64,000 nt of DNA from Chitinophagales bacterium (GTDB lineage Bacteria; Bacteroidota; Bacteroidia; Chitinophagales; Saprospiraceae): NCBI GenBank assembly GCA_017303875.1, contig JAFLBP010000005.1, positions 139,068-203,067 of the forward strand, given 5' to 3'. Each line of letters starts with the position of its first letter. Position 1 is the first letter of the stretch. Below are positions 1 to 64,000 of this stretch, piece after piece. The translations under genes and the position numbers were made by a program. The notes below the pieces were generated by a model. That model had not been told where the DNA came from, searched no databases, and saw nothing but the letters and a program-made list of their open reading frames with translations.

Positions 1-3000
1 GTTTGTAAAAGGGCAAGTTGTAGTTGCAAACCGGCATTAAAGCCATTCAAACCCTGCGATAAAATGGTGGTGTTCCGGAAATGCTCGTACACGGTACTCA
101 AATCGCGCTGAAAATCATTCTGGAAAACAGCAGGATTCAGCGGCCCTTTGGCAATATCCACATTCAATACGGATTGCAGGTACACGCGGATCTGATTGAG
201 CAAATTGTCGGCACTTCGGTTGGAGAGGGTTACCTGCCCACTCATTTGCTGGGGCGCGCGTTGCCCGTCGGAGCAATGCAGGAAGGGCGGTTTATCGTAA
301 TGGTACGTCAATTCCACATCATCCGTATCGAATAGGAAATTATCACTCAGGAAAGACCCCGAAACGCTTAAGCCATCCTGTGCATTCAGGCGGATGGTGT
401 CAAAATCCGCCGTCCAGGCCAAATAAAGTGGCAGGAATGGATTGTCGTTCCCAAGGGTATTCAGGCCGATATAGTAGGGCGCTACGCCCGAATAACTTGC
501 TGAAAAGGGTGCGCTGCCTTTGCTGCTGCTGAAGCTCAGTTGCTGCTCCACGGGCGGCGTCACCTGCTCCTGCTGGTCGGCAAGCAACTTGGCAGACAGC
601 TGCGCCTGAATATCCTGTAAGGCCGGCAATTCGGCAGCATTCAGTTTGGCAGCATTCAGCAATACATCCTGCGCCGTTTGCGGCAGCATAAAATATGTTT
701 CTGTAAGCAGGGCCTGTAAAACAGCGCTGCGTGTACCCAGCCCGGCGTAATTGCCGAGGTTCGGAATAGCCGTGGCACTCAACTGCGCAGCATTCACCTG
801 CACCGTATTGCCGCCGGCATTCAGCGTCAGCGTCCCGATCAGGTCGGCTACTTGCCGGAACGGCACCAGGGTTGCCGCACCATTCCGATTGACCGGCAAC
901 AGCGGTGAAGGCGCATCGTTGGGCTGTGTAATCACCACCACCGGGTCGTTGGGCAACCAGTACGGGTCGGCGGAGCCAAGCTGCACAATATTGTCGGAAC
1001 CAATTTTGAAGACCAGATCCGAAAACGCACCGGCCATGATTACCACCTGATGCCCCGTCGGCAATCCTTCAATCAACTGGAGCCAGGCCTTGCGCAGGCT
1101 CGCCGCACAGGTCTGATTGACATTGTTGGGCGCCAGTGCTGTGGTCAGGGATTGAAGCAAGGGTGAAAAATCGGCGCTACCGTTAGTGCTGCTCAGGTTT
1201 TGCATCAAAGTGCTCAGCTGTCCGACGATGTTATCGACTTGCTGTTTCAGGGCAGGTAATGATGCATTTACAGACTGGTAAGCGGCTGTTAAAGCTGGCA
1301 ACAAGATATTCTGGCCCTGATTCAGGCAATCCTGAAGGGCATTTTGGGTAGCCAGCAGTTTTGCACCGGCAATTTGCAGGGTGAGGCCGTCATAGTTGGC
1401 CGCCTGAAAATACAACCAGATCTGCTGGGTATCCAGCAGGTTGCTGTCGTTGAAGAATACAGATTGCCAATTGTTGATATAATTAGTCAGCGCGTCGGGA
1501 TCGGCGCCGTTTTGATGAAAATTATTGATCAGGTTGGTAATACCTTTTGTATTGTCCTGCAAAGCGCTCTGCAACTGAAGCAACTCATTGGGTAAAATGG
1601 TACTCACCGCGGCGTTGAGGTTGTCGGCAAGTGAAGTGTCGGCAAGTTGGGTTTGCAGCGCCGCAAGTTGCTCACCGAGGTTGTTACTCGCCAGAAAACC
1701 TTGTAATTGCGCCAGCGCGCCCTTGCTGTTGCCATTGTTGTAAATGGCCTGGGCTTCCAGTATGCCGTCCATCAATTGCGCAAGCGGTTGTACAAATGCC
1801 GGCCGCAGGGTATTTTCTGTAATGGCCAATTGGGTTGCCAGCCCTTGTGCCGTTGTATTGACGTAGGTATACACCGGCGTAAAATTCAATGCCGTACTGC
1901 CATCTTCCCTGGTATCCATGGAATAATAGCCGGTTTTTCCGCTTTCCGTATAAATCTGAAGTAATTCGCTTTCAATATAATTGCGCTCGCTGTCGGCCGT
2001 ATCAGAGGAACCGGAGCTGGCAACAAACGTCAGCCCCCAGCGCGTCCAGTCGAGAAAAGCCTGAGATTGGCGGCTTTCCAGGGCTGCAAGTTGTCGGTCA
2101 TAGGTTTGCTGTGTGGCATTAAGCAGGCTGAGCAGTTCGGCGTCGCTTGCTTGCAGCGGCGATTCGTCCTGCCCGATTCCGCTGTCATTGTTTTGCCCTT
2201 TGGGCCGCACCGTCCAGATACTGCCACCGCTGCGGGCGGCAAATTGCCGGGTATGGATATATTCCTCCAAAATGCCCACCGAGGCATTCGGATCGCTGCC
2301 GGCCAGGCGGCGCAACAAATCCTGCTGAAAGGCATTGAACAACAGCTCTACCTGTCGTTCAACGACCGGATAAGGCTCCTGCCCATCGTTTTCGCCTTCC
2401 GGCTGCACAATTTGTTCCTTGCTGATCAATGCGGAAATGGCTTCGGCAGCGTTATTGCCAAGCGCCAATTCCGGTTTAATATTCTGAAATACGGTATCGG
2501 GAAGGGGTAAAAAACTCTGATTGCCAATATCTCCGCCGGGTATCCAGGCTATATCGGCGGCGATGCCGTTGTAAAGGCTTTGAATGCCATCGGGCCAGTT
2601 GCCGCCATTTTGCCCGTCCATACCGACGGAAGGCGTCCATTTGAGTGATTTGGCGAGGTAATCGGCCAAATAAGCCATTTTGTCGGCAGGCGGATCACTT
2701 TCCTTTTCGTAAGCGGCTTTGGCATTATCAAGCAATGTGGCGGCAATGTCGGCTGCTCCGGCCTCACTGAACCAGCCGATAACCTGGTAAGAAACCCGGA
2801 AGCGGGCACCGAAAAGATTGGCCCGCCCGATGCCGATGTCCTTAAAATCGTCGCTGAAACCAAATACCGCCGCGCTGTTCTGATAATACGCCGCAAAACC
2901 CGGCCCGTAATAGCTGATGGCGTTCAAATCTTTATCGTACGCATCCGGATTACTCGCCTCATTATCTGTCCAGCTGCTATCAAAAACCCGGATACTGCCC

Positions 3001-3569
3001 AACAACTGATTGTTCAGGGTTGGCGGATTCTGCAATCCGGGGTTCAGCATCACAGGATTGGTACTTCTAAAAATTTCGTTGTTATCTACCAATAAAGGAA
3101 TCGTGGTCGGCATATTTCCTCCCAATGAAGCCATCTCGGAGGCAGCAAAAAGCCGGTTGCTCTCTATCACCCACTGCTGTACACAAACCCCGTGCGCCGC
3201 CACCTGAGCCTGCGCTTTGGCATCGGGCAAGGTATATCCCGGCTCCGGCGTCAGGTAGCGGGTGAGCAACCATCGGTTGGGTACCGCCGGAAAAACGATC
3301 GAGTCGCTGACCGGATCGTGCACGCCATGCGTCAGGGCATCGGGCAAAGACCAGTGCAGGTGCAGCCCCATCGTCATGGCCGATGGCGAATCAGGGAGGT
3401 CCTGATATATCTGCTCCCCAAGGAAGGTGTTGCTGCTGCCCAGCAGGCTGAAATTTACCGTAGATCCCTTAAAACGGCTTGGAATATTAACTCCGTTGCC
3501 AAGATCTTCTTCCAGTACCCGTATGGCCTGAACGTTTACCGGTATGATAAAGGTGCTGATGTTTGCCAT
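1..3569 (-). CDS. Very large uncharacterised protein, C-terminus cut by window edge
   Basis: The minus-strand frame starting at the ATG at 3569 (MANISTFIIPVNVQ) stays open to base 1, giving at least 1189 residues. It has no signal peptide or obvious membrane segment. The N-terminus carries two compact motif blocks, GLHLHWSLPDALTHG (about residues 68-82) and FPAVPNRWLLTR (about 93-104). Much of the remainder is rich in Gln, Ala, Leu and Asn and looks helical or coiled-coil, for example LEEYIHTRQFAARSG and ALAQLQGFLASNNLGEQL. It is the last visible gene of the five-gene operon and starts 23 bases after the stop of the 349-residue gene. I do not recognise a named family. The dispersed plus-strand frames inside it are shadows. 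The existence of the gene is secure; its function is unknown. Confidence 0.8.
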   Translation of the reverse strand, partial: MANISTFIIPVNVQAIRVLEEDLGNGVNIPSRFKGSTVNFSLLGSSNTFLGEQIYQDLPDSPSAMTMGLHLHWSLPDALTHGVHDPVSDSIVFPAVPNRWLLTRYLTPEPGYTLPDAKAQAQVAAHGVCVQQWVIESNRLFAASEMASLGGNMPTTIPLLVDNNEIFRSTNPVMLNPGLQNPPTLNNQLLGSIRVFDSSWTDNEASNPDAYDKDLNAISYYGPGFAAYYQNSAAVFGFSDDFKDIGIGRANLFGARFRVSYQVIGWFSEAGAADIAATLLDNAKAAYEKESDPPADKMAYLADYLAKSLKWTPSVGMDGQNGGNWPDGIQSLYNGIAADIAWIPGGDIGNQSFLPLPDTVFQNIKPELALGNNAAEAISALISKEQIVQPEGENDGQEPYPVVERQVELLFNAFQQDLLRRLAGSDPNASVGILEEYIHTRQFAARSGGSIWTVRPKGQNNDSGIGQDESPLQASDAELLSLLNATQQTYDRQLAALESRQSQAFLDWTRWGLTFVASSGSSDTADSERNYIESELLQIYTESGKTGYYSMDTREDGSTALNFTPVYTYVNTTAQGLATQLAITENTLRPAFVQPLAQLMDGILEAQAIYNNGNSKGALAQLQGFLASNNLGEQLAALQTQLADTSLADNLNAAVSTILPNELLQLQSALQDNTKGITNLINNFHQNGADPDALTNYINNWQSVFFNDSNLLDTQQIWLYFQAANYDGLTLQIAGAKLLATQNALQDCLNQGQNILLPALTAAYQSVNASLPALKQQVDNIVGQLSTLMQNLSSTNGSADFSPLLQSLTTALAPNNVNQTCAASLRKAWLQLIEGLPTGHQVVIMAGAFSDLVFKIGSDNIVQLGSADPYWLPNDPVVVITQPNDAPSPLLPVNRNGAATLVPFRQVADLIGTLTLNAGGNTVQVNAAQLSATAIPNLGNYAGLGTRSAVLQALLTETYFMLPQTAQDVLLNAAKLNAAELPALQDIQAQLSAKLLADQQEQVTPPVEQQLSFSSSKGSAPFSASYSGVAPYYIGLNTLGNDNPFLPLYLAWTADFDTIRLNAQDGLSVSGSFLSDNFLFDTDDVELTYHYDKPPFLHCSDGQRAPQQMSGQVTLSNRSADNLLNQIRVYLQSVLNVDIAKGPLNPAVFQNDFQRDLSTVYEHFRNTTILSQGLNGFNAGLQLQLALLQ

Positions 3570-3592
3570 TTTCAATAGTGCTTAAGGTTATT

Positions 3593-4642
3593 TCAGGCTG
3601 GATTTGAAGTGCAAGCCACCGGATCACCGGGCGCAGCATTGTAAAAGGTCACCATCCCGACGCCTTCCACCATTTGCAAAGCAAAATCGGAAGAAACTAA
3701 GGGATTGGCGTCGTTGCTCAGGCCACTGACATTTTGCGGGGATTCATTTTTTAATTGCGACACAACCGGCTCCACATAGCCTGTCGTATTGGCGCCTAAA
3801 GTCGCAAACATCATCGCTGAGAGATTGTACAGGTTCAGTACCTGCCCGCCGGCATTAGGGCCACTGGCTGTGCCGCCATTCCGGAAAATATTGCCCGTAT
3901 TCAGCTGCTGAGTGCTGAGCGTTTTCTGCGGACTGAATTTTTCGCCGGTATTCGGATCTCTCAAACTTTTTTCCAGGGCATCATTACTGTCCGGATCAGT
4001 ATCAAAACCAAAGTGCAGGCCTTCTGCCGGCTCGTGCAAATCCAGCCGGTAAAGTTCCCCTTCAAAAATCCCGATCAACACCTCGTCGGAGAGGTGCTCA
4101 TAACGCAGCATTTTCAGGCTGCTGCCATCCCAGTTGGGCAAATCCGGATAATTGCTTTTTTCATACGCCACCGCTTCCATGGAAGGCCAGCCGCGTACCA
4201 CCTCGGAGCGCAACAGAAATCCTGTCACAACTTCAAAAGCCGCAGTATTATCGTTCACCGCATTGGTTTTAAATGCGCCGGAGCGCACCTGTCTGGTTGC
4301 AGCATTGGCGCCCGACATCAGTCCACCCTGCAGGCTGCCTTCTACCTGATTGTACAGCGTCTGGGTATCTAAACCCGTGGCATAACGCCCGATGCTGTAA
4401 GCGCCGTCGGCCAGTGCATTCACCCAGTTCATATCTAAGTGAAAAAAGCGAATGGTTTCGGGCGGCAACAATCGCTCGTCGGGCACCAGGTAATGAAACG
4501 GCACCTGATGCAGGAGTTTGAGGCGGCCCAGCCACTGAAAGATCTGACGGGCTACCGGATCGTCTTGCTCCGGCGACGACTGCGTCAGTTTGATGCTGCC
4601 GAGTGCTGTTGAAAACGCCGGTTTTATGATAGATTTCGACAT
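3593..4642 (-). CDS. Uncharacterised protein of giant-protein operon (349 aa)
   Basis: Complete frame of 349 residues, MSKSIIKPAF to SNPA. It has no signal peptide and no membrane segment. Well-formed motif blocks suggest a conserved family: YLVPDERLLPPETIRFFHLD (about 51-70), then NWVNALADGAYSIGRYATG, FLLRSEVVRGWPSMEAVAY, and IFEGELYRLDLHEPAEGLHF. The pattern of a short ordered N-terminal block followed by an LLRS-WP block suggests a folded cytoplasmic protein. It lies 41 bases after the 492-residue gene and 23 bases before the giant downstream gene, so co-transcription is very likely. I cannot assign a function. The blocks look like family signatures but I cannot name the family. Confidence 0.8.
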   Translation of the reverse strand: MSKSIIKPAFSTALGSIKLTQSSPEQDDPVARQIFQWLGRLKLLHQVPFHYLVPDERLLPPETIRFFHLDMNWVNALADGAYSIGRYATGLDTQTLYNQVEGSLQGGLMSGANAATRQVRSGAFKTNAVNDNTAAFEVVTGFLLRSEVVRGWPSMEAVAYEKSNYPDLPNWDGSSLKMLRYEHLSDEVLIGIFEGELYRLDLHEPAEGLHFGFDTDPDSNDALEKSLRDPNTGEKFSPQKTLSTQQLNTGNIFRNGGTASGPNAGGQVLNLYNLSAMMFATLGANTTGYVEPVVSQLKNESPQNVSGLSNDANPLVSSDFALQMVEGVGMVTFYNAAPGDPVACTSNPA

Positions 4643-4683
4643 GTGCTAATGTTTTTGCTTGGTTTAAGCGCTTTTTCTGACGT

Positions 4684-6162
4684 TTATTTGCGGAAACGAG
4701 CTGTGCGGCTAATCAATGCCTGCATGGTGCCTTCCAGAAGATCCTGAGTGGTATTGCCCGTGGGCGTACCCTGATTGGCGAGTATTTCCGTAAAAGTTTC
4801 CTGGATGAGGTCTTGCTCTAACTGGTTTACCACGGCACTCGTCTGGGTGCGTTTCCACTGGTACAGATTCAGGGAGAAATTGCGATCCTGCAGGGCCAGC
4901 AGTCGGCCCAACTGCCAGGCCGAAGCGTAGGAAAGGTCGAACATGCCAATAGAAGGATCGAAGCGCAGCAGCGCATCGGCATCGTAAATGGCTGGTACAG
5001 TCTGGCCGTCTTCGGTTTTCAAAAACTGTATGGCTTCTCCGGCATTGTCGTCGAATTTATAGGGCGCCAGCGGCCCGCGATACCAGGAGGTGGTCAGCAC
5101 ATTGTTGCGGGTAGTATGCTTCATCGGTACGTAACCCAATTGTACCGGCACCGGCACGGTGGCATTGTTGGGCGGGTACAGGCGCATACGCGGTTGCGGG
5201 AGCGGCCCCGGCACAGCGGGTTTGCCATCGGGCGCCCGGTCATTGAGGCTTTCCAGCAAATGTTCAAATTTGAAAGAATCGCCCTGCGAGATAAAATGCC
5301 AGGAGTGTAGTACGGGCAGCAACGCATAGGTTGCATTGGCGGGAATAAGCGTCGATGGCACTCCATTGTGGTCGGGCAGATAATCCCCCATGTTTTCCAG
5401 CGATACCAGTACGGCCAGATGGCGCTGCCCGCTGACCGGAATACGATTGCCCAAAACAATGGAATAGGTGCCCACATCTTCCAGGTCGGAGCCGGGAGCA
5501 GCAGGTTTATTACCCATATTCACCGCGCGTACATTGGCCATCATAAACAGATCAGCCAAGGAAGGCGCCAAGGTAGAAAACAAGGCTATGGGCAGTTTCA
5601 GGGCTTGCACACTGGCCTGAATATCCACCCAGGATGGTTGATTATTCGGGTCATCTCCCTGCACCGGCGAAAGAAAAACATCCGATCCGTTGCTGAAAAA
5701 TTGCTGCACGGTGGTTGTTTGTAAGGCTATACTCAGGTCCGTATCGTTTTCTGTCAGAATCAGTACCGCCAGCCAGCTGGGCATGTCCCGATCATAGTAC
5801 ATTCCGCTGTTGTCCTTAAACGGATCAGTCACCGGCCCGCTCCCGTTTGCCGGCGTAAAAGGCAGCCGTATCCAGGGCAGGGTTTCGCTGTTTAGCACGA
5901 TATGCGGCAGTACATTGGAGAATTCCCCCTTGGCATCTTTGGGCGGGAAAACACTATGCACCACGCTGGGATCCATAGCAAACTGAGGTGCTTTTACGGC
6001 AAACTTATACAGCAACGGCGTTGTCAGATCAAGCCCGTTCGGGATTTTCCCTCCGGTATCTCCAAAGCGATGCTGGAGTTCAATGGCATATTCGCCGGCA
6101 TCCAGGCCCGGTAAATGGTGTTGGATGAAGGTCGCTTTTTCAATAAGTGTGTTATTGGCCAT
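4684..6162 (-). CDS. Uncharacterised protein of giant-protein operon (492 aa)
   Basis: Complete frame of 492 residues beginning MANNTLIEKATFIQHHLPGL. No signal peptide or membrane helix is visible. The likely conserved core is HSVFPPKDAKGEFSNVLPHI (about 69-88) followed by ETLPWIRLPF, then DRDMPSWLAVLILTEND and a later segment with RHLAVLVSLENMGDYLP and HSWHFISQGDSFKFEHLLES. The composition is that of a soluble mixed alpha/beta or beta-sandwich protein. It starts 93 bases after the stop of the 1725-residue gene, the largest gap in the operon. No clear promoter is visible in that gap. Function unknown; it probably forms a complex with the flanking products, which is inference from gene order only. 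Confidence 0.8.
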   Translation of the reverse strand: MANNTLIEKATFIQHHLPGLDAGEYAIELQHRFGDTGGKIPNGLDLTTPLLYKFAVKAPQFAMDPSVVHSVFPPKDAKGEFSNVLPHIVLNSETLPWIRLPFTPANGSGPVTDPFKDNSGMYYDRDMPSWLAVLILTENDTDLSIALQTTTVQQFFSNGSDVFLSPVQGDDPNNQPSWVDIQASVQALKLPIALFSTLAPSLADLFMMANVRAVNMGNKPAAPGSDLEDVGTYSIVLGNRIPVSGQRHLAVLVSLENMGDYLPDHNGVPSTLIPANATYALLPVLHSWHFISQGDSFKFEHLLESLNDRAPDGKPAVPGPLPQPRMRLYPPNNATVPVPVQLGYVPMKHTTRNNVLTTSWYRGPLAPYKFDDNAGEAIQFLKTEDGQTVPAIYDADALLRFDPSIGMFDLSYASAWQLGRLLALQDRNFSLNLYQWKRTQTSAVVNQLEQDLIQETFTEILANQGTPTGNTTQDLLEGTMQALISRTARFRK

Positions 6163-6255
6163 AATTGTGCTTTTTTAAAACAAAAAGAATTTAGGGGCTA
6201 TTCGGAAGTTAAGCTGCCATTTTTTGTTCCGAACAAGCGTTTTAAAACCCGACAC

Positions 6256-9200
6256 CTATTCCTCGCCGGTGAGCATCAGCGCCGGCCAGTCTTTATACAT
6301 GGGAGCAGCCAGAGCTTTACTGTCCTGACTTACCTCGAAGTTGTATCCAAACAGGTTGTTCAGGTTATTCACAAGGGCTGCACCGGCTGCTGCATTGCCA
6401 AAGGCATTGGCGTTGAGCTGTCGGAATGTACTTTGCACCACGCCGCCGCCCGGCATATTAAATTGCATACTGTTGCCGTCGCTGCTGATTTGCTCCTCGA
6501 AGGTGTTTGCTCCGGTTTCCGGCGTCGCTTCGACCGGCCAGCAGAGGTTGTTTGCGCCATCGAAAAGCAGCAGGTAAATATTGATGTCGCGCGTTTTTAA
6601 GGGATTCCAGATCTTGGGCGTCAGGTTGATGCCAAACAGGGCATCCTTGAGCAGTACCTCATCGTTGAGTACCGTACTGCCGTTGGACGGATTAACGAGG
6701 CTGCCCCAAAGCGACTTGGCAGCATTGCGGTTGAGAAGCGTTACCACAAAATTACTTTCGTAGGAGCGGGTATTGTTTTCCTCTAATTTATAGATTTTCA
6801 CTATAAAAGTAGACTCAAAACCGCTAATCAGGCTGCCATCCGTGCTAAATATGCCTTCTTCTATATCTACCGGCCCTACTTGAACCTTACACTTCCACCA
6901 GGCGGTAGCCAGGTCGCTTGGAACATCATAGGCGAAAATGACATCAGATTTGGTGCTGCCGTCGGGGTCTCTGCTGTAAAATGCCTTCGGATCATTGGTC
7001 GATTTATAAATGCTCTTCGCGCCGGGCGACGGCGTAAACTGTGCGGGCTGCGCCCTTGCGTTGAAGGAATCAGTGGGGCTGTTGGGCAGGTCGCCACTAC
7101 CCACCGGGTCACTATAATTGAACCAGAAGTTGTTGCAAGGCACACCGGCCAGCAACAGGAAGGCAAAATCATTGGGATCAATCAGCCAGTTGAACACTTT
7201 TTCATTGTTCAAATCAGCCTGCTTGAGGGGTTTATCGCTCAAGGTCTGGAGCATACCCGATTCAATATCCACCTGACTAACCGAGAAAGGCGGCACATCG
7301 GCAGCCGCAGCAAAGAGCAGTTCATTGCCCCGCATCAATTGCGGCGCAGCCTGCTCCGACGGCTGTGAATTGGGCAGGAGTTTTTTGAAATCCACCCAGG
7401 AAATCGGCGGCGGTGTGGGCGCACTGGAACCAAAACTGATGGTAAAGGAGAAAATGGACAAATCTATCCGCGCAGTACCGCCAAATTCAGGCCCCCAGAT
7501 ATTCATATCCACCCCGACATGGAAGTGAATCGTAAATAACAGGTGCAATTCAATGTCGATATGGATATAAGCATCCGCCAGATAGAAGAATGGTTTCCAG
7601 CCCAAAAGGAAGTCGAAACCGGCATCAAAAGTGGCTTTTACGATTTTAATGTCAAAAACAGCCGACATTTCCAGACCCGCCATAATCATGTGCGGCGTAA
7701 GCGCAAAATAGGCTTGTCCGCTGATTTTCAAGACGCCCAGGTTCCAGTTCATGCCCAAGCGCGGCACCGCCGGATACCAGGCCGGTTTATGAAATGCCGG
7801 GTGATAACCGCCGAGGGTGATCAGGAAATCGCCCGCACTCGCACCATTGAGCTGGTCTTTGTACCAGGTGTAAAAGGCAAAACCGCCCTGCAAATGACAG
7901 GCGCCCGAAAATACATAGGAAGCTGGCGTAAGTACTGCCAATACCGCAAAAAAGCCAGCTTCAGAATCGAAATTGATCTCAAAATCCAATTGCACAAACG
8001 CAATCGGCTCCTCCGGCTCGGGTACACTCAGGGCCGCCGAACCAATCAGGCCGATCTGGAAGCCCGCACCAAACGACATCTCCAAAATAGCCGTGACCTG
8101 CAACAATTCAAATGAGGTAAAATCCAGACCCGCTGCAATCCAATATGCGCCCGCTTTGGGCGGAATAAACTTAGCCAATTGGGTAAGCACCTGCGTAATA
8201 TCATCCACGCTGGCAGGCGCTCCCGTGGGCAGCGGATTGCTCGATGCCCCCGGCAAAAGCGGGAACGAGGGCAATTCCTCAAAATCGGGCATGATAAATT
8301 GCCGATTGATGCCAAAACCACCGGCCACCCCGTCAATAAAGAAGAACGGCGGCCCGCCCAAAGGCACTTCCACATTCAGGAAAATGAAAAAGCTGGGTTG
8401 CGGCGTCGTCGTCGCATACCCGCCATACGCCTGAATGCCAATACTGCCGGCCGTAATAATGAGCATGCCCATAAAATTGTCGTAGTTGTCGTCCATAGTG
8501 ACGAAACCACCGGCAATCCGCATGCCCCCCTTGTTCATATTCACACCCAGTCCATGCAAACGGAAACTTACATCCGTAAAGGATTGGGGCGGAAATTTCA
8601 TACCAATACCCAAACCCTGGAAGGACATGGCGATGCCACCGAGCGACAATTCCCCGGAAACATCAAGGGTTATTTTACCATCTGAAAATCCGATATTAAA
8701 ACCAGTCAGCGTTACCGGCCCGAAGGATTTGCCAACTTTTTGCTTTGTGTTATTGGTAGGCAGGCTGCTGTCGCTGTCGTCGCCGGGCGCGGCAGCAGGG
8801 CCGGGCTGCGCCACTTCGGCATCGCTGCTTCCACCCGTACTAATGCCTTTTCCGCTGAGAATCAGGTTGATCGGCTTCTTGTCTTCATTGATTTGAAAAA
8901 CGGCATTAAAAATTGCCTCGGCAGGCAAGCCCTGCCCGTCAGGCACTTTTGGTATCAGTGTAGTGGGCGCCGAAGCATTGGTAAAGAGCGTATTGAGTTC
9001 TGTAAGGTCCTCAGCACTCATGGCCTTCGGCACACCCGCAACTTGTATCTGATTGATGGTCAGCGGATTGGCCACTTTGGCAATATAGTCGCCGACAACC
9101 GGCAACTTGTCAAAATCAAGGGTTGGCTTGAATGCCACGGCAAAAAACGGCTTCCACACGGGCTGCGTATCGCTACCCGTTTTTACAATGGCAAAAACAA

Positions 9201-11433
9201 TCTCGCCGTAATGATCGGAGGTAACATTAAGCAGCAGGCCCTTACCTGCCGTGCCGGTATCGTATTCAAAACTGGCTTCGCTTATTTCAAGATCATTCAG
9301 GGCGTCGGGAATAGGCGGCGCCGGCGCATTGAAGGCTGCCGCAAAATCGCTGATGTTGAGCGGTTTGCCGGAGGCGTTCAATTTCGCGATGAGGGTGGTC
9401 TCTTTTGTGTTAGGGTCGCCGCCGCTTTTGGCGTCAAAATCAAATTCGAGCGCTTTTTCGGGCGCGCCGGCCGGGCCAATGAGGAATACACCTTTCAACT
9501 CCCAGCCATCCTTGTCGATATGATAGGTAATGGTGACGTCCAGCAGCTCTCCGGCAATCGGGAACTTAGCTTCAATGACCAACTCGAAAGTGCTGTCGGG
9601 CGGCGCATCGGCAGGCTTTGGCAGCGGCTGTGATGCGGTTTTGATCGGGGCAATATATTTCAGCGAGCACTGGGCAATCTGAATCTCATCCAGGTAATCC
9701 GGATGCTGAAATCCGAATGCTGTGGCCAGATCGCCAATCGCAAACGGATGGTCGGATTGTGCAGAGAAGGTCCAATCGGTATCGCTGCGCGCGGCGCTGA
9801 GGTCGAAAGCCGGTGCATCATCGCCTGTTCCAATGACGATTTGTGCGGCGATGCTACCCGTAATTTCCTCGCCGTTTTTATCCAGATCGGCTTTCAGGCT
9901 GCTGATTTTGGGCAAGGAAAAATTCGTAAAACTCCAGTCAATATCCAGTTCAATGCTGCCGGAATACAGGGATTTATCCGGCGTTGCCGAAAAAGCTAAT
10001 TCATCAATGCTAATGACCGGAAAATCGGCAGCATCGGAAGAAAACTGGCTGAACAGGTCGGAAAGTTGTATGGAAGAGCCTTCCACGAGGCCGCCATTCA
10101 GGGCAAAAACCCATTTTCCGATAGTTGGGTCATTGGTAAAATTAGCTTCAAAAGCCACATCCCCTTTCAGGAACTCCAGGTCGCCGGCGAGTAATATCTC
10201 CATATTGGAATTGGAGAGCGGAAATGTCGGGTTATCCACCGACCAGGAGACGGAAAACGCGTTCAGGGCAAACCAGTGAACATAGCCAATAGCCGGGCCG
10301 TTGGCGTAACCGAGCTTGAGCAAAATGGAGCTTAATTCCGGTTTGCCGCCTTGCGGAATATTCAATCCCACCGCGATATTCTCTATGCCGATATGGCTGA
10401 AAAAATCGCTTTGCTGAATTTTATCGGGCAGGTTGCTTTGTAAAACCGACTGCTGAAACAAAGCCTTTACATCGGCCAGACTCAGGGCGGGCTGGTCATC
10501 GAGGCCACTCATGGAAAAAAGCAGACTGTTGCCATCGAGTGGAATCAATGCCTGAATCAATGCATTCCCGATGGTGGTTTGCAGGAGCAGGTTGCTGCTG
10601 AGCACAGTCGCACTCTGGCTGGCGTCGCTGGGAGAGCTGGTAGCCGGAATAGCCTCAAACCCTGCATCAAATTCAAAAGTAATGGCCTCATTGCCTTGTA
10701 TAACGGCGTTGTGGTTGTCGCCCAGATCGGTCAGCAATTTCATGCTGATATTGGCCGAATCTGTACCGGTTTTGCTATTGTCTACCGGCCCGTTGAAGTA
10801 AAAAGTGCCGGTACTCAGGTCGCCGAACAGGTTTTCCAGCACCGGAAAAATGTCGGTCGACAAGCCAGCAGGCACTTGCAGGTTGAGGCCCGGTGTCAGG
10901 TTGGGGAAATTATTGGAGAATCCCGTACCTGGTCCGCCGAGGTTCCACTGTTGCGCGTGGGCCAGCGAGGTAAGCAACAGGGAAGGCGCGTGTGTGGTAG
11001 CCAGGTGACTGAACACAAAACTGCTGGCTAAGCCGGGGAAGCTGTCGGAGGGCGTCCAGATTGCTGTTACTTTATTTTGCAGGATGAGGGTAAAATCCAC
11101 CTGCGTGTTGCTGTCGTCTGAAAGGTTGACGGGCGTTACATACAGCGTTATTTCGGTTTGGGCCTTGGGGAAAGCCAGTACATCGCTGTCGGGTACGCCA
11201 AAAAGCAGGACGGAGGGCAGGTCGGCGCCCTTGCTGTCGCTCACCGAACCGGCGGGGGCGGCCACGGCCTTGAGGTCTGTGGCGCCGAGGTGCAGGCTGC
11301 TGATTTGCAGCTGGGTGGCAATGGCCGTTTTCAGGTCGCTGGTCCAGCTCAGGCCTGCGATGGGGTCGGTAAGTGAAAGCGCGTTATTTTTCAGCGCGGC
11401 ATTCAGGGTACTGATCAAAGACGCAATATTCAT
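6256..11433 (-). CDS. DUF6603-like giant beta-rich protein (1725 aa)
   Basis: Complete frame of 1725 residues without signal peptide. The first 900 residues are a long series of short amphipathic strands broken by Gly, Asn and Asp turns. Residues about 920-1340 form a glycine- and phenylalanine-rich region: LGGIAMSFQGLGIGMKFPP, GGMRIAGGFVTMDDNYDNF, FFFIDGVAGGFGINRQF, and near 1305 FHVGVDMNIWGPEFGGTARI. This region resembles DUF6603 domains as I remember them from large bacterial and fungal proteins; the assignment is by eye. The C-terminal 350 residues are a separate, less hydrophobic domain. It begins 12 bases after the nuclease stop codon, so the two are translated from one message. Repeated amphipathic strands suggest an elongated beta structure or lipid-facing groove, but this is speculation. 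Confidence 0.7.
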   Translation of the reverse strand: MNIASLISTLNAALKNNALSLTDPIAGLSWTSDLKTAIATQLQISSLHLGATDLKAVAAPAGSVSDSKGADLPSVLLFGVPDSDVLAFPKAQTEITLYVTPVNLSDDSNTQVDFTLILQNKVTAIWTPSDSFPGLASSFVFSHLATTHAPSLLLTSLAHAQQWNLGGPGTGFSNNFPNLTPGLNLQVPAGLSTDIFPVLENLFGDLSTGTFYFNGPVDNSKTGTDSANISMKLLTDLGDNHNAVIQGNEAITFEFDAGFEAIPATSSPSDASQSATVLSSNLLLQTTIGNALIQALIPLDGNSLLFSMSGLDDQPALSLADVKALFQQSVLQSNLPDKIQQSDFFSHIGIENIAVGLNIPQGGKPELSSILLKLGYANGPAIGYVHWFALNAFSVSWSVDNPTFPLSNSNMEILLAGDLEFLKGDVAFEANFTNDPTIGKWVFALNGGLVEGSSIQLSDLFSQFSSDAADFPVISIDELAFSATPDKSLYSGSIELDIDWSFTNFSLPKISSLKADLDKNGEEITGSIAAQIVIGTGDDAPAFDLSAARSDTDWTFSAQSDHPFAIGDLATAFGFQHPDYLDEIQIAQCSLKYIAPIKTASQPLPKPADAPPDSTFELVIEAKFPIAGELLDVTITYHIDKDGWELKGVFLIGPAGAPEKALEFDFDAKSGGDPNTKETTLIAKLNASGKPLNISDFAAAFNAPAPPIPDALNDLEISEASFEYDTGTAGKGLLLNVTSDHYGEIVFAIVKTGSDTQPVWKPFFAVAFKPTLDFDKLPVVGDYIAKVANPLTINQIQVAGVPKAMSAEDLTELNTLFTNASAPTTLIPKVPDGQGLPAEAIFNAVFQINEDKKPINLILSGKGISTGGSSDAEVAQPGPAAAPGDDSDSSLPTNNTKQKVGKSFGPVTLTGFNIGFSDGKITLDVSGELSLGGIAMSFQGLGIGMKFPPQSFTDVSFRLHGLGVNMNKGGMRIAGGFVTMDDNYDNFMGMLIITAGSIGIQAYGGYATTTPQPSFFIFLNVEVPLGGPPFFFIDGVAGGFGINRQFIMPDFEELPSFPLLPGASSNPLPTGAPASVDDITQVLTQLAKFIPPKAGAYWIAAGLDFTSFELLQVTAILEMSFGAGFQIGLIGSAALSVPEPEEPIAFVQLDFEINFDSEAGFFAVLAVLTPASYVFSGACHLQGGFAFYTWYKDQLNGASAGDFLITLGGYHPAFHKPAWYPAVPRLGMNWNLGVLKISGQAYFALTPHMIMAGLEMSAVFDIKIVKATFDAGFDFLLGWKPFFYLADAYIHIDIELHLLFTIHFHVGVDMNIWGPEFGGTARIDLSIFSFTISFGSSAPTPPPISWVDFKKLLPNSQPSEQAAPQLMRGNELLFAAAADVPPFSVSQVDIESGMLQTLSDKPLKQADLNNEKVFNWLIDPNDFAFLLLAGVPCNNFWFNYSDPVGSGDLPNSPTDSFNARAQPAQFTPSPGAKSIYKSTNDPKAFYSRDPDGSTKSDVIFAYDVPSDLATAWWKCKVQVGPVDIEEGIFSTDGSLISGFESTFIVKIYKLEENNTRSYESNFVVTLLNRNAAKSLWGSLVNPSNGSTVLNDEVLLKDALFGINLTPKIWNPLKTRDINIYLLLFDGANNLCWPVEATPETGANTFEEQISSDGNSMQFNMPGGGVVQSTFRQLNANAFGNAAAGAALVNNLNNLFGYNFEVSQDSKALAAPMYKDWPALMLTGEE

Positions 11434-11445
11434 CGGAAGCGGGAT

Positions 11446-12483
11446 TTAATTATTTATCTCGACGGTGATGGTCACAGGAAGGTGATCGCTGATGCCTGCT
11501 GTTTTGCCTTTTTTGGCTTTTGAATTATCCAGGTTCTTGGTAATGAAGGTATTGAAAGAATCTTCTACATCTTCATTCAGGGTTCGTTTCTTCCCTTTGG
11601 TCGGTTTACTTTGACGCTCATTGGCCATGTCATTGATGACATTGATTACCCCAACGGGACGGGTCTTATACTTTTTGACTTTTTTCCCAAAAATATTATC
11701 ATAGGCATTTTCGGCTACTTTCGGGCTGGAGCCGGAAGTATCCACTTTTCCCAGGAGGCTGCTGCCGACACCGTCGGTGACTTCTACGTCAAAGCCGCTG
11801 CTGCTTTGCAAGGTGTTAAAAAACGATTGGTTACTGTTGTAATCCAGATTGGTATCGCTGCCTATGATGACCGGAGTGGTTCCGGCAATGGCGCTACACG
11901 CTGTCATACAGTCTTTGATGGCGTTTTTGATGTCGGTTTCTTTATCAAAATTGGCGCAGGCATGGAAGGAAACCACCCAAATTTGTTGTGTGGCAGGGTT
12001 AGCGGCGGTATTTTTAAGTTCAAAAAGGCAGGCGGCGGGGCGGCGGGAGTTGCCGAATTTCAGATCCTTGTCGTTTTCATCCTTACGCAGAATGAGCGGG
12101 CCTTTTTTAAGCGTAATTGCCGTTGGATACAGCGGATCTGTGGTGGAGCCGACCGGGGTAGATTTCCAGAAAAAAGCATAGGCATCGCGGTCTTTGTTGC
12201 CAGCGTTTACACCGGAGACGGCATACATCCATTTGGAAACTTTATCCTGCTTGTTTAATTCGCTGCATAATTGCTTCAGGGCAACTTTGGCGCCTTCCAG
12301 AATCAGGTCTTCCCCAATTTGAGCGCGTTTTACTCTCCGGTTGGCAACAACCTCCATGATGGCAAAAACATCAGCGCCGTCGGTGAGTACGGTTTGTACG
12401 ATATTCGACATCGTGTACGAATAGTCGTAATTCCCGAAATCTTTAAGATTCCAGGATAAAAATCGCAGGCAGATTGTTGACAT
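11446..12483 (-). CDS. Endonuclease/exonuclease/phosphatase (EEP) family protein
   Basis: 345 residues with the full set of EEP-fold catalytic landmarks: SWNLKDFG with Asn12, AIMEVV with Glu44, VSFHACANFD with His174, GSDTNLDYN with Asp210 and Asn212, and ISDHLPVTI with Asp333-His334 near the C-terminus. Members of this superfamily are metal-dependent phosphodiesterases acting on nucleic acids, phosphoinositides or sphingomyelin; the substrate cannot be told here. There is no signal peptide, so it is probably cytoplasmic. It is the first gene of the minus-strand operon and is followed after 12 bases by the 1725-residue gene. A Lys-rich stretch precedes the final SDH motif. The family call is strong, the substrate unknown. 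Confidence 0.85.
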   Translation of the reverse strand: MSTICLRFLSWNLKDFGNYDYSYTMSNIVQTVLTDGADVFAIMEVVANRRVKRAQIGEDLILEGAKVALKQLCSELNKQDKVSKWMYAVSGVNAGNKDRDAYAFFWKSTPVGSTTDPLYPTAITLKKGPLILRKDENDKDLKFGNSRRPAACLFELKNTAANPATQQIWVVSFHACANFDKETDIKNAIKDCMTACSAIAGTTPVIIGSDTNLDYNSNQSFFNTLQSSSGFDVEVTDGVGSSLLGKVDTSGSSPKVAENAYDNIFGKKVKKYKTRPVGVINVINDMANERQSKPTKGKKRTLNEDVEDSFNTFITKNLDNSKAKKGKTAGISDHLPVTITVEINN

Positions 12484-12755
12484 TCGGGCAATAAATTTCT
12501 AAAAAACAGAAAATTGGGCAAAATAAATTTACACAGAGGCAGCAGATGAAGCGTTTTATTAGGCGCAAGGTAATATTGGTACTATATTATTTTACCCAAT
12601 TTACATATAATTTTTTATAAATTAACACAAGCACGTACGTTTGGCGGCCCCATACGCCATCGGGCACAGGAAATAAATCAAAAACACGGCGGCACAAAAA
12701 CACTCAAACCCCTTGAAACACTACCTTTGGCCGCAATTTTGTAGTAAACAGTATT
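12484..12755. other. Divergent intergenic region between the giant operon and the TPR gene
   Basis: 272 AT-rich bases between two divergent start codons. It must hold the promoter of the minus-strand giant operon as well as that of the plus-strand TPR gene. A clear TAnnTTTG is visible only on the plus strand (12722-12729). On the minus strand there is only a weak TATTTTG-like match near the nuclease start. I see no open reading frame or strong palindrome. Confidence 0.6.
12722..12729 (+). promoter_or_regulatory. Candidate -7 promoter element (TACCTTTG)
   Basis: TACCTTTG matches the Bacteroidota sigma-factor -7 consensus TAnnTTTG and lies 26 bases before the ATG at 12756. No convincing TTTG box is seen 19-21 bases upstream. 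Confidence 0.5.
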
Positions 12756-14477
12756 ATGGCTAAAGCAACATCTACCAAAACAAAATCCACCGCCTCAACC
12801 CGCCCTGTTGCGGAGGAGCAATCCTATGCCTGGGTTGCCTGGGCCATTGCAGCGCTTGCCTTTTTCCTCTACCTGCCGGGCTTCCGCAATGCGATGGTAA
12901 GTATGGACGACCACTCAGCCACGGTCGATAACCTCGCTGTGACCCAGTTTGCGCCTTTTTCGCATTTCCACAACCTTGGCATGTACGCGCCAATTACCTG
13001 GCTTTTTTACGCAATTGCTTATAAATTAGGCGGAGATGCGCCGGTTTGGTACCATATTTTCAGTGCGCTGGCACATGCCCTGAATACCTGGCTGCTGTAT
13101 CGCTTAGTGTCCAAACTGCATACCGACTGGCAAATTGCCGCCATGGCAGCCGCACTTTTTGCCGTACATCCGCTGCAAGTAGAAGCGGTGGCCTGGATTG
13201 CCGGTTTCAGCACCCCTTTGTTTGTGTGCTTCTTTCTGATGGGCCTCAACGTCTGGGTTTCCCGACCGGAGGGTGATAAAATATTCAGTCGCCCCTACCT
13301 GCTTGTTTTGGGCGCTTTCCTGCTGGCGGCATTGTCCAAATCAGCGGCAGTTACCTTCCCGCTGGCTTTATTGGTTATCGATGCCTGGCGCGGGAAAAAC
13401 TGGCGTAGCAGTAGTGCATTGCTCGAAAAAGCGCCTTTTTTCCTGCTTTCCCTGCTTTTTGGCTGGCTCACCCTGCAAACCCGCGATGCGGCCGGGCATA
13501 GTCTGGCAACCTCCGCAACGGAGTTTTCCATGATTGACCGCCTGTATATGGTCAGCCACACCATTCTGTTTTATTGGGGCAAATTTCTTGCGCCTTTTGG
13601 CCTGAGCATCTGGTATCCATTTCAGAAAATGGATGGCCAGTGGCACTGGTCTTATTATGCAGCGCCGCTGGCCCTGCTGGCGGTGGCGGGTGCAGCCTGG
13701 TATTTCCGGCGCCGGGCCCGGCTACTGTGGTATGCGCTGCTGTTTTATCTGGCAAATATTGTAGTCGCCTTGCCTTTTGCCACTTTCGGCACTTTTGAGC
13801 TGCGCTCCGATCGTTATAATTACCTTGCCGGCATCGGTATTTTTGTGTTGCTGGCGGCCCTGCCGGGCTGGCTGGGACAAAAACGCCCGGCATTGCTGCA
13901 GCCCGCACGCATTGCTGTTGGCTTGCTTGCCCTGCTTTGGATCGGGCTTTCTTATGTGCGTATTACGGAGTGGAGCAGTACCGTGAAGCTCATTGATAAA
14001 GCTATTGCGGCACAAGGCGACAACCATGGCAAAGCCTATTTGTGGCGCGGTATGGAGTTGGGTAATCAGGGCAAAATGCAGGATGCACTCCAGGATTTTA
14101 CAAAAGCCATTGAAACAGACTCCAACCTTGTAGACGCCTATAAATACCGTGGCGGCATCATGGGCCTTGCCCGCCGCTACGATCAATCCGTGGCCGATCT
14201 CAGCAAATACCTGCAATACCACCCTGAAGCCGCCGAGCAGTTCTTCAACCGTGGCTTGTCGTACACCAACCTTGGAGAAAATGAAAAGGCGCTCGCCGAT
14301 TTCAACAAAACCCTGGAATTAAATCCGGATTTCTACCGCGCTTACAATGCGCGCGGCAATGTGTACCTCGCCATGGGCGATACCGAAAAGGGCAATGCCG
14401 ATCTTCGACAATATCAGGCCCTGGATGCTAAAGCAAAAGCCAAGGCAAAGCAGAAGCCGAAAGCGAATAGAAAATAA
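12756..14477 (+). CDS. TMTC-like multi-pass membrane protein with C-terminal TPR repeats
   Basis: 573 residues. After a Lys/Thr-rich cytoplasmic start, about ten hydrophobic segments run from residue 28 to 410, followed by TPR units from about 425 to 550 (NHGKAYLWRGMELGNQGKMQ, AEQFFNRGLSYTNLGENEKA, FYRAYNARGNVYLAMGDTEK). The membrane part has the loop motif FAVHPLQVEAVAWIAG and the early VSMDDHSATVDN acidic motif, the layout of TMTC/PMT-like glycosyltransferases that use lipid-linked sugars. The tail is very Lys-rich (AKAKAKQKPKANRK). It is monocistronic, with its own -7 element. Likely role: membrane glycosyltransferase or a related protein; the substrate is unknown. The architecture is well supported; catalytic activity is inferred. 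Confidence 0.7.
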   Translation: MAKATSTKTKSTASTRPVAEEQSYAWVAWAIAALAFFLYLPGFRNAMVSMDDHSATVDNLAVTQFAPFSHFHNLGMYAPITWLFYAIAYKLGGDAPVWYHIFSALAHALNTWLLYRLVSKLHTDWQIAAMAAALFAVHPLQVEAVAWIAGFSTPLFVCFFLMGLNVWVSRPEGDKIFSRPYLLVLGAFLLAALSKSAAVTFPLALLVIDAWRGKNWRSSSALLEKAPFFLLSLLFGWLTLQTRDAAGHSLATSATEFSMIDRLYMVSHTILFYWGKFLAPFGLSIWYPFQKMDGQWHWSYYAAPLALLAVAGAAWYFRRRARLLWYALLFYLANIVVALPFATFGTFELRSDRYNYLAGIGIFVLLAALPGWLGQKRPALLQPARIAVGLLALLWIGLSYVRITEWSSTVKLIDKAIAAQGDNHGKAYLWRGMELGNQGKMQDALQDFTKAIETDSNLVDAYKYRGGIMGLARRYDQSVADLSKYLQYHPEAAEQFFNRGLSYTNLGENEKALADFNKTLELNPDFYRAYNARGNVYLAMGDTEKGNADLRQYQALDAKAKAKAKQKPKANRK

Positions 14478-14490
14478 TTTTTAAATTTTG

Positions 14491-14646
14491 GATGCTTGAT
14501 TTTGGATGCTTGATTTTGGATGCTTGATTTTGGATGCTTGATTTTTAATTTTGAATGCTTGATTATTTGTTTTTTTGCTACGCAAAAAACTGATTATCAA
14601 GTAAAAATTATTAAAATTAAAAATCAAGCATCAAAAATCAAGCATT
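14491..14646. repeat. 14-base tandem repeats with inverted copies (bidirectional stem)
   Basis: GATGCTTGATTTTG is repeated with a strict 14-base period starting at 14491, 14505, 14519 and 14533, and a variant GAATGCTTGATT follows at 14553. Inverted copies AATCAAGCATC and ATCAAGCATT lie at 14622-14633 and 14637-14646. The region sits between the convergent stops of the TPR gene and the fatty acid hydroxylase gene, so it can fold into a large stem and may terminate both transcripts. Confidence 0.75.
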
Positions 14647-14651
14647 AAAAA

Positions 14652-15527
14652 TTATTTTCTTTTGCGAAATGGCGCCCACAATTGGGACCAAAAGTTGTGC
14701 GGATAACGTTCCACATCCGGAAAGCCCAGTTCGATATCGCGGCCGTCTTTGGGCATCCATACGGTACCGAAAAGATAATCCCAGAGGCTGAGCGTAATAC
14801 CGTAATTGATACCATACGAGCCTTGGGGCAATTCTTTGGCGTGGTGCCAGATATGCATTTGCGGACTATTGAAAATATACTTCAGCGGGCCTAAAGGCAA
14901 ATAGATATTGGCGTGGTTGAGATGACCTATTGCAAGGGTAAATACATACACCACGATAAAATCCTGTATACCAAAGCCGATCATAGCCAGCGGAATATAC
15001 TCCAGCGCCCGGTATACGAGGGTTTCCATAAAATGATAGCGCAAGTGCGCAGCATAGCCCATCTGCCGCACCGAATGGTGCAGCTTATGTACTTCCCACA
15101 GCCAAGGTACCCGGTGCAGGAGGCGATGGGTATTCCACTGTACAAAATCGCGCACCAGGAATAAAATCAGCATTTGTACCCAGCCGGGCAATGCTTTTAC
15201 CTCTATGGCGACCATGTTGCTGATGCCAAAGGCCCAGCCTAAAAAATCGTTGAATGCTTTTACACCAACATCCGAAACCCCGTTGTAACCAATCAGGGAA
15301 AAGAGAAATACGTTGAAAAACATGTAAAAATTATCCAACCAGAAATCCTCGCGCACACGCGGCTGGTTTTTTCGCCATGGAAAAGCCAACTCCAATACAT
15401 ACACAGCGATAGATAACGCGATTAACCAATAGAAAAAATTTCCCCAGTGCGGGTTCAAAATTTCATGCCACAGGTAACGACCATAGCCGACTGTCGCATT
15501 GACGAAAATATCCCAGTATTGCTGCAT
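14652..15527 (-). CDS. Sterol desaturase/fatty acid hydroxylase family membrane protein
   Basis: 291 residues with four to five membrane segments and the His clusters of the di-iron fatty acid hydroxylase superfamily: HRLLH, HKLHHS, HLNHAN and HIWHHAKE. The last two thirds match the family arrangement, where the histidines hold two irons on the cytoplasmic face and oxidise a membrane lipid (hydroxylation or desaturation). The N-terminus WDIFVNATVGYGRYLWHEI is amphipathic. It follows the rhodanese gene by five bases in the same direction, so the two are co-transcribed. The actual substrate (fatty acid, sterol-like lipid or carotenoid) cannot be read from sequence. Confidence 0.85.
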   Translation of the reverse strand: MQQYWDIFVNATVGYGRYLWHEILNPHWGNFFYWLIALSIAVYVLELAFPWRKNQPRVREDFWLDNFYMFFNVFLFSLIGYNGVSDVGVKAFNDFLGWAFGISNMVAIEVKALPGWVQMLILFLVRDFVQWNTHRLLHRVPWLWEVHKLHHSVRQMGYAAHLRYHFMETLVYRALEYIPLAMIGFGIQDFIVVYVFTLAIGHLNHANIYLPLGPLKYIFNSPQMHIWHHAKELPQGSYGINYGITLSLWDYLFGTVWMPKDGRDIELGFPDVERYPHNFWSQLWAPFRKRK

Positions 15528-15532
15528 AAGCT

Positions 15533-15937
15533 TTAACGAACTACTTTTTTACCCGCTGAGCGCCAGGCATTAAAGCCTCCCCGCAAATCATATACCTGTG
15601 TAAAACCGGCTTGTTTGAGTTGACGCGCAGCATTGGAACTGCGCACACCGCTGGCGCAATACACTAAAACAGGTTTGTTCTTATCCAGTTGTGCCATTCG
15701 CTGACGAAATGCATCGGTGTAGATATCTGCATTAATGGCTTTTTCGATATGACCGGAACTGTATTCGCCGGGGGTACGAACATCCACCAGTTGCGCGCCC
15801 GCCGTATTAATGGTTTGTTCAAATTTAGCGGCATCAAGAACCGAAGAAGTAGATTGCGCAGGTGCATCACCGCAGGCCATCAGACCAATCAGGAGCATAA
15901 ACAATGCTGAAATTCGCATGTACTGAATGAGTTGCAT
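15533..15937 (-). CDS. Rhodanese-like lipoprotein
   Basis: 134 residues. The N-terminus ALFMLLIGLMAC is a lipoprotein signal with lipobox Cys22, so the protein is probably anchored in the periplasm or outer membrane. A single rhodanese domain follows: LVDVRTPGEYSSGHIEKAIN, then the active loop VYCASGVRSS with catalytic Cys94. Single-domain rhodaneses carry sulfur as a persulfide. The start could also be the Met seven codons in (MRISALFMLL), which gives a more ordinary signal length. It is the first gene of a pair with the membrane hydroxylase downstream. Confidence 0.85.
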   Translation of the reverse strand: MQLIQYMRISALFMLLIGLMACGDAPAQSTSSVLDAAKFEQTINTAGAQLVDVRTPGEYSSGHIEKAINADIYTDAFRQRMAQLDKNKPVLVYCASGVRSSNAARQLKQAGFTQVYDLRGGFNAWRSAGKKVVR

Positions 15938-16043
15938 GTTTTAACAAAATGGGTTTAATTGAAAAGTCATTTCAACAATTCGGTACAAAGTACGGAGTTT
16001 CTCCTGCTGCACTTCTGTGATTTTGGTTACAATACGCCGTACT
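15938..16043. other. Leader region of the rhodanese operon
   Basis: No gene seen. On the minus strand TACTTTG (15986-15992, read on + as CAAAGTA) resembles a -7 element one base short of the TAnnTTTG consensus. Confidence 0.3.
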
Positions 16044-16239
16044 GCGAAGCTCCGCTTCGCAGCCGTACATCGAAGCTTAGCTTCGATGCGCCGCTTGTAC
16101 GTAACTAAAAGCACGAAGCCCGGCCTCGCACACCGCCTGGGCGAAGCCGGGCTTCGCTTGGGCGGAGTGCGAAGCCGAGCTTCGCGGTACTATTGTGCGA
16201 AGCAAAGCTTCGCGGTACGGTTGCGAAGCGGAGCTTCGC
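16044..16239. repeat. Array of GCGAAGC-NNN-GCTTCGC palindromes
   Basis: Perfect 17-base hairpins with 7-base arms and a three-base loop lie at 16044-16060 (loop TCC), 16070-16086 (variant TCGAAGC/GCTTCGA, loop TTA), 16141-16157 (CGG), 16169-16185 (CGA), 16197-16213 (AAA) and 16223-16239 (GGA). A degenerate unit lies near 16112-16130. The last four are spaced 28, 28 and 26 bases. Arms are constant while loops vary, so selection or copying acts on the stem. The short plus-strand frame through this stretch is not credible as a gene. About 100 unremarkable bases follow before the response-regulator stop. Confidence 0.9.
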
Positions 16240-16348
16240 AATACCTTACTTAGCCTGTATCATCAGCTTCGTGCCTTTGTCGGAGGCAAACGGACAAGGA
16301 GGAAAGTAATCATGTACTACTGAATGAAAAATTAATAACCAGCTGCAT

Positions 16349-17098
16349 CTATTTGAAATACTCCAAAAACACTTCCTTATACGCCGCCGACAACTCCACC
16401 TCTGAGCCGTCGCTCAGGGCAATAAAGCCGCCACTGCCTTTGTGGTAGCCTTTCACATAATCCAAATTGATAATGTGCGATTTGTGCACCCGCAAAAAAC
16501 GCGGCGGCAACAACTCGGCAAAATGTTTGAGAAAGCGACACACCATTTTTTTACTGCCGTCGGCAAGGTGTATGTCGGTGAAATTGCCATTGCCGCGCAA
16601 ACGAATAATCTGATCCATGCGCACCACCTCAAACCCCTCCAGCGTGGGCAATACAATCTGCTGTCGCTGCACCTGTGGCTCCCGGAAGTTTTCTACAATC
16701 ACCTTGTTTTTATCAAACACCTCACGGGTTTGCAAATGTGCCTGCACCCGGTTGACTGCCAGTATCAACTCCTCAATACTGACGGGTTTTAATAAATAAT
16801 ACGCCGCACTGCGGTTGAGCGCCTGAATGGCATATTCGGAAAATGCCGTCACAAAAATCGTTTCAAACGGAATATGCGCGCAAGCCTCCAGCACATCAAA
16901 CGCATTGCCATAGGGCATTTCCACATCCAGAAAAACCAGCTGCGGCCGCTCGCGCTCAATCAACGGCACCGCCTCGCGTATGTTGGCCGCCTCGCCAAGC
17001 ACACGCACCTGCGGACAATACTTGCTCAAATAAGCCCCAAGCGCAGCACGGGCCGCCGCTTCATCTTCTACAATGACACTCCTGATTTCCATAGGCAT
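16349..17098 (-). CDS. LytTR-family response regulator
   Basis: 249 residues from the ATG at 17098 (a GTG two codons upstream is possible). Receiver domain: acidic pair in VIVEDEAAA, phospho-acceptor Asp58 in LVFLDVEMP, conserved Thr/Ser in FVTAFSEYA and Lys in YLLKPVS. A LytTR DNA-binding domain occupies the last 100 residues (LRGNGNFTDIHLADGSKKMV, RFLRVHKSHIINLDYVKGY). The ATG overlaps the TGA of the histidine kinase (TGATG), which implies coupled translation. It is the regulator partner of that kinase. LytTR proteins usually bind pairs of direct repeats near promoters. Confidence 0.93.
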   Translation of the reverse strand: MPMEIRSVIVEDEAAARAALGAYLSKYCPQVRVLGEAANIREAVPLIERERPQLVFLDVEMPYGNAFDVLEACAHIPFETIFVTAFSEYAIQALNRSAAYYLLKPVSIEELILAVNRVQAHLQTREVFDKNKVIVENFREPQVQRQQIVLPTLEGFEVVRMDQIIRLRGNGNFTDIHLADGSKKMVCRFLKHFAELLPPRFLRVHKSHIINLDYVKGYHKGSGGFIALSDGSEVELSAAYKEVFLEYFK

Positions 17099-18882
17099 CA
17101 GCACATAATTTCCACGATCACGCCCTGCTCCGGCGCGTTTTTTTCCGTGAGGGTAAACTGTATATTTTTCCCATACAACTCATTGAGCAGCTGTATGCGC
17201 TCGCGGGTATTGCTCAGGCCCCGGGAGCTGTACTGGCTCTGGTTGCGGGTTTTTAAAGCGCGGCTGCGCTCCAGTCCGATGCCGTTATCTTCCACGCGCA
17301 AGAGCAGCCGACCAGCCCGGCGTTGCACTGAAAGTTCCAGCAAGCCCTGCCCTTCTATATACCGCAGTCCATGCCAGATCGCATTTTCCAGATTGGGCTG
17401 AATGAGCATATTGGGCACCAGCTCGGCATCGGGATCTATATTTTCATCTATATTAATATGGTATTCAAACTGATCCGGGAAGCGCAAGCGCTCCAGATCT
17501 AAATATTTGCGCAACATTTCAAGCTCGCTGCTCAAAGACACGAAATCGCGGTTGGAATTTTCCATCGTGTAGCGCATGAGCTGCGAGTACGCGCTGAGGT
17601 ATTTGTTGGCAGCCAATTCATCATTTTGCGCAATAAACTGATTCACGCTGTTGAGGCTGTTGAATACAAAATGCGGGTTCATCTCGCGGCGCAGGGATTG
17701 CAAGGCGATTTTCCGATTTTTACGGCGAATGGCAAACCAGGCGCGGGCCAGTACCAACAGTAAAATACCCAACACGGCCGCAGCAAGCAATAAGGAGCTA
17801 TTAAAACGCTCCTGTTTGCGCAACAACTGGTCTTTCAAGGCTTTTTCGAGTTCCAATTGTTCAATGCGCGCCTCTGTTTCTGCTACCAAACGCTCGTCGC
17901 GCAGGGTACTGTCGGCCAGCACAAGGCTGTCGAGTTGCCCCAAAAAATTACGACTGCGCCGCAGGGCATCGTTCACATCGCCACGGGCCAGCAACAAAGT
18001 ATTGATCTGTTCCAGGCTGTTGCGGGCTTCGAGGGTGAAGCGCCGACGCAGGGCAAGCTGATAGGCCGAATCAAGGAGTCGCAGCGCTTCATTGCCCTGT
18101 CGCGAGCGGGCATACAAATCGGCCAGCTCGCGGATCTGGCTGATCTGCAATGCAGGATTTTGTTGTACCTGCATATTCTCCAATGCTTTTTTTTGTACCC
18201 GAATGGCCGAGTCGGGATGCCCCATATTGAACAGGCTTTTGGCTAAGCGGTTGTTCAGGGCGAGTTGTTGCACCGGCTCCCGACTGTTGAGCAGGGCATT
18301 CTGATAACTCAGGGCTGCATCTCCGAACTGGTTTTGCCGGAATTGCAGATCGCCAAGCTGCTCATATTGAACCACCGTTTCGGCCTGGTCGCCTGCATCC
18401 CGCGCGATCTGTACGTTTTGCAGGGTCAGCTGTTGTTGTACCGCCGCATCATCATTCGACAAGGCACGCCGGGCATTGTTGCTCAGAATATCTTTTTGGC
18501 TTTCAGTTTCGTTCTGCTGCGCACTCTCCTCGTAGTTGGCGGCGGCAGCAGTGCTTTTTTGCTGCTGCTCCTGCGTGCGGGCGAGCAAGAGCGCCACCCG
18601 GCTGACATCGGCTTTTTTGCCAAGCTGTTTGTACAGGGATTTGGCTTTTTCAAAATAGGATTCCGCCTTCGGCAAATCATTTTTTTGCAAATACTCATTG
18701 CCCAATTGCTCATAAGCCGCGGCTTTCATCGCATCATCATCTGTCTCATAGGCACGTTTGAGTTTGCCCGCGCTTTCAACCATCGGGTTGCGCACACGTC
18801 CACTTTTAGCACTACTGTCTTTTTGCGCCAAAAGCGGCGAAAGCGACAGGCATAAGGTCAATAAAAGCAAAAATCGATTCAT
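17098..18882 (-). CDS. LytS-type sensor histidine kinase with periplasmic TPR domain
   Basis: About 594 residues from the ATG at 18882 (MNRFLLLLTLCLSLSPLLAQ, a clean signal peptide); the frame extends eight codons further but then overlaps the promoter. A TPR-rich sensor region runs to about residue 350, then a membrane helix (LLLAAAVLGILLLVLARAWF), then the His_kinase domain with H-box LRREMNPHFVFNSLNSVNQF and an N-box ENAIWHGLRY, with ATP lid DNGIGLERSR. The layout TPR-TM-kinase is standard for Bacteroidota LytS-like sensors. It is encoded directly before its LytTR regulator with overlapping stop and start. Signal sensed: unknown. Confidence 0.92.
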   Translation of the reverse strand: MNRFLLLLTLCLSLSPLLAQKDSSAKSGRVRNPMVESAGKLKRAYETDDDAMKAAAYEQLGNEYLQKNDLPKAESYFEKAKSLYKQLGKKADVSRVALLLARTQEQQQKSTAAAANYEESAQQNETESQKDILSNNARRALSNDDAAVQQQLTLQNVQIARDAGDQAETVVQYEQLGDLQFRQNQFGDAALSYQNALLNSREPVQQLALNNRLAKSLFNMGHPDSAIRVQKKALENMQVQQNPALQISQIRELADLYARSRQGNEALRLLDSAYQLALRRRFTLEARNSLEQINTLLLARGDVNDALRRSRNFLGQLDSLVLADSTLRDERLVAETEARIEQLELEKALKDQLLRKQERFNSSLLLAAAVLGILLLVLARAWFAIRRKNRKIALQSLRREMNPHFVFNSLNSVNQFIAQNDELAANKYLSAYSQLMRYTMENSNRDFVSLSSELEMLRKYLDLERLRFPDQFEYHINIDENIDPDAELVPNMLIQPNLENAIWHGLRYIEGQGLLELSVQRRAGRLLLRVEDNGIGLERSRALKTRNQSQYSSRGLSNTRERIQLLNELYGKNIQFTLTEKNAPEQGVIVEIMC

Positions 18883-18887
18883 CGGTG

Positions 18888-18895
18888 CAAAGGTA
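18888..18895 (-). promoter_or_regulatory. Candidate -7 element (TACCTTTG) five bases before the kinase ATG
   Basis: Read on the minus strand, TACCTTTG ends five bases before the ATG at 18882. If it is used, transcription would start at or next to the start codon, giving a leaderless message. Confidence 0.45.
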
Positions 18896-18912
18896 CGGCA
18901 GCGCATCCGCCC

Positions 18913-18950
18913 GAAACGGGGTTTTGACCAAGTGAAAACGGGTTTTCACC
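18913..18950. promoter_or_regulatory. Paired direct repeat and palindrome in divergent promoter region
   Basis: GAAACGGGGTTTTGACC is followed 22 bases later by GAAAACGGGTTTTCACC. The second copy lies in a perfect palindrome GTGAAAAC-GG-GTTTTCAC (18932-18949). Two similar boxes about two helical turns apart are the usual arrangement for LytTR regulators, and the site lies between the kinase operon and the prenyltransferase-repeat gene. Inference only. Confidence 0.35.
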
Positions 18951-19006
18951 CAGTATGACTTTCCTCAATGCCCGTTTGGGGTACAGATTTGTGAAAAAAA
19001 ACAATC

Positions 19007-20467
19007 ATGTTGAAACGCAAATCACTGCTCCTTGTTGCTTCGGCCCTCGTACTGAGCGCCGCCACTGCCGCCGCCTTTTGGCCCGCCGCACAAACCCTGT
19101 ATACCACTCCGAAATCTTACCAGAACCCTCCGACCGACAGCAGCGAACTGCCCATGTGCGTCGTACCCGACGCCGCCGACACCGCCTGCGTGTTCAAAAG
19201 CCTGATGGGCGAAGAGGAAAACAAAGGCTTTAGTAAATTCGACACCCCGGAAGAAGTCCAAAAAGCCCTGCGCGAAGGCCTCAGCTGGCTTGTGCAGGCC
19301 CAACAAGCCGACGGCGGCTGGAGCGCCGCCATGTATGCCTTCCGACCCGGCCCCAAAACCGGCGACGGCAAGCGCAGCGGACGGGCAATTACCGCCCAAC
19401 ACCAAACCGATGATGTAAAACCGCACGATGTTTATGGCAATGTAGCCCACAACAACGCGCAGCCGGGCGCTTTCACCTCCGACCCGGCCACCACAGCAAT
19501 GGCCTGCATGGCCCTGCTGCGCTGCGGCCAAACCACGCGGGAAGGACAATACGCGCAGCACCTCAAAAAAGGACTGGAATTTTTGCTTCAAAGCACCGAA
19601 GAAAACGAACAAACGGCTAATACCAATACGACCGTCCGGAGTACCCAGCCCCAGCACAAACTCGGCCAGAACATTGATGTGGTGCTCACAGCGCAATGCC
19701 TGAGCAACGCGCTCAACCAACTGCCCAAAAACGATCCGCTGCGCAAGCGCATTGAGCAGAACCTGGCCTCCTGCGTGCAAAAAATTGAAAAAAACCAAAC
19801 CGACAACGGCAGCTTCCAGGGTTCCGGCTGGGCAGGCGTACTGCAATCGTCTTTTGCCAATAACGCCCTCGAATCGGCACAGCAACAAGGCGTAAAAGTG
19901 GATAAAGACGTGCTGAAACGCTCCCGCGACTTCCAGCAAAGCAACTACGACGCCAAAACCGGCCGCGTCAATACCGACCTCGGCGCCGGCGTGGTGCTCT
20001 ACTCGGTGAGCAGCAGCAGCCGCGCTTCCGCACAGGAAGCCCGCAAAGCCAAAGACGCCATTCAGAAAGCCCAATCTCAAGGCATTCTTAAAAAAGACGA
20101 CGCGGTGAACGCCGAAAACCTCAGTAAAGCCGGCCTGAGCGAGGACGAAGCCCTGCGCTATGCCACCGCCTATCAGGTCAATTATGCGGCCAAAGCAACC
20201 GCTCAACGCGAAGACGTGCTGGCCGGATTCGGCAACAACGGCGGCGAAGAATTCCTCAGCTACCTGCAAACCGGCGAGGGTCTCATCATCGCCAAAGATG
20301 AAGGCTGGAAAGACTGGTACAGCAATATCAGCGGCAAACTCGTGCAGGTGCAAAATGCCGACGGCAGCTGGAACGGCCACCACTGCATCACCTCGCCCGC
20401 CTTTTGCACGGCCACCTGTTTGCTGGTGTTATCGGTGCAAAATGATATAGCGTTTTTGCAGCGGTAA
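19007..20467 (+). CDS. Secreted prenyltransferase/squalene-oxidase repeat protein
   Basis: 486 residues with a signal peptide (MLKRKSLLLVASALVLSAAT). Repeats typical of the alpha/alpha-toroid of terpene cyclases and prenyltransferases are visible: GLSWLVQAQQADGGWSAA (about 90), CVQKIEKNQTDNGSFQGSGW (about 260-275) and LVQVQNADGSWNGHHC with SPAFCTATCLLVLSV at the C-terminus. No DXDD or other cyclase catalytic motif stands out, so it is probably a binding or scaffold toroid in the periplasm rather than an enzyme. The central part is charged and Gln/Ala-rich. It is divergent from the two-component operon. A long antisense open frame inside it is a codon-bias shadow. Confidence 0.8.
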   Translation: MLKRKSLLLVASALVLSAATAAAFWPAAQTLYTTPKSYQNPPTDSSELPMCVVPDAADTACVFKSLMGEEENKGFSKFDTPEEVQKALREGLSWLVQAQQADGGWSAAMYAFRPGPKTGDGKRSGRAITAQHQTDDVKPHDVYGNVAHNNAQPGAFTSDPATTAMACMALLRCGQTTREGQYAQHLKKGLEFLLQSTEENEQTANTNTTVRSTQPQHKLGQNIDVVLTAQCLSNALNQLPKNDPLRKRIEQNLASCVQKIEKNQTDNGSFQGSGWAGVLQSSFANNALESAQQQGVKVDKDVLKRSRDFQQSNYDAKTGRVNTDLGAGVVLYSVSSSSRASAQEARKAKDAIQKAQSQGILKKDDAVNAENLSKAGLSEDEALRYATAYQVNYAAKATAQREDVLAGFGNNGGEEFLSYLQTGEGLIIAKDEGWKDWYSNISGKLVQVQNADGSWNGHHCITSPAFCTATCLLVLSVQNDIAFLQR

Positions 20468-20475
20468 GCGTTTGC

Positions 20476-20880
20476 TCAGGAAATCGCCCGCATTTTATTA
20501 CCCTTGGCTTCGTGCGTTAGTTCGGCGAGGCCAAGGGTTTCCATGAGAGGCGGTACGTACATGCCAAAACGGCCGCGAAAACCTTTTTTGAGGCCGTACC
20601 AACCGCCAATCGGGTTGGATTCGGCGCGCCCCCAGGCTTCTACGGTGCCTTCTTTGGCAGGTTTTTGTTCGTCGGCGGCGCCAAGCTCCACCCAGTCGCC
20701 CACAGATTTAAGATATGCGTGCAGGTCTTCGAGGCAGCGGGCGTCGTAATGCAGAATGGTTTTGCCCACCACGCAGACGATGATTTTGTGCCCCTCTTTT
20801 TCGTCCATATACATCTGGTATTCGGCTGTACCGGGGGCGGTTTTGAGTTGCCAGGGGTTTTGTTTGGTACCTTGTTCCAT
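20476..20880 (-). CDS. Conserved small protein, possibly DUF6855 (134 aa)
   Basis: From the ATG at 20880 (MEQGTKQNPWQLKTAPGTAE) the product is 134 residues; a longer frame begins 21 codons earlier but its first part looks like leader. Motifs: VCVVGKTILHYDARCLEDLH, GDWVELGAADEQKPAKEGTV, WGRAESNPIGGWYGLKKGF and RGRFGMYVPPLMETLGLAEL. These match what I remember of a small conserved family of unknown function (DUF6855); the name is tentative. It is soluble, with no signal. It is convergent with the prenyltransferase-repeat gene, with eight bases between stops. Confidence 0.65.
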   Translation of the reverse strand: MEQGTKQNPWQLKTAPGTAEYQMYMDEKEGHKIIVCVVGKTILHYDARCLEDLHAYLKSVGDWVELGAADEQKPAKEGTVEAWGRAESNPIGGWYGLKKGFRGRFGMYVPPLMETLGLAELTHEAKGNKMRAIS

Positions 20881-21047
20881 TGGTGTGTAGTTTTTAATTG
20901 AAGGATGTAGAAGACTTCGTGCAGTTCGAAGTGTCTTTTCCACGCTTAAATATCATAATTTTCGGCGTATTCTTAAGGTAAATTTATAAATATTGTATTT
21001 TTAAAATAAATTGTATTATTTTTAGTTATTTTTTAAATTAAAATGTA

Positions 21048-21055
21048 TAATTTTG
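21048..21055 (+). promoter_or_regulatory. Candidate -7 element (TAATTTTG) upstream of the DNA-repair gene
   Basis: TAATTTTG matches TAnnTTTG in a very AT-rich stretch and lies about 70 bases before the ATG at 21124. Confidence 0.4.
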
Positions 21056-21123
21056 CACCTGCCCCGACCCCAACCCCTGGAAGGCGCTAACCTCAAAACC
21101 CCGAACCGCCGAACCTTTTGCCT

Positions 21124-21660
21124 ATGCCCAACATCATCACCCAATATTACAAAACCGAGTACGGCGAACTGCTGCTCGGCAGTTTTGAGGGGCAACTTTG
21201 TCTCTGCGACTGGCGCTACCGCAAAATGCGGCAAAGCGTGGATGAACGGATACAAAAGGCGCTCGGCGCGGGGTATGTGGAGGGCGACGACGCGGTATTG
21301 CAGGAAACCCGCCGTCAGTTGGAAGCCTATTTCACCGGGCAAAGCCAGGTATTTGACCTTCCCCTCCTGCTCGCCGGCACTGAGTTTCAGAAAACCGTCT
21401 GGCAGGCGCTTTTACAGGTCCCTTTCGGCAGCACATCCACATATTTAAAGCTGTCGCAAACTTTAGGCAACGAAAAAGCCATACGCGCCGTGGCAGCAGC
21501 CAATGGCGCCAACGCCATTTCCATCATCGTGCCCTGCCACCGTATTGTGGGCAGCAATGGCGAGCTGATTGGTTATGCCGGCGGGCTGCCTGCCAAACAA
21601 AAGCTCCTGCTCCTCGAAGGGGCGGGAAAAGTACAGCTCAATTTGTTTGATGCCCAATGA
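21124..21660 (+). CDS. ogt: Methylated-DNA-[protein]-cysteine S-methyltransferase
   Basis: 178 residues from the ATG at 21124 (an in-frame TTG two codons earlier is less likely). The C-terminal domain carries the active site IIVPCHRIVG with acceptor Cys138, the GTEFQKTVWQALLQVPFG wedge/helix region and RAVAAANGAN. It transfers alkyl groups from O6-alkylguanine to its own cysteine, repairing DNA once per molecule. The N-terminal 80 residues are the usual variable ribonuclease-like domain. A WYL-type regulator follows 15 bases downstream and is likely co-transcribed. Confidence 0.93.
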   Translation: MPNIITQYYKTEYGELLLGSFEGQLCLCDWRYRKMRQSVDERIQKALGAGYVEGDDAVLQETRRQLEAYFTGQSQVFDLPLLLAGTEFQKTVWQALLQVPFGSTSTYLKLSQTLGNEKAIRAVAAANGANAISIIVPCHRIVGSNGELIGYAGGLPAKQKLLLLEGAGKVQLNLFDAQ

Positions 21661-21675
21661 ACGCAGCAAACTAAA

Positions 21676-22395
21676 ATGAACCGAACCGACCGACTTATGG
21701 GCATTGTCGCCCACTTGCAGGCCAAACCTTACCAAACAGCCGAACAACTCGCCGAACATTTCGGGCGAAGCGTGCGCACGGTTTACCGCGACCTGCGCGC
21801 GATGGATGAAATTGGCGTGCCGGTAGGTTTTGAAAGCGGGCGCGGTTATTACATCCTCGGCGGTTATTTTTTACCCCCGGTTGCCCTGACGGCAGACGAA
21901 GCCAATGCCCTGGCCCTGATGGAACCCTTAGTGGTGCGCTTCGCCGACCGATCCATTCGCCGCTCCTACGATTCGGCACTCAACAAAATTAAACAGGTAC
22001 TGGGCAATACGCAACGCCGCAACCTCGAACAAATACAAAAACAACTTGCCCATTACGTTCCCGATGCGTACAGCCACCTGCTGCCTTCTACCGATTACCT
22101 GAGCCGCATTCAGCAGGCCGTTATTGAGCAACGCATCCTGCATATTGAATACCTCAACCTCAAAGCAGTGGCCAGCCAACGCGAAGTGGAGCCGATCGGG
22201 CTAACGTTTTATTCCCTCAACTGGCACCTCATCGCATGGTGCCACCTGCGGCAGGAATACCGCGATTTCAGGGTAGACCGTATCCAGAAACTACACCTTT
22301 CCATGGCGCCGTTCCGGATTAAACAACACCTGCAACTCAACGATTACCTCAAAGCCCTGGAGCTTGCGGAAGTGCCAATCAGAAAAGATACATAA
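21676..22395 (+). CDS. YafY-like transcriptional regulator (HTH-WYL)
   Basis: 239 residues. N-terminal winged helix-turn-helix of the HTH_11 type (TAEQLAEHFGRSVRTVYRDL, residues about 18-37), then IGVPVGFESGRGYYILGGYF, and a C-terminal WYL domain (RILHIEYLNLKA, PIGLTFYSLNWHLIAWCHLR, YRDFRVDRIQKL). WYL domains bind nucleotide-type or other small ligands and control the attached HTH. It lies between the alkylguanine repair gene and a DinB-like gene. An 18-base palindrome just downstream, in the DinB-like gene promoter region, is a plausible binding site. Confidence 0.9.
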   Translation: MNRTDRLMGIVAHLQAKPYQTAEQLAEHFGRSVRTVYRDLRAMDEIGVPVGFESGRGYYILGGYFLPPVALTADEANALALMEPLVVRFADRSIRRSYDSALNKIKQVLGNTQRRNLEQIQKQLAHYVPDAYSHLLPSTDYLSRIQQAVIEQRILHIEYLNLKAVASQREVEPIGLTFYSLNWHLIAWCHLRQEYRDFRVDRIQKLHLSMAPFRIKQHLQLNDYLKALELAEVPIRKDT

Positions 22396-22418
22396 TTTTT
22401 AAAAATACTGAAAACTCA

Positions 22419-22436
22419 CTGACATAATGTTGTCAG
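22419..22436. promoter_or_regulatory. Palindromic operator candidate (CTGACA-N6-TGTCAG)
   Basis: Perfect six-base arms separated by six bases lie 10 bases upstream of the -7 element at 22447, in the position of a -33 region. The adjacent WYL regulator is the obvious candidate ligand. Confidence 0.5.
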
Positions 22437-22446
22437 TAACGGCCGC

Positions 22447-22454
22447 TATTTTTG
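22447..22454 (+). promoter_or_regulatory. Candidate -7 element (TATTTTTG) of the DinB-like gene
   Basis: TATTTTTG lies 28 bases before the ATG at 22483 and 10 bases after the CTGACA/TGTCAG palindrome. Confidence 0.5.
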
Positions 22455-22482
22455 TGCTATTCTTTCATTAAAAACAAGTACA

Positions 22483-22974
22483 ATGACCGTTATCTCCCTG
22501 TTTATCAGAGAATTGCAAGAAGAAGCACTGACAACCCGAAAAATGCTCGCCCGTGTTCCTGCTGACAAAATGCAGTGGGCCCCACACGCCAAAAACATGC
22601 CTATGGACAAACTCGCTACGCATATTGCCGACCTGCCGGCCTGGATTGCCATGGCTTTTGAGCTGGATGAATTAGACTTCGACAGCACTACCTGGGAACC
22701 CAAAGAGATCAGCAGCCCGGCTGAACTGCTCGATATTTTTGAAGCAAGTATGGAAAAAGGGATGGCGCAACTGACAGAGGCAAACGGCGCGCGCCTGGGT
22801 GAGCGTTGGGTACTGCGCCAGGGTGAAATGATCCTTTGGGATACCGACCGCTGGGGCATGGCCCGCATGGCCGTCAGCCAGATGATTCACCACCGTGCAC
22901 AATTAGGTATATACCTGCGCCTGCTGGACATTCCGATTCCGGGCAGCTACGGCCCGAGTGCGGATGAAGCGTAA
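22483..22974 (+). CDS. DinB family protein
   Basis: 163 residues. Helical bundle of the DinB/YfiT type with the expected metal-ligand histidines: LATHIADLP (first His, about residue 46) and SQMIHHRAQLGIYLRLL (about 134-150, second pair). The segment APHAKNMPMDKL is the usual loop before the first ligand. Members are metal-dependent thiol transferases or of unknown activity. Its promoter region carries a palindrome that the adjacent WYL regulator may bind, so the two may form a stress-response pair. Confidence 0.88.
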   Translation: MTVISLFIRELQEEALTTRKMLARVPADKMQWAPHAKNMPMDKLATHIADLPAWIAMAFELDELDFDSTTWEPKEISSPAELLDIFEASMEKGMAQLTEANGARLGERWVLRQGEMILWDTDRWGMARMAVSQMIHHRAQLGIYLRLLDIPIPGSYGPSADEA

Positions 22975-23001
22975 AGGATGCGGATTACCGGATAATGGAG
23001 T

Positions 23002-23009
23002 TACCTTTG
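23002..23009 (+). promoter_or_regulatory. Candidate -7 element (TACCTTTG) abutting the truA start
   Basis: TACCTTTG ends four bases before the ATC codon at 23014 that corresponds to the expected TruA start, so any transcript from it would be leaderless or nearly so. Confidence 0.45.
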
Positions 23010-23013
23010 CCCT

Positions 23014-23829
23014 ATCAAACGCTATTTTTTCCATATCGGCTATAAAGGGCAGCACTACCACGGCTGGCAGCGGCAACGCTCCGCCGTCGGGGTGCAGGCC
23101 GTGATTGAGGGAATTTTAGCCAAAGTGCTGAAACGCGCGATACCCACCGTCGGTTGCGGCCGCACCGATACCGGGGTTCATGCGAGCCAGTATTTTTTCC
23201 ATGCGGATATGGAAGCGGAATATGATTTTGACCTGCGTGCCCGGCTCAACCGGAATTTGCCGCCGGATATTGCCATATTTGATATACTTCCTGTTGATGA
23301 AAAGGCGCATGCGCGGTTTGACGCCACGCAGCGCACGTATGATTATTTTTTGCACTTCCATAAAGACCCTTTTCTGGCAGAGCAAAGTGCGTATTACCCG
23401 GAACGTAGAGTAGATCTGGCGCGCATGAAAGCAGCGGTGACATTACTGACCCGCTATGAAGATTTTTACGCTTTTTGCAAGTCGCCGGACTCCTACGAAC
23501 ATACGATTTGCCGCTTGAGTGCGGCTACCATGTGGCAGCATGCAGATGGGGAGCGTTTGCGCTTTCAATTTCGCTCCAATCGGTTTTTGGCCGGAATGAT
23601 CCGCATTATTATAGGGCGCTTGCTGGAGGTGGGCAGCGGAAAAATGACGGTAGAACAGTTTGAGCATTATTTACGGGAAAAACAGACACCACCTAATATT
23701 ACGGGGGCATATCCGCAGGGCTTGTATTTATCTAAAATTGTATACTCGTATCTGGATTTGCCTGCGCGCGGAACATTTTCCGGTGTTTTTCAGGATGGCG
23801 TGCCGGGGTATTGGGGGGATATTGACTGA
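23014..23829 (+). CDS. truA: tRNA pseudouridine synthase A, non-canonical start
   Basis: TruA converts uridines 38-40 of tRNA anticodon arms to pseudouridine. The frame reads IKRYFFHIGYKGQHYHGWQR from an ATC at 23014, then VGCGRTDTGVHASQYFF with catalytic Asp52, and RFQFRSNRFLAGMIRIIIG near the C-terminus; 271 residues, the normal size. The in-frame stop TAA at 22993 and the absence of ATG, GTG or TTG before the GTG at 23092 mean a canonical start would remove the first 26 residues, including the conserved YHGWQRQ segment. The ATG at 22995 is in another frame and stops after 16 codons. An ATC start is therefore the most likely reading, unless there is a sequence error. Confidence 0.85.
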   Translation: MKRYFFHIGYKGQHYHGWQRQRSAVGVQAVIEGILAKVLKRAIPTVGCGRTDTGVHASQYFFHADMEAEYDFDLRARLNRNLPPDIAIFDILPVDEKAHARFDATQRTYDYFLHFHKDPFLAEQSAYYPERRVDLARMKAAVTLLTRYEDFYAFCKSPDSYEHTICRLSAATMWQHADGERLRFQFRSNRFLAGMIRIIIGRLLEVGSGKMTVEQFEHYLREKQTPPNITGAYPQGLYLSKIVYSYLDLPARGTFSGVFQDGVPGYWGDID

Positions 23830-23845
23830 AACATGTTCGGGCGTG

Positions 23846-24032
23846 TTATGAAGTTTCTCTTATTCGTAAAAGTTCCTGAGTAGTTATAAGATTTTGGAAT
23901 CCCTTATTCATTAAACCATTTATGAGCTGTTTATCTCCTGTCATTCTGCGAGTTTAAGATGATATCACCTATGCTACTATGTTTATTTAACAAAGCGCTG
24001 AATACAATATTTGTATCAATGACAAGTCTCAT
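23846..24032 (-). pseudogene. PIN-domain (VapC-like) toxin remnant with internal deletion
   Basis: The ATG at 24032 overlaps the stop of the 71-residue partner (ATGA). It reads MRLVIDTNIVFSALLNKHSS then IGDIILNSQNDRR and stops at 23931. In another frame from 23944 to 23846 the sequence reads TGDKQLINGLMNKGFQNLIT and TQELLRIRETS, the usual end of a PIN domain (TGD-K-L plus a final strand). The N-terminal catalytic Asp is retained, but the whole middle (about 70 residues) is missing and the ends are out of frame. It is a dead toxin produced by an internal deletion. Confidence 0.8.
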
Positions 24033-24244
24033 TGTTCTGGCAAAAAGCGATTTTTATTCTTCGCCCACCAGCTTTTGTTAATCTCCCTGGCCAGCTGGTC
24101 AATATCTTCTTGTGTTGCCATACTACTGGCTACAAGTTCTTTGTACCTCAAATATCTTAGAAAGCGCTCTACTTCTTCGATATTGAGTTGAACATTGGCA
24201 GGAAGCGTAACTACAATTGCTTCGGGTGTTTGCTTGATAATCAT
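24029..24244 (-). CDS. Antitoxin-like partner of the PIN remnant (71 aa)
   Basis: 71 residues beginning MIIKQTPEAIVVTLPANVQL, then NIEEVERFLRYLRYKELVAS, and ending WWAKNKNRFLPEQ. The short beta-strand plus long charged helix layout and the four-base ATGA overlap with a PIN-domain remnant downstream identify it as the likely antitoxin of a type II toxin-antitoxin pair. The C-terminal Trp-rich segment would be the toxin-binding part. The antitoxin is intact while the toxin is broken. The family name is not certain. Confidence 0.7.
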   Translation of the reverse strand: MIIKQTPEAIVVTLPANVQLNIEEVERFLRYLRYKELVASSMATQEDIDQLAREINKSWWAKNKNRFLPEQ

Positions 24245-24343
24245 CGAGTCAATTTTATGATTAAAAACGAAAGCACAATATAAGGGTTTTTTTAGGAAAA
24301 AAACAAGTGATGACCACGTGATCGGTGTATATTTAGTCCCTTT

Positions 24344-24703
24344 CTACCCAATCAACTCCCCAAAGGTCAGCAAATTCATGTCCGGATCGCGGAGGGCAAA
24401 CTCGCGCACACCCCAGGGTTTGTGTTGCAAGTGGCCAAGTTCAGGTATATCAAGTGCGCGGCTGCGGGCCAGTTCGTACCACTCCTGTATATGATCGGTT
24501 CGGAGGTACACGCTGCCGTAATTCTGCAGTGGATCCAGCCCGGCGAAGCGGAAAAAATGAATTTCCACCTGATCCTTGCGAACCATGAGGTAGTCGGGAA
24601 AGGTGTCATTGCCAATTACCTCAAAACCCAGTTGCCCGACGTAGAAGTCGCGCGTGGCAGATTTGTTGCGCATGGGCAGGCGCGGATGAATTTCAGTCAG
24701 CAT
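24344..24703 (-). CDS. Glyoxalase/bleomycin-resistance (VOC) family protein
   Basis: 119 residues from MLTEIHPRLPMRNKSATRDF. One VOC module: MRNKSATRDFYVGQLGFEVI, then VRKDQVEIHFFRF with a metal-type His, and a second half YLRTDHIQEWYELARSRALD and ALRDPDMNLLTFGELIG. The pattern fits bleomycin-binding (ShBle-like) resistance proteins that sequester the drug as a dimer, but many VOC proteins are enzymes. It is divergent from the DoxX-like gene, with a candidate -7 element on each strand. Confidence 0.88.
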   Translation of the reverse strand: MLTEIHPRLPMRNKSATRDFYVGQLGFEVIGNDTFPDYLMVRKDQVEIHFFRFAGLDPLQNYGSVYLRTDHIQEWYELARSRALDIPELGHLQHKPWGVREFALRDPDMNLLTFGELIG

Positions 24704-24722
24704 AGATCATATTTTTCAGGCA

Positions 24723-24730
24723 CAAAATTA
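24723..24730 (-). promoter_or_regulatory. Candidate -7 element (TAATTTTG) of the VOC gene
   Basis: On the minus strand TAATTTTG lies 19 bases before the ATG at 24703. Confidence 0.45.
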
Positions 24731-24801
24731 TAAAACATTTTTTGTTTTAATAAATTTTATCAAAAATAAAACAAAATATTTTTCAAATATTCCATCTGCA
24801 T

Positions 24802-24809
24802 TATATTTG
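24802..24809 (+). promoter_or_regulatory. Candidate -7 element (TATATTTG) of the DoxX-like gene
   Basis: TATATTTG lies 50 bases before the ATG at 24860. Confidence 0.45.
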
Positions 24810-24859
24810 CTGCCTGATTTATTCGAAAACAACACTATTCACAAACAAAAACATGTCCG

Positions 24860-25231
24860 ATGAAAAAGATCAACATCGCTTACTGGATCGTAACGGGGCT
24901 TTTTGCGGCCTTTATGATTTTCTCTTCCTTTTCCAACCTGACTTCTGCGCCGGAGGCCGTTGAGTTCATCAGCGGTCACTTGGGCTACCCCGCCTATATC
25001 GTTCCTTTTCTGGGCGCCGCCAAAATTGCGGGGGCGATTGTGCTCCTTATCCCTGCCTTCCGACGCATCAAGGAATGGGCTTATGCGGGTTTGTTCTTCG
25101 ACCTTGCCGGCGCCTTCTTTTCCCTGATAGCCGTCGATGGCTTCAAACCCGAACTCGCCTTTATGCTGGTGTTTATGGGACTGCTGTTCGGGTCGTATTT
25201 TTTATGGCATAAAAAGTTGGCACAGGTTTGA
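24860..25231 (+). CDS. DoxX-like membrane protein
   Basis: 123 residues with four membrane helices: YWIVTGLFAAFMIFSSFSNL, a loop with LGYPAYIVPFLGAAKIAG, then ALVLLIPAF-type and LAFMLVFMGLLFGSYFLW segments. The spacing and the Gly-Tyr-Pro loop fit the DoxX-like family of small four-helix proteins of uncertain function, some linked to redox or quinone metabolism. It is followed by an AraC-type regulator and an SDR enzyme, a common arrangement in accessory Bacteroidota loci. Confidence 0.8.
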   Translation: MKKINIAYWIVTGLFAAFMIFSSFSNLTSAPEAVEFISGHLGYPAYIVPFLGAAKIAGAIVLLIPAFRRIKEWAYAGLFFDLAGAFFSLIAVDGFKPELAFMLVFMGLLFGSYFLWHKKLAQV

Positions 25232-25323
25232 GTTTCTGACCGAAAAACACAACTTTTCTGTATTCGCGAAAGTTTGACTAAAAGTTGTGCCGCACCTTTG
25301 TGCATGTAAAGCACGCCGACGAA

Positions 25324-26211
25324 ATGGTCAGAATACTTCCGCAAACATTTTATGAAAATCCGGTCATCCAAAAAGTTCTGGTTGACGGGCTTTGCTGTGC
25401 GGTGTTTAAAAAACTGGATGCGCCGGAATATGGCAAGGAAGGTTATATTTCGGCGCATGCCCTTACCATGATTTTGCGCGGAACACTGCGTGTGGAAAAC
25501 GACGAGGGCCTGCTGCTGGATGTACCCGCCGGCACTTCCATCCTTATGCCCAAAGGCCTGTACACCGTGTCGGATTTATTGCCCCAAAATGGCAGTTTTG
25601 AAGCGGTGATGTACTTTTTTGAACCCGATTTGATTCAGCAATTTCTCGACTCACTGAGCCTCAGCAACTCGGTACATCCCGGCGTTAGCCATGCCCTGAT
25701 CCCAACGAACGAAGAGCTCAGCACCTATACTACTTCGCTGCTCCGCCTTTACGGCAATAAGCCGCAGCCCCATCGCCTGCTCGCCCGAACCAAACTTTTT
25801 GAACTGCTACACCTGCTCGACGCCGCCTACGACCAACAGCACGGATTTGCGCAACTGCTTGCCGCACTCAACAACAAAGCGCGAAAAAGCCTGCGCGAGT
25901 TTATGCTCAGCAATTTCCATAAACCCCTCGGTATTGAAGACTATGCCTACCTGAGCGGGCGCTCAGTTTCTACTTTTACCCGCGATTTCAAATCAAAATT
26001 CGATGGCGTAGCACCCAAACAATGGCTGATTGAGCAACGCCTCGAACGCGCCAGGGAATTGCTCGGCAAAGGACAGCACCAACAAATTTCAGAAATTGCC
26101 CTTGAGGCGGGTTACCTGAATATCCCCCATTTTATCAAGGAATTTCACAAGCGCTTCGGCATCACGCCCAAACAGTTTATGATTGAAAACCGGATAGCTA
26201 CACCTTTGTAG
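25324..26211 (+). CDS. AraC family transcriptional regulator
   Basis: 295 residues from the ATG at 25324 (MVRILPQTFYENPVIQKVLV); an upstream in-frame TTG at 25285 would add 13 residues that look like leader. The N-terminal part is a cupin-like ligand domain (LRVENDEGLLLDVPAGTSIL). The C-terminal HTH pair is clear: DYAYLSGRSVSTFTRDFKSK and ISEIALEAGYLNIPHFIKEF with the signature RFGITPKQFM. CACCTTTG at 25293 is a near match to a -7 element. It probably regulates the neighbouring DoxX-like and SDR genes. Confidence 0.9.
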   Translation: MVRILPQTFYENPVIQKVLVDGLCCAVFKKLDAPEYGKEGYISAHALTMILRGTLRVENDEGLLLDVPAGTSILMPKGLYTVSDLLPQNGSFEAVMYFFEPDLIQQFLDSLSLSNSVHPGVSHALIPTNEELSTYTTSLLRLYGNKPQPHRLLARTKLFELLHLLDAAYDQQHGFAQLLAALNNKARKSLREFMLSNFHKPLGIEDYAYLSGRSVSTFTRDFKSKFDGVAPKQWLIEQRLERARELLGKGQHQQISEIALEAGYLNIPHFIKEFHKRFGITPKQFMIENRIATPL

Positions 26212-26256
26212 CTTCCGAAAACACCCGCATTTTTCATCTTTTTATCAATATTTACC

Positions 26257-27012
26257 ATGCATAAAATTGCAATCATCACCGGCGGCAGCCGGGGACTCGG
26301 GAAAGATATGGCCCTGTCCGTTGCCGCCAAAGGACTTGACATCATCCTCACCTACAACACACAGCCGGATGCAGCCGCTGAAGTTGTGGAAGCCATCCGG
26401 GTTACCGGGCGCAAAGCAGCTGCACTCCCGCTAAACCTCTCCGAAACCGGCGGCATCACAACCTTCGTAGCACAGCTCTCCAATCTGCTCCAAACGGATT
26501 TTGAAGACCGAAAGCCTGACTTTTTGATCAATAATGCCGGTATGGGCGCTACCATCCCGATGGCGCAGGCAACAGAGGCGCAGTTCGACGCATTCCTGAA
26601 CGTACACTTTAAAGGCGTGTATTTCCTCACGCAGCAGCTCTTGCCGCTGATGAACGACGGCGGCGGCATTATCAACATCTCTACCGGCACCACGAGATTC
26701 AGCAACCCGGGTTACTCCCTTTACGCTTCCATGAAAGGCGCTGTGGAAGTACTGACGCGCTACATCGCCAAAGAGTATGGACAACGCGGCATACGCGCCA
26801 ATGTCGTGGCGCCCGGCCCGGTGGAAACGGACTTCAACGATGCCGCCATTCGCAATAACCCGCAAATGAAAGAACGGCTGTCTGGCATGGCCGCGCTGAA
26901 CCGTGTCGGGAACCCCGATGACATTGGTGGCGTGGTCGCGTTTTTGTGCTCCGATGACGCCAAGTGGGTGAACGGGCAGCGCATTGAAGTGTCGGGCGGG
27001 TTGCTGGTGTAA
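26257..27012 (+). CDS. Short-chain dehydrogenase/reductase (SDR)
   Basis: 251 residues. Classical SDR marks: the cofactor loop GGSRGLGKDMA (about residues 9-19), NNAGMG (about 91), the catalytic Ser in INISTGTTRF and Tyr-X3-Lys in YSLYASMKGAVEV, and the PG motif NVVAPGPVETDF. The basic residue after the first strand suggests NADPH. The substrate is not deducible; the closest general type is the FabG/3-oxoacyl reductase-like group. It lies 45 bases after the AraC gene in the same direction. Confidence 0.93.
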   Translation: MHKIAIITGGSRGLGKDMALSVAAKGLDIILTYNTQPDAAAEVVEAIRVTGRKAAALPLNLSETGGITTFVAQLSNLLQTDFEDRKPDFLINNAGMGATIPMAQATEAQFDAFLNVHFKGVYFLTQQLLPLMNDGGGIINISTGTTRFSNPGYSLYASMKGAVEVLTRYIAKEYGQRGIRANVVAPGPVETDFNDAAIRNNPQMKERLSGMAALNRVGNPDDIGGVVAFLCSDDAKWVNGQRIEVSGGLLV

Positions 27013-27040
27013 AAAAGGGGAGTGTTTTGGTATTTTAGAA

Positions 27041-27071
27041 TTTGGTGTTTTAGAATTTGCGCGTATATTTG
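27041..27071 (+). promoter_or_regulatory. Promoter with -33 TTTG and -7 TATATTTG, 19-base spacing
   Basis: TTTG at 27041-27044 and TATATTTG at 27064-27071 are separated by 19 bases, matching both parts of the Bacteroidota housekeeping promoter. It lies 34 bases before the ATG at 27106. The upstream half falls inside a short direct repeat (TTTTAGAATTTG twice). Confidence 0.65.
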
Positions 27072-27105
27072 CAACCGATTAATTGCAAATTAAATTTTCA
27101 ACGCA

Positions 27106-27663
27106 ATGCGCAAACTCAAATTACAGGTACAAACCACGATCGACGGCTTCATCAGTGGCCCGGAAGGACAAATGGACTGGATGCAATTTCCCTGGACCGA
27201 AGACATCGGCGCCTATGTAGGTGCGCTAACGGAACCCGTAGACACCATCCTGCTTGGTCGCAAACTCGCCGAAGGATTTATCCCGCACTGGGCCGCATTG
27301 CCATCCGATACGCCCGGAGCCGACAAAATGAATCACTCCCGCCGCGTGGTATTTTCCAAAACCCTTGAAACTTCGCCTTGGGAAAATGCAAGTATTGCCG
27401 GCGGGCCACTTGCCGAAACCGTGCAGCAGCTCAAGTCAGAACCCGGCGGCGATCTCATCGTGTACGGCGGTGGCAGCTTTGTTTCGGCCCTGCTCGAAGC
27501 GGATTTAATAGATGAACTGAACCTGTTCATCAACCCCGCAGCCATTGGCAAGGGTATGCCTATTTTCGACAAACTCAGCAGCTTGCGGCGCTTTCAACTG
27601 CTTGAAGCACGGGCTTTTGAATGCGGCGTTGCGGTGCTGAAATACGCTTTAATCAAAACTTAA
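27106..27663 (+). CDS. Dihydrofolate reductase family (RibD C-terminal-like) protein
   Basis: 185 residues, MRKLKLQVQTTIDGFISGPE at the start, which is the usual opening of YwjB/YyaP-type DHFR-fold reductases, with MDWMQFPW, ILLGRKLAEGFIPHWAAL and GGDLIVYGGGSFVSALLEAD (the NADPH-binding loop). It ends in KYALIKT. The family has the RibD C-terminal fold; physiological substrates are mostly unknown. It is the first gene of a likely unit with the ArsR regulator 12 bases downstream. Confidence 0.9.
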   Translation: MRKLKLQVQTTIDGFISGPEGQMDWMQFPWTEDIGAYVGALTEPVDTILLGRKLAEGFIPHWAALPSDTPGADKMNHSRRVVFSKTLETSPWENASIAGGPLAETVQQLKSEPGGDLIVYGGGSFVSALLEADLIDELNLFINPAAIGKGMPIFDKLSSLRRFQLLEARAFECGVAVLKYALIKT

Positions 27664-27675
27664 TTACCCCAATCC

Positions 27676-27999
27676 ATGCGCAGAGACGTTTTTCAGGCCA
27701 TCGCCGACCCCACCCGCCGGGCCATTTTGAGCCTGCTGGCCTTGCAGGCAATGACCCCCAATGCCGTGGCGGCACATTTTGACAGTACCCGACAGGCCGT
27801 TTCCAAGCATATCCAGATTCTGACGGAATGCGAATTGCTCCGGCAGGAACAGCAGGGCCGGGAAATTTATTACCACCTCAATCCGGAAAAAATGAAAACT
27901 GTTGCCGACTGGCTCGAACCTTTCCGTCAAATGTGGGAGCAGCGTTTTGAGCAGTTAGACGCGCTTCTGGAAAATTTAAAAACAAACGTAACCACTTAG
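27676..27999 (+). CDS. ArsR-family winged-helix regulator
   Basis: 107 residues, [20 protein letters not shown] at the start and the recognition helix in [20 protein letters not shown], followed by the wing [15 protein letters not shown]. No metal-binding Cys motif is present, so it belongs to the non-metal ArsR group that is often encoded next to SRPBCC (AHSA1-type) proteins, as here. It probably autoregulates the DHFR-like/ArsR/SRPBCC/DUF1801 unit. Confidence 0.92.
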
Positions 28000-28022
28000 G
28001 TTCCCTGATCTTTGCGTGAATT

Positions 28023-28096
28023 CTTTGCGTCCTTTGCGTGAAAAATAACACGCTTTCACGCAAAGTGCGCAGAGCATTCACGCAAAGGACGCAAAG
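28023..28096. repeat. CTTTGCGTG-type inverted repeat
   Basis: Perfect 20-base outer arms at 28023-28042 and 28077-28096. An alternative inner hairpin CTTTGCGTGAAA/TTTCACGCAAAG occupies 28032-28065 and recurs almost unchanged at 50594-50633. It lies between the ArsR and SRPBCC genes. Confidence 0.85.
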
Positions 28097-28122
28097 GCTA
28101 AGCAGTTACAAACAAACAAAAA

Positions 28123-28608
28123 ATGAAGCACGAATTTATCAAAGACCTGACCAATGGGCGCTTATTAGTCAATCGCAGTTTTGCAGCCCCGCTCTCGGCA
28201 GTTTGGCGCGCCTGGACGGAGGCCGAACTCCTCGAACAATGGTGGGCGCCGCAACCCTGGAAGGCTGTAACCAAAAGCATGAATTTCACAGCGGGCGGCC
28301 GCTGGCATTACTACATGGCCGGTCCGGACGGCGAAAAACACTGGACTTTCATGGATTTCCTGGAAATTCGTCCGCAAACGTTCATCAAAACGGAAGATGG
28401 CTTTTGCGACGAAGCCGGCAATGTAACCGCCTCGGAGCTTACCTCCATTTGGGAAATTCATTTCATCGAGGAGGGCGAGCAGACCCTCGTCAGAATAATA
28501 ATGCAATACGCCAACGAAACGGCACTCAAACAAATCGTGGAAATGGGCATGGAAGAGGGCTTCACAATGGGCCTGAACCAATTGGAAAACCTGCTGCAAC
28601 ATGGATAA
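28123..28608 (+). CDS. SRPBCC domain protein (AHSA1/polyketide-cyclase-like)
   Basis: 161 residues. Typical opening NRSFAAPLSAVWRAWTEAEL, then LLEQWWAPQPWKAVTKSMNF and GGRWHYYMAGPDGEKHWTFM, and the long final helix EEGFTMGLNQLENLLQ. The helix-grip fold binds hydrophobic ligands; in this family a role as a small-molecule sensor or chaperone-like protein is usual. It overlaps the next gene by eight bases and follows the ArsR gene after a palindrome. A long alternative frame over the same bases is a shadow. Confidence 0.9.
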   Translation: MKHEFIKDLTNGRLLVNRSFAAPLSAVWRAWTEAELLEQWWAPQPWKAVTKSMNFTAGGRWHYYMAGPDGEKHWTFMDFLEIRPQTFIKTEDGFCDEAGNVTASELTSIWEIHFIEEGEQTLVRIIMQYANETALKQIVEMGMEEGFTMGLNQLENLLQHG

Positions 28609-28957
28609 ATTCACAAGCGTAGCCGAATATATGGCACAGGTGCCGGAAACGGTTTTGCCTTTAGTGGAAAGCCTTCGCCAAACCATCCGCGAGGCCGTAC
28701 CGGAGGCCACAGAGGTAATCAGCTACAACATGCCGGCCTATAAAACCAAAAGTGTGCTGGTGTATTTTGCTGTGTACGCAAAGCATATCGGCTTCTACCC
28801 TACCGGCGATGGTATTGCCGCATTTCAGGATAAAATCAAGGACTACCCGAATTCCAAGGGAGCCATCCGCTTTATGCTGGATAAACCCCTGCCGCTGGAT
28901 TTAGTACGGGAAATGACTTTGTACCGGGCTTTGCGGGTTAGTGAAGGGTTTAGGTGA
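28601..28957 (+). CDS. DUF1801 (YdhG-like) domain protein
   Basis: 118 residues. Signature LVESLRQTIREAVPEATEVI, SYNMPAYKTKSVLVYFAVYA, KHIGFYPTGDGIAAFQDKIK and the end GAIRFMLDKPLPLDLVREM. These are the hallmarks of DUF1801, a small alpha/beta family that includes Bacillus YdhG and a frataxin-like iron chaperone. It overlaps the SRPBCC stop by eight bases, implying coupled translation. Two more intact DUF1801-related genes and a remnant lie elsewhere in the window. Confidence 0.88.
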   Translation: MDKFTSVAEYMAQVPETVLPLVESLRQTIREAVPEATEVISYNMPAYKTKSVLVYFAVYAKHIGFYPTGDGIAAFQDKIKDYPNSKGAIRFMLDKPLPLDLVREMTLYRALRVSEGFR

Positions 28958-28969
28958 CACTGCCTGATC

Positions 28970-29058
28970 TCAGCGAATATCAAATTTCCCGTAAATCATC
29001 TCCTGCACGCCTTTGGAATTGATAAAATCTATCGGGAAACCGTAGGGGATTTTGCTGA
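28970..29058 (-). pseudogene. Detached C-terminal fragment of aldo/keto reductase gene
   Basis: This is the left copy (28961-29058) of a 98-base direct repeat whose right copy (29546-29643) is the true 3' end of the aldo/keto reductase gene. On the minus strand it reads KIPYGFPIDFINSKGVQEMI then YGKFDIR and stop, against PMDF in the intact gene. Only two of 98 bases differ. It has no start and is a by-product of the event that placed the two small genes here. Confidence 0.9.
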
Positions 29059-29065
29059 TTTGCCT

Positions 29066-29073
29066 TAACTTTG
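29066..29073 (+). promoter_or_regulatory. Candidate -7 element (TAACTTTG) of the small-gene cassette
   Basis: TAACTTTG begins eight bases after the end of the left 98-base repeat and lies 23 bases before the ATG at 29097. Confidence 0.5.
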
Positions 29074-29096
29074 TGAATAATTGCTATTACACTCCG

Positions 29097-29276
29097 ATGA
29101 ACGAATTTGACCGCGAAAACCTGCTTGAGGAGTTGGAAATGCTAAAAGTGCTTTTGGATTTCCACATCAAGAACAAGGCTCAAATTGCAATGTCTCCACA
29201 AGAATTTGACAACTATGTCAATGCGGTACTCGATCGATTAAGTGAGATCCGTGTTATTTTGGAGCAAAACTTCTGA
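29097..29276 (+). CDS. Small acidic helical protein of the repeat-bounded cassette (59 aa)
   Basis: From the ATG at 29097 (MNEFDRENLLEELEMLKVLL) the product is 59 residues, ending RLSEIRVILEQNF; an upstream in-frame ATG at 29052 would overlap the 98-base repeat and the promoter and is less likely. It is almost entirely charged helix and might be an antitoxin or adaptor. The next gene starts four bases after its stop. No family recognised. Confidence 0.6.
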   Translation: MNEFDRENLLEELEMLKVLLDFHIKNKAQIAMSPQEFDNYVNAVLDRLSEIRVILEQNF

Positions 29277-29279
29277 AAA

Positions 29280-29552
29280 ATGAAAAAATTTGCCAATATC
29301 TACGATTTAGTCTGCCGACTCACCGATGATCGGGCATTTCGGGCATTTTTCACCGCATACCTGATGACAGAAAGCGAGGAAGAAAGAACGGCTTTGAGCA
29401 ATCGCTTTTGGCAGGAACTTGCCCTCCAAAATGCTGCGGAGCAACAACTCTTGCGGGCAGAATTCACCCGTTGTTTTCTGAAGCTCCCCGGCCTGGCGGC
29501 TGAGTTGCATGAGCGCGCCTTCAACGCCGCCAATGCCGCCAATGCTGCCTGA
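29280..29552 (+). CDS. Small helical protein of the repeat-bounded cassette (90 aa)
   Basis: 90 residues, MKKFANIYDLVCRLTDDRAF to a terminal NAANAANAA stretch. The helical pattern (FRAFFTAYLMTESEEERTAL, EQQLLRAEFTRCFLKLPGL) suggests a compact soluble protein. Its stop codon and last residues lie in the right copy of the 98-base repeat, so the repeat supplies its 3' end. With the 59-residue gene it forms a two-gene unit. No family recognised; a toxin-antitoxin pair is one possibility with no direct support. Confidence 0.6.
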   Translation: MKKFANIYDLVCRLTDDRAFRAFFTAYLMTESEEERTALSNRFWQELALQNAAEQQLLRAEFTRCFLKLPGLAAELHERAFNAANAANAA

Positions 29553-29643
29553 GCTCAGCGAATATCAAATTTCCCGTAAATCATCTCCTGCACGCCTTTG
29601 GAATTGATAAAATCCATCGGGAAACCGTAGGGGATTTTGCTGA
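29546..29643. repeat. 98-base direct repeat, right copy (left copy 28961-29058)
   Basis: Both copies run from TGCCTGA through the last 29 codons of the aldo/keto reductase frame, with two mismatches in 98 bases. The copies are 585 bases apart and enclose only the two small genes. Confidence 0.93.
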
Positions 29644-30562
29644 GCTCGTCCAGCTCCTGCATGGCTGCAGCGGGCAAGTCAAATTCAAGGCATTTCAAAT
29701 TATCCAGCAACTGCTCGGGTTTGCGGGCACCGACGATTGGAATAACATTGTGCTTGCCCCGCAGCCAGGAAAGCGCCAGTACTGAAGGGCTTTGCCCGAG
29801 CGCGGCAGCAAGTGCCACGAGTTTTTCTGTAATGGCCAGGTTACGCTCCGAAAACCGGGAATGGCCTTCTTTCAGGCGTTTATCATCGGCGTGGCCGTTG
29901 GTGTATTTGCCCGTGAGCAGTCCGCCGCCCAAAGGGCTCCAGGCCAGCAGGCTCATGCCGTCTTCGGCGGCGAGGGGCAGGTGTTCGCGCTCAATGTTTC
30001 TTTCCACGAGGCTGTATTCCATTTGCATGGCCTGAAAGCGGGGCATGTAGCGGTGTTCGGCAAGCGTGTTGGCTTTGGCGATGACCCAGGCTGGCGCGTC
30101 GGAGATACCGATGTGCAGTGCTTTGCCTGCATCCACCAATTGCTTCAGGCCGTAGAGCGTTTCTTCAATGGGCGTCCGTTTGTCCCAGATATGCACCCAG
30201 AAAACGTCTACATAATCGGTGTTCAGGCGTTTGAGGCTGGCTTCGAGGGCGAGCGTCATATTTTTGCGCTGGTTGCCGCCGGTGTTGATGTCTTTGGGGT
30301 TGGTCATCAGAGAATATTTGGTGGCGATGACCAGTTCGTTTCGAATACCGGCGGTGAGTTCGCCGAGGATGCGTTCGCTGTTGCCTTGTGTGTAGAAATT
30401 GGCGGTATCAATAAAGTTGCCGCCGGCATCGAGGAAGTGATGCAGCATTTGACGGCTGCCGTCTTTATCGGCACCCCAGCCCCAGTCTTCGCCGAAAGTC
30501 ATGGTACCGAGGCAGAGTTCAGAAACGCGCAAGCCGGTTTTACCGAAAATTTTGTAGTGCAT
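29555..30562 (-). CDS. Aldo/keto reductase
   Basis: 335 residues. AKR marks: FGKTGLRVSELCLGTMTFGE, the catalytic Asp in FIDTANFYTQGNSERILGEL with Tyr, the Lys in VIATKYSLM, the His in DVFWVHIWDKRTPIEETLYG, and the NADPH site near PIVGARKPEQLLDNLKCLEF. The sequence is closest to the YghZ/YajO-like group, NADPH-dependent reductases of aldehydes. The last 29 codons are duplicated upstream of the small-gene cassette. It has its own -7 element. Confidence 0.94.
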   Translation of the reverse strand: MHYKIFGKTGLRVSELCLGTMTFGEDWGWGADKDGSRQMLHHFLDAGGNFIDTANFYTQGNSERILGELTAGIRNELVIATKYSLMTNPKDINTGGNQRKNMTLALEASLKRLNTDYVDVFWVHIWDKRTPIEETLYGLKQLVDAGKALHIGISDAPAWVIAKANTLAEHRYMPRFQAMQMEYSLVERNIEREHLPLAAEDGMSLLAWSPLGGGLLTGKYTNGHADDKRLKEGHSRFSERNLAITEKLVALAAALGQSPSVLALSWLRGKHNVIPIVGARKPEQLLDNLKCLEFDLPAAAMQELDELSKIPYGFPMDFINSKGVQEMIYGKFDIR

Positions 30563-30595
30563 GGTGCGGTGACGGGTATTTTAAAATGCAGTTAC

Positions 30596-30603
30596 CAAAG
30601 GTA
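30596..30603 (-). promoter_or_regulatory. Candidate -7 element (TACCTTTG) of the aldo/keto reductase gene
   Basis: On the minus strand TACCTTTG lies 33 bases before the ATG at 30562. Confidence 0.5.
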
Positions 30604-30648
30604 CTGCAAATGTTCTTTTTGAAATGAATTAAAGCAAGGATGACTTAT

Positions 30649-30772
30649 ATCGGGCTAAATGTGTCTTTTTTCCAGAGATTTAGCCCGATAAGATTTTTTA
30701 TATTGGGCTAAATCTGCTATTTTTGCAGAGATTTAGCCCGATAAGATTTTATAAAACCGGCTAAATCCGTAA
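30649..30772 (+). repeat. 53-base tandem repeats (2.3 copies) forming the ATPase promoter
   Basis: Units start at 30649, 30702 and 30755 with an exact 53-base period. Each of the first two contains GGGCTAAAT and, 17 bases later, ATTTAGCCC (30652-30660/30678-30686 and 30705-30713/30731-30739). The third is only the left part and ends next to the ATG. In the second unit a -7 element TATTTTTG (30718-30725) sits between the inverted arms, so a protein bound there would block transcription of the ATPase gene. Confidence 0.85.
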
Positions 30773-30773
30773 C

Positions 30774-32207
30774 ATGCAGCAAGTTTTAGTTGGCAGAAAA
30801 CCCGAAATTGAGATACTGCACAAGGCATTAAACAGCCCGGAGCCGGAAATGGTAGCGCTGATTGGTCGCCGAAGGGTGGGTAAAACCTTTCTGATCCGGC
30901 AAGCCCTGGCCGGAAAAATTGACTTTGAGCTTACGGGGGAGCAAAATTCCGGAAAGCATCAGCAACTTCAGAATTTTGCAGATCGCCTGACGCTGCACAG
31001 CAAGCCGCTATTGCCTTTCCAACGGCCGGGCAACTGGCATGAGGCGTTTAACATGCTTGCAATGTGGTTGGAGGCTGATAAAAAGCCCCAAAAAAGGGTC
31101 TTGTTTTTCGATGAGTTGCCCTGGCTTGCAACACGCCGTTCCGACTTTTTAGCCGCCCTGAGCTATTTTTGGAACAGTTGGGCTTCGCAAAATCATGTTA
31201 TGCTGGTGATCTGCGGATCAGCCGCCTCCTGGATGATTCAACATATTGTGCGCGACCGGGGCGGACTTTATAACCGCATTACCCGTCGGATACACCTTCA
31301 ACCCTTTACACTGGCGGAAACCGAAGCATTTTTATTACAACGCGGCGTTCGGCTGGATCGCTACCAGCTATTACAAATATACATGGCGCTGGGCGGTATC
31401 CCACATTATTTAAAAGAGGTGGAAAACGGGAAAACGGCGGCCCAAAATATTGACCATATTTGCTTCTCGCCTAACGGCTTGCTCACGGATGAATTTGAAC
31501 AACTCTACCCCGCCCTGTTTGAACAAGCCGACAAACATATTAAAGTGATTCGTTTGCTGGCCCGTTCCAGACAAGGCATGACAAGGGCTGAAATCATTGA
31601 ACACGGCGAAGTAACCAATGGAGGTAACACTTCCAAGGTGTTGGAGGAATTGGAAAGCTCGGGCTTTATCACAGGTTTTTATGCTTTTGGCAAGAAGAAA
31701 AAAGAGATGCGCTACCGGCTGACGGATGAATACTCGCTCTTTTACCTTAAATTTATAGAAGCAAACCATGAACTCCAACGAGGCGCCTGGCAGACCTTCA
31801 GCCAGAACCAATCATGGAAAAGCTGGAGCGGTTATGCCTTTGAAAATCTTGCCCTGCGCCATTTGCCACAACTAAAAAAAGCCTTAGGCATTGCGGCAGT
31901 ACATACTGAATCCTCTGCTTTTTCCCTGCGCGGCAACGGGCAGCAGGCTGGAGTCCAGATTGATTTACTCATTGACCGGAACGATCATGCCATCAATGTC
32001 TGTGAATTGAAGTTCTATAGCGAAGAAATAATCCTGAATAAAGCCATGGCCACTGCATTAAGGCAAAAAATTGCGCATTTCAAATCGGCAACCCAAACTA
32101 AAAAACAGATTTTCCTGACCCTGATCGCTCCATTTCCCCTTATTTCCAACGAACACAGCGTTGGGCTTGTAGATGTTTCCCTGACCATGGATGCGTTTTT
32201 TGAATAA
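30774..32207 (+). CDS. ATP-binding protein, archaeal-type ATPase with C-terminal DUF234
   Basis: 477 residues. Walker A GRRRVGKT (31-38), Walker B VLFFDELPW (about 109-117), sensor region VMLVICGSAASWMIQHIV, a winged-helix section (RSRQGMTRAEIIEHGEVTNG), and a C-terminal PD-(D/E)XK-like domain (GVQIDLLIDRNDHAINVCEL with ELKFY). This is the ATPase/DUF234 architecture common in archaea and Bacteroidota, a lone, often mobile gene of unknown role. The upstream 53-base tandem palindromes suggest autoregulation. It is isolated from neighbours. A second ATPase of the AAA_14/DUF4143 type in this window has an unrelated palindrome at its own start. Confidence 0.85.
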   Translation: MQQVLVGRKPEIEILHKALNSPEPEMVALIGRRRVGKTFLIRQALAGKIDFELTGEQNSGKHQQLQNFADRLTLHSKPLLPFQRPGNWHEAFNMLAMWLEADKKPQKRVLFFDELPWLATRRSDFLAALSYFWNSWASQNHVMLVICGSAASWMIQHIVRDRGGLYNRITRRIHLQPFTLAETEAFLLQRGVRLDRYQLLQIYMALGGIPHYLKEVENGKTAAQNIDHICFSPNGLLTDEFEQLYPALFEQADKHIKVIRLLARSRQGMTRAEIIEHGEVTNGGNTSKVLEELESSGFITGFYAFGKKKKEMRYRLTDEYSLFYLKFIEANHELQRGAWQTFSQNQSWKSWSGYAFENLALRHLPQLKKALGIAAVHTESSAFSLRGNGQQAGVQIDLLIDRNDHAINVCELKFYSEEIILNKAMATALRQKIAHFKSATQTKKQIFLTLIAPFPLISNEHSVGLVDVSLTMDAFFE

Positions 32208-32299
32208 AAAACCAATGCTGCAACTGCCCTTCGCGCAGGGCATCAATATGGCGCACAACCGTTTGCAACACCTTTTTACAACTTCAGCATAATAAAGTC

Positions 32300-32914
32300 A
32301 TGACCACCAACGCCGAAATCTATTTCTCCGAAGGCTGCGGCCGCTGTTCGCTCGGCGGCACACCCGACTGCAAAGTGCATACCTGGCAGCGCGAATTGCA
32401 GGCGCTGCGGCAAATTGTGCTGGATTGTGATCTCCGGGAGGAATGTAAATGGGGCATGCCCTGCTATACCTTTCAGGGCAAAAATGTGCTCATGCTTTCC
32501 GCTTTTAAAGACAACTGTACCATCAGCTTTTTCAAGGGTGCGCTCCTGCACGACGAACACGGACTGCTGGAAAACGCCGGGGAAAACTCACACATTGCAA
32601 AACTCATCCGTTTTACCGCCCCCGAACAGGTGCGCCAAAACGAGGAAGCACTTAAAAACTACATTTACCAGGCCATTGAGGTAGAAAAAGCCGGCTTGAA
32701 GCCGCCAAAGGGCAATGCGCCAGACTGGCCGGAGGAGTTACAGCATAAATTTGCGGAAATTCCTGCTTTTCAGGAAGCCTTTGAAGCCCTCACGCCCGGC
32801 CGGCAACGCGGCTACCTGCTGCATTTTACGGGCGCCAAACAATCGGCCACCCGCACGGCCCGAATTGAAAAATGTATGCCGCAGATTTTTGCAGGCAAAG
32901 GAATGATGGATTAA
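32300..32914 (+). CDS. DUF1801 plus YdeI/OmpD-associated domain protein
   Basis: 204 residues. The N-terminal half is DUF1801-like (RQIVLDCDLREECKWGMPCY, TFQGKNVLMLSAFKDNCTIS, FFKGALLHDEHGLLENAGEN), the C-terminal half a YdeI/OmpD-associated helical domain (FQEAFEALTPGRQRGYLLHF, SATRTARIEKCMPQIFAG). The N-terminus has two cysteines in GCGRCSLGGTPDC, unusual for the family and possibly metal binding. Cytoplasmic; function unknown. No promoter match was found in the 92 bases upstream. Confidence 0.85.
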   Translation: MTTNAEIYFSEGCGRCSLGGTPDCKVHTWQRELQALRQIVLDCDLREECKWGMPCYTFQGKNVLMLSAFKDNCTISFFKGALLHDEHGLLENAGENSHIAKLIRFTAPEQVRQNEEALKNYIYQAIEVEKAGLKPPKGNAPDWPEELQHKFAEIPAFQEAFEALTPGRQRGYLLHFTGAKQSATRTARIEKCMPQIFAGKGMMD

Positions 32915-32923
32915 CGCAATACA

Positions 32924-33028
32924 ATTATACCCACCGCGCAGTGGTTATGAAAACTGTATTCTTGCAATCCTTTGAAAATCAGAATGAAAGCATCCATCAA
33001 TCTTCAAATCCACCCAAATCCGGGTATA
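32924..33028 (+). repeat. 105-base dispersed repeat, copy 1
   Basis: It matches 57607-57711 over the same 105-base length without gaps, with about 16 differences by eye, including a shared block TCTTCAAATCCACCCAAATC. It ends eight bases before the ATG at 33036, in the same orientation as the downstream gene, as in copy 2. Confidence 0.85.
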
Positions 33029-33035
33029 CAACACC

Positions 33036-33425
33036 ATGCATCAGGACATTCAGACCTACAACCAACAACAAGACCCCAACGACAAAGCCATTTGCGAAGC
33101 ACTTGCCGGACAAATTGATCTGATACTGAGCGAAGCGGAAAGCAAAATCTGGCACGCCCACCCCGTCTGGTTTCTCGATGGCAATCCTATCGTAGGCTAC
33201 AGCAAGCTGAAAGGAAGCGTTCGACTCCTTTTTTGGAGTGGACAGTCCTTTGAGGAGTCGGGTTTGCAAAATGAGGGTAAGTTCAAGGCTGCAGAAGCGC
33301 GTTACACCGCACCGGATCAGATCAACCCGGCTGACCTGAATCGCTGGCTCGAAAAAGCGCGAGACATTCAATGGGACTACAAAAACATCGTGAAGCGGCG
33401 GGGTGTATTGGAACGTTTGAAGTGA
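33036..33425 (+). CDS. DUF1801 domain protein
   Basis: 129 residues. KAICEALAGQIDLILSEAES, KIWHAHPVWFLDGNPIVGYS and KLKGSVRLLFWSGQSFEESG give the DUF1801 core with the conserved HAHPVWF loop. It ends RRGVLERLK. The ATG follows the 105-base repeat by eight bases. Together with the preceding gene it forms a local pair of DUF1801-type proteins on the same strand, though about 120 bases apart. Confidence 0.85.
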   Translation: MHQDIQTYNQQQDPNDKAICEALAGQIDLILSEAESKIWHAHPVWFLDGNPIVGYSKLKGSVRLLFWSGQSFEESGLQNEGKFKAAEARYTAPDQINPADLNRWLEKARDIQWDYKNIVKRRGVLERLK

Positions 33426-33530
33426 GGAAAATGATTTGATTTTCATAACTTCTCCTTTGATTTTCGTTTCCGCCACGCTCGTCGCTGCCCCCAACTTTGC
33501 AGCCTGAAACCAACTAAATTTTCAGGCACA

Positions 33531-34307
33531 ATGAAATACCTGCTCTTGTCCTTTGCCTTCTTGCTCGCCGCAAGCGGCATTTTTGCCCAAAAAACCGACA
33601 GCCTGCACCGGAAAGAACTCCACGTACGCGGCGCGCTGAGTATTACCAACAACGGATTTTCTTTTATTCCCTCTTTTACCCTTGGCAAACCGGCAGCCAT
33701 TGTCAACCTCGCTGTTAGCGGCAAAGGACGCTTCAGCTTCGAGCCGGAATTTCGCTACGCGCTGGAGGGCAAGCCCTGGTCGTTTATCTTTATCTGGCGT
33801 TATAAAGTCCTCAAAACCAGGAAATTTCAGCTAACTGCCGGCGCCCACCTGCCCGCGTTGAATTTCCGTACCATTTCGGTAGTCAAAGACGGCGTACCGC
33901 AGGATGTCATTCAAAGTACGCGTTTTTTTCCGGTACTGGAACTGGCGCCCAACTATATGCTGCGCAAAAACATCGACCTTGGGATGTTCTACCTCTACGG
34001 ACGCGGCGTAGATCCCGGTATCACGCGCAATACGCATTTTCTGGCCCTGCGCGCTAATTTTATGCGCATTCCACTTTCCGAACAATTTTACCTGCGTTTT
34101 GTACCTCAGTTTTTTTACCTGAAAGGCGACGCCAAAGATGGCATTTATGTCGCCTCCGCCCTGACGCTGGCGCATCGTAAAATTCCGTTCGCCCTTTCCA
34201 GCCTGCTGAATAAAGCCATTGACACAACAATTCCCGGAAAATCGCTGGAATGGAACATCAGCCTGCTCTACACCTTCGGAGGCGATTATGTGCAGCAAAA
34301 CTTGTAA
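33531..34307 (+). CDS. Secreted outer-membrane beta-barrel-like protein
   Basis: 258 residues with a signal peptide (MKYLLLSFAFLLAASGIFAQ). The rest is alternating amphipathic strands (FSFIPSFTLGKPAAIVNLAV, RFSFEPEFRYALEGKPWSFI, FYLRFVPQFFYLKGDAKDGI) ending in an aromatic strand LEWNISLLYTFGGDYVQ, as expected for a small outer-membrane barrel. Function unknown. The -7 element of the following AraC gene overlaps its stop codon. Confidence 0.75.
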   Translation: MKYLLLSFAFLLAASGIFAQKTDSLHRKELHVRGALSITNNGFSFIPSFTLGKPAAIVNLAVSGKGRFSFEPEFRYALEGKPWSFIFIWRYKVLKTRKFQLTAGAHLPALNFRTISVVKDGVPQDVIQSTRFFPVLELAPNYMLRKNIDLGMFYLYGRGVDPGITRNTHFLALRANFMRIPLSEQFYLRFVPQFFYLKGDAKDGIYVASALTLAHRKIPFALSSLLNKAIDTTIPGKSLEWNISLLYTFGGDYVQQNL

Positions 34308-34312
34308 TTTTG
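34305..34312 (+). promoter_or_regulatory. Candidate -7 element (TAATTTTG) overlapping an upstream stop codon
   Basis: TAATTTTG begins inside the TAA of the barrel gene and lies 22 bases before the ATG at 34335. Confidence 0.45.
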
Positions 34313-34334
34313 TTTGAAAAATACAAGTCGCGAC

Positions 34335-35240
34335 ATGGAAAAACCTGAATCACTGGAAGATTTTTACCGGCGAAAATTCGACTGGATGCCCGCGGGTATC
34401 CGCCAGGAAATCGGGCATTTCAACCTGTTCCGTCTGGAGCCGTTTGTAGGGGAAAAAGCGCAACCGGTGCCTTACAAACGCCGCGATTTTTATAAAATCA
34501 TGCTGGTTCAAGGCGGCGGCAGGGTGCATTACGCCGATCGGGTAATGGAGGTTAAAAAACAGGCTTTGTCTTTTTCCAATCCGCTTATCCCTTACAAATG
34601 GGAGCATACGGAACAAATCCGGAAGGGTTGTTTTTGTATTTTCAACCGGCAATTTTTCCGCGAATTCGGCAACCTGAGCCAATATGCCGTCTTCCAGCCC
34701 GGCGGCGAACATATTTTTGAACTCAGCGACGCGCAGGCCGCGCAGGTACAGGGCATTTACGACCGTATGTTTGAAGAGTTCAACTCGGAATATATCCACA
34801 AATATGATGTGCTGCGCAACTTAGTGTTTGAACTCCTGCATTTTGCCCTGAAAATGCAGCCCTCATCGCAGTACAAGCAACAGCAGGGCAATGCTGCGCA
34901 ACGCATTGCCACCCTTTTTCTGGAATTGCTCGAAAGGCAGTTCCCCATCGAAGAAAACCACCCGCAGGTACAAGTGCGCAGTGCCTCCGATTTCGCGCAG
35001 CAACTGAATGTACACGTTAACCACCTGAACCGCGCCGTAAAAACCTGCACGGGCAAAACCACCACGCAACTCATCGGCGAGCGGCTGTTTCAGGAGGCCA
35101 AAATTATGCTCCGGCACAGCGCCTGGAATGTTGCCGAAATCGCCTTTGCCCTCGGCTTCACCGAAGTGACGCACTTCAACAGTTTTTTTAAAAAAATGAG
35201 CGGGTTGAGTCCGACGGGGTTTAGGAAAGTGCTGAAATGA
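34335..35240 (+). CDS. AraC family transcriptional regulator
   Basis: 301 residues from the ATG at 34335 (MEKPESLEDFYRRKFDWMPA); a longer frame from 34314 would run into the promoter. An N-terminal cupin-like part (YKIMLVQGGGRVHYADRVME) is followed by the AraC HTH pair: ASDFAQQLNVHVNHLNRAVK and WNVAEIAFALGFTEVTHFNS with KMSGLSPTGFRKVL. This is a Bacteroidota-type regulator of small-molecule responses; its target is unknown. No cognate gene is adjacent, so it may act at a distance or on the preceding barrel gene. Confidence 0.88.
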   Translation: MEKPESLEDFYRRKFDWMPAGIRQEIGHFNLFRLEPFVGEKAQPVPYKRRDFYKIMLVQGGGRVHYADRVMEVKKQALSFSNPLIPYKWEHTEQIRKGCFCIFNRQFFREFGNLSQYAVFQPGGEHIFELSDAQAAQVQGIYDRMFEEFNSEYIHKYDVLRNLVFELLHFALKMQPSSQYKQQQGNAAQRIATLFLELLERQFPIEENHPQVQVRSASDFAQQLNVHVNHLNRAVKTCTGKTTTQLIGERLFQEAKIMLRHSAWNVAEIAFALGFTEVTHFNSFFKKMSGLSPTGFRKVLK

Positions 35241-35378
35241 TTAGCGTGTATTCGTGCCCCTCTGCCCCCTGCAACCCGACGTTTCCATGTTTTGTCTTTG
35301 CATTCATCTAAAAATGCAGCGCCCCGGGCGTGTGCACCTTACCTTTCATGGCTTTTCATCATAAACCTTCTACTCGAC

Positions 35379-36497
35379 ATGAAACAATTTCTCCTGCTTC
35401 CTGTACTTCTGTTTTGCAGCCTGCTGCCACAGGCTTTTTCCCAACAACTGAGCATGCCCGCAGGGGCCGGCAACCTCAAATGTATGGCCGGCCGGCGCGT
35501 AGGCATGACGGATATCGAAATCCGATGGAATGCCCCCGGCGTTAAAGGCCGCGAAGGCAAAATCTGGGGCACGCCCGTGGCGCATTACGGCATGGAAGTA
35601 CTGGGCTATGGCTCCAACGACCCCTCTCCCTGGCGCGCAGGCGCCGATGAAAACACCACCATTTATTTCTCCACGGATGTAAAAGTACAGGGCAAATCCC
35701 TGCCTGCCGGTAAATACGGTTTCCATATTATACTCGCACCCGATTCCTGTACGCTCATTTTTTCTAAAAACAGCGATGCCTGGGGCAGCTATTTCTACAA
35801 CCCAACCCTCGATGCCCTGCGCGTAAGCACCCGCCAACTCAAAGGCCAGCCCTTGCAGGAACGCCTCGAATACAAGTTCCTCAACCACAGTGCAAGCAGC
35901 ATCGACATCGCGCTCGACTGGGAAAACTGGCGCATCCCTTTTACCATTGAAACGGATCTGAACGCACTCACCGTAGCCTCCTTGCGCCGGGAACTGAGCA
36001 GCGGTTTGGGCTTCGACCCGCCCAGCCTCCAGACGGCCGCCAACTGGTGCCTGAGCAACAATACCAATTTTGAAGAAGCCCTTACCTGGATAGAACGGGC
36101 CACCGACCCCACCCTCGGCGGCGTGAAATCCTTCACTGCCCTTTCCACCAAGGCCGGACTGCTGCAAAAACTCGGAAAAAACGCCGAAGCCGATAAAATT
36201 ATGCAAACGGCCCTCGATAATGCAAGCGTGCTGGAAATGCACGGCTACGGCCGCCGACTGATCGCCGAAAAACAATACGCCAAAGCATTAGACGTATTCC
36301 GGAAAAATTTTGACAAAAACGGCGACACCTGGCCCGTACACGTTGGCCTGGCCAGGGGCTATTCTGCAAACGGCGACCTGAAAAAAGCCCTCGAACACGC
36401 CAAAAAAGCATTGCCCCAGGCGCCCGATGCCGTTAACAAAAGCAGTGTGGAGCAAATGATCAAAACCCTGAGCGAAGGCAAAGCGCTGTCGCAATAA
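35379..36497 (+). CDS. Secreted DUF2911 domain protein with C-terminal TPR
   Basis: 372 residues from the ATG at 35379 (MKQFLLLPVLLFCSLLPQAF), a clean signal peptide; the frame continues upstream but that part has no signal. The DUF2911 domain follows (RVGMTDIEIRWNAPGVKGRE, IYFSTDVKVQGKSLPAGKYG, SKNSDAWGSYFYNPTLDALR). The C-terminal 130 residues are TPR-like (ALTWIERATDPTLGGVKSFT, YAKALDVFRKNFDKNGDTWP). This combination is typical of periplasmic Bacteroidota proteins of unknown function. It is convergent with the FAD oxidase gene, with nine bases between stops. Confidence 0.85.
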   Translation: MKQFLLLPVLLFCSLLPQAFSQQLSMPAGAGNLKCMAGRRVGMTDIEIRWNAPGVKGREGKIWGTPVAHYGMEVLGYGSNDPSPWRAGADENTTIYFSTDVKVQGKSLPAGKYGFHIILAPDSCTLIFSKNSDAWGSYFYNPTLDALRVSTRQLKGQPLQERLEYKFLNHSASSIDIALDWENWRIPFTIETDLNALTVASLRRELSSGLGFDPPSLQTAANWCLSNNTNFEEALTWIERATDPTLGGVKSFTALSTKAGLLQKLGKNAEADKIMQTALDNASVLEMHGYGRRLIAEKQYAKALDVFRKNFDKNGDTWPVHVGLARGYSANGDLKKALEHAKKALPQAPDAVNKSSVEQMIKTLSEGKALSQ

Positions 36498-36506
36498 GCG
36501 CAGGCA

Positions 36507-37919
36507 TTAAAAAATCTTGTCCGGATTCAAAATACCATTCGGATCAAAAACTTTTTTGATTTCCCGCATCAGGGTCATTTCGACGGGTGAAAAAACAATA
36601 TCTAAATAAGGTTTTTGCACCCAGCCGATGCCGTGTTCGCCGGAAATGGTACCACCCATGCTTTTTACATAGGTAAAAATTTCGCGGATGCCCTTGGGCA
36701 CTTCGTGTAGCCAGGCCTGCTCATCAAGTTGTCCGCGCAGGATATTGACGTGCAGGTTGCCGTCGCCCGCATGCCCGTAACAAACCGATTCAAAGCCATA
36801 GCGGGCGCCAACTTCCTTGACGCAGCGCAGCAGTCCGGGCAGTTCGGCGCGGGGCACCACGGTATCTTCTTCCTTATAAATGGAATTTTTCTTCACCGCG
36901 TGGGCCACATTCCGGCGCAGTTTCCAAAGCGCCGTTTTTTGGGCATCATTATCGGCAAAAAAGATTTCACCGCATTCAAAGCGTTCCAAAACCTCATTGA
37001 TAACAGCGCAATCGGCATACAAGGCATCCAGATGAAAGCCATCCACTTCAATGAGCAGGTGCGCAGCATCCGCGTCGCCGAGCGGAACGGGGGTCTCCCC
37101 TACATAACGGATGGCCCATTCAATGGCGCTGCGCTCCATAAATTCCAGTCCGGAAGGCGTAACGCCCGCCTCGAAAATAGCCGCCACGGCGGCGCAGGCG
37201 CTTTCGGCAGAGCGAAATGGCGCGAGCATCAGCAGGCTTTGGGTAGGATGAGGCTGTAATTTGAGGACAATTTTGGTGACAACGCCCAGGGTGCCTTCAC
37301 TGCCGACAATCAGTTGCGTCAGGTTGTAGCCGGTAGAATTTTTTAAGGTATTTGCGCCGGTTTCAATTACTTCGCCATTAGGCAGCACCACTTCGAGGTT
37401 GAGTACATGGTCTTTTACCACGCCGTATTTAACTGCTTTAGGGCCGCCAGCGTTGGTGCTGATATTGCCGCCGATGAAGCTCCAGCCGCGGCTGGAAGGA
37501 TCGGGCGGGTAAAAAAGTCCTGCTTCGCGCAACGTATTTTGCAAATGCTCCGTGATAACGCCTGGCTGCACGTGTGCCTGAAAATTGCGCTTATCAATGT
37601 TCAGGATTTGATCAAAACGCCGCATGGAAAGCACTAAGCCGCCATGAACAGGAAGGGCGCCACCGGCCAAACCAGAGCCGCCGCCGCGAACCGTCACCGG
37701 TATACGTTCTCTGTTGCAAATACGCATGATGGCACTTACCTGTGCCGTATCGGCTGGCTCGGCAACCGCTTGTGGGAGAAAACGCAGGTCTTCCGTCTCG
37801 TCGTGGCTGTGCGCTTCGCGGGCAGATTCATCCGTAAAAAAATACGCTTCGCCCGTAATGGCGCGCAATTCAGTCATTACTGCTGCGGAGATGGCTTGAA
37901 ATTCGGTACTTTTGCCCAT
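36507..37919 (-). CDS. FAD-linked oxidase, GlcD/D-lactate dehydrogenase type
   Basis: 470 residues. FAD_binding_4 domain: VSAIMRICNRERIPVTVRGG, GGSGLAGGALPVHGGLVLS, the PDPSSRGWSFIGGNISTNAG motif and VLNLEVVLPNGEVIETGANT. The C-terminal GlcD-like domain ends in the signature SGEHGIGWVQKPYLDIVFSP. Such enzymes oxidise D-lactate, glycolate or other 2-hydroxy acids, passing electrons to quinone or a partner subunit. No iron-sulfur partner is adjacent. The start overlaps the upstream leader of the divergent barrel gene. Confidence 0.92.
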   Translation of the reverse strand: MGKSTEFQAISAAVMTELRAITGEAYFFTDESAREAHSHDETEDLRFLPQAVAEPADTAQVSAIMRICNRERIPVTVRGGGSGLAGGALPVHGGLVLSMRRFDQILNIDKRNFQAHVQPGVITEHLQNTLREAGLFYPPDPSSRGWSFIGGNISTNAGGPKAVKYGVVKDHVLNLEVVLPNGEVIETGANTLKNSTGYNLTQLIVGSEGTLGVVTKIVLKLQPHPTQSLLMLAPFRSAESACAAVAAIFEAGVTPSGLEFMERSAIEWAIRYVGETPVPLGDADAAHLLIEVDGFHLDALYADCAVINEVLERFECGEIFFADNDAQKTALWKLRRNVAHAVKKNSIYKEEDTVVPRAELPGLLRCVKEVGARYGFESVCYGHAGDGNLHVNILRGQLDEQAWLHEVPKGIREIFTYVKSMGGTISGEHGIGWVQKPYLDIVFSPVEMTLMREIKKVFDPNGILNPDKIF

Positions 37920-37974
37920 GCAAAAAAATTGTTTGCCTGACGGGCCTCAAAAGCAGGCCCGTAGAATCAGATCA

Positions 37975-38760
37975 ATGAATACAAGAAATTACACCCTGCA
38001 ATTGCGCACTTTTTGCCTGTTCGGCGCACTTTTTTGCTTCACACAAGTACAGGCACAAGGCGGTTTTGACCCCGATGGAGATCAAAGCGAGCGCAACAAA
38101 GGTAACGGAATTTTATTGCACCTCGGCCTCGGCGCACACTTGCCCGGCGCCGACCTGGATACGCGCTTTGGCACCAGCGGCACCCTCGGCGGTGGCGTTG
38201 AACGCATCAGTGAACGCAACTTTTTTATCGGATTGGAAGGCCATTATCTTTTTGGCCCGACGGTAGATGAAGATCCGCTTGCCAATCTGCGGACTGCGGA
38301 GGGGTATATCATTGGCAACGACCGCAGCCTGGCCTCTGTAGTGTTGCGTCAGCGCGGCTGGTATGCCGGTGCTACATTGGGAAAATTATTCACCTTCGGA
38401 AAATCACGCGCGGGCCTGCGCGTATCGTTCGGCGGCGGCTGGCTGCAACACAAAATCCGGATTCAGGATGATACCCAATCGGTCACCCAACTCACCGGAG
38501 ATTACAAAAAGGGCTATGACCGGCTCACCGCCGGCCCAGCCCTTCAGCAATTTATCGGATGGCAACAACTTGGCGCCAAACGACGTAACAATTTTATGAT
38601 CGGCCTGGAATTTAACCAGGGCTTTACCAATACCCGCAGGGAATGGGATTTTGAGCTGGGCCGAAAACTCGCCCAGCAACGCCTTGACCTGCGCTTCGGT
38701 ATTCGCGCAAGCTGGACGATCCCCTTCTATACCGGCAATGCCGAAACCATTTATTATTAA
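37975..38760 (+). CDS. Secreted outer-membrane beta-barrel-like protein
   Basis: 261 residues from the ATG at 37975 (MNTRNYTLQLRTFCLFGALF), ending the signal at CFTQVQAQ; a longer frame from 37912 lacks a signal and overlaps the divergent gene. Mature part: HLGLGAHLPGADLDTRFGTS, RISERNFFIGLEGHYLFGPT, and later strands with Gly and aromatic residues typical of a porin-like barrel. It ends with an aromatic strand (TIPFYTGNAETIYY). Function unknown. Confidence 0.75.
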   Translation: MNTRNYTLQLRTFCLFGALFCFTQVQAQGGFDPDGDQSERNKGNGILLHLGLGAHLPGADLDTRFGTSGTLGGGVERISERNFFIGLEGHYLFGPTVDEDPLANLRTAEGYIIGNDRSLASVVLRQRGWYAGATLGKLFTFGKSRAGLRVSFGGGWLQHKIRIQDDTQSVTQLTGDYKKGYDRLTAGPALQQFIGWQQLGAKRRNNFMIGLEFNQGFTNTRREWDFELGRKLAQQRLDLRFGIRASWTIPFYTGNAETIYY

Positions 38761-38796
38761 AACTTTGTTCGGGAATTATGAATTTCCGATCAAGCT

Positions 38797-39330
38797 TTAG
38801 GCTTTTGCGAATTCCAGATTCGCCTGGATTTTAACTTCGTCGGCAACAACAGCGCCGCCGGCTTCCGTCAGCACATCCCATTGCAAGCCAAAAGATTTGC
38901 GCTTGATTTTGCCGTTGATTTCGAAACCGGCTTTGATATTGCCCCAGGGGTCTTTGGCGATACCGCCAAATTCCACGTCAAAAGTAACCGGCTGGGTGAT
39001 GTCGCGAATGGTCAGCTCACCATCGAGGGTGTACTGCTCGCCGTCTACCTGTTTTAGGCCGCCATTGCTTTTGAAGGTCATTTTCGGAAAAGCTTCAGCA
39101 TTGAAAAAGTCGTCGCTGCGCAGGTGAGCATCGCGATCAGCTACGCCGGTTTCAATAGAACCGGTTTCCACTTCAAATTGAATATTGGCCGTGGTAAAGT
39201 CTTCGTCTTCAGTGCTTACAGTGGCGGCGAAGGTTTTGAATTTGCCGGTAGCTGTAGCCACGAGCAGGTGACGAACGCGGAAGGCGATGTCGGAGTGGGC
39301 GGCATCAAGTTGCCATTGTGTGCTTGCCAT
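38797..39330 (-). CDS. YceI family protein
   Basis: 177 residues. The family signature is clear: QWQLDAAHSDIAFRVRHLLV, ATGKFKTFAATVSTEDEDF, the VETGSIETGVADRDAHLRSD loop, FNAEAFPKMTFKSNGGLKQV and GELTIRDITQPVTFDVEF. YceI proteins are lipocalin-like barrels that carry long polyisoprenoid or similar molecules. This one has no signal peptide, so it would be cytoplasmic, in contrast to E. coli YceI. It ends LEFAKA. Confidence 0.92.
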   Translation of the reverse strand: MASTQWQLDAAHSDIAFRVRHLLVATATGKFKTFAATVSTEDEDFTTANIQFEVETGSIETGVADRDAHLRSDDFFNAEAFPKMTFKSNGGLKQVDGEQYTLDGELTIRDITQPVTFDVEFGGIAKDPWGNIKAGFEINGKIKRKSFGLQWDVLTEAGGAVVADEVKIQANLEFAKA

Positions 39331-39467
39331 GAATTTTCTTTTTTATAGTGTTGTTAAATGTTCCTGCAAAGAAACAAGATTCATTTGAAATAGTTGTTGC
39401 AACACTTAAATTTAATACATTAATATTATATCCCCCTGTGAATAATCCGGATAATGGTGCTTTACAC

Positions 39468-39475
39468 TACATTTG
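39468..39475 (+). promoter_or_regulatory. Candidate -7 element (TACATTTG) of the DUF4293 gene
   Basis: TACATTTG lies 21 bases before the ATG at 39497. Confidence 0.5.
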
Positions 39476-39496
39476 CCCGAAATTTCAAGCCCAACT

Positions 39497-39946
39497 ATGA
39501 TCCAACGCATACAAACCCTTTACCTCCTGCTGGCTGCCGGCGCTTCTTTTTCACAGCTCACGCTGCCATATATGAGTGTTCCGGCCGATAACCCGGCCCA
39601 CAACCTGAAAGTTTTTGAAGACGGGATGCTCAATCCCTTCGACAATATCGGCCTGCTTGGTCTTTGTGTTTTATCGGGCCTTGTGGCGCTGGCCGCTATT
39701 TTTATTTTTAAAAACCGCCCTTTACAGGCACGCTTGGCCGGTGGCGCACAAATAGCCACCTTGCTCCTGCTGGTGCTGCTTGGCGTGAGTATTTATCAGG
39801 CAATCGATAAAATGCCCGAAAGCGGCACTTACAGCTTCCAGATTGGCATCGCTTTTCCTGTTTTGAGCCTGATTTTACTGTGGATGGCAAGTCGTGGCAT
39901 TCGCGCCGACGAAAAACTGGTGCGCAGCTCCGATCGCCTGCGCTAA
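39497..39946 (+). CDS. DUF4293 family integral membrane protein
   Basis: 149 residues from the ATG at 39497. MIQRIQTLYLLLAAGASFSQ is the standard opening of DUF4293. Membrane segments follow: NIGLLGLCVLSGLVALAAIF, AGGAQIATLLLLVLLGVSIY and FPVLSLILLWMASRGIRA, ending DEKLVRSSDRLR. Bacteroidota-specific; function unknown. The upstream in-frame TTG at 39473 overlaps the -7 element and is not the start. Confidence 0.88.
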   Translation: MIQRIQTLYLLLAAGASFSQLTLPYMSVPADNPAHNLKVFEDGMLNPFDNIGLLGLCVLSGLVALAAIFIFKNRPLQARLAGGAQIATLLLLVLLGVSIYQAIDKMPESGTYSFQIGIAFPVLSLILLWMASRGIRADEKLVRSSDRLR

Positions 39947-39961
39947 TAATTTATCCTTGTA

Positions 39962-41467
39962 TTAAAGCGCTTCACGCCGCCCCAAAGCCCAAAAACTCAG
40001 GGGCAACGCGAGTAAAGCATTTAAACTGCCGTGAATAGCGCGCATTGCATCAATGCTGTATGCCCATTCCGGCAGTAGCACGCGCAAGGCATACACCAAT
40101 GCGAGGCCCATGGTATAGCCGAAAATCAGTGCAGCCGCTACCCCTTCCCAATGTTTCAATACCCAGGATCGGCGCAACAGTTGAACTGCAAACAACAGGG
40201 TTCCGAGGGCCATGAGTCCGGCACAAATACTTTCAATAAATATATTGCCCCCAAAACGGGTGCTGGTAATGCCAATGGCCGTGAGCGGCGTGGCGAGGGC
40301 GATGATCAGGGCGGCCAGGCGCGTGCTGGCGTTCGGAAATTTCTGCAACAACAAAGTTGCGGCCGCCATTAACCCCAACCCCGCGAAATGAAAATGCAAG
40401 GCCGTCAGGCGGATAAAAACGCCGTCGAAACCTATAAAAGACGTAATATTCAGTCGATCAGCGAAGAGCCAAATGGTTCCGATTCCGAAAAAAACAAGTG
40501 TACTGCCCAGCGCAAGACGCATGATCCCTACCAGATTGCGATTCAGGAAAATTTTCAGGCTTTCCCATAACGCATAAGCCCCCATGCCGAGCCAGGGCAA
40601 AACCAACAAAGCTCCCCAGCCGCGGGGCAGCAGCAGTGCAAACGCAGCACCCAAAGCTGCGGGAAAAAGAGCGCGCCTGAAGCCTGTTCCAAAATACGAC
40701 GCTGCAAAAGCCTCGCGCCAAAGGGCGTGAAAAACGACCGGACTAAACAACAATACGGCGTAAATAAGTACGCTCAGGCCATAATCGTGGTGGAGTAAAC
40801 GGCCCGGAAAAGCGATAAACGCCAATACGGGCGTCAGGAAAAAAGCAAGGAGCCATTGATCGGGTCGCCAGGCTTCGCGTGCGCGCACAGCGCCGCCAGA
40901 CTGAATAAATTGCCGTACCGCCGTAGCTGAGTCGCGGCGAAACCAGGCCTGCAACAGGCGGGCGATGGGATAAATAAGCCAAATGGGCCACCAGCGCGGC
41001 AGCGAAAAGGCGCGAATTTCATACCAGACGACGCCCTGTTCATCTATTTCCACCCGAAACAATTCTTCACCGCGCTCAATATGCCCCGGCAGGGTGCCGT
41101 AAGCAAAGCCGAAGCGGGTGGCACTGTCTTCGGTATACACAATGCGGGCACTATTGCTCCAAAACAAGCCAAATAATCGGAAAATGACGGCTACAACGCT
41201 GCCCGTTTGTATTGGCGAGCCGAGGTGCTCCACGGGCGTCCAGTGGCGGGGAAAATGTACCCATTCCTGAAGCGCTTTTTTGGCAAGTTGAAAGGCTGCG
41301 GGGCCATGCCCGACGCGCACGCGCTGGGCATCGTTGTTGAAACCGGGGGCTTGTCGCGCGTCCCGGGTATATTCCAGCAATTGTTCGGGATAGCTGAACG
41401 CTTGTTCTTTTTGAGTGGCAATAAATTGCCGGATGCGCTCAGGGGAGGGATAAAGTAGCGTAATCAT
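39962..41467 (-). CDS. DUF1990-YndJ fusion membrane protein
   Basis: 501 residues from the ATG at 41467 (MITLLYPSPERIRQFIATQK). The N-terminal 180 residues match DUF1990: FQLAKKALQEWVHFPRHWTP, FGFAYGTLPGHIERGEELFR and VWYEIRAFSLPRWWPIW. The rest has about nine membrane helices and resembles the YndJ family (FLTPVLAFIAFPGRLLHHDY, LHFHFAGLGLMAAATLLLQK). In Bacillus-type genomes the two domains are encoded by neighbouring genes; here they are one protein. The function is unknown for both. The DUF1990 assignment is firm, YndJ moderate. Confidence 0.75.
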   Translation of the reverse strand: MITLLYPSPERIRQFIATQKEQAFSYPEQLLEYTRDARQAPGFNNDAQRVRVGHGPAAFQLAKKALQEWVHFPRHWTPVEHLGSPIQTGSVVAVIFRLFGLFWSNSARIVYTEDSATRFGFAYGTLPGHIERGEELFRVEIDEQGVVWYEIRAFSLPRWWPIWLIYPIARLLQAWFRRDSATAVRQFIQSGGAVRAREAWRPDQWLLAFFLTPVLAFIAFPGRLLHHDYGLSVLIYAVLLFSPVVFHALWREAFAASYFGTGFRRALFPAALGAAFALLLPRGWGALLVLPWLGMGAYALWESLKIFLNRNLVGIMRLALGSTLVFFGIGTIWLFADRLNITSFIGFDGVFIRLTALHFHFAGLGLMAAATLLLQKFPNASTRLAALIIALATPLTAIGITSTRFGGNIFIESICAGLMALGTLLFAVQLLRRSWVLKHWEGVAAALIFGYTMGLALVYALRVLLPEWAYSIDAMRAIHGSLNALLALPLSFWALGRREAL

Positions 41468-41828
41468 TTGTTTCAATTGTTTTTGAAAATAATGAAACGA
41501 ATATATTGAGGGAAATGTTTTTATGCTTGTGTGAAATTTCTTAGTAAATCCTGACAATGGAGCAGGCGTCAGATTGGTCGTCGGAACTGGCGATTTTATT
41601 TCCCGCAGATTAGCGCGGATGCTCTCGCAGATCGCGCAGCTATTTGCCTACTTATACCTGCGCGATCCGTGAGAAAATCTGCGGGAAATAAAAAATTAAA
41701 TTTTTTTAAAAAATAATTTTCTGTTCAAAAAAAACATAATCAATTCAAAATCAATTATTTAAAATCAATAATATCCATCGCCCACAACCTTTCTTAAGCC
41801 AATACTATGTTTTTTTTGGTTCTATGTA
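41468..41828. other. Intergenic region, AT-rich, with one large palindrome
   Basis: No gene seen. Besides the 41595-41692 inverted repeat, the stretch from about 41693 to 41828 is mostly A/T runs and has no reading frame of interest. Confidence 0.6.
41595..41692. repeat. Large inverted repeat (TTTATTTCCCGCAGATT arms)
   Basis: Perfect 17-base arms at 41595-41611 and 41676-41692 enclose a second perfect pair GATCGCGCAG (41630-41639) and CTGCGCGATC (41658-41667), giving a 98-base nested stem. Confidence 0.85.
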
Positions 41829-41859
41829 TTGCAAAGTACCTTAAGCACACTTATCTTTG
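41829..41859 (+). promoter_or_regulatory. Promoter with TTG and TATCTTTG, 20-base spacing
   Basis: TTG at 41829-41831 and TATCTTTG at 41852-41859 are separated by 20 bases. It serves the lipoprotein/PadR/PspC operon, 44 bases before the ATG at 41904. Confidence 0.55.
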
Positions 41860-41903
41860 CATCATCAAAGGGCGGAAAGCAAATCCCGGACTTTGAAAAA
41901 AAG

Positions 41904-42134
41904 ATGAAACGAACTGCACAACTGTCTGGTTTTTTACTCTTGCTTGCCCTGCTGGGCGCCTGTGCCTGTGGCCGACAAGGCCCGATCAGTAAAGCAGCTA
42001 CCCGGCAGCTCTGGCATACCGTAAGCCTGAGCGCCAAAATTGCATCGCATACAGAAACGCCCGCTCCGGAGGCCGGCACGGTATCGGCAATTGAGGCCAA
42101 GCAGCAGGCAGAACAACTTAACCGCAAACCATAA
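41904..42134 (+). CDS. Small lipoprotein (76 aa)
   Basis: 76 residues from the ATG at 41904. MKRTAQLSGFLLLLALLGAC is a lipoprotein signal (lipobox Cys20), and the mature part CACGRQGPISKAATRQLWHT is short and Ala/Glu/Gln-rich. It is the first gene of an operon with a PadR regulator 11 bases downstream and a PspC-type protein. Unknown function; possibly an envelope-stress sensor or partner. Confidence 0.7.
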   Translation: MKRTAQLSGFLLLLALLGACACGRQGPISKAATRQLWHTVSLSAKIASHTETPAPEAGTVSAIEAKQQAEQLNRKP

Positions 42135-42145
42135 CGCTTTGCCAC

Positions 42146-42484
42146 ATGGATTTGGAAAATGCAAAGGCGCAGATGCGCAAAGGCGTGCTGGAAATGTGTA
42201 TCCTGGCCATTATTGATGAAGACGAGGTCTATCCAAGCGATATTATCGCAAGGCTAAAAGCCAACGATCTGATTATTGTGGAAGGGACGCTTTATCCGCT
42301 ACTAACCCGCCTGAAAAATGAAGGATTGCTGGAGTATACCTGGCGAGAAAGCAACGCCGGCCCCCCGCGCAAATACTTTAAAATCACTGAAAAAGGCCGA
42401 CTGTTCCTCGAAAACCTCACCCAGAGCTGGAACACGCTCGTTCAGTCAGTCAGTCAAACGCTACAAAACGGGCACAATGCCTGA
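42146..42484 (+). CDS. PadR family transcriptional regulator
   Basis: 112 residues. Winged helix of the PadR type: MRKGVLEMCILAIIDEDEVY, PSDIIARLKANDLIIVEGTL, the wing SNAGPPRKYFKITEKGRLFL. PadR proteins respond to small molecules or envelope stress. Its position between a small lipoprotein and a PspC-domain gene, with 39 bases to the latter, marks it as the local regulator, a common arrangement in Bacteroidota. Confidence 0.92.
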   Translation: MDLENAKAQMRKGVLEMCILAIIDEDEVYPSDIIARLKANDLIIVEGTLYPLLTRLKNEGLLEYTWRESNAGPPRKYFKITEKGRLFLENLTQSWNTLVQSVSQTLQNGHNA

Positions 42485-42523
42485 TCTCCGAAAAACCGCT
42501 TTTTTTAAACAGCGAAACGAACA

Positions 42524-44671
42524 ATGAACAAGATTCTCAATATCAACCTCGGCGGTTATGCCCTGACGATTGACGACGACGCCTACCAGGCCATGTCGGA
42601 GTATCTCGATCTTATACGCCGACGCTTCAGCGCCAGCGAAGGCTGCGATGAAATTATGAACGACATCGAGAATCGTCTCGGTGAACTCATCGCTCAGGGG
42701 CTTGGCAACCGCACGATCGTTATGATGCCCGATGTACAGGACGCCATCAACACCATGGGCAAACCCGAAGATTTCGGAGACGACCCCGCCGCGCCGCCAC
42801 CGCCGCCCGGCAGCACGTCCAACACATCCGGCAACACCCGCGGCAACCAGGTTCCGCCTGTAATCCGCACCGGCAAACGCCTCTACCGCGATATGCAGGA
42901 CGCCTCCGTCGGCGGTGTCTGTGCAGGCTTAGCTGCCTACTTCGGTATGCCCGACCCGGTCTGGATGCGCCTTATTTTTGTACTGCTCACTATTTTCTCC
43001 ACCGGTTTCTGGTTTTTGGCCTATCTGCTGCTCTGGGCTTTGATGCCCCCGGCCATGACGGCTGCCGACCGCCTCGCCATGCGCGGAGAACCGGTCAACG
43101 TAGACAATATTGCCCGCGAAATTGAAAACGGTTTCCACCGTATGAGCAGTAAAATGGAGGCCAACAACTCCATGAAAAACACCGTCTCCAATATCGGTGA
43201 TTTCTTCGGGTCGCTGCTGCGCTTCGTCGGCAAATTCGCCTTCGGATTTGCCATCCTGATTGCCATTCTGATCTTTATTTCGATCTTTTTCGGATGGATC
43301 GCCGGTATCATTGGCCTCAGCGCTATCAGTCCGGCCGTGGAATATTTCAGCCCCTTTTCCAGTGGCTGGACCTGGATGCTGTACACCACGTTTTTCCTGT
43401 TCGGCACCCTGACGTTGGTGGGTATGTTCACCGCATTTTTACGCCTGATTTTTAATAAAAAAATTCCGGCCTGGTTCAACGGCGGCGTATGGCTGTTCTG
43501 GACACTCAGCCTCATCGCCACAGTTATTTTTGTGGCCATTGGAGCAAAAGATTTCAGCAGCAATGCCCGTATCAGTCAGGAAACCGATCTGCGCAGTATC
43601 AATTCCGACACCTTGCATGTGCAGGCAATTTCCCGCTACATCAACCGCAACGCTGAAATTTATCTGGAAGAAGAAGGTTTTCAGGTGCTGGAAAACGAAA
43701 TGTACCTCAATGGCCCCCTGGATATTCGGGTACAACGCGCCGCAGGCAATAACTTTGAGTGTGAATATATCATCCGCGCACAGGGCCAAAACATGAATGA
43801 TGCCATGGAAAATGCACGTGCCATCAACTACCAACCCCAGTTCAGCGGCAGTACTTTGCAAATTCCAACCGGTTATAGCGTACCTCAAGGCCGAAAATGG
43901 CGTGGCCAACGCATTAACCTGACGATTTATGTGCCGGTGGGTAAATTCGTAACCTTCGACAATGAAATCAGTACACATGTACATGATGTCGATTACGACT
44001 ACTCGGAGCGCAATCAGGGTATTTACAAATATCCCAATCGCGTGTACCGCATGATGGACGGCGGCCTGCGTTGCGTGGATTGTCCGGCTTTCGGCGACCG
44101 CAGCTACCGCAGCGACGAACGTTATGAAGACTTCCTGCTGGAAGGCAACTTTGAAACGGAATTGCGCCACAGCGATCATTTCAGCATCGAATACAGCGGC
44201 GCACCCAACGCACAAAGCTTCTTTGAAGTAGCGCAGAACAACGACCGCGTACGCCTGACCGCCAAAACCGGCGCCCCGGCCGGCCTGAAAGTGGTGATCA
44301 ATACCCCGGTGTTTACTTCGCTGATCGCCAATGAAACCGGCAACGTAACCCTCCGCGATTTTGATGAAGGCCAAGCCTCTATTTCCGTGCGTGGCACCTC
44401 GAAAGTCAAGGCCTATATGGAATGCCGCGACCTCGAAGTGTCGTTGGTAGGCCGCTGCACCCTCGACCTGATTGGTAAAGGCACCGAGCTTTCTGCCAGC
44501 CTGACCGATGGGGCGGTATTGGAGGCGCTCACCTGGCGTGTACAGGAAGTTAGTGTAAATGCCAATCAATCGTCCAAAGCAAGGGTTTTTGCTTCCGAAC
44601 GCGCCGATACCCAGCACGACGGCAGCAGCGAAGTGCAGGTGCAGGAAGTCAATCCGAATACCCAGCAATAA
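42524..44671 (+). CDS. PspC domain membrane protein with C-terminal adhesin-like beta domain
   Basis: 715 residues. The soluble N-terminus (MNKILNINLGGYALTIDDDA, DVQDAINTMGKPEDFGDD) is followed by a PspC domain at about residues 115-175 (RLYRDMQDASVGGVCAGLAA, YFGMPDPVWMRLIFVLLTIF), further membrane helices to about 345, and a long C-terminal region resembling the putative autotransporter adhesin head/GIN (DUF2807) beta-helix (LKVVINTPVFTSLIANETGN, VRGTSKVKAYMECRDLEVSL). This is a Bacteroidota envelope-stress architecture. The stop codon abuts the convergent stop of the next gene with no spacer. Confidence 0.88.
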   Translation: MNKILNINLGGYALTIDDDAYQAMSEYLDLIRRRFSASEGCDEIMNDIENRLGELIAQGLGNRTIVMMPDVQDAINTMGKPEDFGDDPAAPPPPPGSTSNTSGNTRGNQVPPVIRTGKRLYRDMQDASVGGVCAGLAAYFGMPDPVWMRLIFVLLTIFSTGFWFLAYLLLWALMPPAMTAADRLAMRGEPVNVDNIAREIENGFHRMSSKMEANNSMKNTVSNIGDFFGSLLRFVGKFAFGFAILIAILIFISIFFGWIAGIIGLSAISPAVEYFSPFSSGWTWMLYTTFFLFGTLTLVGMFTAFLRLIFNKKIPAWFNGGVWLFWTLSLIATVIFVAIGAKDFSSNARISQETDLRSINSDTLHVQAISRYINRNAEIYLEEEGFQVLENEMYLNGPLDIRVQRAAGNNFECEYIIRAQGQNMNDAMENARAINYQPQFSGSTLQIPTGYSVPQGRKWRGQRINLTIYVPVGKFVTFDNEISTHVHDVDYDYSERNQGIYKYPNRVYRMMDGGLRCVDCPAFGDRSYRSDERYEDFLLEGNFETELRHSDHFSIEYSGAPNAQSFFEVAQNNDRVRLTAKTGAPAGLKVVINTPVFTSLIANETGNVTLRDFDEGQASISVRGTSKVKAYMECRDLEVSLVGRCTLDLIGKGTELSASLTDGAVLEALTWRVQEVSVNANQSSKARVFASERADTQHDGSSEVQVQEVNPNTQQ

Positions 44672-45778
44672 TCAGCGCCGGAGCAACAAGGCAGCGGCTG
44701 CACGCAGGCGATTGGTCCAACGTTCCATATCCACGACCAGCAACTTGCGATCAGCCAGGGGAATTTTCCCGAATTGCCGCTCCAGATCCGCGTAATGCTG
44801 CAAACAAACGCGGGTAATGGCAACTAAAAAAAATATCATTGCCCAGGCTAAATGTGGCCTGGGCAATTTTTGTATCGCTGTTTTACAGGCATTAACCTGC
44901 GTCTCAAACAGCTCGTTCAGCGCCTGAATGTTTCCGGCTGTCGCACAAGTACTTGCAGCCGTGACGGTGCCCGCTTGTACATCAAACCAGAGGTCGAAAA
45001 TATCGTCGCAAAGTTGAATCAAGGCGCCAAACAGGTATAAGGCCTTTTCTTCCGGCGCTGAAATCGGGTTATCCAGCAAACTGCGGAAAAGCAACACCGA
45101 ACAGCCTCCTTTCTCAGCCGTAATCCGCATAATCTCCCCTTCCAATTCCACACTCCCCAATTCCGCATTCCGCATTCCCCATTCCGCATTTCCCAATTCC
45201 GCATTCCCCATTCCGCATTCCGCATTTCCCAATTCCACATTCCCCAATTCCGCATTCCGCATTCCCCATTCCGCATTTCCCCACTGTCTTCCCCGTATTT
45301 CCACATTAAATACACGGTGCATATATTCTTGAAAAACAAGCTTTTGCTCCGGAGTTTGCAGGGCGTAAACGCTTTGAAGAAAATGGAGGGCCAAGCCGCG
45401 CTCATCGGCCATTTTTCCATATTGCTCCGGATTGTCCAACCAATGTGCGCCTTCAATATCGCCGTGGCGGTAGGCATCTACCAGATCATCAAAAAAGTAG
45501 GCTAAGGCGGCTAAATGTGTGAAACGCTCGCGCTCGCGACGCGTACGCAGGCGCCCGCGTAAGGCGCCGAAAATAGCGCTGAGGTAACTGACGCCGTAGA
45601 AATAGTGTTTAAAACGACGCTTCTCTTTACTGTTCAACTCCTGATGTTGGGGTAAATCCAGGATGCGCAGGGCTTTGCGCCGGAAAAAATACCAGGCGCG
45701 CAAAAACACCCAAGCCAGCCGCAAGGTGGCCGGGAGCAGGAAAAACCAATGACGGATTTGTTGAATAATTGCGGACAT
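44672..45778 (-). CDS. Isoprenoid-synthase-like protein (class I fold) with in-frame repeat insertion
   Basis: 368 residues. Two acidic motifs in the right places, YFFDDLVDAYRHGD (Asp97-98) and CDDIFDLWFD (Asp258-259), with a helical context (EYMHRVFNVEIRGRQW, ITRVCLQHYADLERQF), fit the squalene/phytoene synthase or polyprenyl synthetase fold. The motifs are degenerate compared with classical DDXXD sequences, so it may have a changed substrate or be catalytically altered. Residues 164-213 are a low-complexity run of NAEWGM and NAELGN units encoded by a minisatellite; the flanking sequence resumes normally. Function: probably prenyl-lipid metabolism. Confidence 0.6.
   Translation of the reverse strand: MSAIIQQIRHWFFLLPATLRLAWVFLRAWYFFRRKALRILDLPQHQELNSKEKRRFKHYFYGVSYLSAIFGALRGRLRTRRERERFTHLAALAYFFDDLVDAYRHGDIEGAHWLDNPEQYGKMADERGLALHFLQSVYALQTPEQKLVFQEYMHRVFNVEIRGRQWGNAEWGMRNAELGNVELGNAECGMGNAELGNAEWGMRNAELGSVELEGEIMRITAEKGGCSVLLFRSLLDNPISAPEEKALYLFGALIQLCDDIFDLWFDVQAGTVTAASTCATAGNIQALNELFETQVNACKTAIQKLPRPHLAWAMIFFLVAITRVCLQHYADLERQFGKIPLADRKLLVVDMERWTNRLRAAAALLLRR
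45142..45282 (-). repeat. In-frame minisatellite of AATTCCGCATTCC-type units
   Basis: About 140 bases made of alternating CCAATTCCGCATT and CCCCATTCCGCATT units, all preserving the reading frame of the isoprenoid-synthase-like gene. Coded as repeats of NAEWGM, RNAELG and GNVELGN. Similar strings are normally intergenic in Bacteroidota. Confidence 0.9.
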
Positions 45779-45801
45779 GAGGCGCGTTTGCGCCCCAAAG
45801 A

Positions 45802-47286
45802 TCAGAATTTATAGCACTTGATTTTCCCCATTTTACTGCCGCCGCCGCCGGAACTGCGTTTGCCGCCGCTACCCAGTTGTGGCAAAGGAATACGAAAACC
45901 ATTGATTTTCAGTCCAATATAAAAATCTGTACCCGTCAGTGCAGCTTTGGTAAAAAAACTGCCGAGGTTATCGGTGCCGAAGTGCAAAAACGCCAATCGC
46001 CCCGCAGCGCCCATACGCACCGAACGCCAGTCGTTGAGTACTACCGGCAGCGAAAATGAAAACCATTTATGTTCAAAACGCGGCGTGAGTGCCAGGGTAT
46101 TGGGTCGGTAAACCGCAATCCGCCCCATTGGCATACGCTGTATCAACAGGGCATTGACATACAATCCGCGGCGCAAACGCAGCTCCCCCTGTAAGGACAG
46201 CGCCGCAGGCAGGGCCATACTGAAGGATTCCGCAGTAAGCGAGGCATCGGGCGTACCCAAAAAAGCCGTACTCAGGTCATTGATGATGTCCTGAGCATTG
46301 TCGCGGCCCGGAAAATCAGCGTCCGATACCCGTTTTTCGCTGTCGAAACGGATACGGTGTCGTTGAGCGCTTTTGGCGAAACGGATAAAGCCGAGATCGA
46401 GCAGGGAAGCGCCGATTTTCCAGGCATAATCGGTTTCATTGGCGGCATCATCGGCGCGTTGGGCCAGTACAAAACCCAGATCAATACCCATCCCGGCGCC
46501 TTGTCGCTGCAATTTGTAGCCATTCTGGTCGCTGTTCAGATTGCCGGTAGTAAAGGCATAGCGCCAGTCGGCGCGGGCAAAAGCCACCGTATCGCCCTGT
46601 TGCTGCGAATAATCAAAAGTGCCGGCCGCACGCAGGTGCAGGGCTTCAAAACCCATGAGGTATTTGGGCGTTACCCCTATGGCAAACTGCCGCGTCTCAT
46701 AATCGTCGTTGCGGTAGCTGTAATGCAGCCCGATTTCGCCCCAGTTCATCAGGTTAACATTCACCGGATCAATATCCAGTACCCGGAAACGGGGCAGGGT
46801 AGACAGCACACTGTACCGCAAAACCGAAGGAATGTCGTAGCCGGCAAAGCTGCTCCTGACATTACTGACAAGCCCCAGGGTATGTTGGGTTTTGAAGCGA
46901 AAGCTAAACCCCGGAGCACCCGCAGCCACATGCAGGGCGCCATGCATATTGCGATCGCGGTCGAAAAAATCCTGTACAATCGCATCGTCCGGAATCGGGC
47001 GTTCGGGCGAGGCATCCGCGATGGAGAATATTTTATCTGAATTTCGAAGGGCCTTGGGCAGGCTTGTATTTTGTAAAAAAGCGTAGCTGTTTTCTACAAA
47101 AATCTGCGCATTGAAGAGGTTTATTTCCCAGTTATTGGGATTAAAGGCTGTGTTGGCGGGGTTTATCGCAGCACCATATAAACCGGAATAGCGTTCAAGG
47201 CGCATACCCAATTGTTCCTGGGCATAAACAGGCGAAAAGGTTACAGCAAAAAGGAATATTGAAAAAACACGAACAGCAAATGACAT
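45802..47286 (-). CDS. DUF5723-like outer-membrane beta-barrel protein
   Basis: 494 residues with a signal peptide (MSFAVRVFSIFLFAVTFSPV, then YAQEQLG). LGMRLERYSGLYGAAINPAN at the mature N-terminus with NTAFNPNNWEINLFNAQIFV is the opening of DUF5723-type proteins. Many beta strands follow, ending KINGFRIPLPQLG and a low-complexity GGKRSSGGGGSKMGK tail. Porin-like, outer membrane; possibly linked to a TonB or gliding-related complex, but this is not shown. The Gly/Ser tail is unusual. Confidence 0.65.
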   Translation of the reverse strand: MSFAVRVFSIFLFAVTFSPVYAQEQLGMRLERYSGLYGAAINPANTAFNPNNWEINLFNAQIFVENSYAFLQNTSLPKALRNSDKIFSIADASPERPIPDDAIVQDFFDRDRNMHGALHVAAGAPGFSFRFKTQHTLGLVSNVRSSFAGYDIPSVLRYSVLSTLPRFRVLDIDPVNVNLMNWGEIGLHYSYRNDDYETRQFAIGVTPKYLMGFEALHLRAAGTFDYSQQQGDTVAFARADWRYAFTTGNLNSDQNGYKLQRQGAGMGIDLGFVLAQRADDAANETDYAWKIGASLLDLGFIRFAKSAQRHRIRFDSEKRVSDADFPGRDNAQDIINDLSTAFLGTPDASLTAESFSMALPAALSLQGELRLRRGLYVNALLIQRMPMGRIAVYRPNTLALTPRFEHKWFSFSLPVVLNDWRSVRMGAAGRLAFLHFGTDNLGSFFTKAALTGTDFYIGLKINGFRIPLPQLGSGGKRSSGGGGSKMGKIKCYKF

Positions 47287-47386
47287 CGGCGGGAAATTTA
47301 CAATCAGATCAAAAATGCTCTAACGGTAAATTGCCGGTTTTTAGCGTGTTTGGGGGATAAAACGTCTCTGTTCTGCATCGTTCCCC

Positions 47387-47448
47387 GTTCTCCGTAGCGA
47401 TGGGTTTGAAACCCATCGCTACGGAGAACAGACGGGTTAAAACCCGTC
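47387..47448. repeat. Two adjacent perfect palindromes downstream of the M16 gene
   Basis: 47387-47429 has 21-base arms around a single central G (core GCGATGGGTTT-G-AAACCCATCGC). 47431-47448 is GACGGGTT-AA-AACCCGTC. The second is one base from the M16 stop codon, so the pair may act as a terminator of that operon. Confidence 0.85.
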
Positions 47449-47449
47449 T

Positions 47450-48694
47450 CTACGCCATTTTTTTGGGTTTATACACCAAGGTTGCAGCGTTTTCGGGGCG
47501 CAGGTATTCCCGGGCGCAGCGCTGCAATTCGGCGGGCGTAACCGCCAAATAGGTCGCCACCTCTTCGTTAATCAGTTCGGCTTTGTCGAGAATTTCATAA
47601 TAGGCCAGATTTTGCGCCTTACTCAAAGCGCTGATCTCCGAAAACACCACATTATTCTCAAATCGATTCAGGATTTTCGACAATTCGCGCGACTCAATCA
47701 AGGTGTTTTTCAGCAGTTCCAGCTCTTTCCAAATGGCCTCCAGCGCCTGCTCGATGCTGACGCCCTCTACCGGGCGGCCTTCCACCACAAATAAGCCGGG
47801 ATCGGTGCTGGCGGTCACATAGGCATCTATTTGTGAAAAAAGCTGCTGCTCTTTGAACAGCCTCCGGTACAGGCGCGAGGAATGGCCCTGCGCCAAAATA
47901 TCGCTCAACAGATCGATGACGTAAAAGTCAGGCTCCAGTCGCGCAGGCATACGAAAAGCAAGAAACAGGGCAGGAACCGGCACGTCGGCCTCAACTTCTT
48001 TGTACAGCGGGGCTGTTTGTGCAGGCAAAACCGGCATGTTGCGCCGGGGCTTGCTACCGCCCGGAATATCGCCAAACCATTTTTCTGCCAGCTCAAAACT
48101 TTCCTGCGCCGATAAATTGCCAGCGATACAGAGCACAGCATTGGCGGGCGTATACCATTTTTTATAAAAATCGCGCACTTCGGTGAGCGTCGCCTGTTCA
48201 ATATGTTCGGGCGTGAGGCCAATTACAGGCCAGCGGTAAGGGTGTTCGGGATAAACCATGGCATTGAGATGATGCCACATATCGCCATAGGGTTCGTTGA
48301 GGCAGGTTTCTTTAAATTCCTCTACCACCACCTTGCGTTGCACTTCGAAATCTTTTTTGGAAATATTAAGCGATAGCATGCGGTCGCTCTCCAACCAAAG
48401 CGCCGTTTCAATATTTTCCAAGGGTAAAATTTCATAAAAAGTGGTGTAGTCGGGCGTGGTATAGGCATTGTTTTCCCCGCCTGCGCGTTGCAGCGGATCG
48501 TCAAAATCGGCTACATTTTTACTCCCCGAAAACATCAGGTGTTCAAACAAATGGGCAAAACCCGTACGCGCAGCATCTTCATCGCGCGAGCCGACATCAT
48601 AAGCAATGTTTACGGCAACCAATGGCGTCGAAACATCCTGATGCGCAATGACAGTCAGGCCATTGGGCAGTATTTTTCTTTCAAAGTGGATCAG
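47450..48694 (-). CDS. M16 family zinc metallopeptidase, apparent CTG start
   Basis: The usual N-terminus is present only if translation starts at the CTG at 48694, giving (M)IHFERKILPNGLTVIAHQD and then VAVNIAYDVGSRDEDAARTG. No ATG, GTG or TTG occurs between the upstream in-frame TAA and 48622 (ATT/GTT context). With this start the protein has 414 residues, the normal size. The inverted zinc site is FAHLFEHLMF (HxxEH), with the more distal Glu in VVVEEFKETCLNEPYGD. It is a pitrilysin-like protease, probably cytoplasmic. The alternative start at 48622 would remove the first strand of the catalytic half. Confidence 0.85.
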   Translation of the reverse strand: MIHFERKILPNGLTVIAHQDVSTPLVAVNIAYDVGSRDEDAARTGFAHLFEHLMFSGSKNVADFDDPLQRAGGENNAYTTPDYTTFYEILPLENIETALWLESDRMLSLNISKKDFEVQRKVVVEEFKETCLNEPYGDMWHHLNAMVYPEHPYRWPVIGLTPEHIEQATLTEVRDFYKKWYTPANAVLCIAGNLSAQESFELAEKWFGDIPGGSKPRRNMPVLPAQTAPLYKEVEADVPVPALFLAFRMPARLEPDFYVIDLLSDILAQGHSSRLYRRLFKEQQLFSQIDAYVTASTDPGLFVVEGRPVEGVSIEQALEAIWKELELLKNTLIESRELSKILNRFENNVVFSEISALSKAQNLAYYEILDKAELINEEVATYLAVTPAELQRCAREYLRPENAATLVYKPKKMA

Positions 48695-48727
48695 AAGTGT
48701 AAAATTTGAAAATGAACGGAAACAGGA

Positions 48728-49252
48728 TTATTGGCTGGCGTCTTGCAGCAGCTTCTCGGTATCGGTGGTCAGCTTTTCCAGTTCGCGGAGGAGTTGTTCC
48801 TTTCGGCGCTGCTGGTCGGCTGTTTTGGCGGCGGTGGTTTGTTCCTGTTTGGGGTCTTTTTTCAGGGTTTTCTTTGGGTTGACCGGTGTAGCGGGCGGCG
48901 GCGTGTTGAGTTGTTTTTCCGTCGCTTCAATCGTGTCAAGTTCTTTGTCGAGTTGGGCTTTGCGTTGCTCCAACTCATCGAGGCGCTTGAGAATACCTGC
49001 ATCGAGGTGTTCGGCACGGCCGCGCACAGCGCGGTAGGCGCCGCCGAGTTTATCAAGGGCGCCATCGTATTTACCGGCGTCAAATTTATCCTTTTCAGTG
49101 CGAATAAGGCTTCCGACCGACACCACCACGTCTTTCATTTCCCCGAATATTTTGCGGGAGGTTTCTTTTTCTTCATTGGTGCCGAAGAAGAAATTGTAGA
49201 TCAGGATGCAGGCGACGAGCAGGGCGCCGATTTTCAGCAGAGATTTGATCAT
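48728..49252 (-). CDS. Membrane-anchored coiled-coil protein
   Basis: 174 residues. The N-terminal membrane anchor (IKSLLKIGALLVACILIYNF) is followed by a charged coiled coil (KRLDELEQRKAQLDKELDTI, RRKEQLLRELEKLTTDTEKL) with a Pro-rich break (PPPATPVNPKKTLKKDPKQE). Type II topology (cytoplasmic N-terminus) is likely. The family is not recognised. The M16 gene follows 33 bases downstream. Confidence 0.65.
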   Translation of the reverse strand: MIKSLLKIGALLVACILIYNFFFGTNEEKETSRKIFGEMKDVVVSVGSLIRTEKDKFDAGKYDGALDKLGGAYRAVRGRAEHLDAGILKRLDELEQRKAQLDKELDTIEATEKQLNTPPPATPVNPKKTLKKDPKQEQTTAAKTADQQRRKEQLLRELEKLTTDTEKLLQDASQ

Positions 49253-49317
49253 CGTTTGTATGTTTTGTGCTTGAACAGGGCTGCAAAGTACGGGAAAGTT
49301 CTTGGTTTGGGCGGAGG

Positions 49318-50487
49318 CTATGCAATAGTTTTCAACTCATTATTCAGGAAATCCGACAGTGAGACTACTTTCAGACGTTCACGCAGTTGGTAAGGGCTTG
49401 CCTGGGGGACAATCACATACTGGAAATCTGGTTTCAAATCTTCAATACTCTGATAAAACCCTTTGCTGAGTTGTGGTATGGTTGCATATTTTACTTCCAC
49501 ACAGGTCATTTTACCATTGGGACTAATGAGTACCAGATCTGTTTCGGCGCCGGCAACCGTCCGATAGAAGTAAAATTGCCAGGCATCATCAGTACAGCGT
49601 CTGATTTGTTCAATGACATAACCCTCCCACGATGCGCCAATGAGTTGATTGCCCTGCAAGGCGTCAAAATTGGGTATGGCGGCCAGATAATGCAGAATAC
49701 CAGTGTCTCGGAGATACAGTTTTGGAGATTTCACAAGGCGCTTGCCCAAATTGACATAGTAGGGTGTAAGGCGCGAGAGCATAAATCCACCCTCCATCAG
49801 ATCCAGGTATTTGCTCACGGTTGGCGGCGATACGCCCAATGCCTGTGACAGCGACGAAGCATTCTGAAGTTGCCCGTGTATGTGCGCCACCATCCGGTAC
49901 AATTTGGAGATCGTCTGAAGCGATACTTCATAACCCATCGCTTTAATATCTTTTTCCAAAAAAGTATTGACAAAAAAACGCAACCAGGTGCGCGCCACTT
50001 CGGGGTCGGGCTGGAGCAACGCATCGGGAAATCCTCCGGTAAACCAATGCTTTTCCTGTGAGATACCGGCAGATTGCGCCTCCGGCAAGGACAAGGGTGT
50101 CAGCTCATGGTAGGCAATTCGTCCGGCCAGTGTTTCAGAACTTTGCCGGATAATCGTTGGAGAGGCCGAACCCAATAGTAAAAAGCGCGCCGGCGAGCGT
50201 TGCTGATCAATCAATGCGCGCAGGAGCGGAAATAAACGGGGCATTAACTGTACTTCATCAAGGATGATGCACTTGTCCTGATGCGCCTGTAAATAAGCCT
50301 GTGGATTTTGCAGGCGCGCAATATCTTCATCCAACTCAAGATCAAGATAGATGCTTTCCTTTTGCAGGGATTGACGCAACTGCCGGGCCAGGGTAGTTTT
50401 ACCTACCTGACGAGGCCCTATTATTCCGATCGCCGGAAAATGTGCCGCGCTTTTCAATATCGCCGGACTTATGTTTCTAAATATCAT
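49318..50487 (-). CDS. AAA ATPase (AAA_14) with C-terminal DUF4143
   Basis: 389 residues. Walker A GIIGPRQVGKTTLARQL (24-31 for GPRQVGKT), Walker B CIILDEVQLMPRLFPLLRAL, sensor LLLGSASPTIIRQSSETLAG, then a winged-helix region (SSLSQALGVSPPTVSKYLDL) and the DUF4143 nuclease-like C-terminus (SPKLYLRDTGILHYLAAIPN, AGAETDLVLISPNGKMTCVE). This family is often mobile and toxin- or transposon-associated. Transcription is controlled by a strong promoter and a 51-base palindrome covering the start codon. No mobile neighbour is seen. Confidence 0.9.
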   Translation of the reverse strand: MIFRNISPAILKSAAHFPAIGIIGPRQVGKTTLARQLRQSLQKESIYLDLELDEDIARLQNPQAYLQAHQDKCIILDEVQLMPRLFPLLRALIDQQRSPARFLLLGSASPTIIRQSSETLAGRIAYHELTPLSLPEAQSAGISQEKHWFTGGFPDALLQPDPEVARTWLRFFVNTFLEKDIKAMGYEVSLQTISKLYRMVAHIHGQLQNASSLSQALGVSPPTVSKYLDLMEGGFMLSRLTPYYVNLGKRLVKSPKLYLRDTGILHYLAAIPNFDALQGNQLIGASWEGYVIEQIRRCTDDAWQFYFYRTVAGAETDLVLISPNGKMTCVEVKYATIPQLSKGFYQSIEDLKPDFQYVIVPQASPYQLRERLKVVSLSDFLNNELKTIA

Positions 50488-50535
50488 TTGTCCTTGTATT
50501 TTAAAAATTGAATTTTTAATTTACAAGGACAAATG
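50485..50535 (-). promoter_or_regulatory. 51-base near-perfect palindrome at the ATPase start
   Basis: Centred at 50510, with perfect outer arms of 14 bases (50485-50498 and 50522-50535) and an inner TTAAAAATT-G-AATTTTTAA core; only two mismatched pairs in 25. The left arm contains the start codon at 50487. The right arm overlaps the -7 element TACATTTG (50530-50537), which has TTTG at 50558-50561, 20 bases upstream. A bound repressor would cover both promoter and start. Confidence 0.85.
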
Positions 50536-50593
50536 TAAGAACCCAATCCTGTTTTTCCAAATTAAAATAAAAAAGCAAGTGCTTAGGCCTTGT

Positions 50594-50633
50594 GCGCTTT
50601 GCGTGAAAAACAACACACTTTCACGCAAAGCGC
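50594..50633. repeat. CTTTGCGTG-type hairpin, second copy
   Basis: 15-base perfect arms GCGCTTTGCGTGAAA (50594-50608) and TTTCACGCAAAGCGC (50619-50633). The core is nearly the same as 28032-28065. Confidence 0.85.
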
Positions 50634-50715
50634 GCAAAGATCAGGATGCCTATTGGTTATAACAAAAAATAAAACAAATAATGTTCAAATAACTATTTTT
50701 TGTTTTAAAAGTATT

Positions 50716-50723
50716 TACCTTTG
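50716..50723 (+). promoter_or_regulatory. Candidate -7 element (TACCTTTG) of the PhnB-like gene
   Basis: TACCTTTG lies 33 bases before the ATG at 50757 in an AT-rich region. Confidence 0.5.
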
Positions 50724-50756
50724 CCCAACACTTAAACAAACAAAAAACATATTCTT

Positions 50757-51200
50757 ATGGCAAGCGTAAGCGCGTACCTCAATTTTTCCCGTCACACCGA
50801 AACCGCCTTCAACTTTTACCAATCCGTTTTTGGCGGTGAATTCATCGGCGGCATCAGTCGTTTTGGCGATATGCCGCCAATGGAAGGCCAGCCCCCCATG
50901 CCGGAGGAGGATAAAAACCTCGTGATGCATGTGGTGTTGCCTATTTTCGACGGCGCCTTCCACCTCATGGGCACCGACGCCCCGGAATCTATGGGCTTCA
51001 AGGTAAATTTCGGCAACAACATCTACATCAACCTCGAACCGGATACCCGCGAAGAGACCCGGCGCCTGTTCGCTGCGCTTGCCGAAGGCGGTGAAGTGGA
51101 GATGGAACTCCAGGATATGTTCTGGGGTGCCTATTTCGGCTCGCTGACCGATCAATTCGGGGTGAAATGGATGTTCAATTGTTCGGAAAAAGGGGAGTAG
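50757..51200 (+). CDS. PhnB-like VOC family protein
   Basis: 147 residues. MASVSAYLNFSRHTETAFNF then YQSVFGGEFIGGISRFGDMP, a VVLPIFDGAFHLMGTDAPES strand pair, and NIYINLEPDTREETRRLFAA with VEMELQDMFWGAYFGSLTDQ and GVKWMFNCSEKGE. This is the PhnB/3-demethylubiquinone-9 methyltransferase-like VOC group (small homodimeric proteins of the glyoxalase fold). The conserved metal residues are few, so it may be a non-catalytic binding protein. Confidence 0.9.
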   Translation: MASVSAYLNFSRHTETAFNFYQSVFGGEFIGGISRFGDMPPMEGQPPMPEEDKNLVMHVVLPIFDGAFHLMGTDAPESMGFKVNFGNNIYINLEPDTREETRRLFAALAEGGEVEMELQDMFWGAYFGSLTDQFGVKWMFNCSEKGE

Positions 51201-51241
51201 TGCAGGCTTTCACTGCGAACTGTATTTACCTTTTGCATCTC

Positions 51242-51319
51242 AAAGTAACACAAAAAAATTCTTATGTTACTTTAAGCCTCCAAAGTAACATAAGGAAAAT
51301 CTTATGTTACTTCGGAGGC
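51242..51319. repeat. Two AAAGTAACA/TGTTACTT hairpins
   Basis: 51242-51273 has AAAGTAACA and TGTTACTTT arms. 51276-51319 has 19-base arms GCCTCCAAAGTAACATAAG and CTTATGTTACTTCGGAGGC with one mismatch. Both share the TAACATAAG core. Confidence 0.8.
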
Positions 51320-51330
51320 CTAAAAAGAAA

Positions 51331-51364
51331 CCCGGAAACGAGCACCAGAGTGCTTGTTCCCGGG
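51331..51364 (-). terminator. Rho-independent terminator of the BlaI-BlaR1 operon
   Basis: 15-base arms with two mismatches (CCCGGAAACGAGCAC / GTGCTTGTTCCCGGG) around a four-base loop. On the minus strand the hairpin is followed by TTTCTTTTT, a T-rich tail, and it lies 27 bases downstream of the BlaR1 stop. The plus-strand VOC gene also ends here. Confidence 0.75.
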
Positions 51365-51390
51365 TATTGTGGATACTTGCTTAGCTTCAA

Positions 51391-53655
51391 TTATCTCGGC
51401 CTGCGAGACATCTGCTGAATTTTCAGATCCACATAGTCGTCAATTCGATCAAAACGATAGCCTTTTTCTGCCATTTTGCGGATATACTCTGGGCTGATGT
51501 CGTGGATTTGAGCATTAACAAGGTCCGAAATATCTAATTTTTGGATACCGGCATCCCGCAAGTCCTGAATCATTTGCGCATTGATGCCATGAATTTTGAT
51601 ACTAACCAGGTCTTCCATCGTCGGCTTGCGAAAACCCCAGGTTTCCACTTCACTGATGAAAGCCGGATCAATACCGTGAATTTGAGCGCTAAGCAAGGTT
51701 TCTACATCTGAAATATCAAAACCGGCCGCTTCAAGTGCTTTAATATCCTTCGGTTCGACGCCATGAATTTTCAAACTCATAACAGTCTCTAAATCAAGCC
51801 CTTTTATACCAGTAGCCTGCATATTTCGGACATATTCCGGTGTCACGCCGTTTACCTTGGCAGCTGTCATCGCCTCCGCATCAAATGCCCCAAGTCCGAG
51901 TTCCTGCATGGATTTCATGTATCCCGGATCCACCTCCAACATGGAGAATGCTACCACCTGCGATAAATCCAGGTCTGTCAGACCGCGTTCGCGGTAAGCT
52001 TCCAGCATTTCCGGCTGCACATTGGCCACCTTGAGTTGTATCAGGTCGTCAATCGTTATGGTAGCGTCGCTCAGCCCGGAGGCCATTTTCTTCAGCTTAT
52101 CTGCCTCCGAATTATCTACTTTAAAAACTGCAAGTTGCACGAGCTTGTCGGCATCTACTTCGCGAAATCCTGATTTTTTTAGCTCGGATACATAATTTTG
52201 AGAAAAATTAGCCCAAAACAGTTGAATCATCAGATGCTGATCGATGGGCTGAATTCCTTCCTTCTCCAGGCGCGCGATATAACTGTCATCGGGTACAAAT
52301 TTGAATTTTCCAAAACCCTCGGCGCCTTCAATTTTGCCGTTAAATTGTAAAGTGCCCGCAGGCCGGCTAAAATTCAGGTTGACATTCCCTTCCGCATCCG
52401 CCCAGGAGCCAAAAGTTGATTGCGGGTAACATTCCCCCATCATCCATCGCTGATCGCGGTGACCACTGCTGAGGTTAAGACAAACGCTGTCTTTGAAAAA
52501 ATCGGCCTGCCAGATGCCTGAATACAAATCGGGGCCGGGCGGGTTCACCGGGTTGTTAAGCGGCTTGGGTTCGGGTGTATTTGCGCGTTGAGCCACAGCC
52601 AACACTGCTACTGAACAGGCCACCAGTAAGGTAGCAATCCATTTTTCCATGATGTTTAGTTTGAAAGTTTGTGGTGAAAAAAGCCGCTGCACCCTTTGCA
52701 ACAATTGTCCCCGGTTGTTGCCGGCAAAAGCAAGCAGGGATTGGGTTTGCGGAAAATAAGCCATTTCCTGCATGGCAACCAAGGATTTGGCATACACCAG
52801 ACGCTTGTCGCCGAGCCACTGTATGGCCAGATCGTCGCAGGCATGTTCCCGCTCATTGCGCACCTGAGCAGAAAGCCACCATACGGCCGGGTGATAATAA
52901 AATATAGTTTCAGTAAAGGACTGCAGGAGATTGAACAGGTAATCATGCCGAACAATATGGGCCAACTCATGGGCCAAAATGGCTTCTACCTCCTGCTCCG
53001 AAAGTTTGTTAATAACGCCGATCGGGAATAAAATAGCCGGTTTGAGCCAGCCAATCGTGAGTGGCGATCGCACCAGCGCCGACTCGAGCAAGGCCAGCGG
53101 TTTTTGAAAACCTGCCTTCCGGCTCAATTGCTCCAATAATTCCGACCAATATGGGTCTACCTCAAAATTCATTCGGGTACGCAGTGAGCGAGAATAAGAC
53201 AAATGTCCCATGAGGCGAAACAAACCGGCAAGCAGCCCCAGCAGCCAAATCAGTACAATCAGAGGCTGATAGGCATAAAAATAATCACTCCATTGAGCCG
53301 GGCTTGTCGTCTGGCGATAAGCCACGGCTTGGGGTGAAACTTTAGCAATGGTAGTCGGAGCTGGCGCCTGCTGTAATGCAGCAACTTCCTGTGCCGCCCA
53401 ACCCGATTTAGCCTCCTGAAAAAGCGGTTTCTGATAATCAAGACAATAAAAAAAAGTTGCCACCACAACGCATATACTTAACAGCAACGCGCCGTTGAGC
53501 ACCATATAGCGCAGCGCAGCACTCCGCGCCCGCAGTACCCAAAGCAAGATTCCGGCGATCAAGGCGATCAGGGTAATTTGCCAGATGGAATGCAATACCG
53601 CCAAACCAAAAGCCTGGTCTATTGCCTGAGAAAAAATTTGCTCGGGAAATTTCAT
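51391..53655 (-). CDS. BlaR1-type M56 metallopeptidase with C-terminal helical repeats
   Basis: 754 residues. Four membrane helices in the first 150 residues, then the zinc site AHELAHIVRH (His229-Glu230-His233) and EREHACDDLA. A further membrane segment lies near 340-360. The sensor part is followed by about seven clear and two degenerate repeats of roughly 31-33 residues each with a KIHGV-type core (KVNGVTPEYVRNMQATGIKG, KIHGVEPKDIKALEAAGFDI, QIHGIDPAFISEVETWGFRK). This is the BlaR1/MecR1 family in which protease activity releases repression by BlaI. The helical repeats are the usual Bacteroidota extension. It is encoded directly after the BlaI gene. Confidence 0.93.
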   Translation of the reverse strand: MKFPEQIFSQAIDQAFGLAVLHSIWQITLIALIAGILLWVLRARSAALRYMVLNGALLLSICVVVATFFYCLDYQKPLFQEAKSGWAAQEVAALQQAPAPTTIAKVSPQAVAYRQTTSPAQWSDYFYAYQPLIVLIWLLGLLAGLFRLMGHLSYSRSLRTRMNFEVDPYWSELLEQLSRKAGFQKPLALLESALVRSPLTIGWLKPAILFPIGVINKLSEQEVEAILAHELAHIVRHDYLFNLLQSFTETIFYYHPAVWWLSAQVRNEREHACDDLAIQWLGDKRLVYAKSLVAMQEMAYFPQTQSLLAFAGNNRGQLLQRVQRLFSPQTFKLNIMEKWIATLLVACSVAVLAVAQRANTPEPKPLNNPVNPPGPDLYSGIWQADFFKDSVCLNLSSGHRDQRWMMGECYPQSTFGSWADAEGNVNLNFSRPAGTLQFNGKIEGAEGFGKFKFVPDDSYIARLEKEGIQPIDQHLMIQLFWANFSQNYVSELKKSGFREVDADKLVQLAVFKVDNSEADKLKKMASGLSDATITIDDLIQLKVANVQPEMLEAYRERGLTDLDLSQVVAFSMLEVDPGYMKSMQELGLGAFDAEAMTAAKVNGVTPEYVRNMQATGIKGLDLETVMSLKIHGVEPKDIKALEAAGFDISDVETLLSAQIHGIDPAFISEVETWGFRKPTMEDLVSIKIHGINAQMIQDLRDAGIQKLDISDLVNAQIHDISPEYIRKMAEKGYRFDRIDDYVDLKIQQMSRRPR

Positions 53656-53697
53656 TTCAATTTTTTAAATAGCTGAAAATCAAAACATTGAACAAAT

Positions 53698-54117
53698 TCA
53701 TTGCTTTTCGTCCTTTGCGCCCATTCGGGTTTCCATCTCCGCTATCATTGCCTTGATGGCGGCCAACTCTTCCGGCGTGGCATTGCCCGAACCCAAGGCA
53801 CGCAGCACCAGGGAGGAGGCAGATCCGTCGAAAGCCAGATCTGCAAGATCCTGCACAACACGCGCCTGTGTTTGAGCACGATCAACTTCCGGCGAATACA
53901 GGTGATTGCGCTCTACTATCTCCCGGCGCAGCAAGCCTTTTTCCAGCATCACCTGCATTTGCTTCAGGGTCGTGGTGTAACCCACCTGCGCTTCAGGCGC
54001 CCTGCGGCTGTTGATGTGGTCGTTGACATAGCGCACCGATTCCGGACTTTTGTTCCAAAGCAACTGAAGGATTTCCAGTTCTGCATCCGTTGGCGTAGGT
54101 AGTGAGTGTTCTGACAT
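53698..54117 (-). CDS. BlaI/MecI family transcriptional repressor
   Basis: 139 residues. The winged helix: TPTDAELEILQLLWNKSPES, PEAQVGYTTTLKQMQVMLEK, GLLRREIVERNHLYSPEVDR, with dimer helices in the rest (ALGSGNATPEELAAIKAMIA). It represses the operon with its membrane partner. The three palindromes upstream match the expected symmetric binding sites. It is preceded by a promoter with TTTG at 54234-54237 and TATATTTG at 54205-54212 (minus strand, 21 bases between). Confidence 0.94.
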   Translation of the reverse strand: MSEHSLPTPTDAELEILQLLWNKSPESVRYVNDHINSRRAPEAQVGYTTTLKQMQVMLEKGLLRREIVERNHLYSPEVDRAQTQARVVQDLADLAFDGSASSLVLRALGSGNATPEELAAIKAMIAEMETRMGAKDEKQ

Positions 54118-54124
54118 TAGAAGG

Positions 54125-54140
54125 TACGATTTTTATCGTA
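54125..54140. promoter_or_regulatory. BlaI operator site 1 (TACGATTTTTATCGTA)
   Basis: Perfect palindrome seven bases before the BlaI ATG at 54117. Confidence 0.85.
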
Positions 54141-54204
54141 GATGTTTTTTCAAAAAAAGGCACTCCAAAAACATGTTCTGAAAAGCACCCATCGGTTGAC
54201 CGCA

Positions 54205-54237
54205 CAAATATACTACGATAAAAATCGTAGTTCCAAA
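54205..54237 (-). promoter_or_regulatory. blaI promoter with operator site 2 in the spacer
   Basis: On the minus strand, TTTG (54234-54237) and TATATTTG (54205-54212) with 21 bases between. The palindrome CTACGATAAAAATCGTAG (54213-54230) exactly fills the spacer, so bound BlaI would block RNA polymerase. Confidence 0.85.
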
Positions 54238-54243
54238 TTTTTG

Positions 54244-54261
54244 CTACGATTTTTATCGTAG
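54244..54261. promoter_or_regulatory. BlaI operator site 3 (CTACGATTTTTATCGTAG)
   Basis: Perfect palindrome 31 bases (centre to centre) from site 2, on the side of the divergent secreted-protein gene starting at 54333. Confidence 0.85.
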
Positions 54262-54332
54262 TATTTTTATATTTAAAAAAATCCGTCCTTTATCGCCACT
54301 TTCCTGATAAAAACATTCACCCTTTCTTCAAA

Positions 54333-54779
54333 ATGCATCGCATCACAATCCTCCTCCCCCTTTTACTCTGCCTGTTTTGCACAGGCCTGTCGGCTCAAAC
54401 CCCTTCCCCGCACGACATCAAGCCCGGCAACCCCATCCGTAAAACCCTGCTCGATGTGGTGCGCAAGCCCACTGTGGCAGAACTGGGCCAAAACGTAGAA
54501 TTTGTAGTGAGCACCATGCGCGTTAAAGGCAACTGGGCTTTCGTGTACGGCCAATTGCAGCAGCCCGGCGGCCAGGCGCTGGATCACAGCAAATTCAAAG
54601 ACAAAGACTACCGCGAAATGAGCGAAGGCGGCATTTTCGATAACAATTTTCAGGCTGTCCTCCAGAAGCAAAAAGGCAAATGGGTGATCGTCAAACGCGC
54701 ACTCGGCTGCACAGACGTTTGCTGGCTGGAATGGTTAGACCTCAAAGGCGCTCCCAAGGAAATTTTCCCGAACGGATAG
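54333..54779 (+). CDS. Small secreted protein divergent from blaI (148 aa)
   Basis: 148 residues with a signal peptide (MHRITILLPLLLCLFCTGLS, then AQTPSPHD). The mature part (RKTLLDVVRKPTVAELGQNV, VVSTMRVKGNWAFVYGQLQQ, VLQKQKGKWVIVKRALGCTD) resembles small periplasmic domains with a nuclear transport factor 2-like look. It shares the BlaI operator region (sites 2 and 3) with the BlaI gene, which suggests co-regulation in response to the BlaR1 signal. The two Cys residues near the end (GCTDVC) may form a disulfide. No family assigned. Confidence 0.7.
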   Translation: MHRITILLPLLLCLFCTGLSAQTPSPHDIKPGNPIRKTLLDVVRKPTVAELGQNVEFVVSTMRVKGNWAFVYGQLQQPGGQALDHSKFKDKDYREMSEGGIFDNNFQAVLQKQKGKWVIVKRALGCTDVCWLEWLDLKGAPKEIFPNG

Positions 54780-54794
54780 GGCTTTCGCAAATTT

Positions 54795-56939
54795 TTACTG
54801 CCTGCAAATCCGTATCTGCTCGCGATGCCCCTGCGTATCTTCCAGCCGGAGTTGGTATACACCGACAGGTAAATGACCAATCGGCAAGGTATAAGCGCCG
54901 CCGTTGTCGGGCAGGTGCACTTGTACACAGCTTTTCCCCAACGCATCTAATACCAATAGCCGGGGCGCGCTGCCAAAGCCGGCCGGCGCCCAGCGCAATT
55001 GCAGCTGCTCCTGTGCCGGATTCGGGTAGGCTTCAAGGCTTACTTCCTGCAATGGCTCACCCGTGGCACTCAGGCAGGCGAGTTGTACGGTAAGTACCGT
55101 ATCGTTTTGCAGCTCGAACTCCAGGTTTTGCAGTGTCGGCGCATTCGGGCAGCGCACGGTCACCTTGTATTTTCCTTTAAATGCCCGCAAAGATGCATTA
55201 CCGGCTGCATTGCTCAGGAGCGTATCACTCGTCCACCATTTCCGGAAAACCTGATCTACAAATGCCTCGCCGCTGGGTTTTAGAGTCCAGTCGCTGCTGT
55301 AAATCGGTGCGTTGGCAAGCCAGTGCGCCCCATCCCAGAAGCCCCACATCAGGAAGCCTTTCATGCTGGGGTGCGCGAAAGAGATCGTCAGAATATCGCG
55401 CATATATTGCGCCTGTATATTGGGCGGCACGAGGTTGGAAATATCATATTCCGTGACCTTGGCTTCCAGGCCAAAGGTGTTCCAAAAGTCATCATAAATG
55501 GCTTTAACCCGTGGAATTCCGGTAGGTGTCGCCCCGAAATGGCCCTGAAAACCAATGCCTTCAATGGGGCCGCCGGCGGCAAGAATCTCATCGGTACGGC
55601 TTTTCCAGAGCGCAATACGGTTGTCGGCCTGATCGCCGCGCTCAATGGCTACATAATCGTTGAGGTAAAGTTTGGCGCCCGGCGCAAGGGCTTTGGCGGA
55701 TTTAAAAACCTCGGCGTATAATTCGCGGCCGGTAACATAACCCGGCGTGCCGGCGAATTTATTGGCCAGATCATTCAGCTCTGTAATTTCATTGAGTACA
55801 TCCCAGTCGATACAAGCCTGCCCGACGCCCGGGTATTGCAATATCTCCGACAGGCGATTATTGATCCGGTTTTTGATGTAGCCGGTGGTTTGGGAGGCAT
55901 TGATGTCGGGTGGCAAATTCGACCAGGAAGGCCAAAGCAGGTTATGCCCGCGCACCGAGATGCCACGATTTTTCAACCAGGCAATATCGGACGCAATTTC
56001 TGGCTGCGAACTGAGCCAGTGCTGCTCCCAGGCCGGCCATTTAAGGTCGTTTTCCAACACCACTTCATTAAAACCGTGCCCTTTACCGTCAAGGTTGAGT
56101 ATTTTTTCCTGATAAATATTGTTTTGTGCGCTGCCCCCGTTGAACAGGTTGCTCACCACCGCCGTACCAAATTTGAAATCATGCTGCTGCATTGCTATCC
56201 GAATTTCAGCATTTTCAACGGCCTGATTATCCGCATTCAGCACGCGCACCTGTAAATTCGCCTTGCGCAGGGTTTCAATGGCCGCATCCGCTTCGGCACG
56301 CCAGGGCGCATCCGCTTCGATACCGGGGTAATAATCGTTGTTGAGAAACAAGGGCAATTGGGCAAACGGAACGGTTTGCTTGTAGTTCAGCCAGGCAACC
56401 CCGCCAATTTCTATGCTCTGATTGAGGTAAGCCAGGTGCAAACCAAGGGTTACTGTACCCACGGCATAGCTGTTTTGTGCCTGAAAAGGCAGCAAAATAC
56501 GCGACCAGCTGCTATCTACCCGCAGTTGCCCAAACGCTTCCTTAAAATAGGTCGTGCTGTTTTCTACAAACAGATTTACCGTTGCGCCGGGTGTAGGACT
56601 GCGAAGCCAAACCACCACTAAACAGCGGTCGCCCGTGCTGATAGCCTGCTGATTGGGGTAGCCATGCCCGGCAAGCCACGGATCGGTGCCCTGCTGTACG
56701 GTACGCCTCCGCCCTTGTGTGAAGGGCTGAGTGCTGACGCTGAAATTTTGTGTTTGCCCGCCATAATCAAATGCCGCATTCAACACAGCAACTTCCGTAT
56801 TGGGTAAAATGCGCTGTGGGTTGGGCGGCAAGCTAAACTCAGTAGAGAGATTTGCAAGCAACTGGGTATGGTAGGCATCCTGCGCGCGCGCCGTTTGGAG
56901 CGCCAGGAGTGTAAGCATCAGCAAAAGTTGGGTACGCAT
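54795..56939 (-). CDS. Secreted endo-1,4-beta-xylanase (GH10) with T9SS sorting domain
   Basis: 714 residues. Signal peptide (MRTQLLLMLTLLALQTARAQ); residues 30-200 a jelly-roll CBM-like region (VNLFVENSTTYFKEAFGQLR, HLAYLNQSIEIGGVAWLNYK); 205-575 a GH10 barrel with the acid/base Glu384 in DWDVLNEITE and nucleophile Glu497 in KVTEYDIS, and the conserved GHNLLWPSW and GIGFQGHFGA. The last 80 residues are a T9SS type A sorting domain (YPNPAQEQLQLRW to GVYQLRLEDTQGHREQIRIC). It hydrolyses xylan outside the cell. No xylose-utilisation genes are adjacent. Confidence 0.95.
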   Translation of the reverse strand: MRTQLLLMLTLLALQTARAQDAYHTQLLANLSTEFSLPPNPQRILPNTEVAVLNAAFDYGGQTQNFSVSTQPFTQGRRRTVQQGTDPWLAGHGYPNQQAISTGDRCLVVVWLRSPTPGATVNLFVENSTTYFKEAFGQLRVDSSWSRILLPFQAQNSYAVGTVTLGLHLAYLNQSIEIGGVAWLNYKQTVPFAQLPLFLNNDYYPGIEADAPWRAEADAAIETLRKANLQVRVLNADNQAVENAEIRIAMQQHDFKFGTAVVSNLFNGGSAQNNIYQEKILNLDGKGHGFNEVVLENDLKWPAWEQHWLSSQPEIASDIAWLKNRGISVRGHNLLWPSWSNLPPDINASQTTGYIKNRINNRLSEILQYPGVGQACIDWDVLNEITELNDLANKFAGTPGYVTGRELYAEVFKSAKALAPGAKLYLNDYVAIERGDQADNRIALWKSRTDEILAAGGPIEGIGFQGHFGATPTGIPRVKAIYDDFWNTFGLEAKVTEYDISNLVPPNIQAQYMRDILTISFAHPSMKGFLMWGFWDGAHWLANAPIYSSDWTLKPSGEAFVDQVFRKWWTSDTLLSNAAGNASLRAFKGKYKVTVRCPNAPTLQNLEFELQNDTVLTVQLACLSATGEPLQEVSLEAYPNPAQEQLQLRWAPAGFGSAPRLLVLDALGKSCVQVHLPDNGGAYTLPIGHLPVGVYQLRLEDTQGHREQIRICRQ

Positions 56940-56964
56940 ATCGTAAATCTAATTTTGTTTGATG

Positions 56965-56972
56965 CAAAATTA
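56965..56972 (-). promoter_or_regulatory. Candidate -7 element (TAATTTTG) of the xylanase gene
   Basis: On the minus strand TAATTTTG lies 25 bases before the ATG at 56939. Confidence 0.5.
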
Positions 56973-57066
56973 CCTGATAGTTCTGCCGACTGGTTATCTG
57001 TTCCCATTTTAAATATTATCAATTTGAAAAAACAGCAACAAAAAACCAGATTGTCTTCCAAAATTG

Positions 57067-57074
57067 TACTTTTG
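57067..57074 (+). promoter_or_regulatory. Candidate -7 element (TACTTTTG) of the molybdenum hydroxylase operon
   Basis: TACTTTTG lies 43 bases before the ATG at 57118. Confidence 0.5.
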
Positions 57075-57117
57075 TTTTCCCGGAAAAGCAACTCAGGATT
57101 GAACCTTACAGCATTTT

Positions 57118-57573
57118 ATGGCACAATTTAAACTAAAAATCAACGGCCAATGGCGTGAAGTGGACGTTGACCCCGCTACCCCACTCCTTTGGGTACTGCG
57201 CGACCACCTGCAAATGGTGGGGACCAAGTTCGGCTGCGGCATGGCACAGTGCGGCGCCTGCACCGTTCACCTCGGCAAAACCGCCACACGCTCCTGCGTA
57301 CTGCCCGTCTCTGCCGTAGGCGACAGCCCCGTTACCACCATCGAAGGGCTTTCCGAAAATGGCGATCACCCCCTGCAAAAAGCCTGGCTCGAAATGGATG
57401 TGCCACAATGTGGCTACTGCCAAGCCGGACAAATTATGTCCGCCGCCGCGCTGCTCAAATCCAATCCGCATCCCAGCGACGAAGAAATCGACGCCGCCAT
57501 GATGGGTAATATTTGCCGTTGCGGCACCTATACCCGCATCAAAAAAGCGATTAAAACCGCTGCCGCCAAGTAA
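57118..57573 (+). CDS. (2Fe-2S) subunit of a molybdenum hydroxylase (IorA-like)
   Basis: 151 residues. Plant-type ferredoxin cluster [12 protein letters not shown] (first [2Fe-2S]) and the second cluster [11 protein letters not shown] with [10 protein letters not shown]. This is the small subunit of xanthine dehydrogenase/isoquinoline 1-oxidoreductase-type enzymes, shuttling electrons from the molybdenum centre. The large subunit is encoded 142 bases downstream after a 105-base repeat. Confidence 0.95.
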
Positions 57574-57606
57574 TTCATCCAAACTGCATCGCCCACGAAT
57601 CAAGGT

Positions 57607-57711
57607 ATTATAGCCACCACGAAGTGGTTGTGAAAACCATATCGTTGCAATCCTTTGGAAATCAGGATAAAAGAATCCATTAATCTTCAAATCCACCCAA
57701 ATCTTGGTCTA
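57607..57711 (+). repeat. 105-base dispersed repeat, copy 2
   Basis: Equal in length to 32924-33028, with about 16 differences by eye. It starts 33 bases after the stop of the 2Fe-2S gene and ends four bases before the ATG of the large subunit. Confidence 0.85.
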
Positions 57712-57715
57712 AGAT

Positions 57716-59953
57716 ATGACAAAGGTTAAAACTACCTATAACCGACGCACATTCCTCAAAACAACAGCCCTGGCTGGCGGCGGCATGCTGCTCAGCTTCA
57801 GCTGGCTCGCTGCCTGTGCGCCAAGCAAACAACAAGTCGCCCAGCTCCCAAAAAACTGGTTCAACCTGAACGGCTACCTCAAAATAGCCGAAAACGGCCA
57901 GGTCACTATCCAGTCGCCCAACCCCGAAATCGGGCAAAACGTCAAAACCTCCATGCCCATGATCGTCGCCGAGGAATTGGACGTCGACTGGAAACAGGTC
58001 ATCGTGGAACAAGCCCCGCTCAACACGGATATTTTCTCCCGACAAATCGCCGGAGGCAGCCAGTCCATCCGCCAAAGCTGGAAAGCCCTGCGCACCGCCG
58101 GCGCCACCGCCCGCCAGATGCTGCGCGAAGCCGCAGCCGCCAACTGGAAAGTACCTGTAACGGAAATCACAACCGATAAAGGCATTTTATTCCATAAAAA
58201 CAGCGGAAAATCAGCCACTTATGGTGAAATGGCCGCCGCTGCTGCCGCCATTCCGGTGCCTAAAGAAGTGACGCTTAAAGACGTCAAAGACTTTAAAATC
58301 ATCGGTACCTCCCGCAAAAATGTGGATGGCCAAAAAATCGTTACCGGCAAACCACTCTTCGGCCTCGATTACCAGCGCGAAGGCATGCTCATCGCCATGA
58401 TCGTACACCCGCCGGCATTTGGCCTGACCCTCAAATCCATAGACGACAGCGAAGCCCGCAAAATGCCCGGCATCCGCGAGGTATTCAGCATCAATACCTA
58501 TCCCGCTACCATGACCCGCGGCGCCTTTGATGTGGACGCATTCCCTGAAATGGCCGTCATCGTCGGCAACAGCACCTGGGAGGTCATGCAAGCCAAAAAA
58601 GCCCTGAAAGTAAGCTGGGAACCCATCAAACCCTACAGTTTTGAAATGGACGGCTGGCGCGGCAAAACCACCGTCAATGTACCCGCCGGATTGGAAAGCA
58701 GCGAAACCCACAGTGCCAAAATGGCCGAACTGGCCGCTCAACCCGGTAAAGTACTCCGCAAAGACGGCGACCCGGATACCGCTTTTAAAAATGCCGCTAC
58801 GATTATCGAACGGCATTACACCGCGCCGTTTCTGGCCCATAACACCATGGAGCCAATGAATTTTTTCGCGCATGTCACCGACGAAAAAGCAGAACTCGTC
58901 GGCCCCATCCAAACGCCGGAGTTTATGGAAAAAAGTGTGGCCGCCCGTCTCGGATTGCCCCTTGAAAAAGTAGACATCCAGATGACCCGTATGGGCGGCG
59001 GCTTCGGTAGACGCCTCTACGGGCATTTTCTCGTAGAAGCAGCCGTCATTTCGCAAAAAATAAAAGCGCCGGTAAAACTCATTTACACCCGTGAAGACGA
59101 CATGACCGACGGCGTTTATCGCCCGGCTTACCATGTTACCTATCGCGCAGCATTGGATGCCAACAAACAACTCCTTGCCATCCACGTGCGTGGCGGCGGT
59201 GTACCCGATTCACCTGTTCATGCCAACCGCTTTCCGGCAGGCGCCATAGATAACTACTTAGCCGAAGAATGGTCGGTGGCCACCAATATCAGTACCGGCG
59301 CGTTCCGGGCGCCCGGCTCCAATTTCATCGCCTCGGCAGAACAATCTTTCCTCGATGAAGTGGCCGAAGCCATGGGTAAAGACCCGATTGATATGCGCTT
59401 AGAAATGCTGCAACGCGCGCAAAGCAAGCCAGTTGGAGAAAAAAACGACTACGATGCGGCGCGTTATGCCGGCGTATTGAAATTGGTAAAAGAAAAAGCC
59501 GCCTGGGGCAGCGCCAAACCCGGCGTACACCGCGGGGTGTCGGCTTATTTCTGCCACAACTCCTACGTGGCCAATGTGCTTGAACTGCACCTGAAAGACG
59601 GCAAACCCGTCGTCGACAAAGCCTATTGCGCGATCGACTGCGGCATAGTTGTCAACCCGGACGCTGCCGCCAACATGGCCGAAGGCAGCGTGGTAGACGC
59701 CATCGGGCATGCCCTGTACAGCAAACTCACGCTCAAGGAAGGCGTGCCGGAACAGACGAATTTCCACGAATATCGCATGATTCGCCACCACGAAGCGCCC
59801 AAAAACATTGAAGTACATTTTGTGAAGAGCGATGTGGATCCGACCGGACTCGGCGAGCCGATTTATCCGCCGGTATTTGCCGCTTTAGCCAATGCCTTGT
59901 ACAAAGCCACGGGAAAACGCTTCTACAATCAGCCGTTTTTCCCCGAATATTAA
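57716..59953 (+). CDS. Molybdopterin-binding subunit of molybdenum hydroxylase (IorB-like)
   Basis: 745 residues. The N-terminus NRRTFLKTTALAGGGMLLSF is a Tat-type signal (RR-x-F-L-K), so it is exported after cofactor insertion, with a possible lipobox in FSWLAAC. Aldehyde oxidase/xanthine dehydrogenase domains: YTAPFLAHNTMEPMNFFAHV, RMGGGFGRRLYGHFLVEAAV and NISTGAFRAPGSNFIASAEQ with IDCGIVVNPDAAANMAEGSV at the end. The substrate is unknown (isoquinoline, aldehydes or N-heterocycles). It is followed by XdhC and a MocA-like gene, which supply the sulfurated cofactor. Confidence 0.95.
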   Translation: MTKVKTTYNRRTFLKTTALAGGGMLLSFSWLAACAPSKQQVAQLPKNWFNLNGYLKIAENGQVTIQSPNPEIGQNVKTSMPMIVAEELDVDWKQVIVEQAPLNTDIFSRQIAGGSQSIRQSWKALRTAGATARQMLREAAAANWKVPVTEITTDKGILFHKNSGKSATYGEMAAAAAAIPVPKEVTLKDVKDFKIIGTSRKNVDGQKIVTGKPLFGLDYQREGMLIAMIVHPPAFGLTLKSIDDSEARKMPGIREVFSINTYPATMTRGAFDVDAFPEMAVIVGNSTWEVMQAKKALKVSWEPIKPYSFEMDGWRGKTTVNVPAGLESSETHSAKMAELAAQPGKVLRKDGDPDTAFKNAATIIERHYTAPFLAHNTMEPMNFFAHVTDEKAELVGPIQTPEFMEKSVAARLGLPLEKVDIQMTRMGGGFGRRLYGHFLVEAAVISQKIKAPVKLIYTREDDMTDGVYRPAYHVTYRAALDANKQLLAIHVRGGGVPDSPVHANRFPAGAIDNYLAEEWSVATNISTGAFRAPGSNFIASAEQSFLDEVAEAMGKDPIDMRLEMLQRAQSKPVGEKNDYDAARYAGVLKLVKEKAAWGSAKPGVHRGVSAYFCHNSYVANVLELHLKDGKPVVDKAYCAIDCGIVVNPDAAANMAEGSVVDAIGHALYSKLTLKEGVPEQTNFHEYRMIRHHEAPKNIEVHFVKSDVDPTGLGEPIYPPVFAALANALYKATGKRFYNQPFFPEY

Positions 59954-59958
59954 GGATT

Positions 59959-61110
59959 ATGAGCGAAATTGAGTCCATCCTGGAGGTGTACGAAGGACTT
60001 AAAGCACAGGGGCAGGCCTGCGTGCTGGCTACAGTTGTGCACGTGGAAGGCTCCTCTTACCGCCGCGCCGGCGCGCGTATGTTGGTTGCGGAAAACGGCA
60101 TGATGCACGGGGCCATCAGTGGCGGCTGCTTAGAAGGCGATGCCCTGAAAAAAGCCCTGCTCGCCTTGCATCAGCGACAAAACAAACTCGTCACCTACGA
60201 TACCAACGACGAAGATGATGCCGTTGTCGGCGCGCAATTGGGCTGCAACGGTGTTATTCAGGTATTGTTTGAGCCTGTTTTGCCTGGAAATGAAGGGCCG
60301 ATGGCGTTTTTACGAAAAATGGCAGCTCCTGCAACAAGCGCCGTGCTGATTACCCTTTTTAACCTGCAAAAAGACAACATACAGCCCGGCACCAGCATGC
60401 ATATTGATGCCAACCTGAATGTTTCGGGACAAATAGAAAATCCGGATTTATTTGAAGCTGTAAAGGCCGATACCCGGCAGGTTTTTGCACAGCAGCGTTC
60501 TATTTTCGGCGCCTACCAGCTTAATGGAGCCACACAACACGCCTTCCTTGAATACCATAATCCGGCCATTTCATTGGTGTTGATCGGGGCCGGCAACGAC
60601 GCCCAGGTGCTGGCGCGTATGGCCGAACTGATGGGCTGGCGGGTAAATATTGCCGACGGGCGGCCCACCCATGCCAACTCCCAGCGCTTTGGTCCGGCCT
60701 GCCGGATTATTGTTGCCAAACCCGAAAAATTGCTGCAACAATTGCAACCCGACGAACGCAGTGCCGTGGTGCTGATGACCCATAATTTCCCCTACGACCT
60801 CGCAATTTTCAAGGCTTTACTCGATTTTCCGCAGGTACCGTATATCGGCATTTTAGGCCCGAAAAAACGCTATCAGCGGATGCTCGATGCGCTGCACGAC
60901 GAAAGCATCACGCTTACGCCCGCGCAGGCCGCACGCGTACACGCGCCCGTGGGCCTGGATCTTGGTGCTGAAAATGCCGCCGAGATTGCCCTCTCCGTCC
61001 TGTCAGAAATACTGGCCGTATTCAACCGCAGCAGCGGCGGGCATTTGCGCAGTCGCAGCGGGCCGATTCACGATAAATCACACTACGTTTTTCAGGAAAA
61101 ACAGGTTTAA
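59959..61110 (+). CDS. XdhC/CoxI family cofactor maturation protein
   Basis: 383 residues. N-terminal XdhC_CoxI domain (CVLATVVHVEGSSYRRAGAR, HGAISGGCLEGDALKKALLA) and C-terminal Rossmann domain (LVLIGAGNDAQVLARMAELM, VVLMTHNFPYDLAIFKALLD, VPYIGILGPKKRYQRMLDAL). XdhC binds molybdenum cofactor and delivers the sulfurated form to the hydroxylase. It lies five bases after the large subunit gene and five before the cytidylyltransferase gene, so it is in one operon. Confidence 0.95.
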   Translation: MSEIESILEVYEGLKAQGQACVLATVVHVEGSSYRRAGARMLVAENGMMHGAISGGCLEGDALKKALLALHQRQNKLVTYDTNDEDDAVVGAQLGCNGVIQVLFEPVLPGNEGPMAFLRKMAAPATSAVLITLFNLQKDNIQPGTSMHIDANLNVSGQIENPDLFEAVKADTRQVFAQQRSIFGAYQLNGATQHAFLEYHNPAISLVLIGAGNDAQVLARMAELMGWRVNIADGRPTHANSQRFGPACRIIVAKPEKLLQQLQPDERSAVVLMTHNFPYDLAIFKALLDFPQVPYIGILGPKKRYQRMLDALHDESITLTPAQAARVHAPVGLDLGAENAAEIALSVLSEILAVFNRSSGGHLRSRSGPIHDKSHYVFQEKQV

Positions 61111-61115
61111 GGAAA

Positions 61116-61721
61116 ATGGGAAATACCGCAGTAATCGTACTGGCTGCCGGCGCCTCCACCCGCCTGGGGCAGCCCAAACAACTGCTGGATTTTGGTGGAA
61201 AAGCCCTGCTGCAACATATTTTAGAACAATGTAAACCCTTGCATTTTTCAGCCCGTTTTTTAATATTGGGCGCTTATTCAGCTGATATTCAGCAAAATAC
61301 AAACACCTTTGATTTTCAGATTCTTCAAAATGAACACTGGGAAGCAGGTATGGCCTCCAGCCTGCATATAGGCATTCAGGCCGCCATAGCCCATCCTTCA
61401 GCACCGGAACAGGTATTGGTATTACTCGCCGATCAACCGTTTGTCAGTACCGCCCTGCTGCAAGCCCTGCTGGATACCCACCAGAGCGAGCGCCCGCCCA
61501 TCACGGCCAGTCAATATGGCACAACTAAGGGCGTGCCGGCAATTTTTTCCAAAACAGTATTCCCGGAATTGCTGCAACTTCAGGGCGACCGGGGCGCCAA
61601 CCGCCTCATCCGTCAGTATGAAGCACAGGTGGCGATCCTGCCATTTGAGGCCGGCAGCATTGATATGGATACCCGGGAGGATTATCAACAATGGCGCGAC
61701 GCGCTCAACCCAAATCAATGA
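61116..61721 (+). CDS. MocA-like molybdenum cofactor cytidylyltransferase (MobA family)
   Basis: 201 residues. MobA-type NTP transferase opening VIVLAAGASTRLGQPKQLLD, then EHWEAGMASSLHIGIQAAIA and the Asp of VLVLLADQPFVSTALLQALL. The C-terminal part has GVPAIFSKTVFPELLQLQGD and RGANRLIRQ. It attaches CMP (or GMP) to molybdopterin for the hydroxylase; the group in this context is usually MocA. It is the last gene of the operon, with an overlapping small remnant ORF. Confidence 0.93.
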   Translation: MGNTAVIVLAAGASTRLGQPKQLLDFGGKALLQHILEQCKPLHFSARFLILGAYSADIQQNTNTFDFQILQNEHWEAGMASSLHIGIQAAIAHPSAPEQVLVLLADQPFVSTALLQALLDTHQSERPPITASQYGTTKGVPAIFSKTVFPELLQLQGDRGANRLIRQYEAQVAILPFEAGSIDMDTREDYQQWRDALNPNQ

Positions 61722-61804
61722 GGATGCAAGCAGTAAAATTCAAACATATAGAGGCGTTTCTGGAATTTTTACCCGAACAGGAACTGCGCATCACCCTTGA
61801 ATAA
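61718..61804 (+). pseudogene. Truncated DUF1801-like remnant (28 aa)
   Basis: The ATG at 61718 overlaps the MocA stop (ATGA) and reads MRMQAVKFKHIEAFLEFLPE then QELRITLE and stop. The pattern VKFK-IE-FLEFLPE-EL resembles the N-terminus of one group of DUF1801 proteins, ending abruptly after 28 codons. Probably a broken gene; weak evidence. Confidence 0.35.
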
Positions 61805-61934
61805 AACCTATATTTTTGAGGCCATTATGATTGACGAAGCGGGAAAATAACACGGAGGCGCTGCGTCAAAATCGCGCAACACCTCCGCAATGGTTTTCAG
61901 GAATCTGTGTGGGGGATCTATGGGATAAAAAAGA

Positions 61935-62945
61935 CTACTCAGACAAAAGCATGAGCTTACCGGCGTATTCCTTGCCCGCATTATCCGTAATACGCAGGAA
62001 ATACAATCCCGGATTGGAGATTTTTCCGGCCAGCTCAAAAGTGTTGCCGTTGCCGCGCTCCTGAACCAGCATCCGGCCGGCGAGATCGCTGATGCGAATT
62101 TGCCAGCTGCTTTGCAGGCTCAGACCGGAGAACTTCAGTTGTGCGTTCCTGCCCGCAGGATTGGGCATACAACCAAGCTGTTGCACCGTATTTTGCTCAT
62201 TGGTGCCGGTTGAAATAGGCGTGCTGTTGCACACCCCATTCACATCAGTTATGTCCAGGGTAGTAAGTACAAAATTGGCATTGCCTGCCTCATCGCGCGC
62301 CCATACTTCTACCATATGAACACCGAGGTCATCGCAACCCAGATTAAGGACATTTTGCGGGTTACCGGCTGCATTAAGTGGGAATCCAGTGCCGGTGCCT
62401 TCGATGCGGAGGGCATATTCCAGCAAAAAGCCGGGGGTGGTGTTATCCCAGGCAAACTCCACGAGTTGCAGGGCTTCAATTCCAATAATGCCGGAGGCAT
62501 TCACATTGGCGGCCGTATACTCTGAAGCGACTACAGACGGCGGAATAGAATCAATGGGCGATGCCGGGCAGACATTTGCATTGTCGTTGATAATTACCTG
62601 CGTCAGGCAGAAGCTCGAATTGCCTTCGGCGTCTCTGGCCCAGAGTTCAACGTTGTTTTCGCCAAGATGCGCACAGGTAAACGTAATGGAGGCCTGTGCA
62701 TTACCGGCTGCATCAAGCGGAAAACCGCTGCCAGTACCTTCGATACGGACACCGAATTCCAGAAAATTAAAAGCCGTTTCATCGTCTTCAGCATATTGGA
62801 GTACATCGCTTGTCCAGATGAGGGTTTCGCCGCCAGGCATCAGGTTGACTAACATACCATTGATACAAACCACCGTTGGCGGGTTGGAAGCATTGAGCAT
62901 AAAGGCACACAAGAGGCCAAAGAGGGTCAGGGATACGTGTTTCAT
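61935..62945 (-). CDS. Secreted repeat protein with T9SS sorting domain
   Basis: 336 residues from the ATG at 62945 (MKHVSLTLFGLLCAFMLNAS); the frame extends upstream but without a signal. Two homologous segments: FGVRIEGTGSGFPLDAAGNA with HLGENNVELWARDAEGNSSF, and ALRIEGTGTGFPLNAAGNPQ with DLGVHMVEVWARDEAGNANF, each about 90 residues and Ig-like. The C-terminus is a T9SS type A domain (CMPNPAGRNAQLKFSGLSLQ to NPGLYFLRITDNAGKEYAGK). Exported and surface or extracellular; role unknown. Confidence 0.88.
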   Translation of the reverse strand: MKHVSLTLFGLLCAFMLNASNPPTVVCINGMLVNLMPGGETLIWTSDVLQYAEDDETAFNFLEFGVRIEGTGSGFPLDAAGNAQASITFTCAHLGENNVELWARDAEGNSSFCLTQVIINDNANVCPASPIDSIPPSVVASEYTAANVNASGIIGIEALQLVEFAWDNTTPGFLLEYALRIEGTGTGFPLNAAGNPQNVLNLGCDDLGVHMVEVWARDEAGNANFVLTTLDITDVNGVCNSTPISTGTNEQNTVQQLGCMPNPAGRNAQLKFSGLSLQSSWQIRISDLAGRMLVQERGNGNTFELAGKISNPGLYFLRITDNAGKEYAGKLMLLSE

Positions 62946-63171
62946 GTGAGAAAGAAATTTTAATGAATGATTAAATAGTGTGCTGACTAACACGCTGCAA
63001 AAATGTGGCCTTGCAGGGCTGATCTGCAAAATCAAATAAAGAGGTTTATTGAGTAGTTTTTATAGCAAATTAATTCTAATCAACTGTTTTTCAAATAATT
63101 ATGGTATCATAAATTGAGCATCATATACATGTAATCTACACGCCAGCTATATGGATATCAGTATTTAAAAG
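62946..63171. other. AT-rich intergenic region without recognised features
   Basis: 226 bases between two minus-strand genes. I see no reading frame, strong palindrome or promoter match worth reporting. Confidence 0.5.
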
Positions 63172-64000
63172 TTAGTAAGGTTTTTTATACCGACGGTGTA
63201 TCATTACCAATCGATTAAATGCCTGTGTAATGTCGGGACTGATCGAGGCATTGGATGTGAAATCTCGTGGCAATTCGATTACTTCAGGTTTGAAACTATC
63301 TGATTGTACACGTTGCAATACAATAGGGCCAGCAAACGGGTTAGTAGCGCCATTACCCCCCACAGAGGAAAATGTTCCCTCTGTAAGTTCCGCTGATTGA
63401 TTTCGGAAAATATTTACCATCACATATGCGATTATATTAGCCCCGATTTTTGGATATGTGGTAATGCATAACCGACGACGAACCACCGAGCTAATTTCCA
63501 TCAGACAGACCTGTATATTTTCACTCGGCCCGAAAGTAGCCACCTCAAAAGAGGATGTGTAGTCTTCATTAATAATAAATTTTGAGATTACCAGATTACC
63601 TTGGCTATTGAAGTTCAAGACACGATACACACCGATCATTTGTTCAATAAAGTTGACCGGATTGCCTTTGACGCGCAGCGAGGCTAGCAAATCATCGCCC
63701 GGATTTGCCTTCACTCTGATCCGGTTGTGCTTCAAGATAAGATATCGTTTGATAATTTTTGGAGAATCATGGTGCGCTAATGTTGGATTCAAAAGCACCA
63801 TTTCCCCGCCAGCAGGGTAGTTATACGATGAAACTCCAAGGAAAAGACAACATAGCCATCCCTGATTTTCCAGTTTGCCAACATAATTAATGTGTCCTAT
63901 CATTTTGAACTCATCCAGCTCCGACCACCCCTCGCGCCAGCCTTCCAAGTTGATGAAAAGGTAATCGCTTTTTCGTTGCGCTGTTCCCGTGTAGATGGAA
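63172..64000 (-). CDS. Uncharacterised protein, 5' end cut by window edge
   Basis: The frame is open from 63172 through the right edge (reading SIYTGTAQRKSDYLFINLEG at the edge, then WREGWSELDEFKMIGHINYV), so at least 276 residues. No signal can be judged. The middle contains alternating strands and a SVVRRRLCITTYPKIGANII segment, ending SISPDITQAFNRLVMIHRRY. I do not recognise the family. The TTG at 63948 should not be taken as the start. Confidence 0.6.
   Translation of the reverse strand, partial: SIYTGTAQRKSDYLFINLEGWREGWSELDEFKMIGHINYVGKLENQGWLCCLFLGVSSYNYPAGGEMVLLNPTLAHHDSPKIIKRYLILKHNRIRVKANPGDDLLASLRVKGNPVNFIEQMIGVYRVLNFNSQGNLVISKFIINEDYTSSFEVATFGPSENIQVCLMEISSVVRRRLCITTYPKIGANIIAYVMVNIFRNQSAELTEGTFSSVGGNGATNPFAGPIVLQRVQSDSFKPEVIELPRDFTSNASISPDITQAFNRLVMIHRRYKKPY

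What the first reader, a model, noticed from the sequence alone, without database searches (positions are those of the whole stretch)
1..12483. Five-gene operon of giant uncharacterised proteins led by an EEP nuclease
Seen: five minus-strand genes separated by 12, 93, 41 and 23 bases encode an EEP-fold phosphodiesterase, a 1725-residue DUF6603-like beta-rich protein, proteins of 492 and 349 residues and one of at least 1189 residues. None has a signal peptide, and all but the first carry compact motif blocks that look like family signatures without a function. Inference: such a tight cluster of very large structural-looking proteins plus one metal-dependent phosphodiesterase suggests one complex or particle, possibly lipid- or nucleic-acid-handling.
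Basis: partly seen in the sequence, partly recalled or inferred. Interest (0 to 1): 0.82.

Follow-up and report, generated by a model that had tools for sequence, protein, structure and literature searches.

The report
Swappable-enzyme cassette with giant proteins
These genes are one copy of a cassette of giant, undescribed proteins that has spread between many phyla of bacteria (and in part to archaea), keeping the same core but with a different DNA-, fat- or protein-cutting enzyme plugged into one position, so it is probably a weapon or defence device with exchangeable warheads.

Summary
DUF6603 is a real Pfam hit (E 1e-136); the other core proteins match no library searched. The finding's own test was run. 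In 80 DUF6603 loci from 12 named phyla, the 492-residue family lies next to DUF6603 in 75, and all four core families are in 65. Core phylogenies correlate, and phyla are interleaved, so the cassette moves horizontally. The EEP gene is not core: it is one occupant of a variable slot just upstream of DUF6603. Other occupants are ComEC-like MBL hydrolases, class-3 lipases, subtilases, NleD-like metallopeptidases, HNH, PhoD and unknowns. Slot-enzyme sequence co-varies with the DUF6603 N-terminus (partial rho 0.39, null max 0.09) but not with p492, p349 or p1702 (about 0.02). Two Microcystis species show the swap at one chromosomal site. Predicted structures: DUF6603 is a long amphipathic beta meander (ApoB/LptD-like); the 1700-aa family has a confident model without a significant PDB match. 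Best reading: a scaffold whose DUF6603 N-terminus is the cognate adaptor for exchangeable destructive enzymes. Function is untested.

The parts
11446..12483 (-). Slot gene: EEP-fold phosphodiesterase/nuclease, 345 aa; catalytic motifs WN, E, H, GxDxN, DN and SDH all present
   Evidence: alignment with L068, L135 and L076
6256..11433 (-). DUF6603 giant protein, 1725 aa
9634..11433 (-). DUF6603 N-terminal part (about residues 1-600): the region that co-varies with the slot enzyme across loci; proposed cognate adaptor or restrainer
7327..8736 (-). PF20248 DUF6603 core (residues 900-1369); predicted amphipathic antiparallel beta meander
4684..6162 (-). p492 family protein, 492 aa; the most constant neighbour of DUF6603, fused to p349 in many genomes
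3593..4642 (-). p349 family protein, 349 aa (motif VPDERMLPxESIRFF)
1..3569 (-). N-terminal part of the p1702 family protein; gene continues outside the window (G000:C45:137534-142642, 1700-1702 aa). Outside the window follow p631-family paralogues of 631, 972 and 923 aa (G000:C45:135606-137501, 132684-135602, 129842-132613)

Best explanation
The operon is one copy of a horizontally mobile conflict cassette. A constant core (DUF6603, p492, p349, p1702, p631 family) forms a giant, beta-rich scaffold without recognisable export signals. The slot gene directly upstream of DUF6603 supplies an exchangeable destructive enzyme, here a metal-dependent EEP phosphodiesterase, probably a DNase. The DUF6603 N-terminus is the cognate adaptor that binds or restrains that enzyme. 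The amphipathic DUF6603 core contacts lipid or a membrane, and on release or triggering the enzyme reaches its target. Shown here: the conserved core, the variable slot, the intact EEP catalytic motifs, the co-variation with the DUF6603 N-terminus alone, the horizontal spread. Inferred: physical complex, restraint, membrane contact, and that the enzyme is an effector. Not resolved: whether it acts on another cell or inside its own.
For: Core: p492 is next to DUF6603 on the same strand in 75 of 80 loci and all four families are in 65; the pair is seen in 11 named phyla (maps). Bacteroidota loci found separately by PF20248 show the same. Pairwise-distance correlations between core families are 0.37-0.59 against a null max of 0.16. 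Two operon orders exist (54 with p1702 downstream, 15 upstream), and in both the slot gene sits just before DUF6603. Slot: MBL in 11 loci with HxDxDH in 10, Lipase_3, Peptidase_S8 with D/H/S motifs, Peptidase_M91 with HExxH, HNH, PhoD, DUF4135 and unknown families. Pairing: partial rho 0.394, null max 0.09 over 59 loci; 41 locus pairs alike in both against about 2 expected from the margins. The signal is confined to DUF6603 residues 1 to about 600 and absent for p492, p349 and p1702, 0.02 each. Natural swap: Microcystis L096 and L118 share flanks at 95-97% and the DUF6603 C-terminal part plus p492/p349 at 85%, while the slot gene (MBL against CL3) and the first ~500 residues of DUF6603 do not align. 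Horizontal transfer: phyla interleaved on the tree; the cassette is 90% identical over 10.5 kb between Methylococcaceae and Desulfocapsa bins.
Against: No experiment exists. Linkage alone would make a slot gene co-vary with the adjacent 5' end of DUF6603, although the breakpoint inside the gene and pairing across distant cores argue for more. No immunity gene was recognised, unlike antibacterial polymorphic toxins. Several slot families (CL3, CL5, CL18) have no known enzyme domain, DUF4135 and PhoD are not obvious toxins, and the CL8 class-3 lipases lack a plain GxSxG. No export route was found: the eCIS marker is not significantly associated (6 of 16 against 70 of 379, p 0.096) and is absent from this genome. 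Some MAG contigs may be misbinned.
Confidence: 0.5

Rival explanations
1. Intracellular defence system: the core senses phage or plasmid invasion and frees the slot enzyme, which destroys nucleic acid, lipid or protein in the infected cell, as in Lamassu or AVAST.
For: The L070 slot MBL is closest in PADLOC to RT-associated MBL and LmuA. MBL nuclease genes directly upstream of a defence gene whose N-terminus activates them are described in PMC12799240, and Lamassu has one sensor with many effector activities (PMC10586767). No signal peptides, no obvious immunity genes, patchy horizontal distribution. The own flank holds an MmeI-type RM enzyme.
Against: No ATPase, nucleotidyltransferase or known sensor in the core; no core protein hits PADLOC; no protease in the DUF6603 N-terminus; amphipathic giant beta sheets are unusual for defence systems.
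Confidence: 0.25
2. Lipid- or polymer-handling complex: DUF6603 is a lipid-binding beta groove or belt that presents lipids or membranes to accessory hydrolases; the slot enzymes are ordinary catabolic or remodelling enzymes.
For: The DUF6603 model is serial amphipathic strands whose best PDB matches are ApoB100 (E 1.3e-7) and LptD; lipases and an LCAT-like domain occur in the slot.
Against: Nucleases and peptidases are at least as common in the slot as lipases; no sequence link to AsmA, TamB or VPS13; matches cover shape only (rmsd over 11 A).
Confidence: 0.15
3. Neighbourhood by chance or linkage only: separately acting genes that travel together, with slot/N-terminus co-variation due to joint recombination.
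For: The slot and the 5' end of DUF6603 are adjacent, so a single recombination carries both.
Against: Conserved order over at least 11 phyla and two operon permutations, fused p492/p349 in many loci, and pairing kept between loci whose cores are far apart.
Confidence: 0.07

Closest known systems
Pfam PF20248 (DUF6603)
   Same: The 1725-aa protein is a strong member (456.7 bits).
   Different: Pfam defines only the core domain and no function; the cassette around it and the variable N-terminus and slot are not part of that definition.
Polymorphic toxin systems (PMC3482391)
   Same: Constant carrier, exchangeable toxin-like enzymes including nucleases, lipases and NleD-type peptidases; replacement by recombination inside a gene.
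   Different: Enzyme is a separate gene 5' of the carrier, not a C-terminal tip; no known trafficking domain found; no recognised immunity gene; the cognate partner is the carrier's own N-terminus.
Lamassu and nuclease-protease defence modules (PMC10586767, PMC12799240)
   Same: Interchangeable effectors, MBL nuclease encoded just upstream of the gene it is paired with.
   Different: No SMC-like or NTPase core, no protease at the DUF6603 N-terminus; core unrelated.
Extracellular contractile injection systems (Pvc16 marker)
   Same: Multi-gene particle with exchangeable cargo is a working analogy.
   Different: No sheath, tube or baseplate families in the cassette; marker not significantly co-distributed.
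ApoB100 / LptD-type lipid-binding beta sheets
   Same: Long amphipathic antiparallel beta strands.
   Different: No sequence relation; the match is of shape, with large rmsd; no signal peptide.

Membership tests
PF20248 DUF6603 | Score above the curated cut-off of 27 bits | tested here: met
   456.7 bits, residues 900-1369
EEP (DNase I-like) superfamily | Catalytic motif set N, E, H, GxDxN, DN, SDH | tested here: met
   all present in the window EEP, L068, L135 and L076
EEP (DNase I-like) superfamily | PF03372 above gathering score | tested here: not met
   15.2 against 24.5 bits; a divergent member by motif, not by profile
MnuA membrane nuclease (NF045851) | Score above NCBIfam cut-off of 185 | tested here: not met
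   65 bits
Polymorphic toxin systems | Exchangeable toxin-like enzymes on a constant carrier | tested here: met
Polymorphic toxin systems | Toxin domain at the C-terminal tip followed by an immunity gene | tested here: not met
   enzyme is a separate upstream gene and no immunity gene was recognised
Known anti-phage defence systems (PADLOC) | Core proteins match a described defence family | tested here: not met
   no hits for any core protein
eCIS | Pvc16 marker present in the genome carrying the cassette | tested here: not met
   absent here and in 10 of 16 positive Bacteroidota genomes
Repeating beta-groove / AsmA-like proteins | Shared fold with groove modules | tested here: inconclusive
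   serial strand-helix modules, but no such protein among the listed PDB matches
Phage virion proteins (PHROGs) | Profile match to a virion family | tested here: not met
   no hits; no DUF6603 in the phage collection

The most novel reading that the evidence does not exclude
A new, widespread class of modular conflict machine: a giant beta-rich scaffold, unrelated to known delivery or defence systems, in which an exchangeable destructive enzyme is matched to and controlled by the N-terminus of the scaffold protein DUF6603 and released onto a target cell or invader.
Probability: 0.5. Interest if true: 0.92.

Novelty: categorically new. Interest (0 to 1): 0.85.

Why it matters
A core of at least four protein families, three of them unnamed, is conserved in order from Bacteroidota to Cyanobacteria and Actinomycetota (and, in a diverged form, on haloarchaeal plasmids), is traded between phyla, and carries swappable nucleases, lipases and proteases. 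No paper in the held library names DUF6603 or PF20248. If it is a weapon or immune device, it is a large missing piece of microbial conflict. The slot/N-terminus pairing makes it directly testable with two short constructs.

Tried and rejected
EEP as a fixed part of the system: rejected; it is one slot occupant. Phage or virion origin: no PHROG hits, no DUF6603 in phages. eCIS cargo: no significant association. Protease activator at the DUF6603 N-terminus, as in nuclease-protease defence pairs: none found. Shared docking domain among slot proteins: no general one by phmmer. p1702 as a known fold: Foldseek found no match at E <= 1e-3 in PDB or BFVD; best VIA Z 7.6, for the helical hairpin only. 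Outer-membrane porin reading of the DUF6603 core: strand shape fits (Z up to 14.1, rmsd over 11 A), but no signal peptide, and the family occurs in Gram-positives and haloarchaea. Type II giant proteins (CL1) as p1702 relatives: no support (hhalign prob 0.1). Small ORFs before the slot in L096 as orphan immunity genes: by eye they look like Uma2 and MNT/HEPN-type genes, unrelated to the slot proteins. A first DUF6603 alignment gave no usable scan pattern, and one tree script timed out.

Full report
What is there. The five ORFs of the finding are real, with the stated gaps. DUF6603 is a strong Pfam match. The EEP has a complete set of catalytic motifs although it falls below profile cut-offs. 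Reading the assembly past the window edge shows that the fifth gene is 1700-1702 codons and is followed by three tandem paralogues of 631, 972 and 923 aa. A divergent gene starts at 12756, so the EEP is the first gene of the run. Apart from DUF6603 itself, no core protein reaches a cut-off in Pfam or NCBIfam or a hit in PHROGs or PADLOC, and profile searches of PDB sequences with p492, p1702 and DUF6603 gave nothing significant.

Is it a system? The finding's own criterion was applied. A DUF6603 profile scan of one genome per species found 187 relatives; the best 80 loci, from 12 named phyla, were read. The p492 family lies directly downstream on the same strand in 75. Of the five exceptions, three sit within 1.5 kb of a contig end. 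All four core families are in 65. Named phyla with the pair are Bacteroidota, Pseudomonadota, Actinomycetota, Cyanobacteriota, Acidobacteriota, Chloroflexota, Myxococcota, Thermodesulfobacteriota, Sumerlaeota, Chlorobiota and Bacillota. A separate PF20248 search of 395 Bacteroidota genomes found 17 with a match, 16 of them over the cut-off; all 16 loci read around the strong hits, and the window, have a p492 relative next to DUF6603. Plasmids of Streptomyces, Nocardia, Rhizobium, Paenibacillus and haloarchaea carry such clusters as well. In 76 loci the pairwise distances of the four families correlate at 0.37-0.59, null max 0.16. p492 and p349 are often one protein. A second, diverged type keeps only a p492-like N-terminal domain (hhalign 97.5%) and has a different giant third protein.

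It moves. On the DUF6603 tree the phyla need 32 changes where 10 would be the least; the window copy groups with Roseobacteraceae, Pseudomonas, an actinobacterium and a Sumerlaeota bin, with starred support. Near-identical cassettes (90% over 10.5 kb) occur in Methylococcaceae and Desulfocapsa bins; misbinning cannot be excluded for those MAGs.

The variable slot. The gene directly upstream of DUF6603 differs between loci. Occupants: EEP (window, L068, and a second form in L135 and L076); MBL hydrolases with the ComEC-like HxDxDH motif (11 loci, motif in 10); class-3 lipases (L123 group, L080); subtilases (L051 group); M91 metallopeptidases (L097, L133); HNH (L077); LCAT-like, weak (L125); PhoD (L063); DUF4135 (L122 group); and families without a Pfam match. 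Some listed upstream genes are plainly not part of the cassette (for example RecG in L145). Two operon orders exist, 54 with p1702 downstream and 15 with it upstream; the slot gene stays next to DUF6603 in both.

The pairing. Slot-enzyme similarity predicts similarity of the DUF6603 N-terminus after allowing for core similarity: partial rho 0.394 over 59 loci, null max 0.09. Of 1711 locus pairs, 41 are alike in both, against about two expected from the margins. In labelled loci, same-slot pairs have mean N-terminal similarity 0.095 against 0.0017, and none of 2000 shuffles reached the observed residual. The signal spans residues 1 to about 600, fades at 601-800, and is absent for p492, p349 and p1702 (0.023, 0.018, 0.021). 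Two Microcystis species show it as an event: same flanks at 95-97%, shared DUF6603 C-terminal part, different slot gene and different first ~500 residues. N-termini of several slot types are distant homologues of one another, as expected of one adaptor domain diverging with its partner. Linkage could produce part of this; a breakpoint inside the gene and pairing kept between very different cores point to selection.

Structures. DUF6603 residues 330-1500 (pLDDT 74, pTM 0.47) are a long series of amphipathic strands with short helices between modules. Foldseek's best PDB matches are ApoB100 and LptD, VIA's are porins at large rmsd. I read this as a lipid- or membrane-facing sheet; the overall shape is low confidence. 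The p1702 family (L137 copy, pLDDT 82, pTM 0.81) has an N-terminal beta domain and a 40-residue helical hairpin and gave no significant PDB or BFVD match.

How it most likely works. Shown: constant core, variable enzyme, matched N-terminus, horizontal spread, no recognised signal peptides. Inferred: the enzyme docks on the DUF6603 N-terminus, is held or targeted there, and acts when the particle meets a membrane or an invader. Whether it acts outside (weapon) or inside (defence) the cell is open. The lack of immunity genes, the LmuA/RT-MBL kinship of the L070 enzyme and published MBL modules upstream of defence genes (PMC12799240) keep the defence reading alive, while M91 and lipase occupants recall delivered toxins (PMC3482391).

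Novelty. No paper in the held library names DUF6603 or PF20248; subscription papers and preprints were not searchable. The logic of constant carrier plus exchangeable effector is known; the machine is not.

Noticed in passing
L096 (Microcystis novacekii) and L118 (M. wesenbergii): Same chromosomal site, same core, different slot enzyme and DUF6603 N-terminus: a natural swap experiment.
   Followed up: yes
L121:2248-12786 and L128:1241-11777: Cassette 90% identical over 10.5 kb between bins of two phyla: recent transfer or misbinning.
   Followed up: partly
L050-L053, L055-L057, L061-L067: Second cassette type: DUF6603, a ~1100-aa protein with a p492-like N-terminal domain, and mostly a 1200-2600-aa protein unrelated to p1702; found also on haloarchaeal plasmids (L062, L063).
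   Followed up: partly
L078, L083, L087, L094, L123, L129, L136, L140: DUF6603 proteins of about 3100-3400 aa with an extra N-terminal part (2000 residues tested in L123, no Pfam match); three of them follow a class-3 lipase slot gene.
   Followed up: partly
G000:C45:129842-137501 (L002): Three tandem p631-family paralogues; the 972- and 923-aa copies carry a longer C-terminal part that may be a beta propeller (weak SMP-30 match in the 923-aa copy).
   Followed up: no
L002:834-3587: MmeI-type restriction-modification enzyme about 7 kb beyond the operon end, and an ORF at L002:5505-6998 that by eye resembles Fic proteins.
   Followed up: no
L060:436-5431: Paenibacillus polymyxa plasmid has baseplate-V and DUF4280 genes about 9 kb before its DUF6603 cassette.
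   Followed up: no
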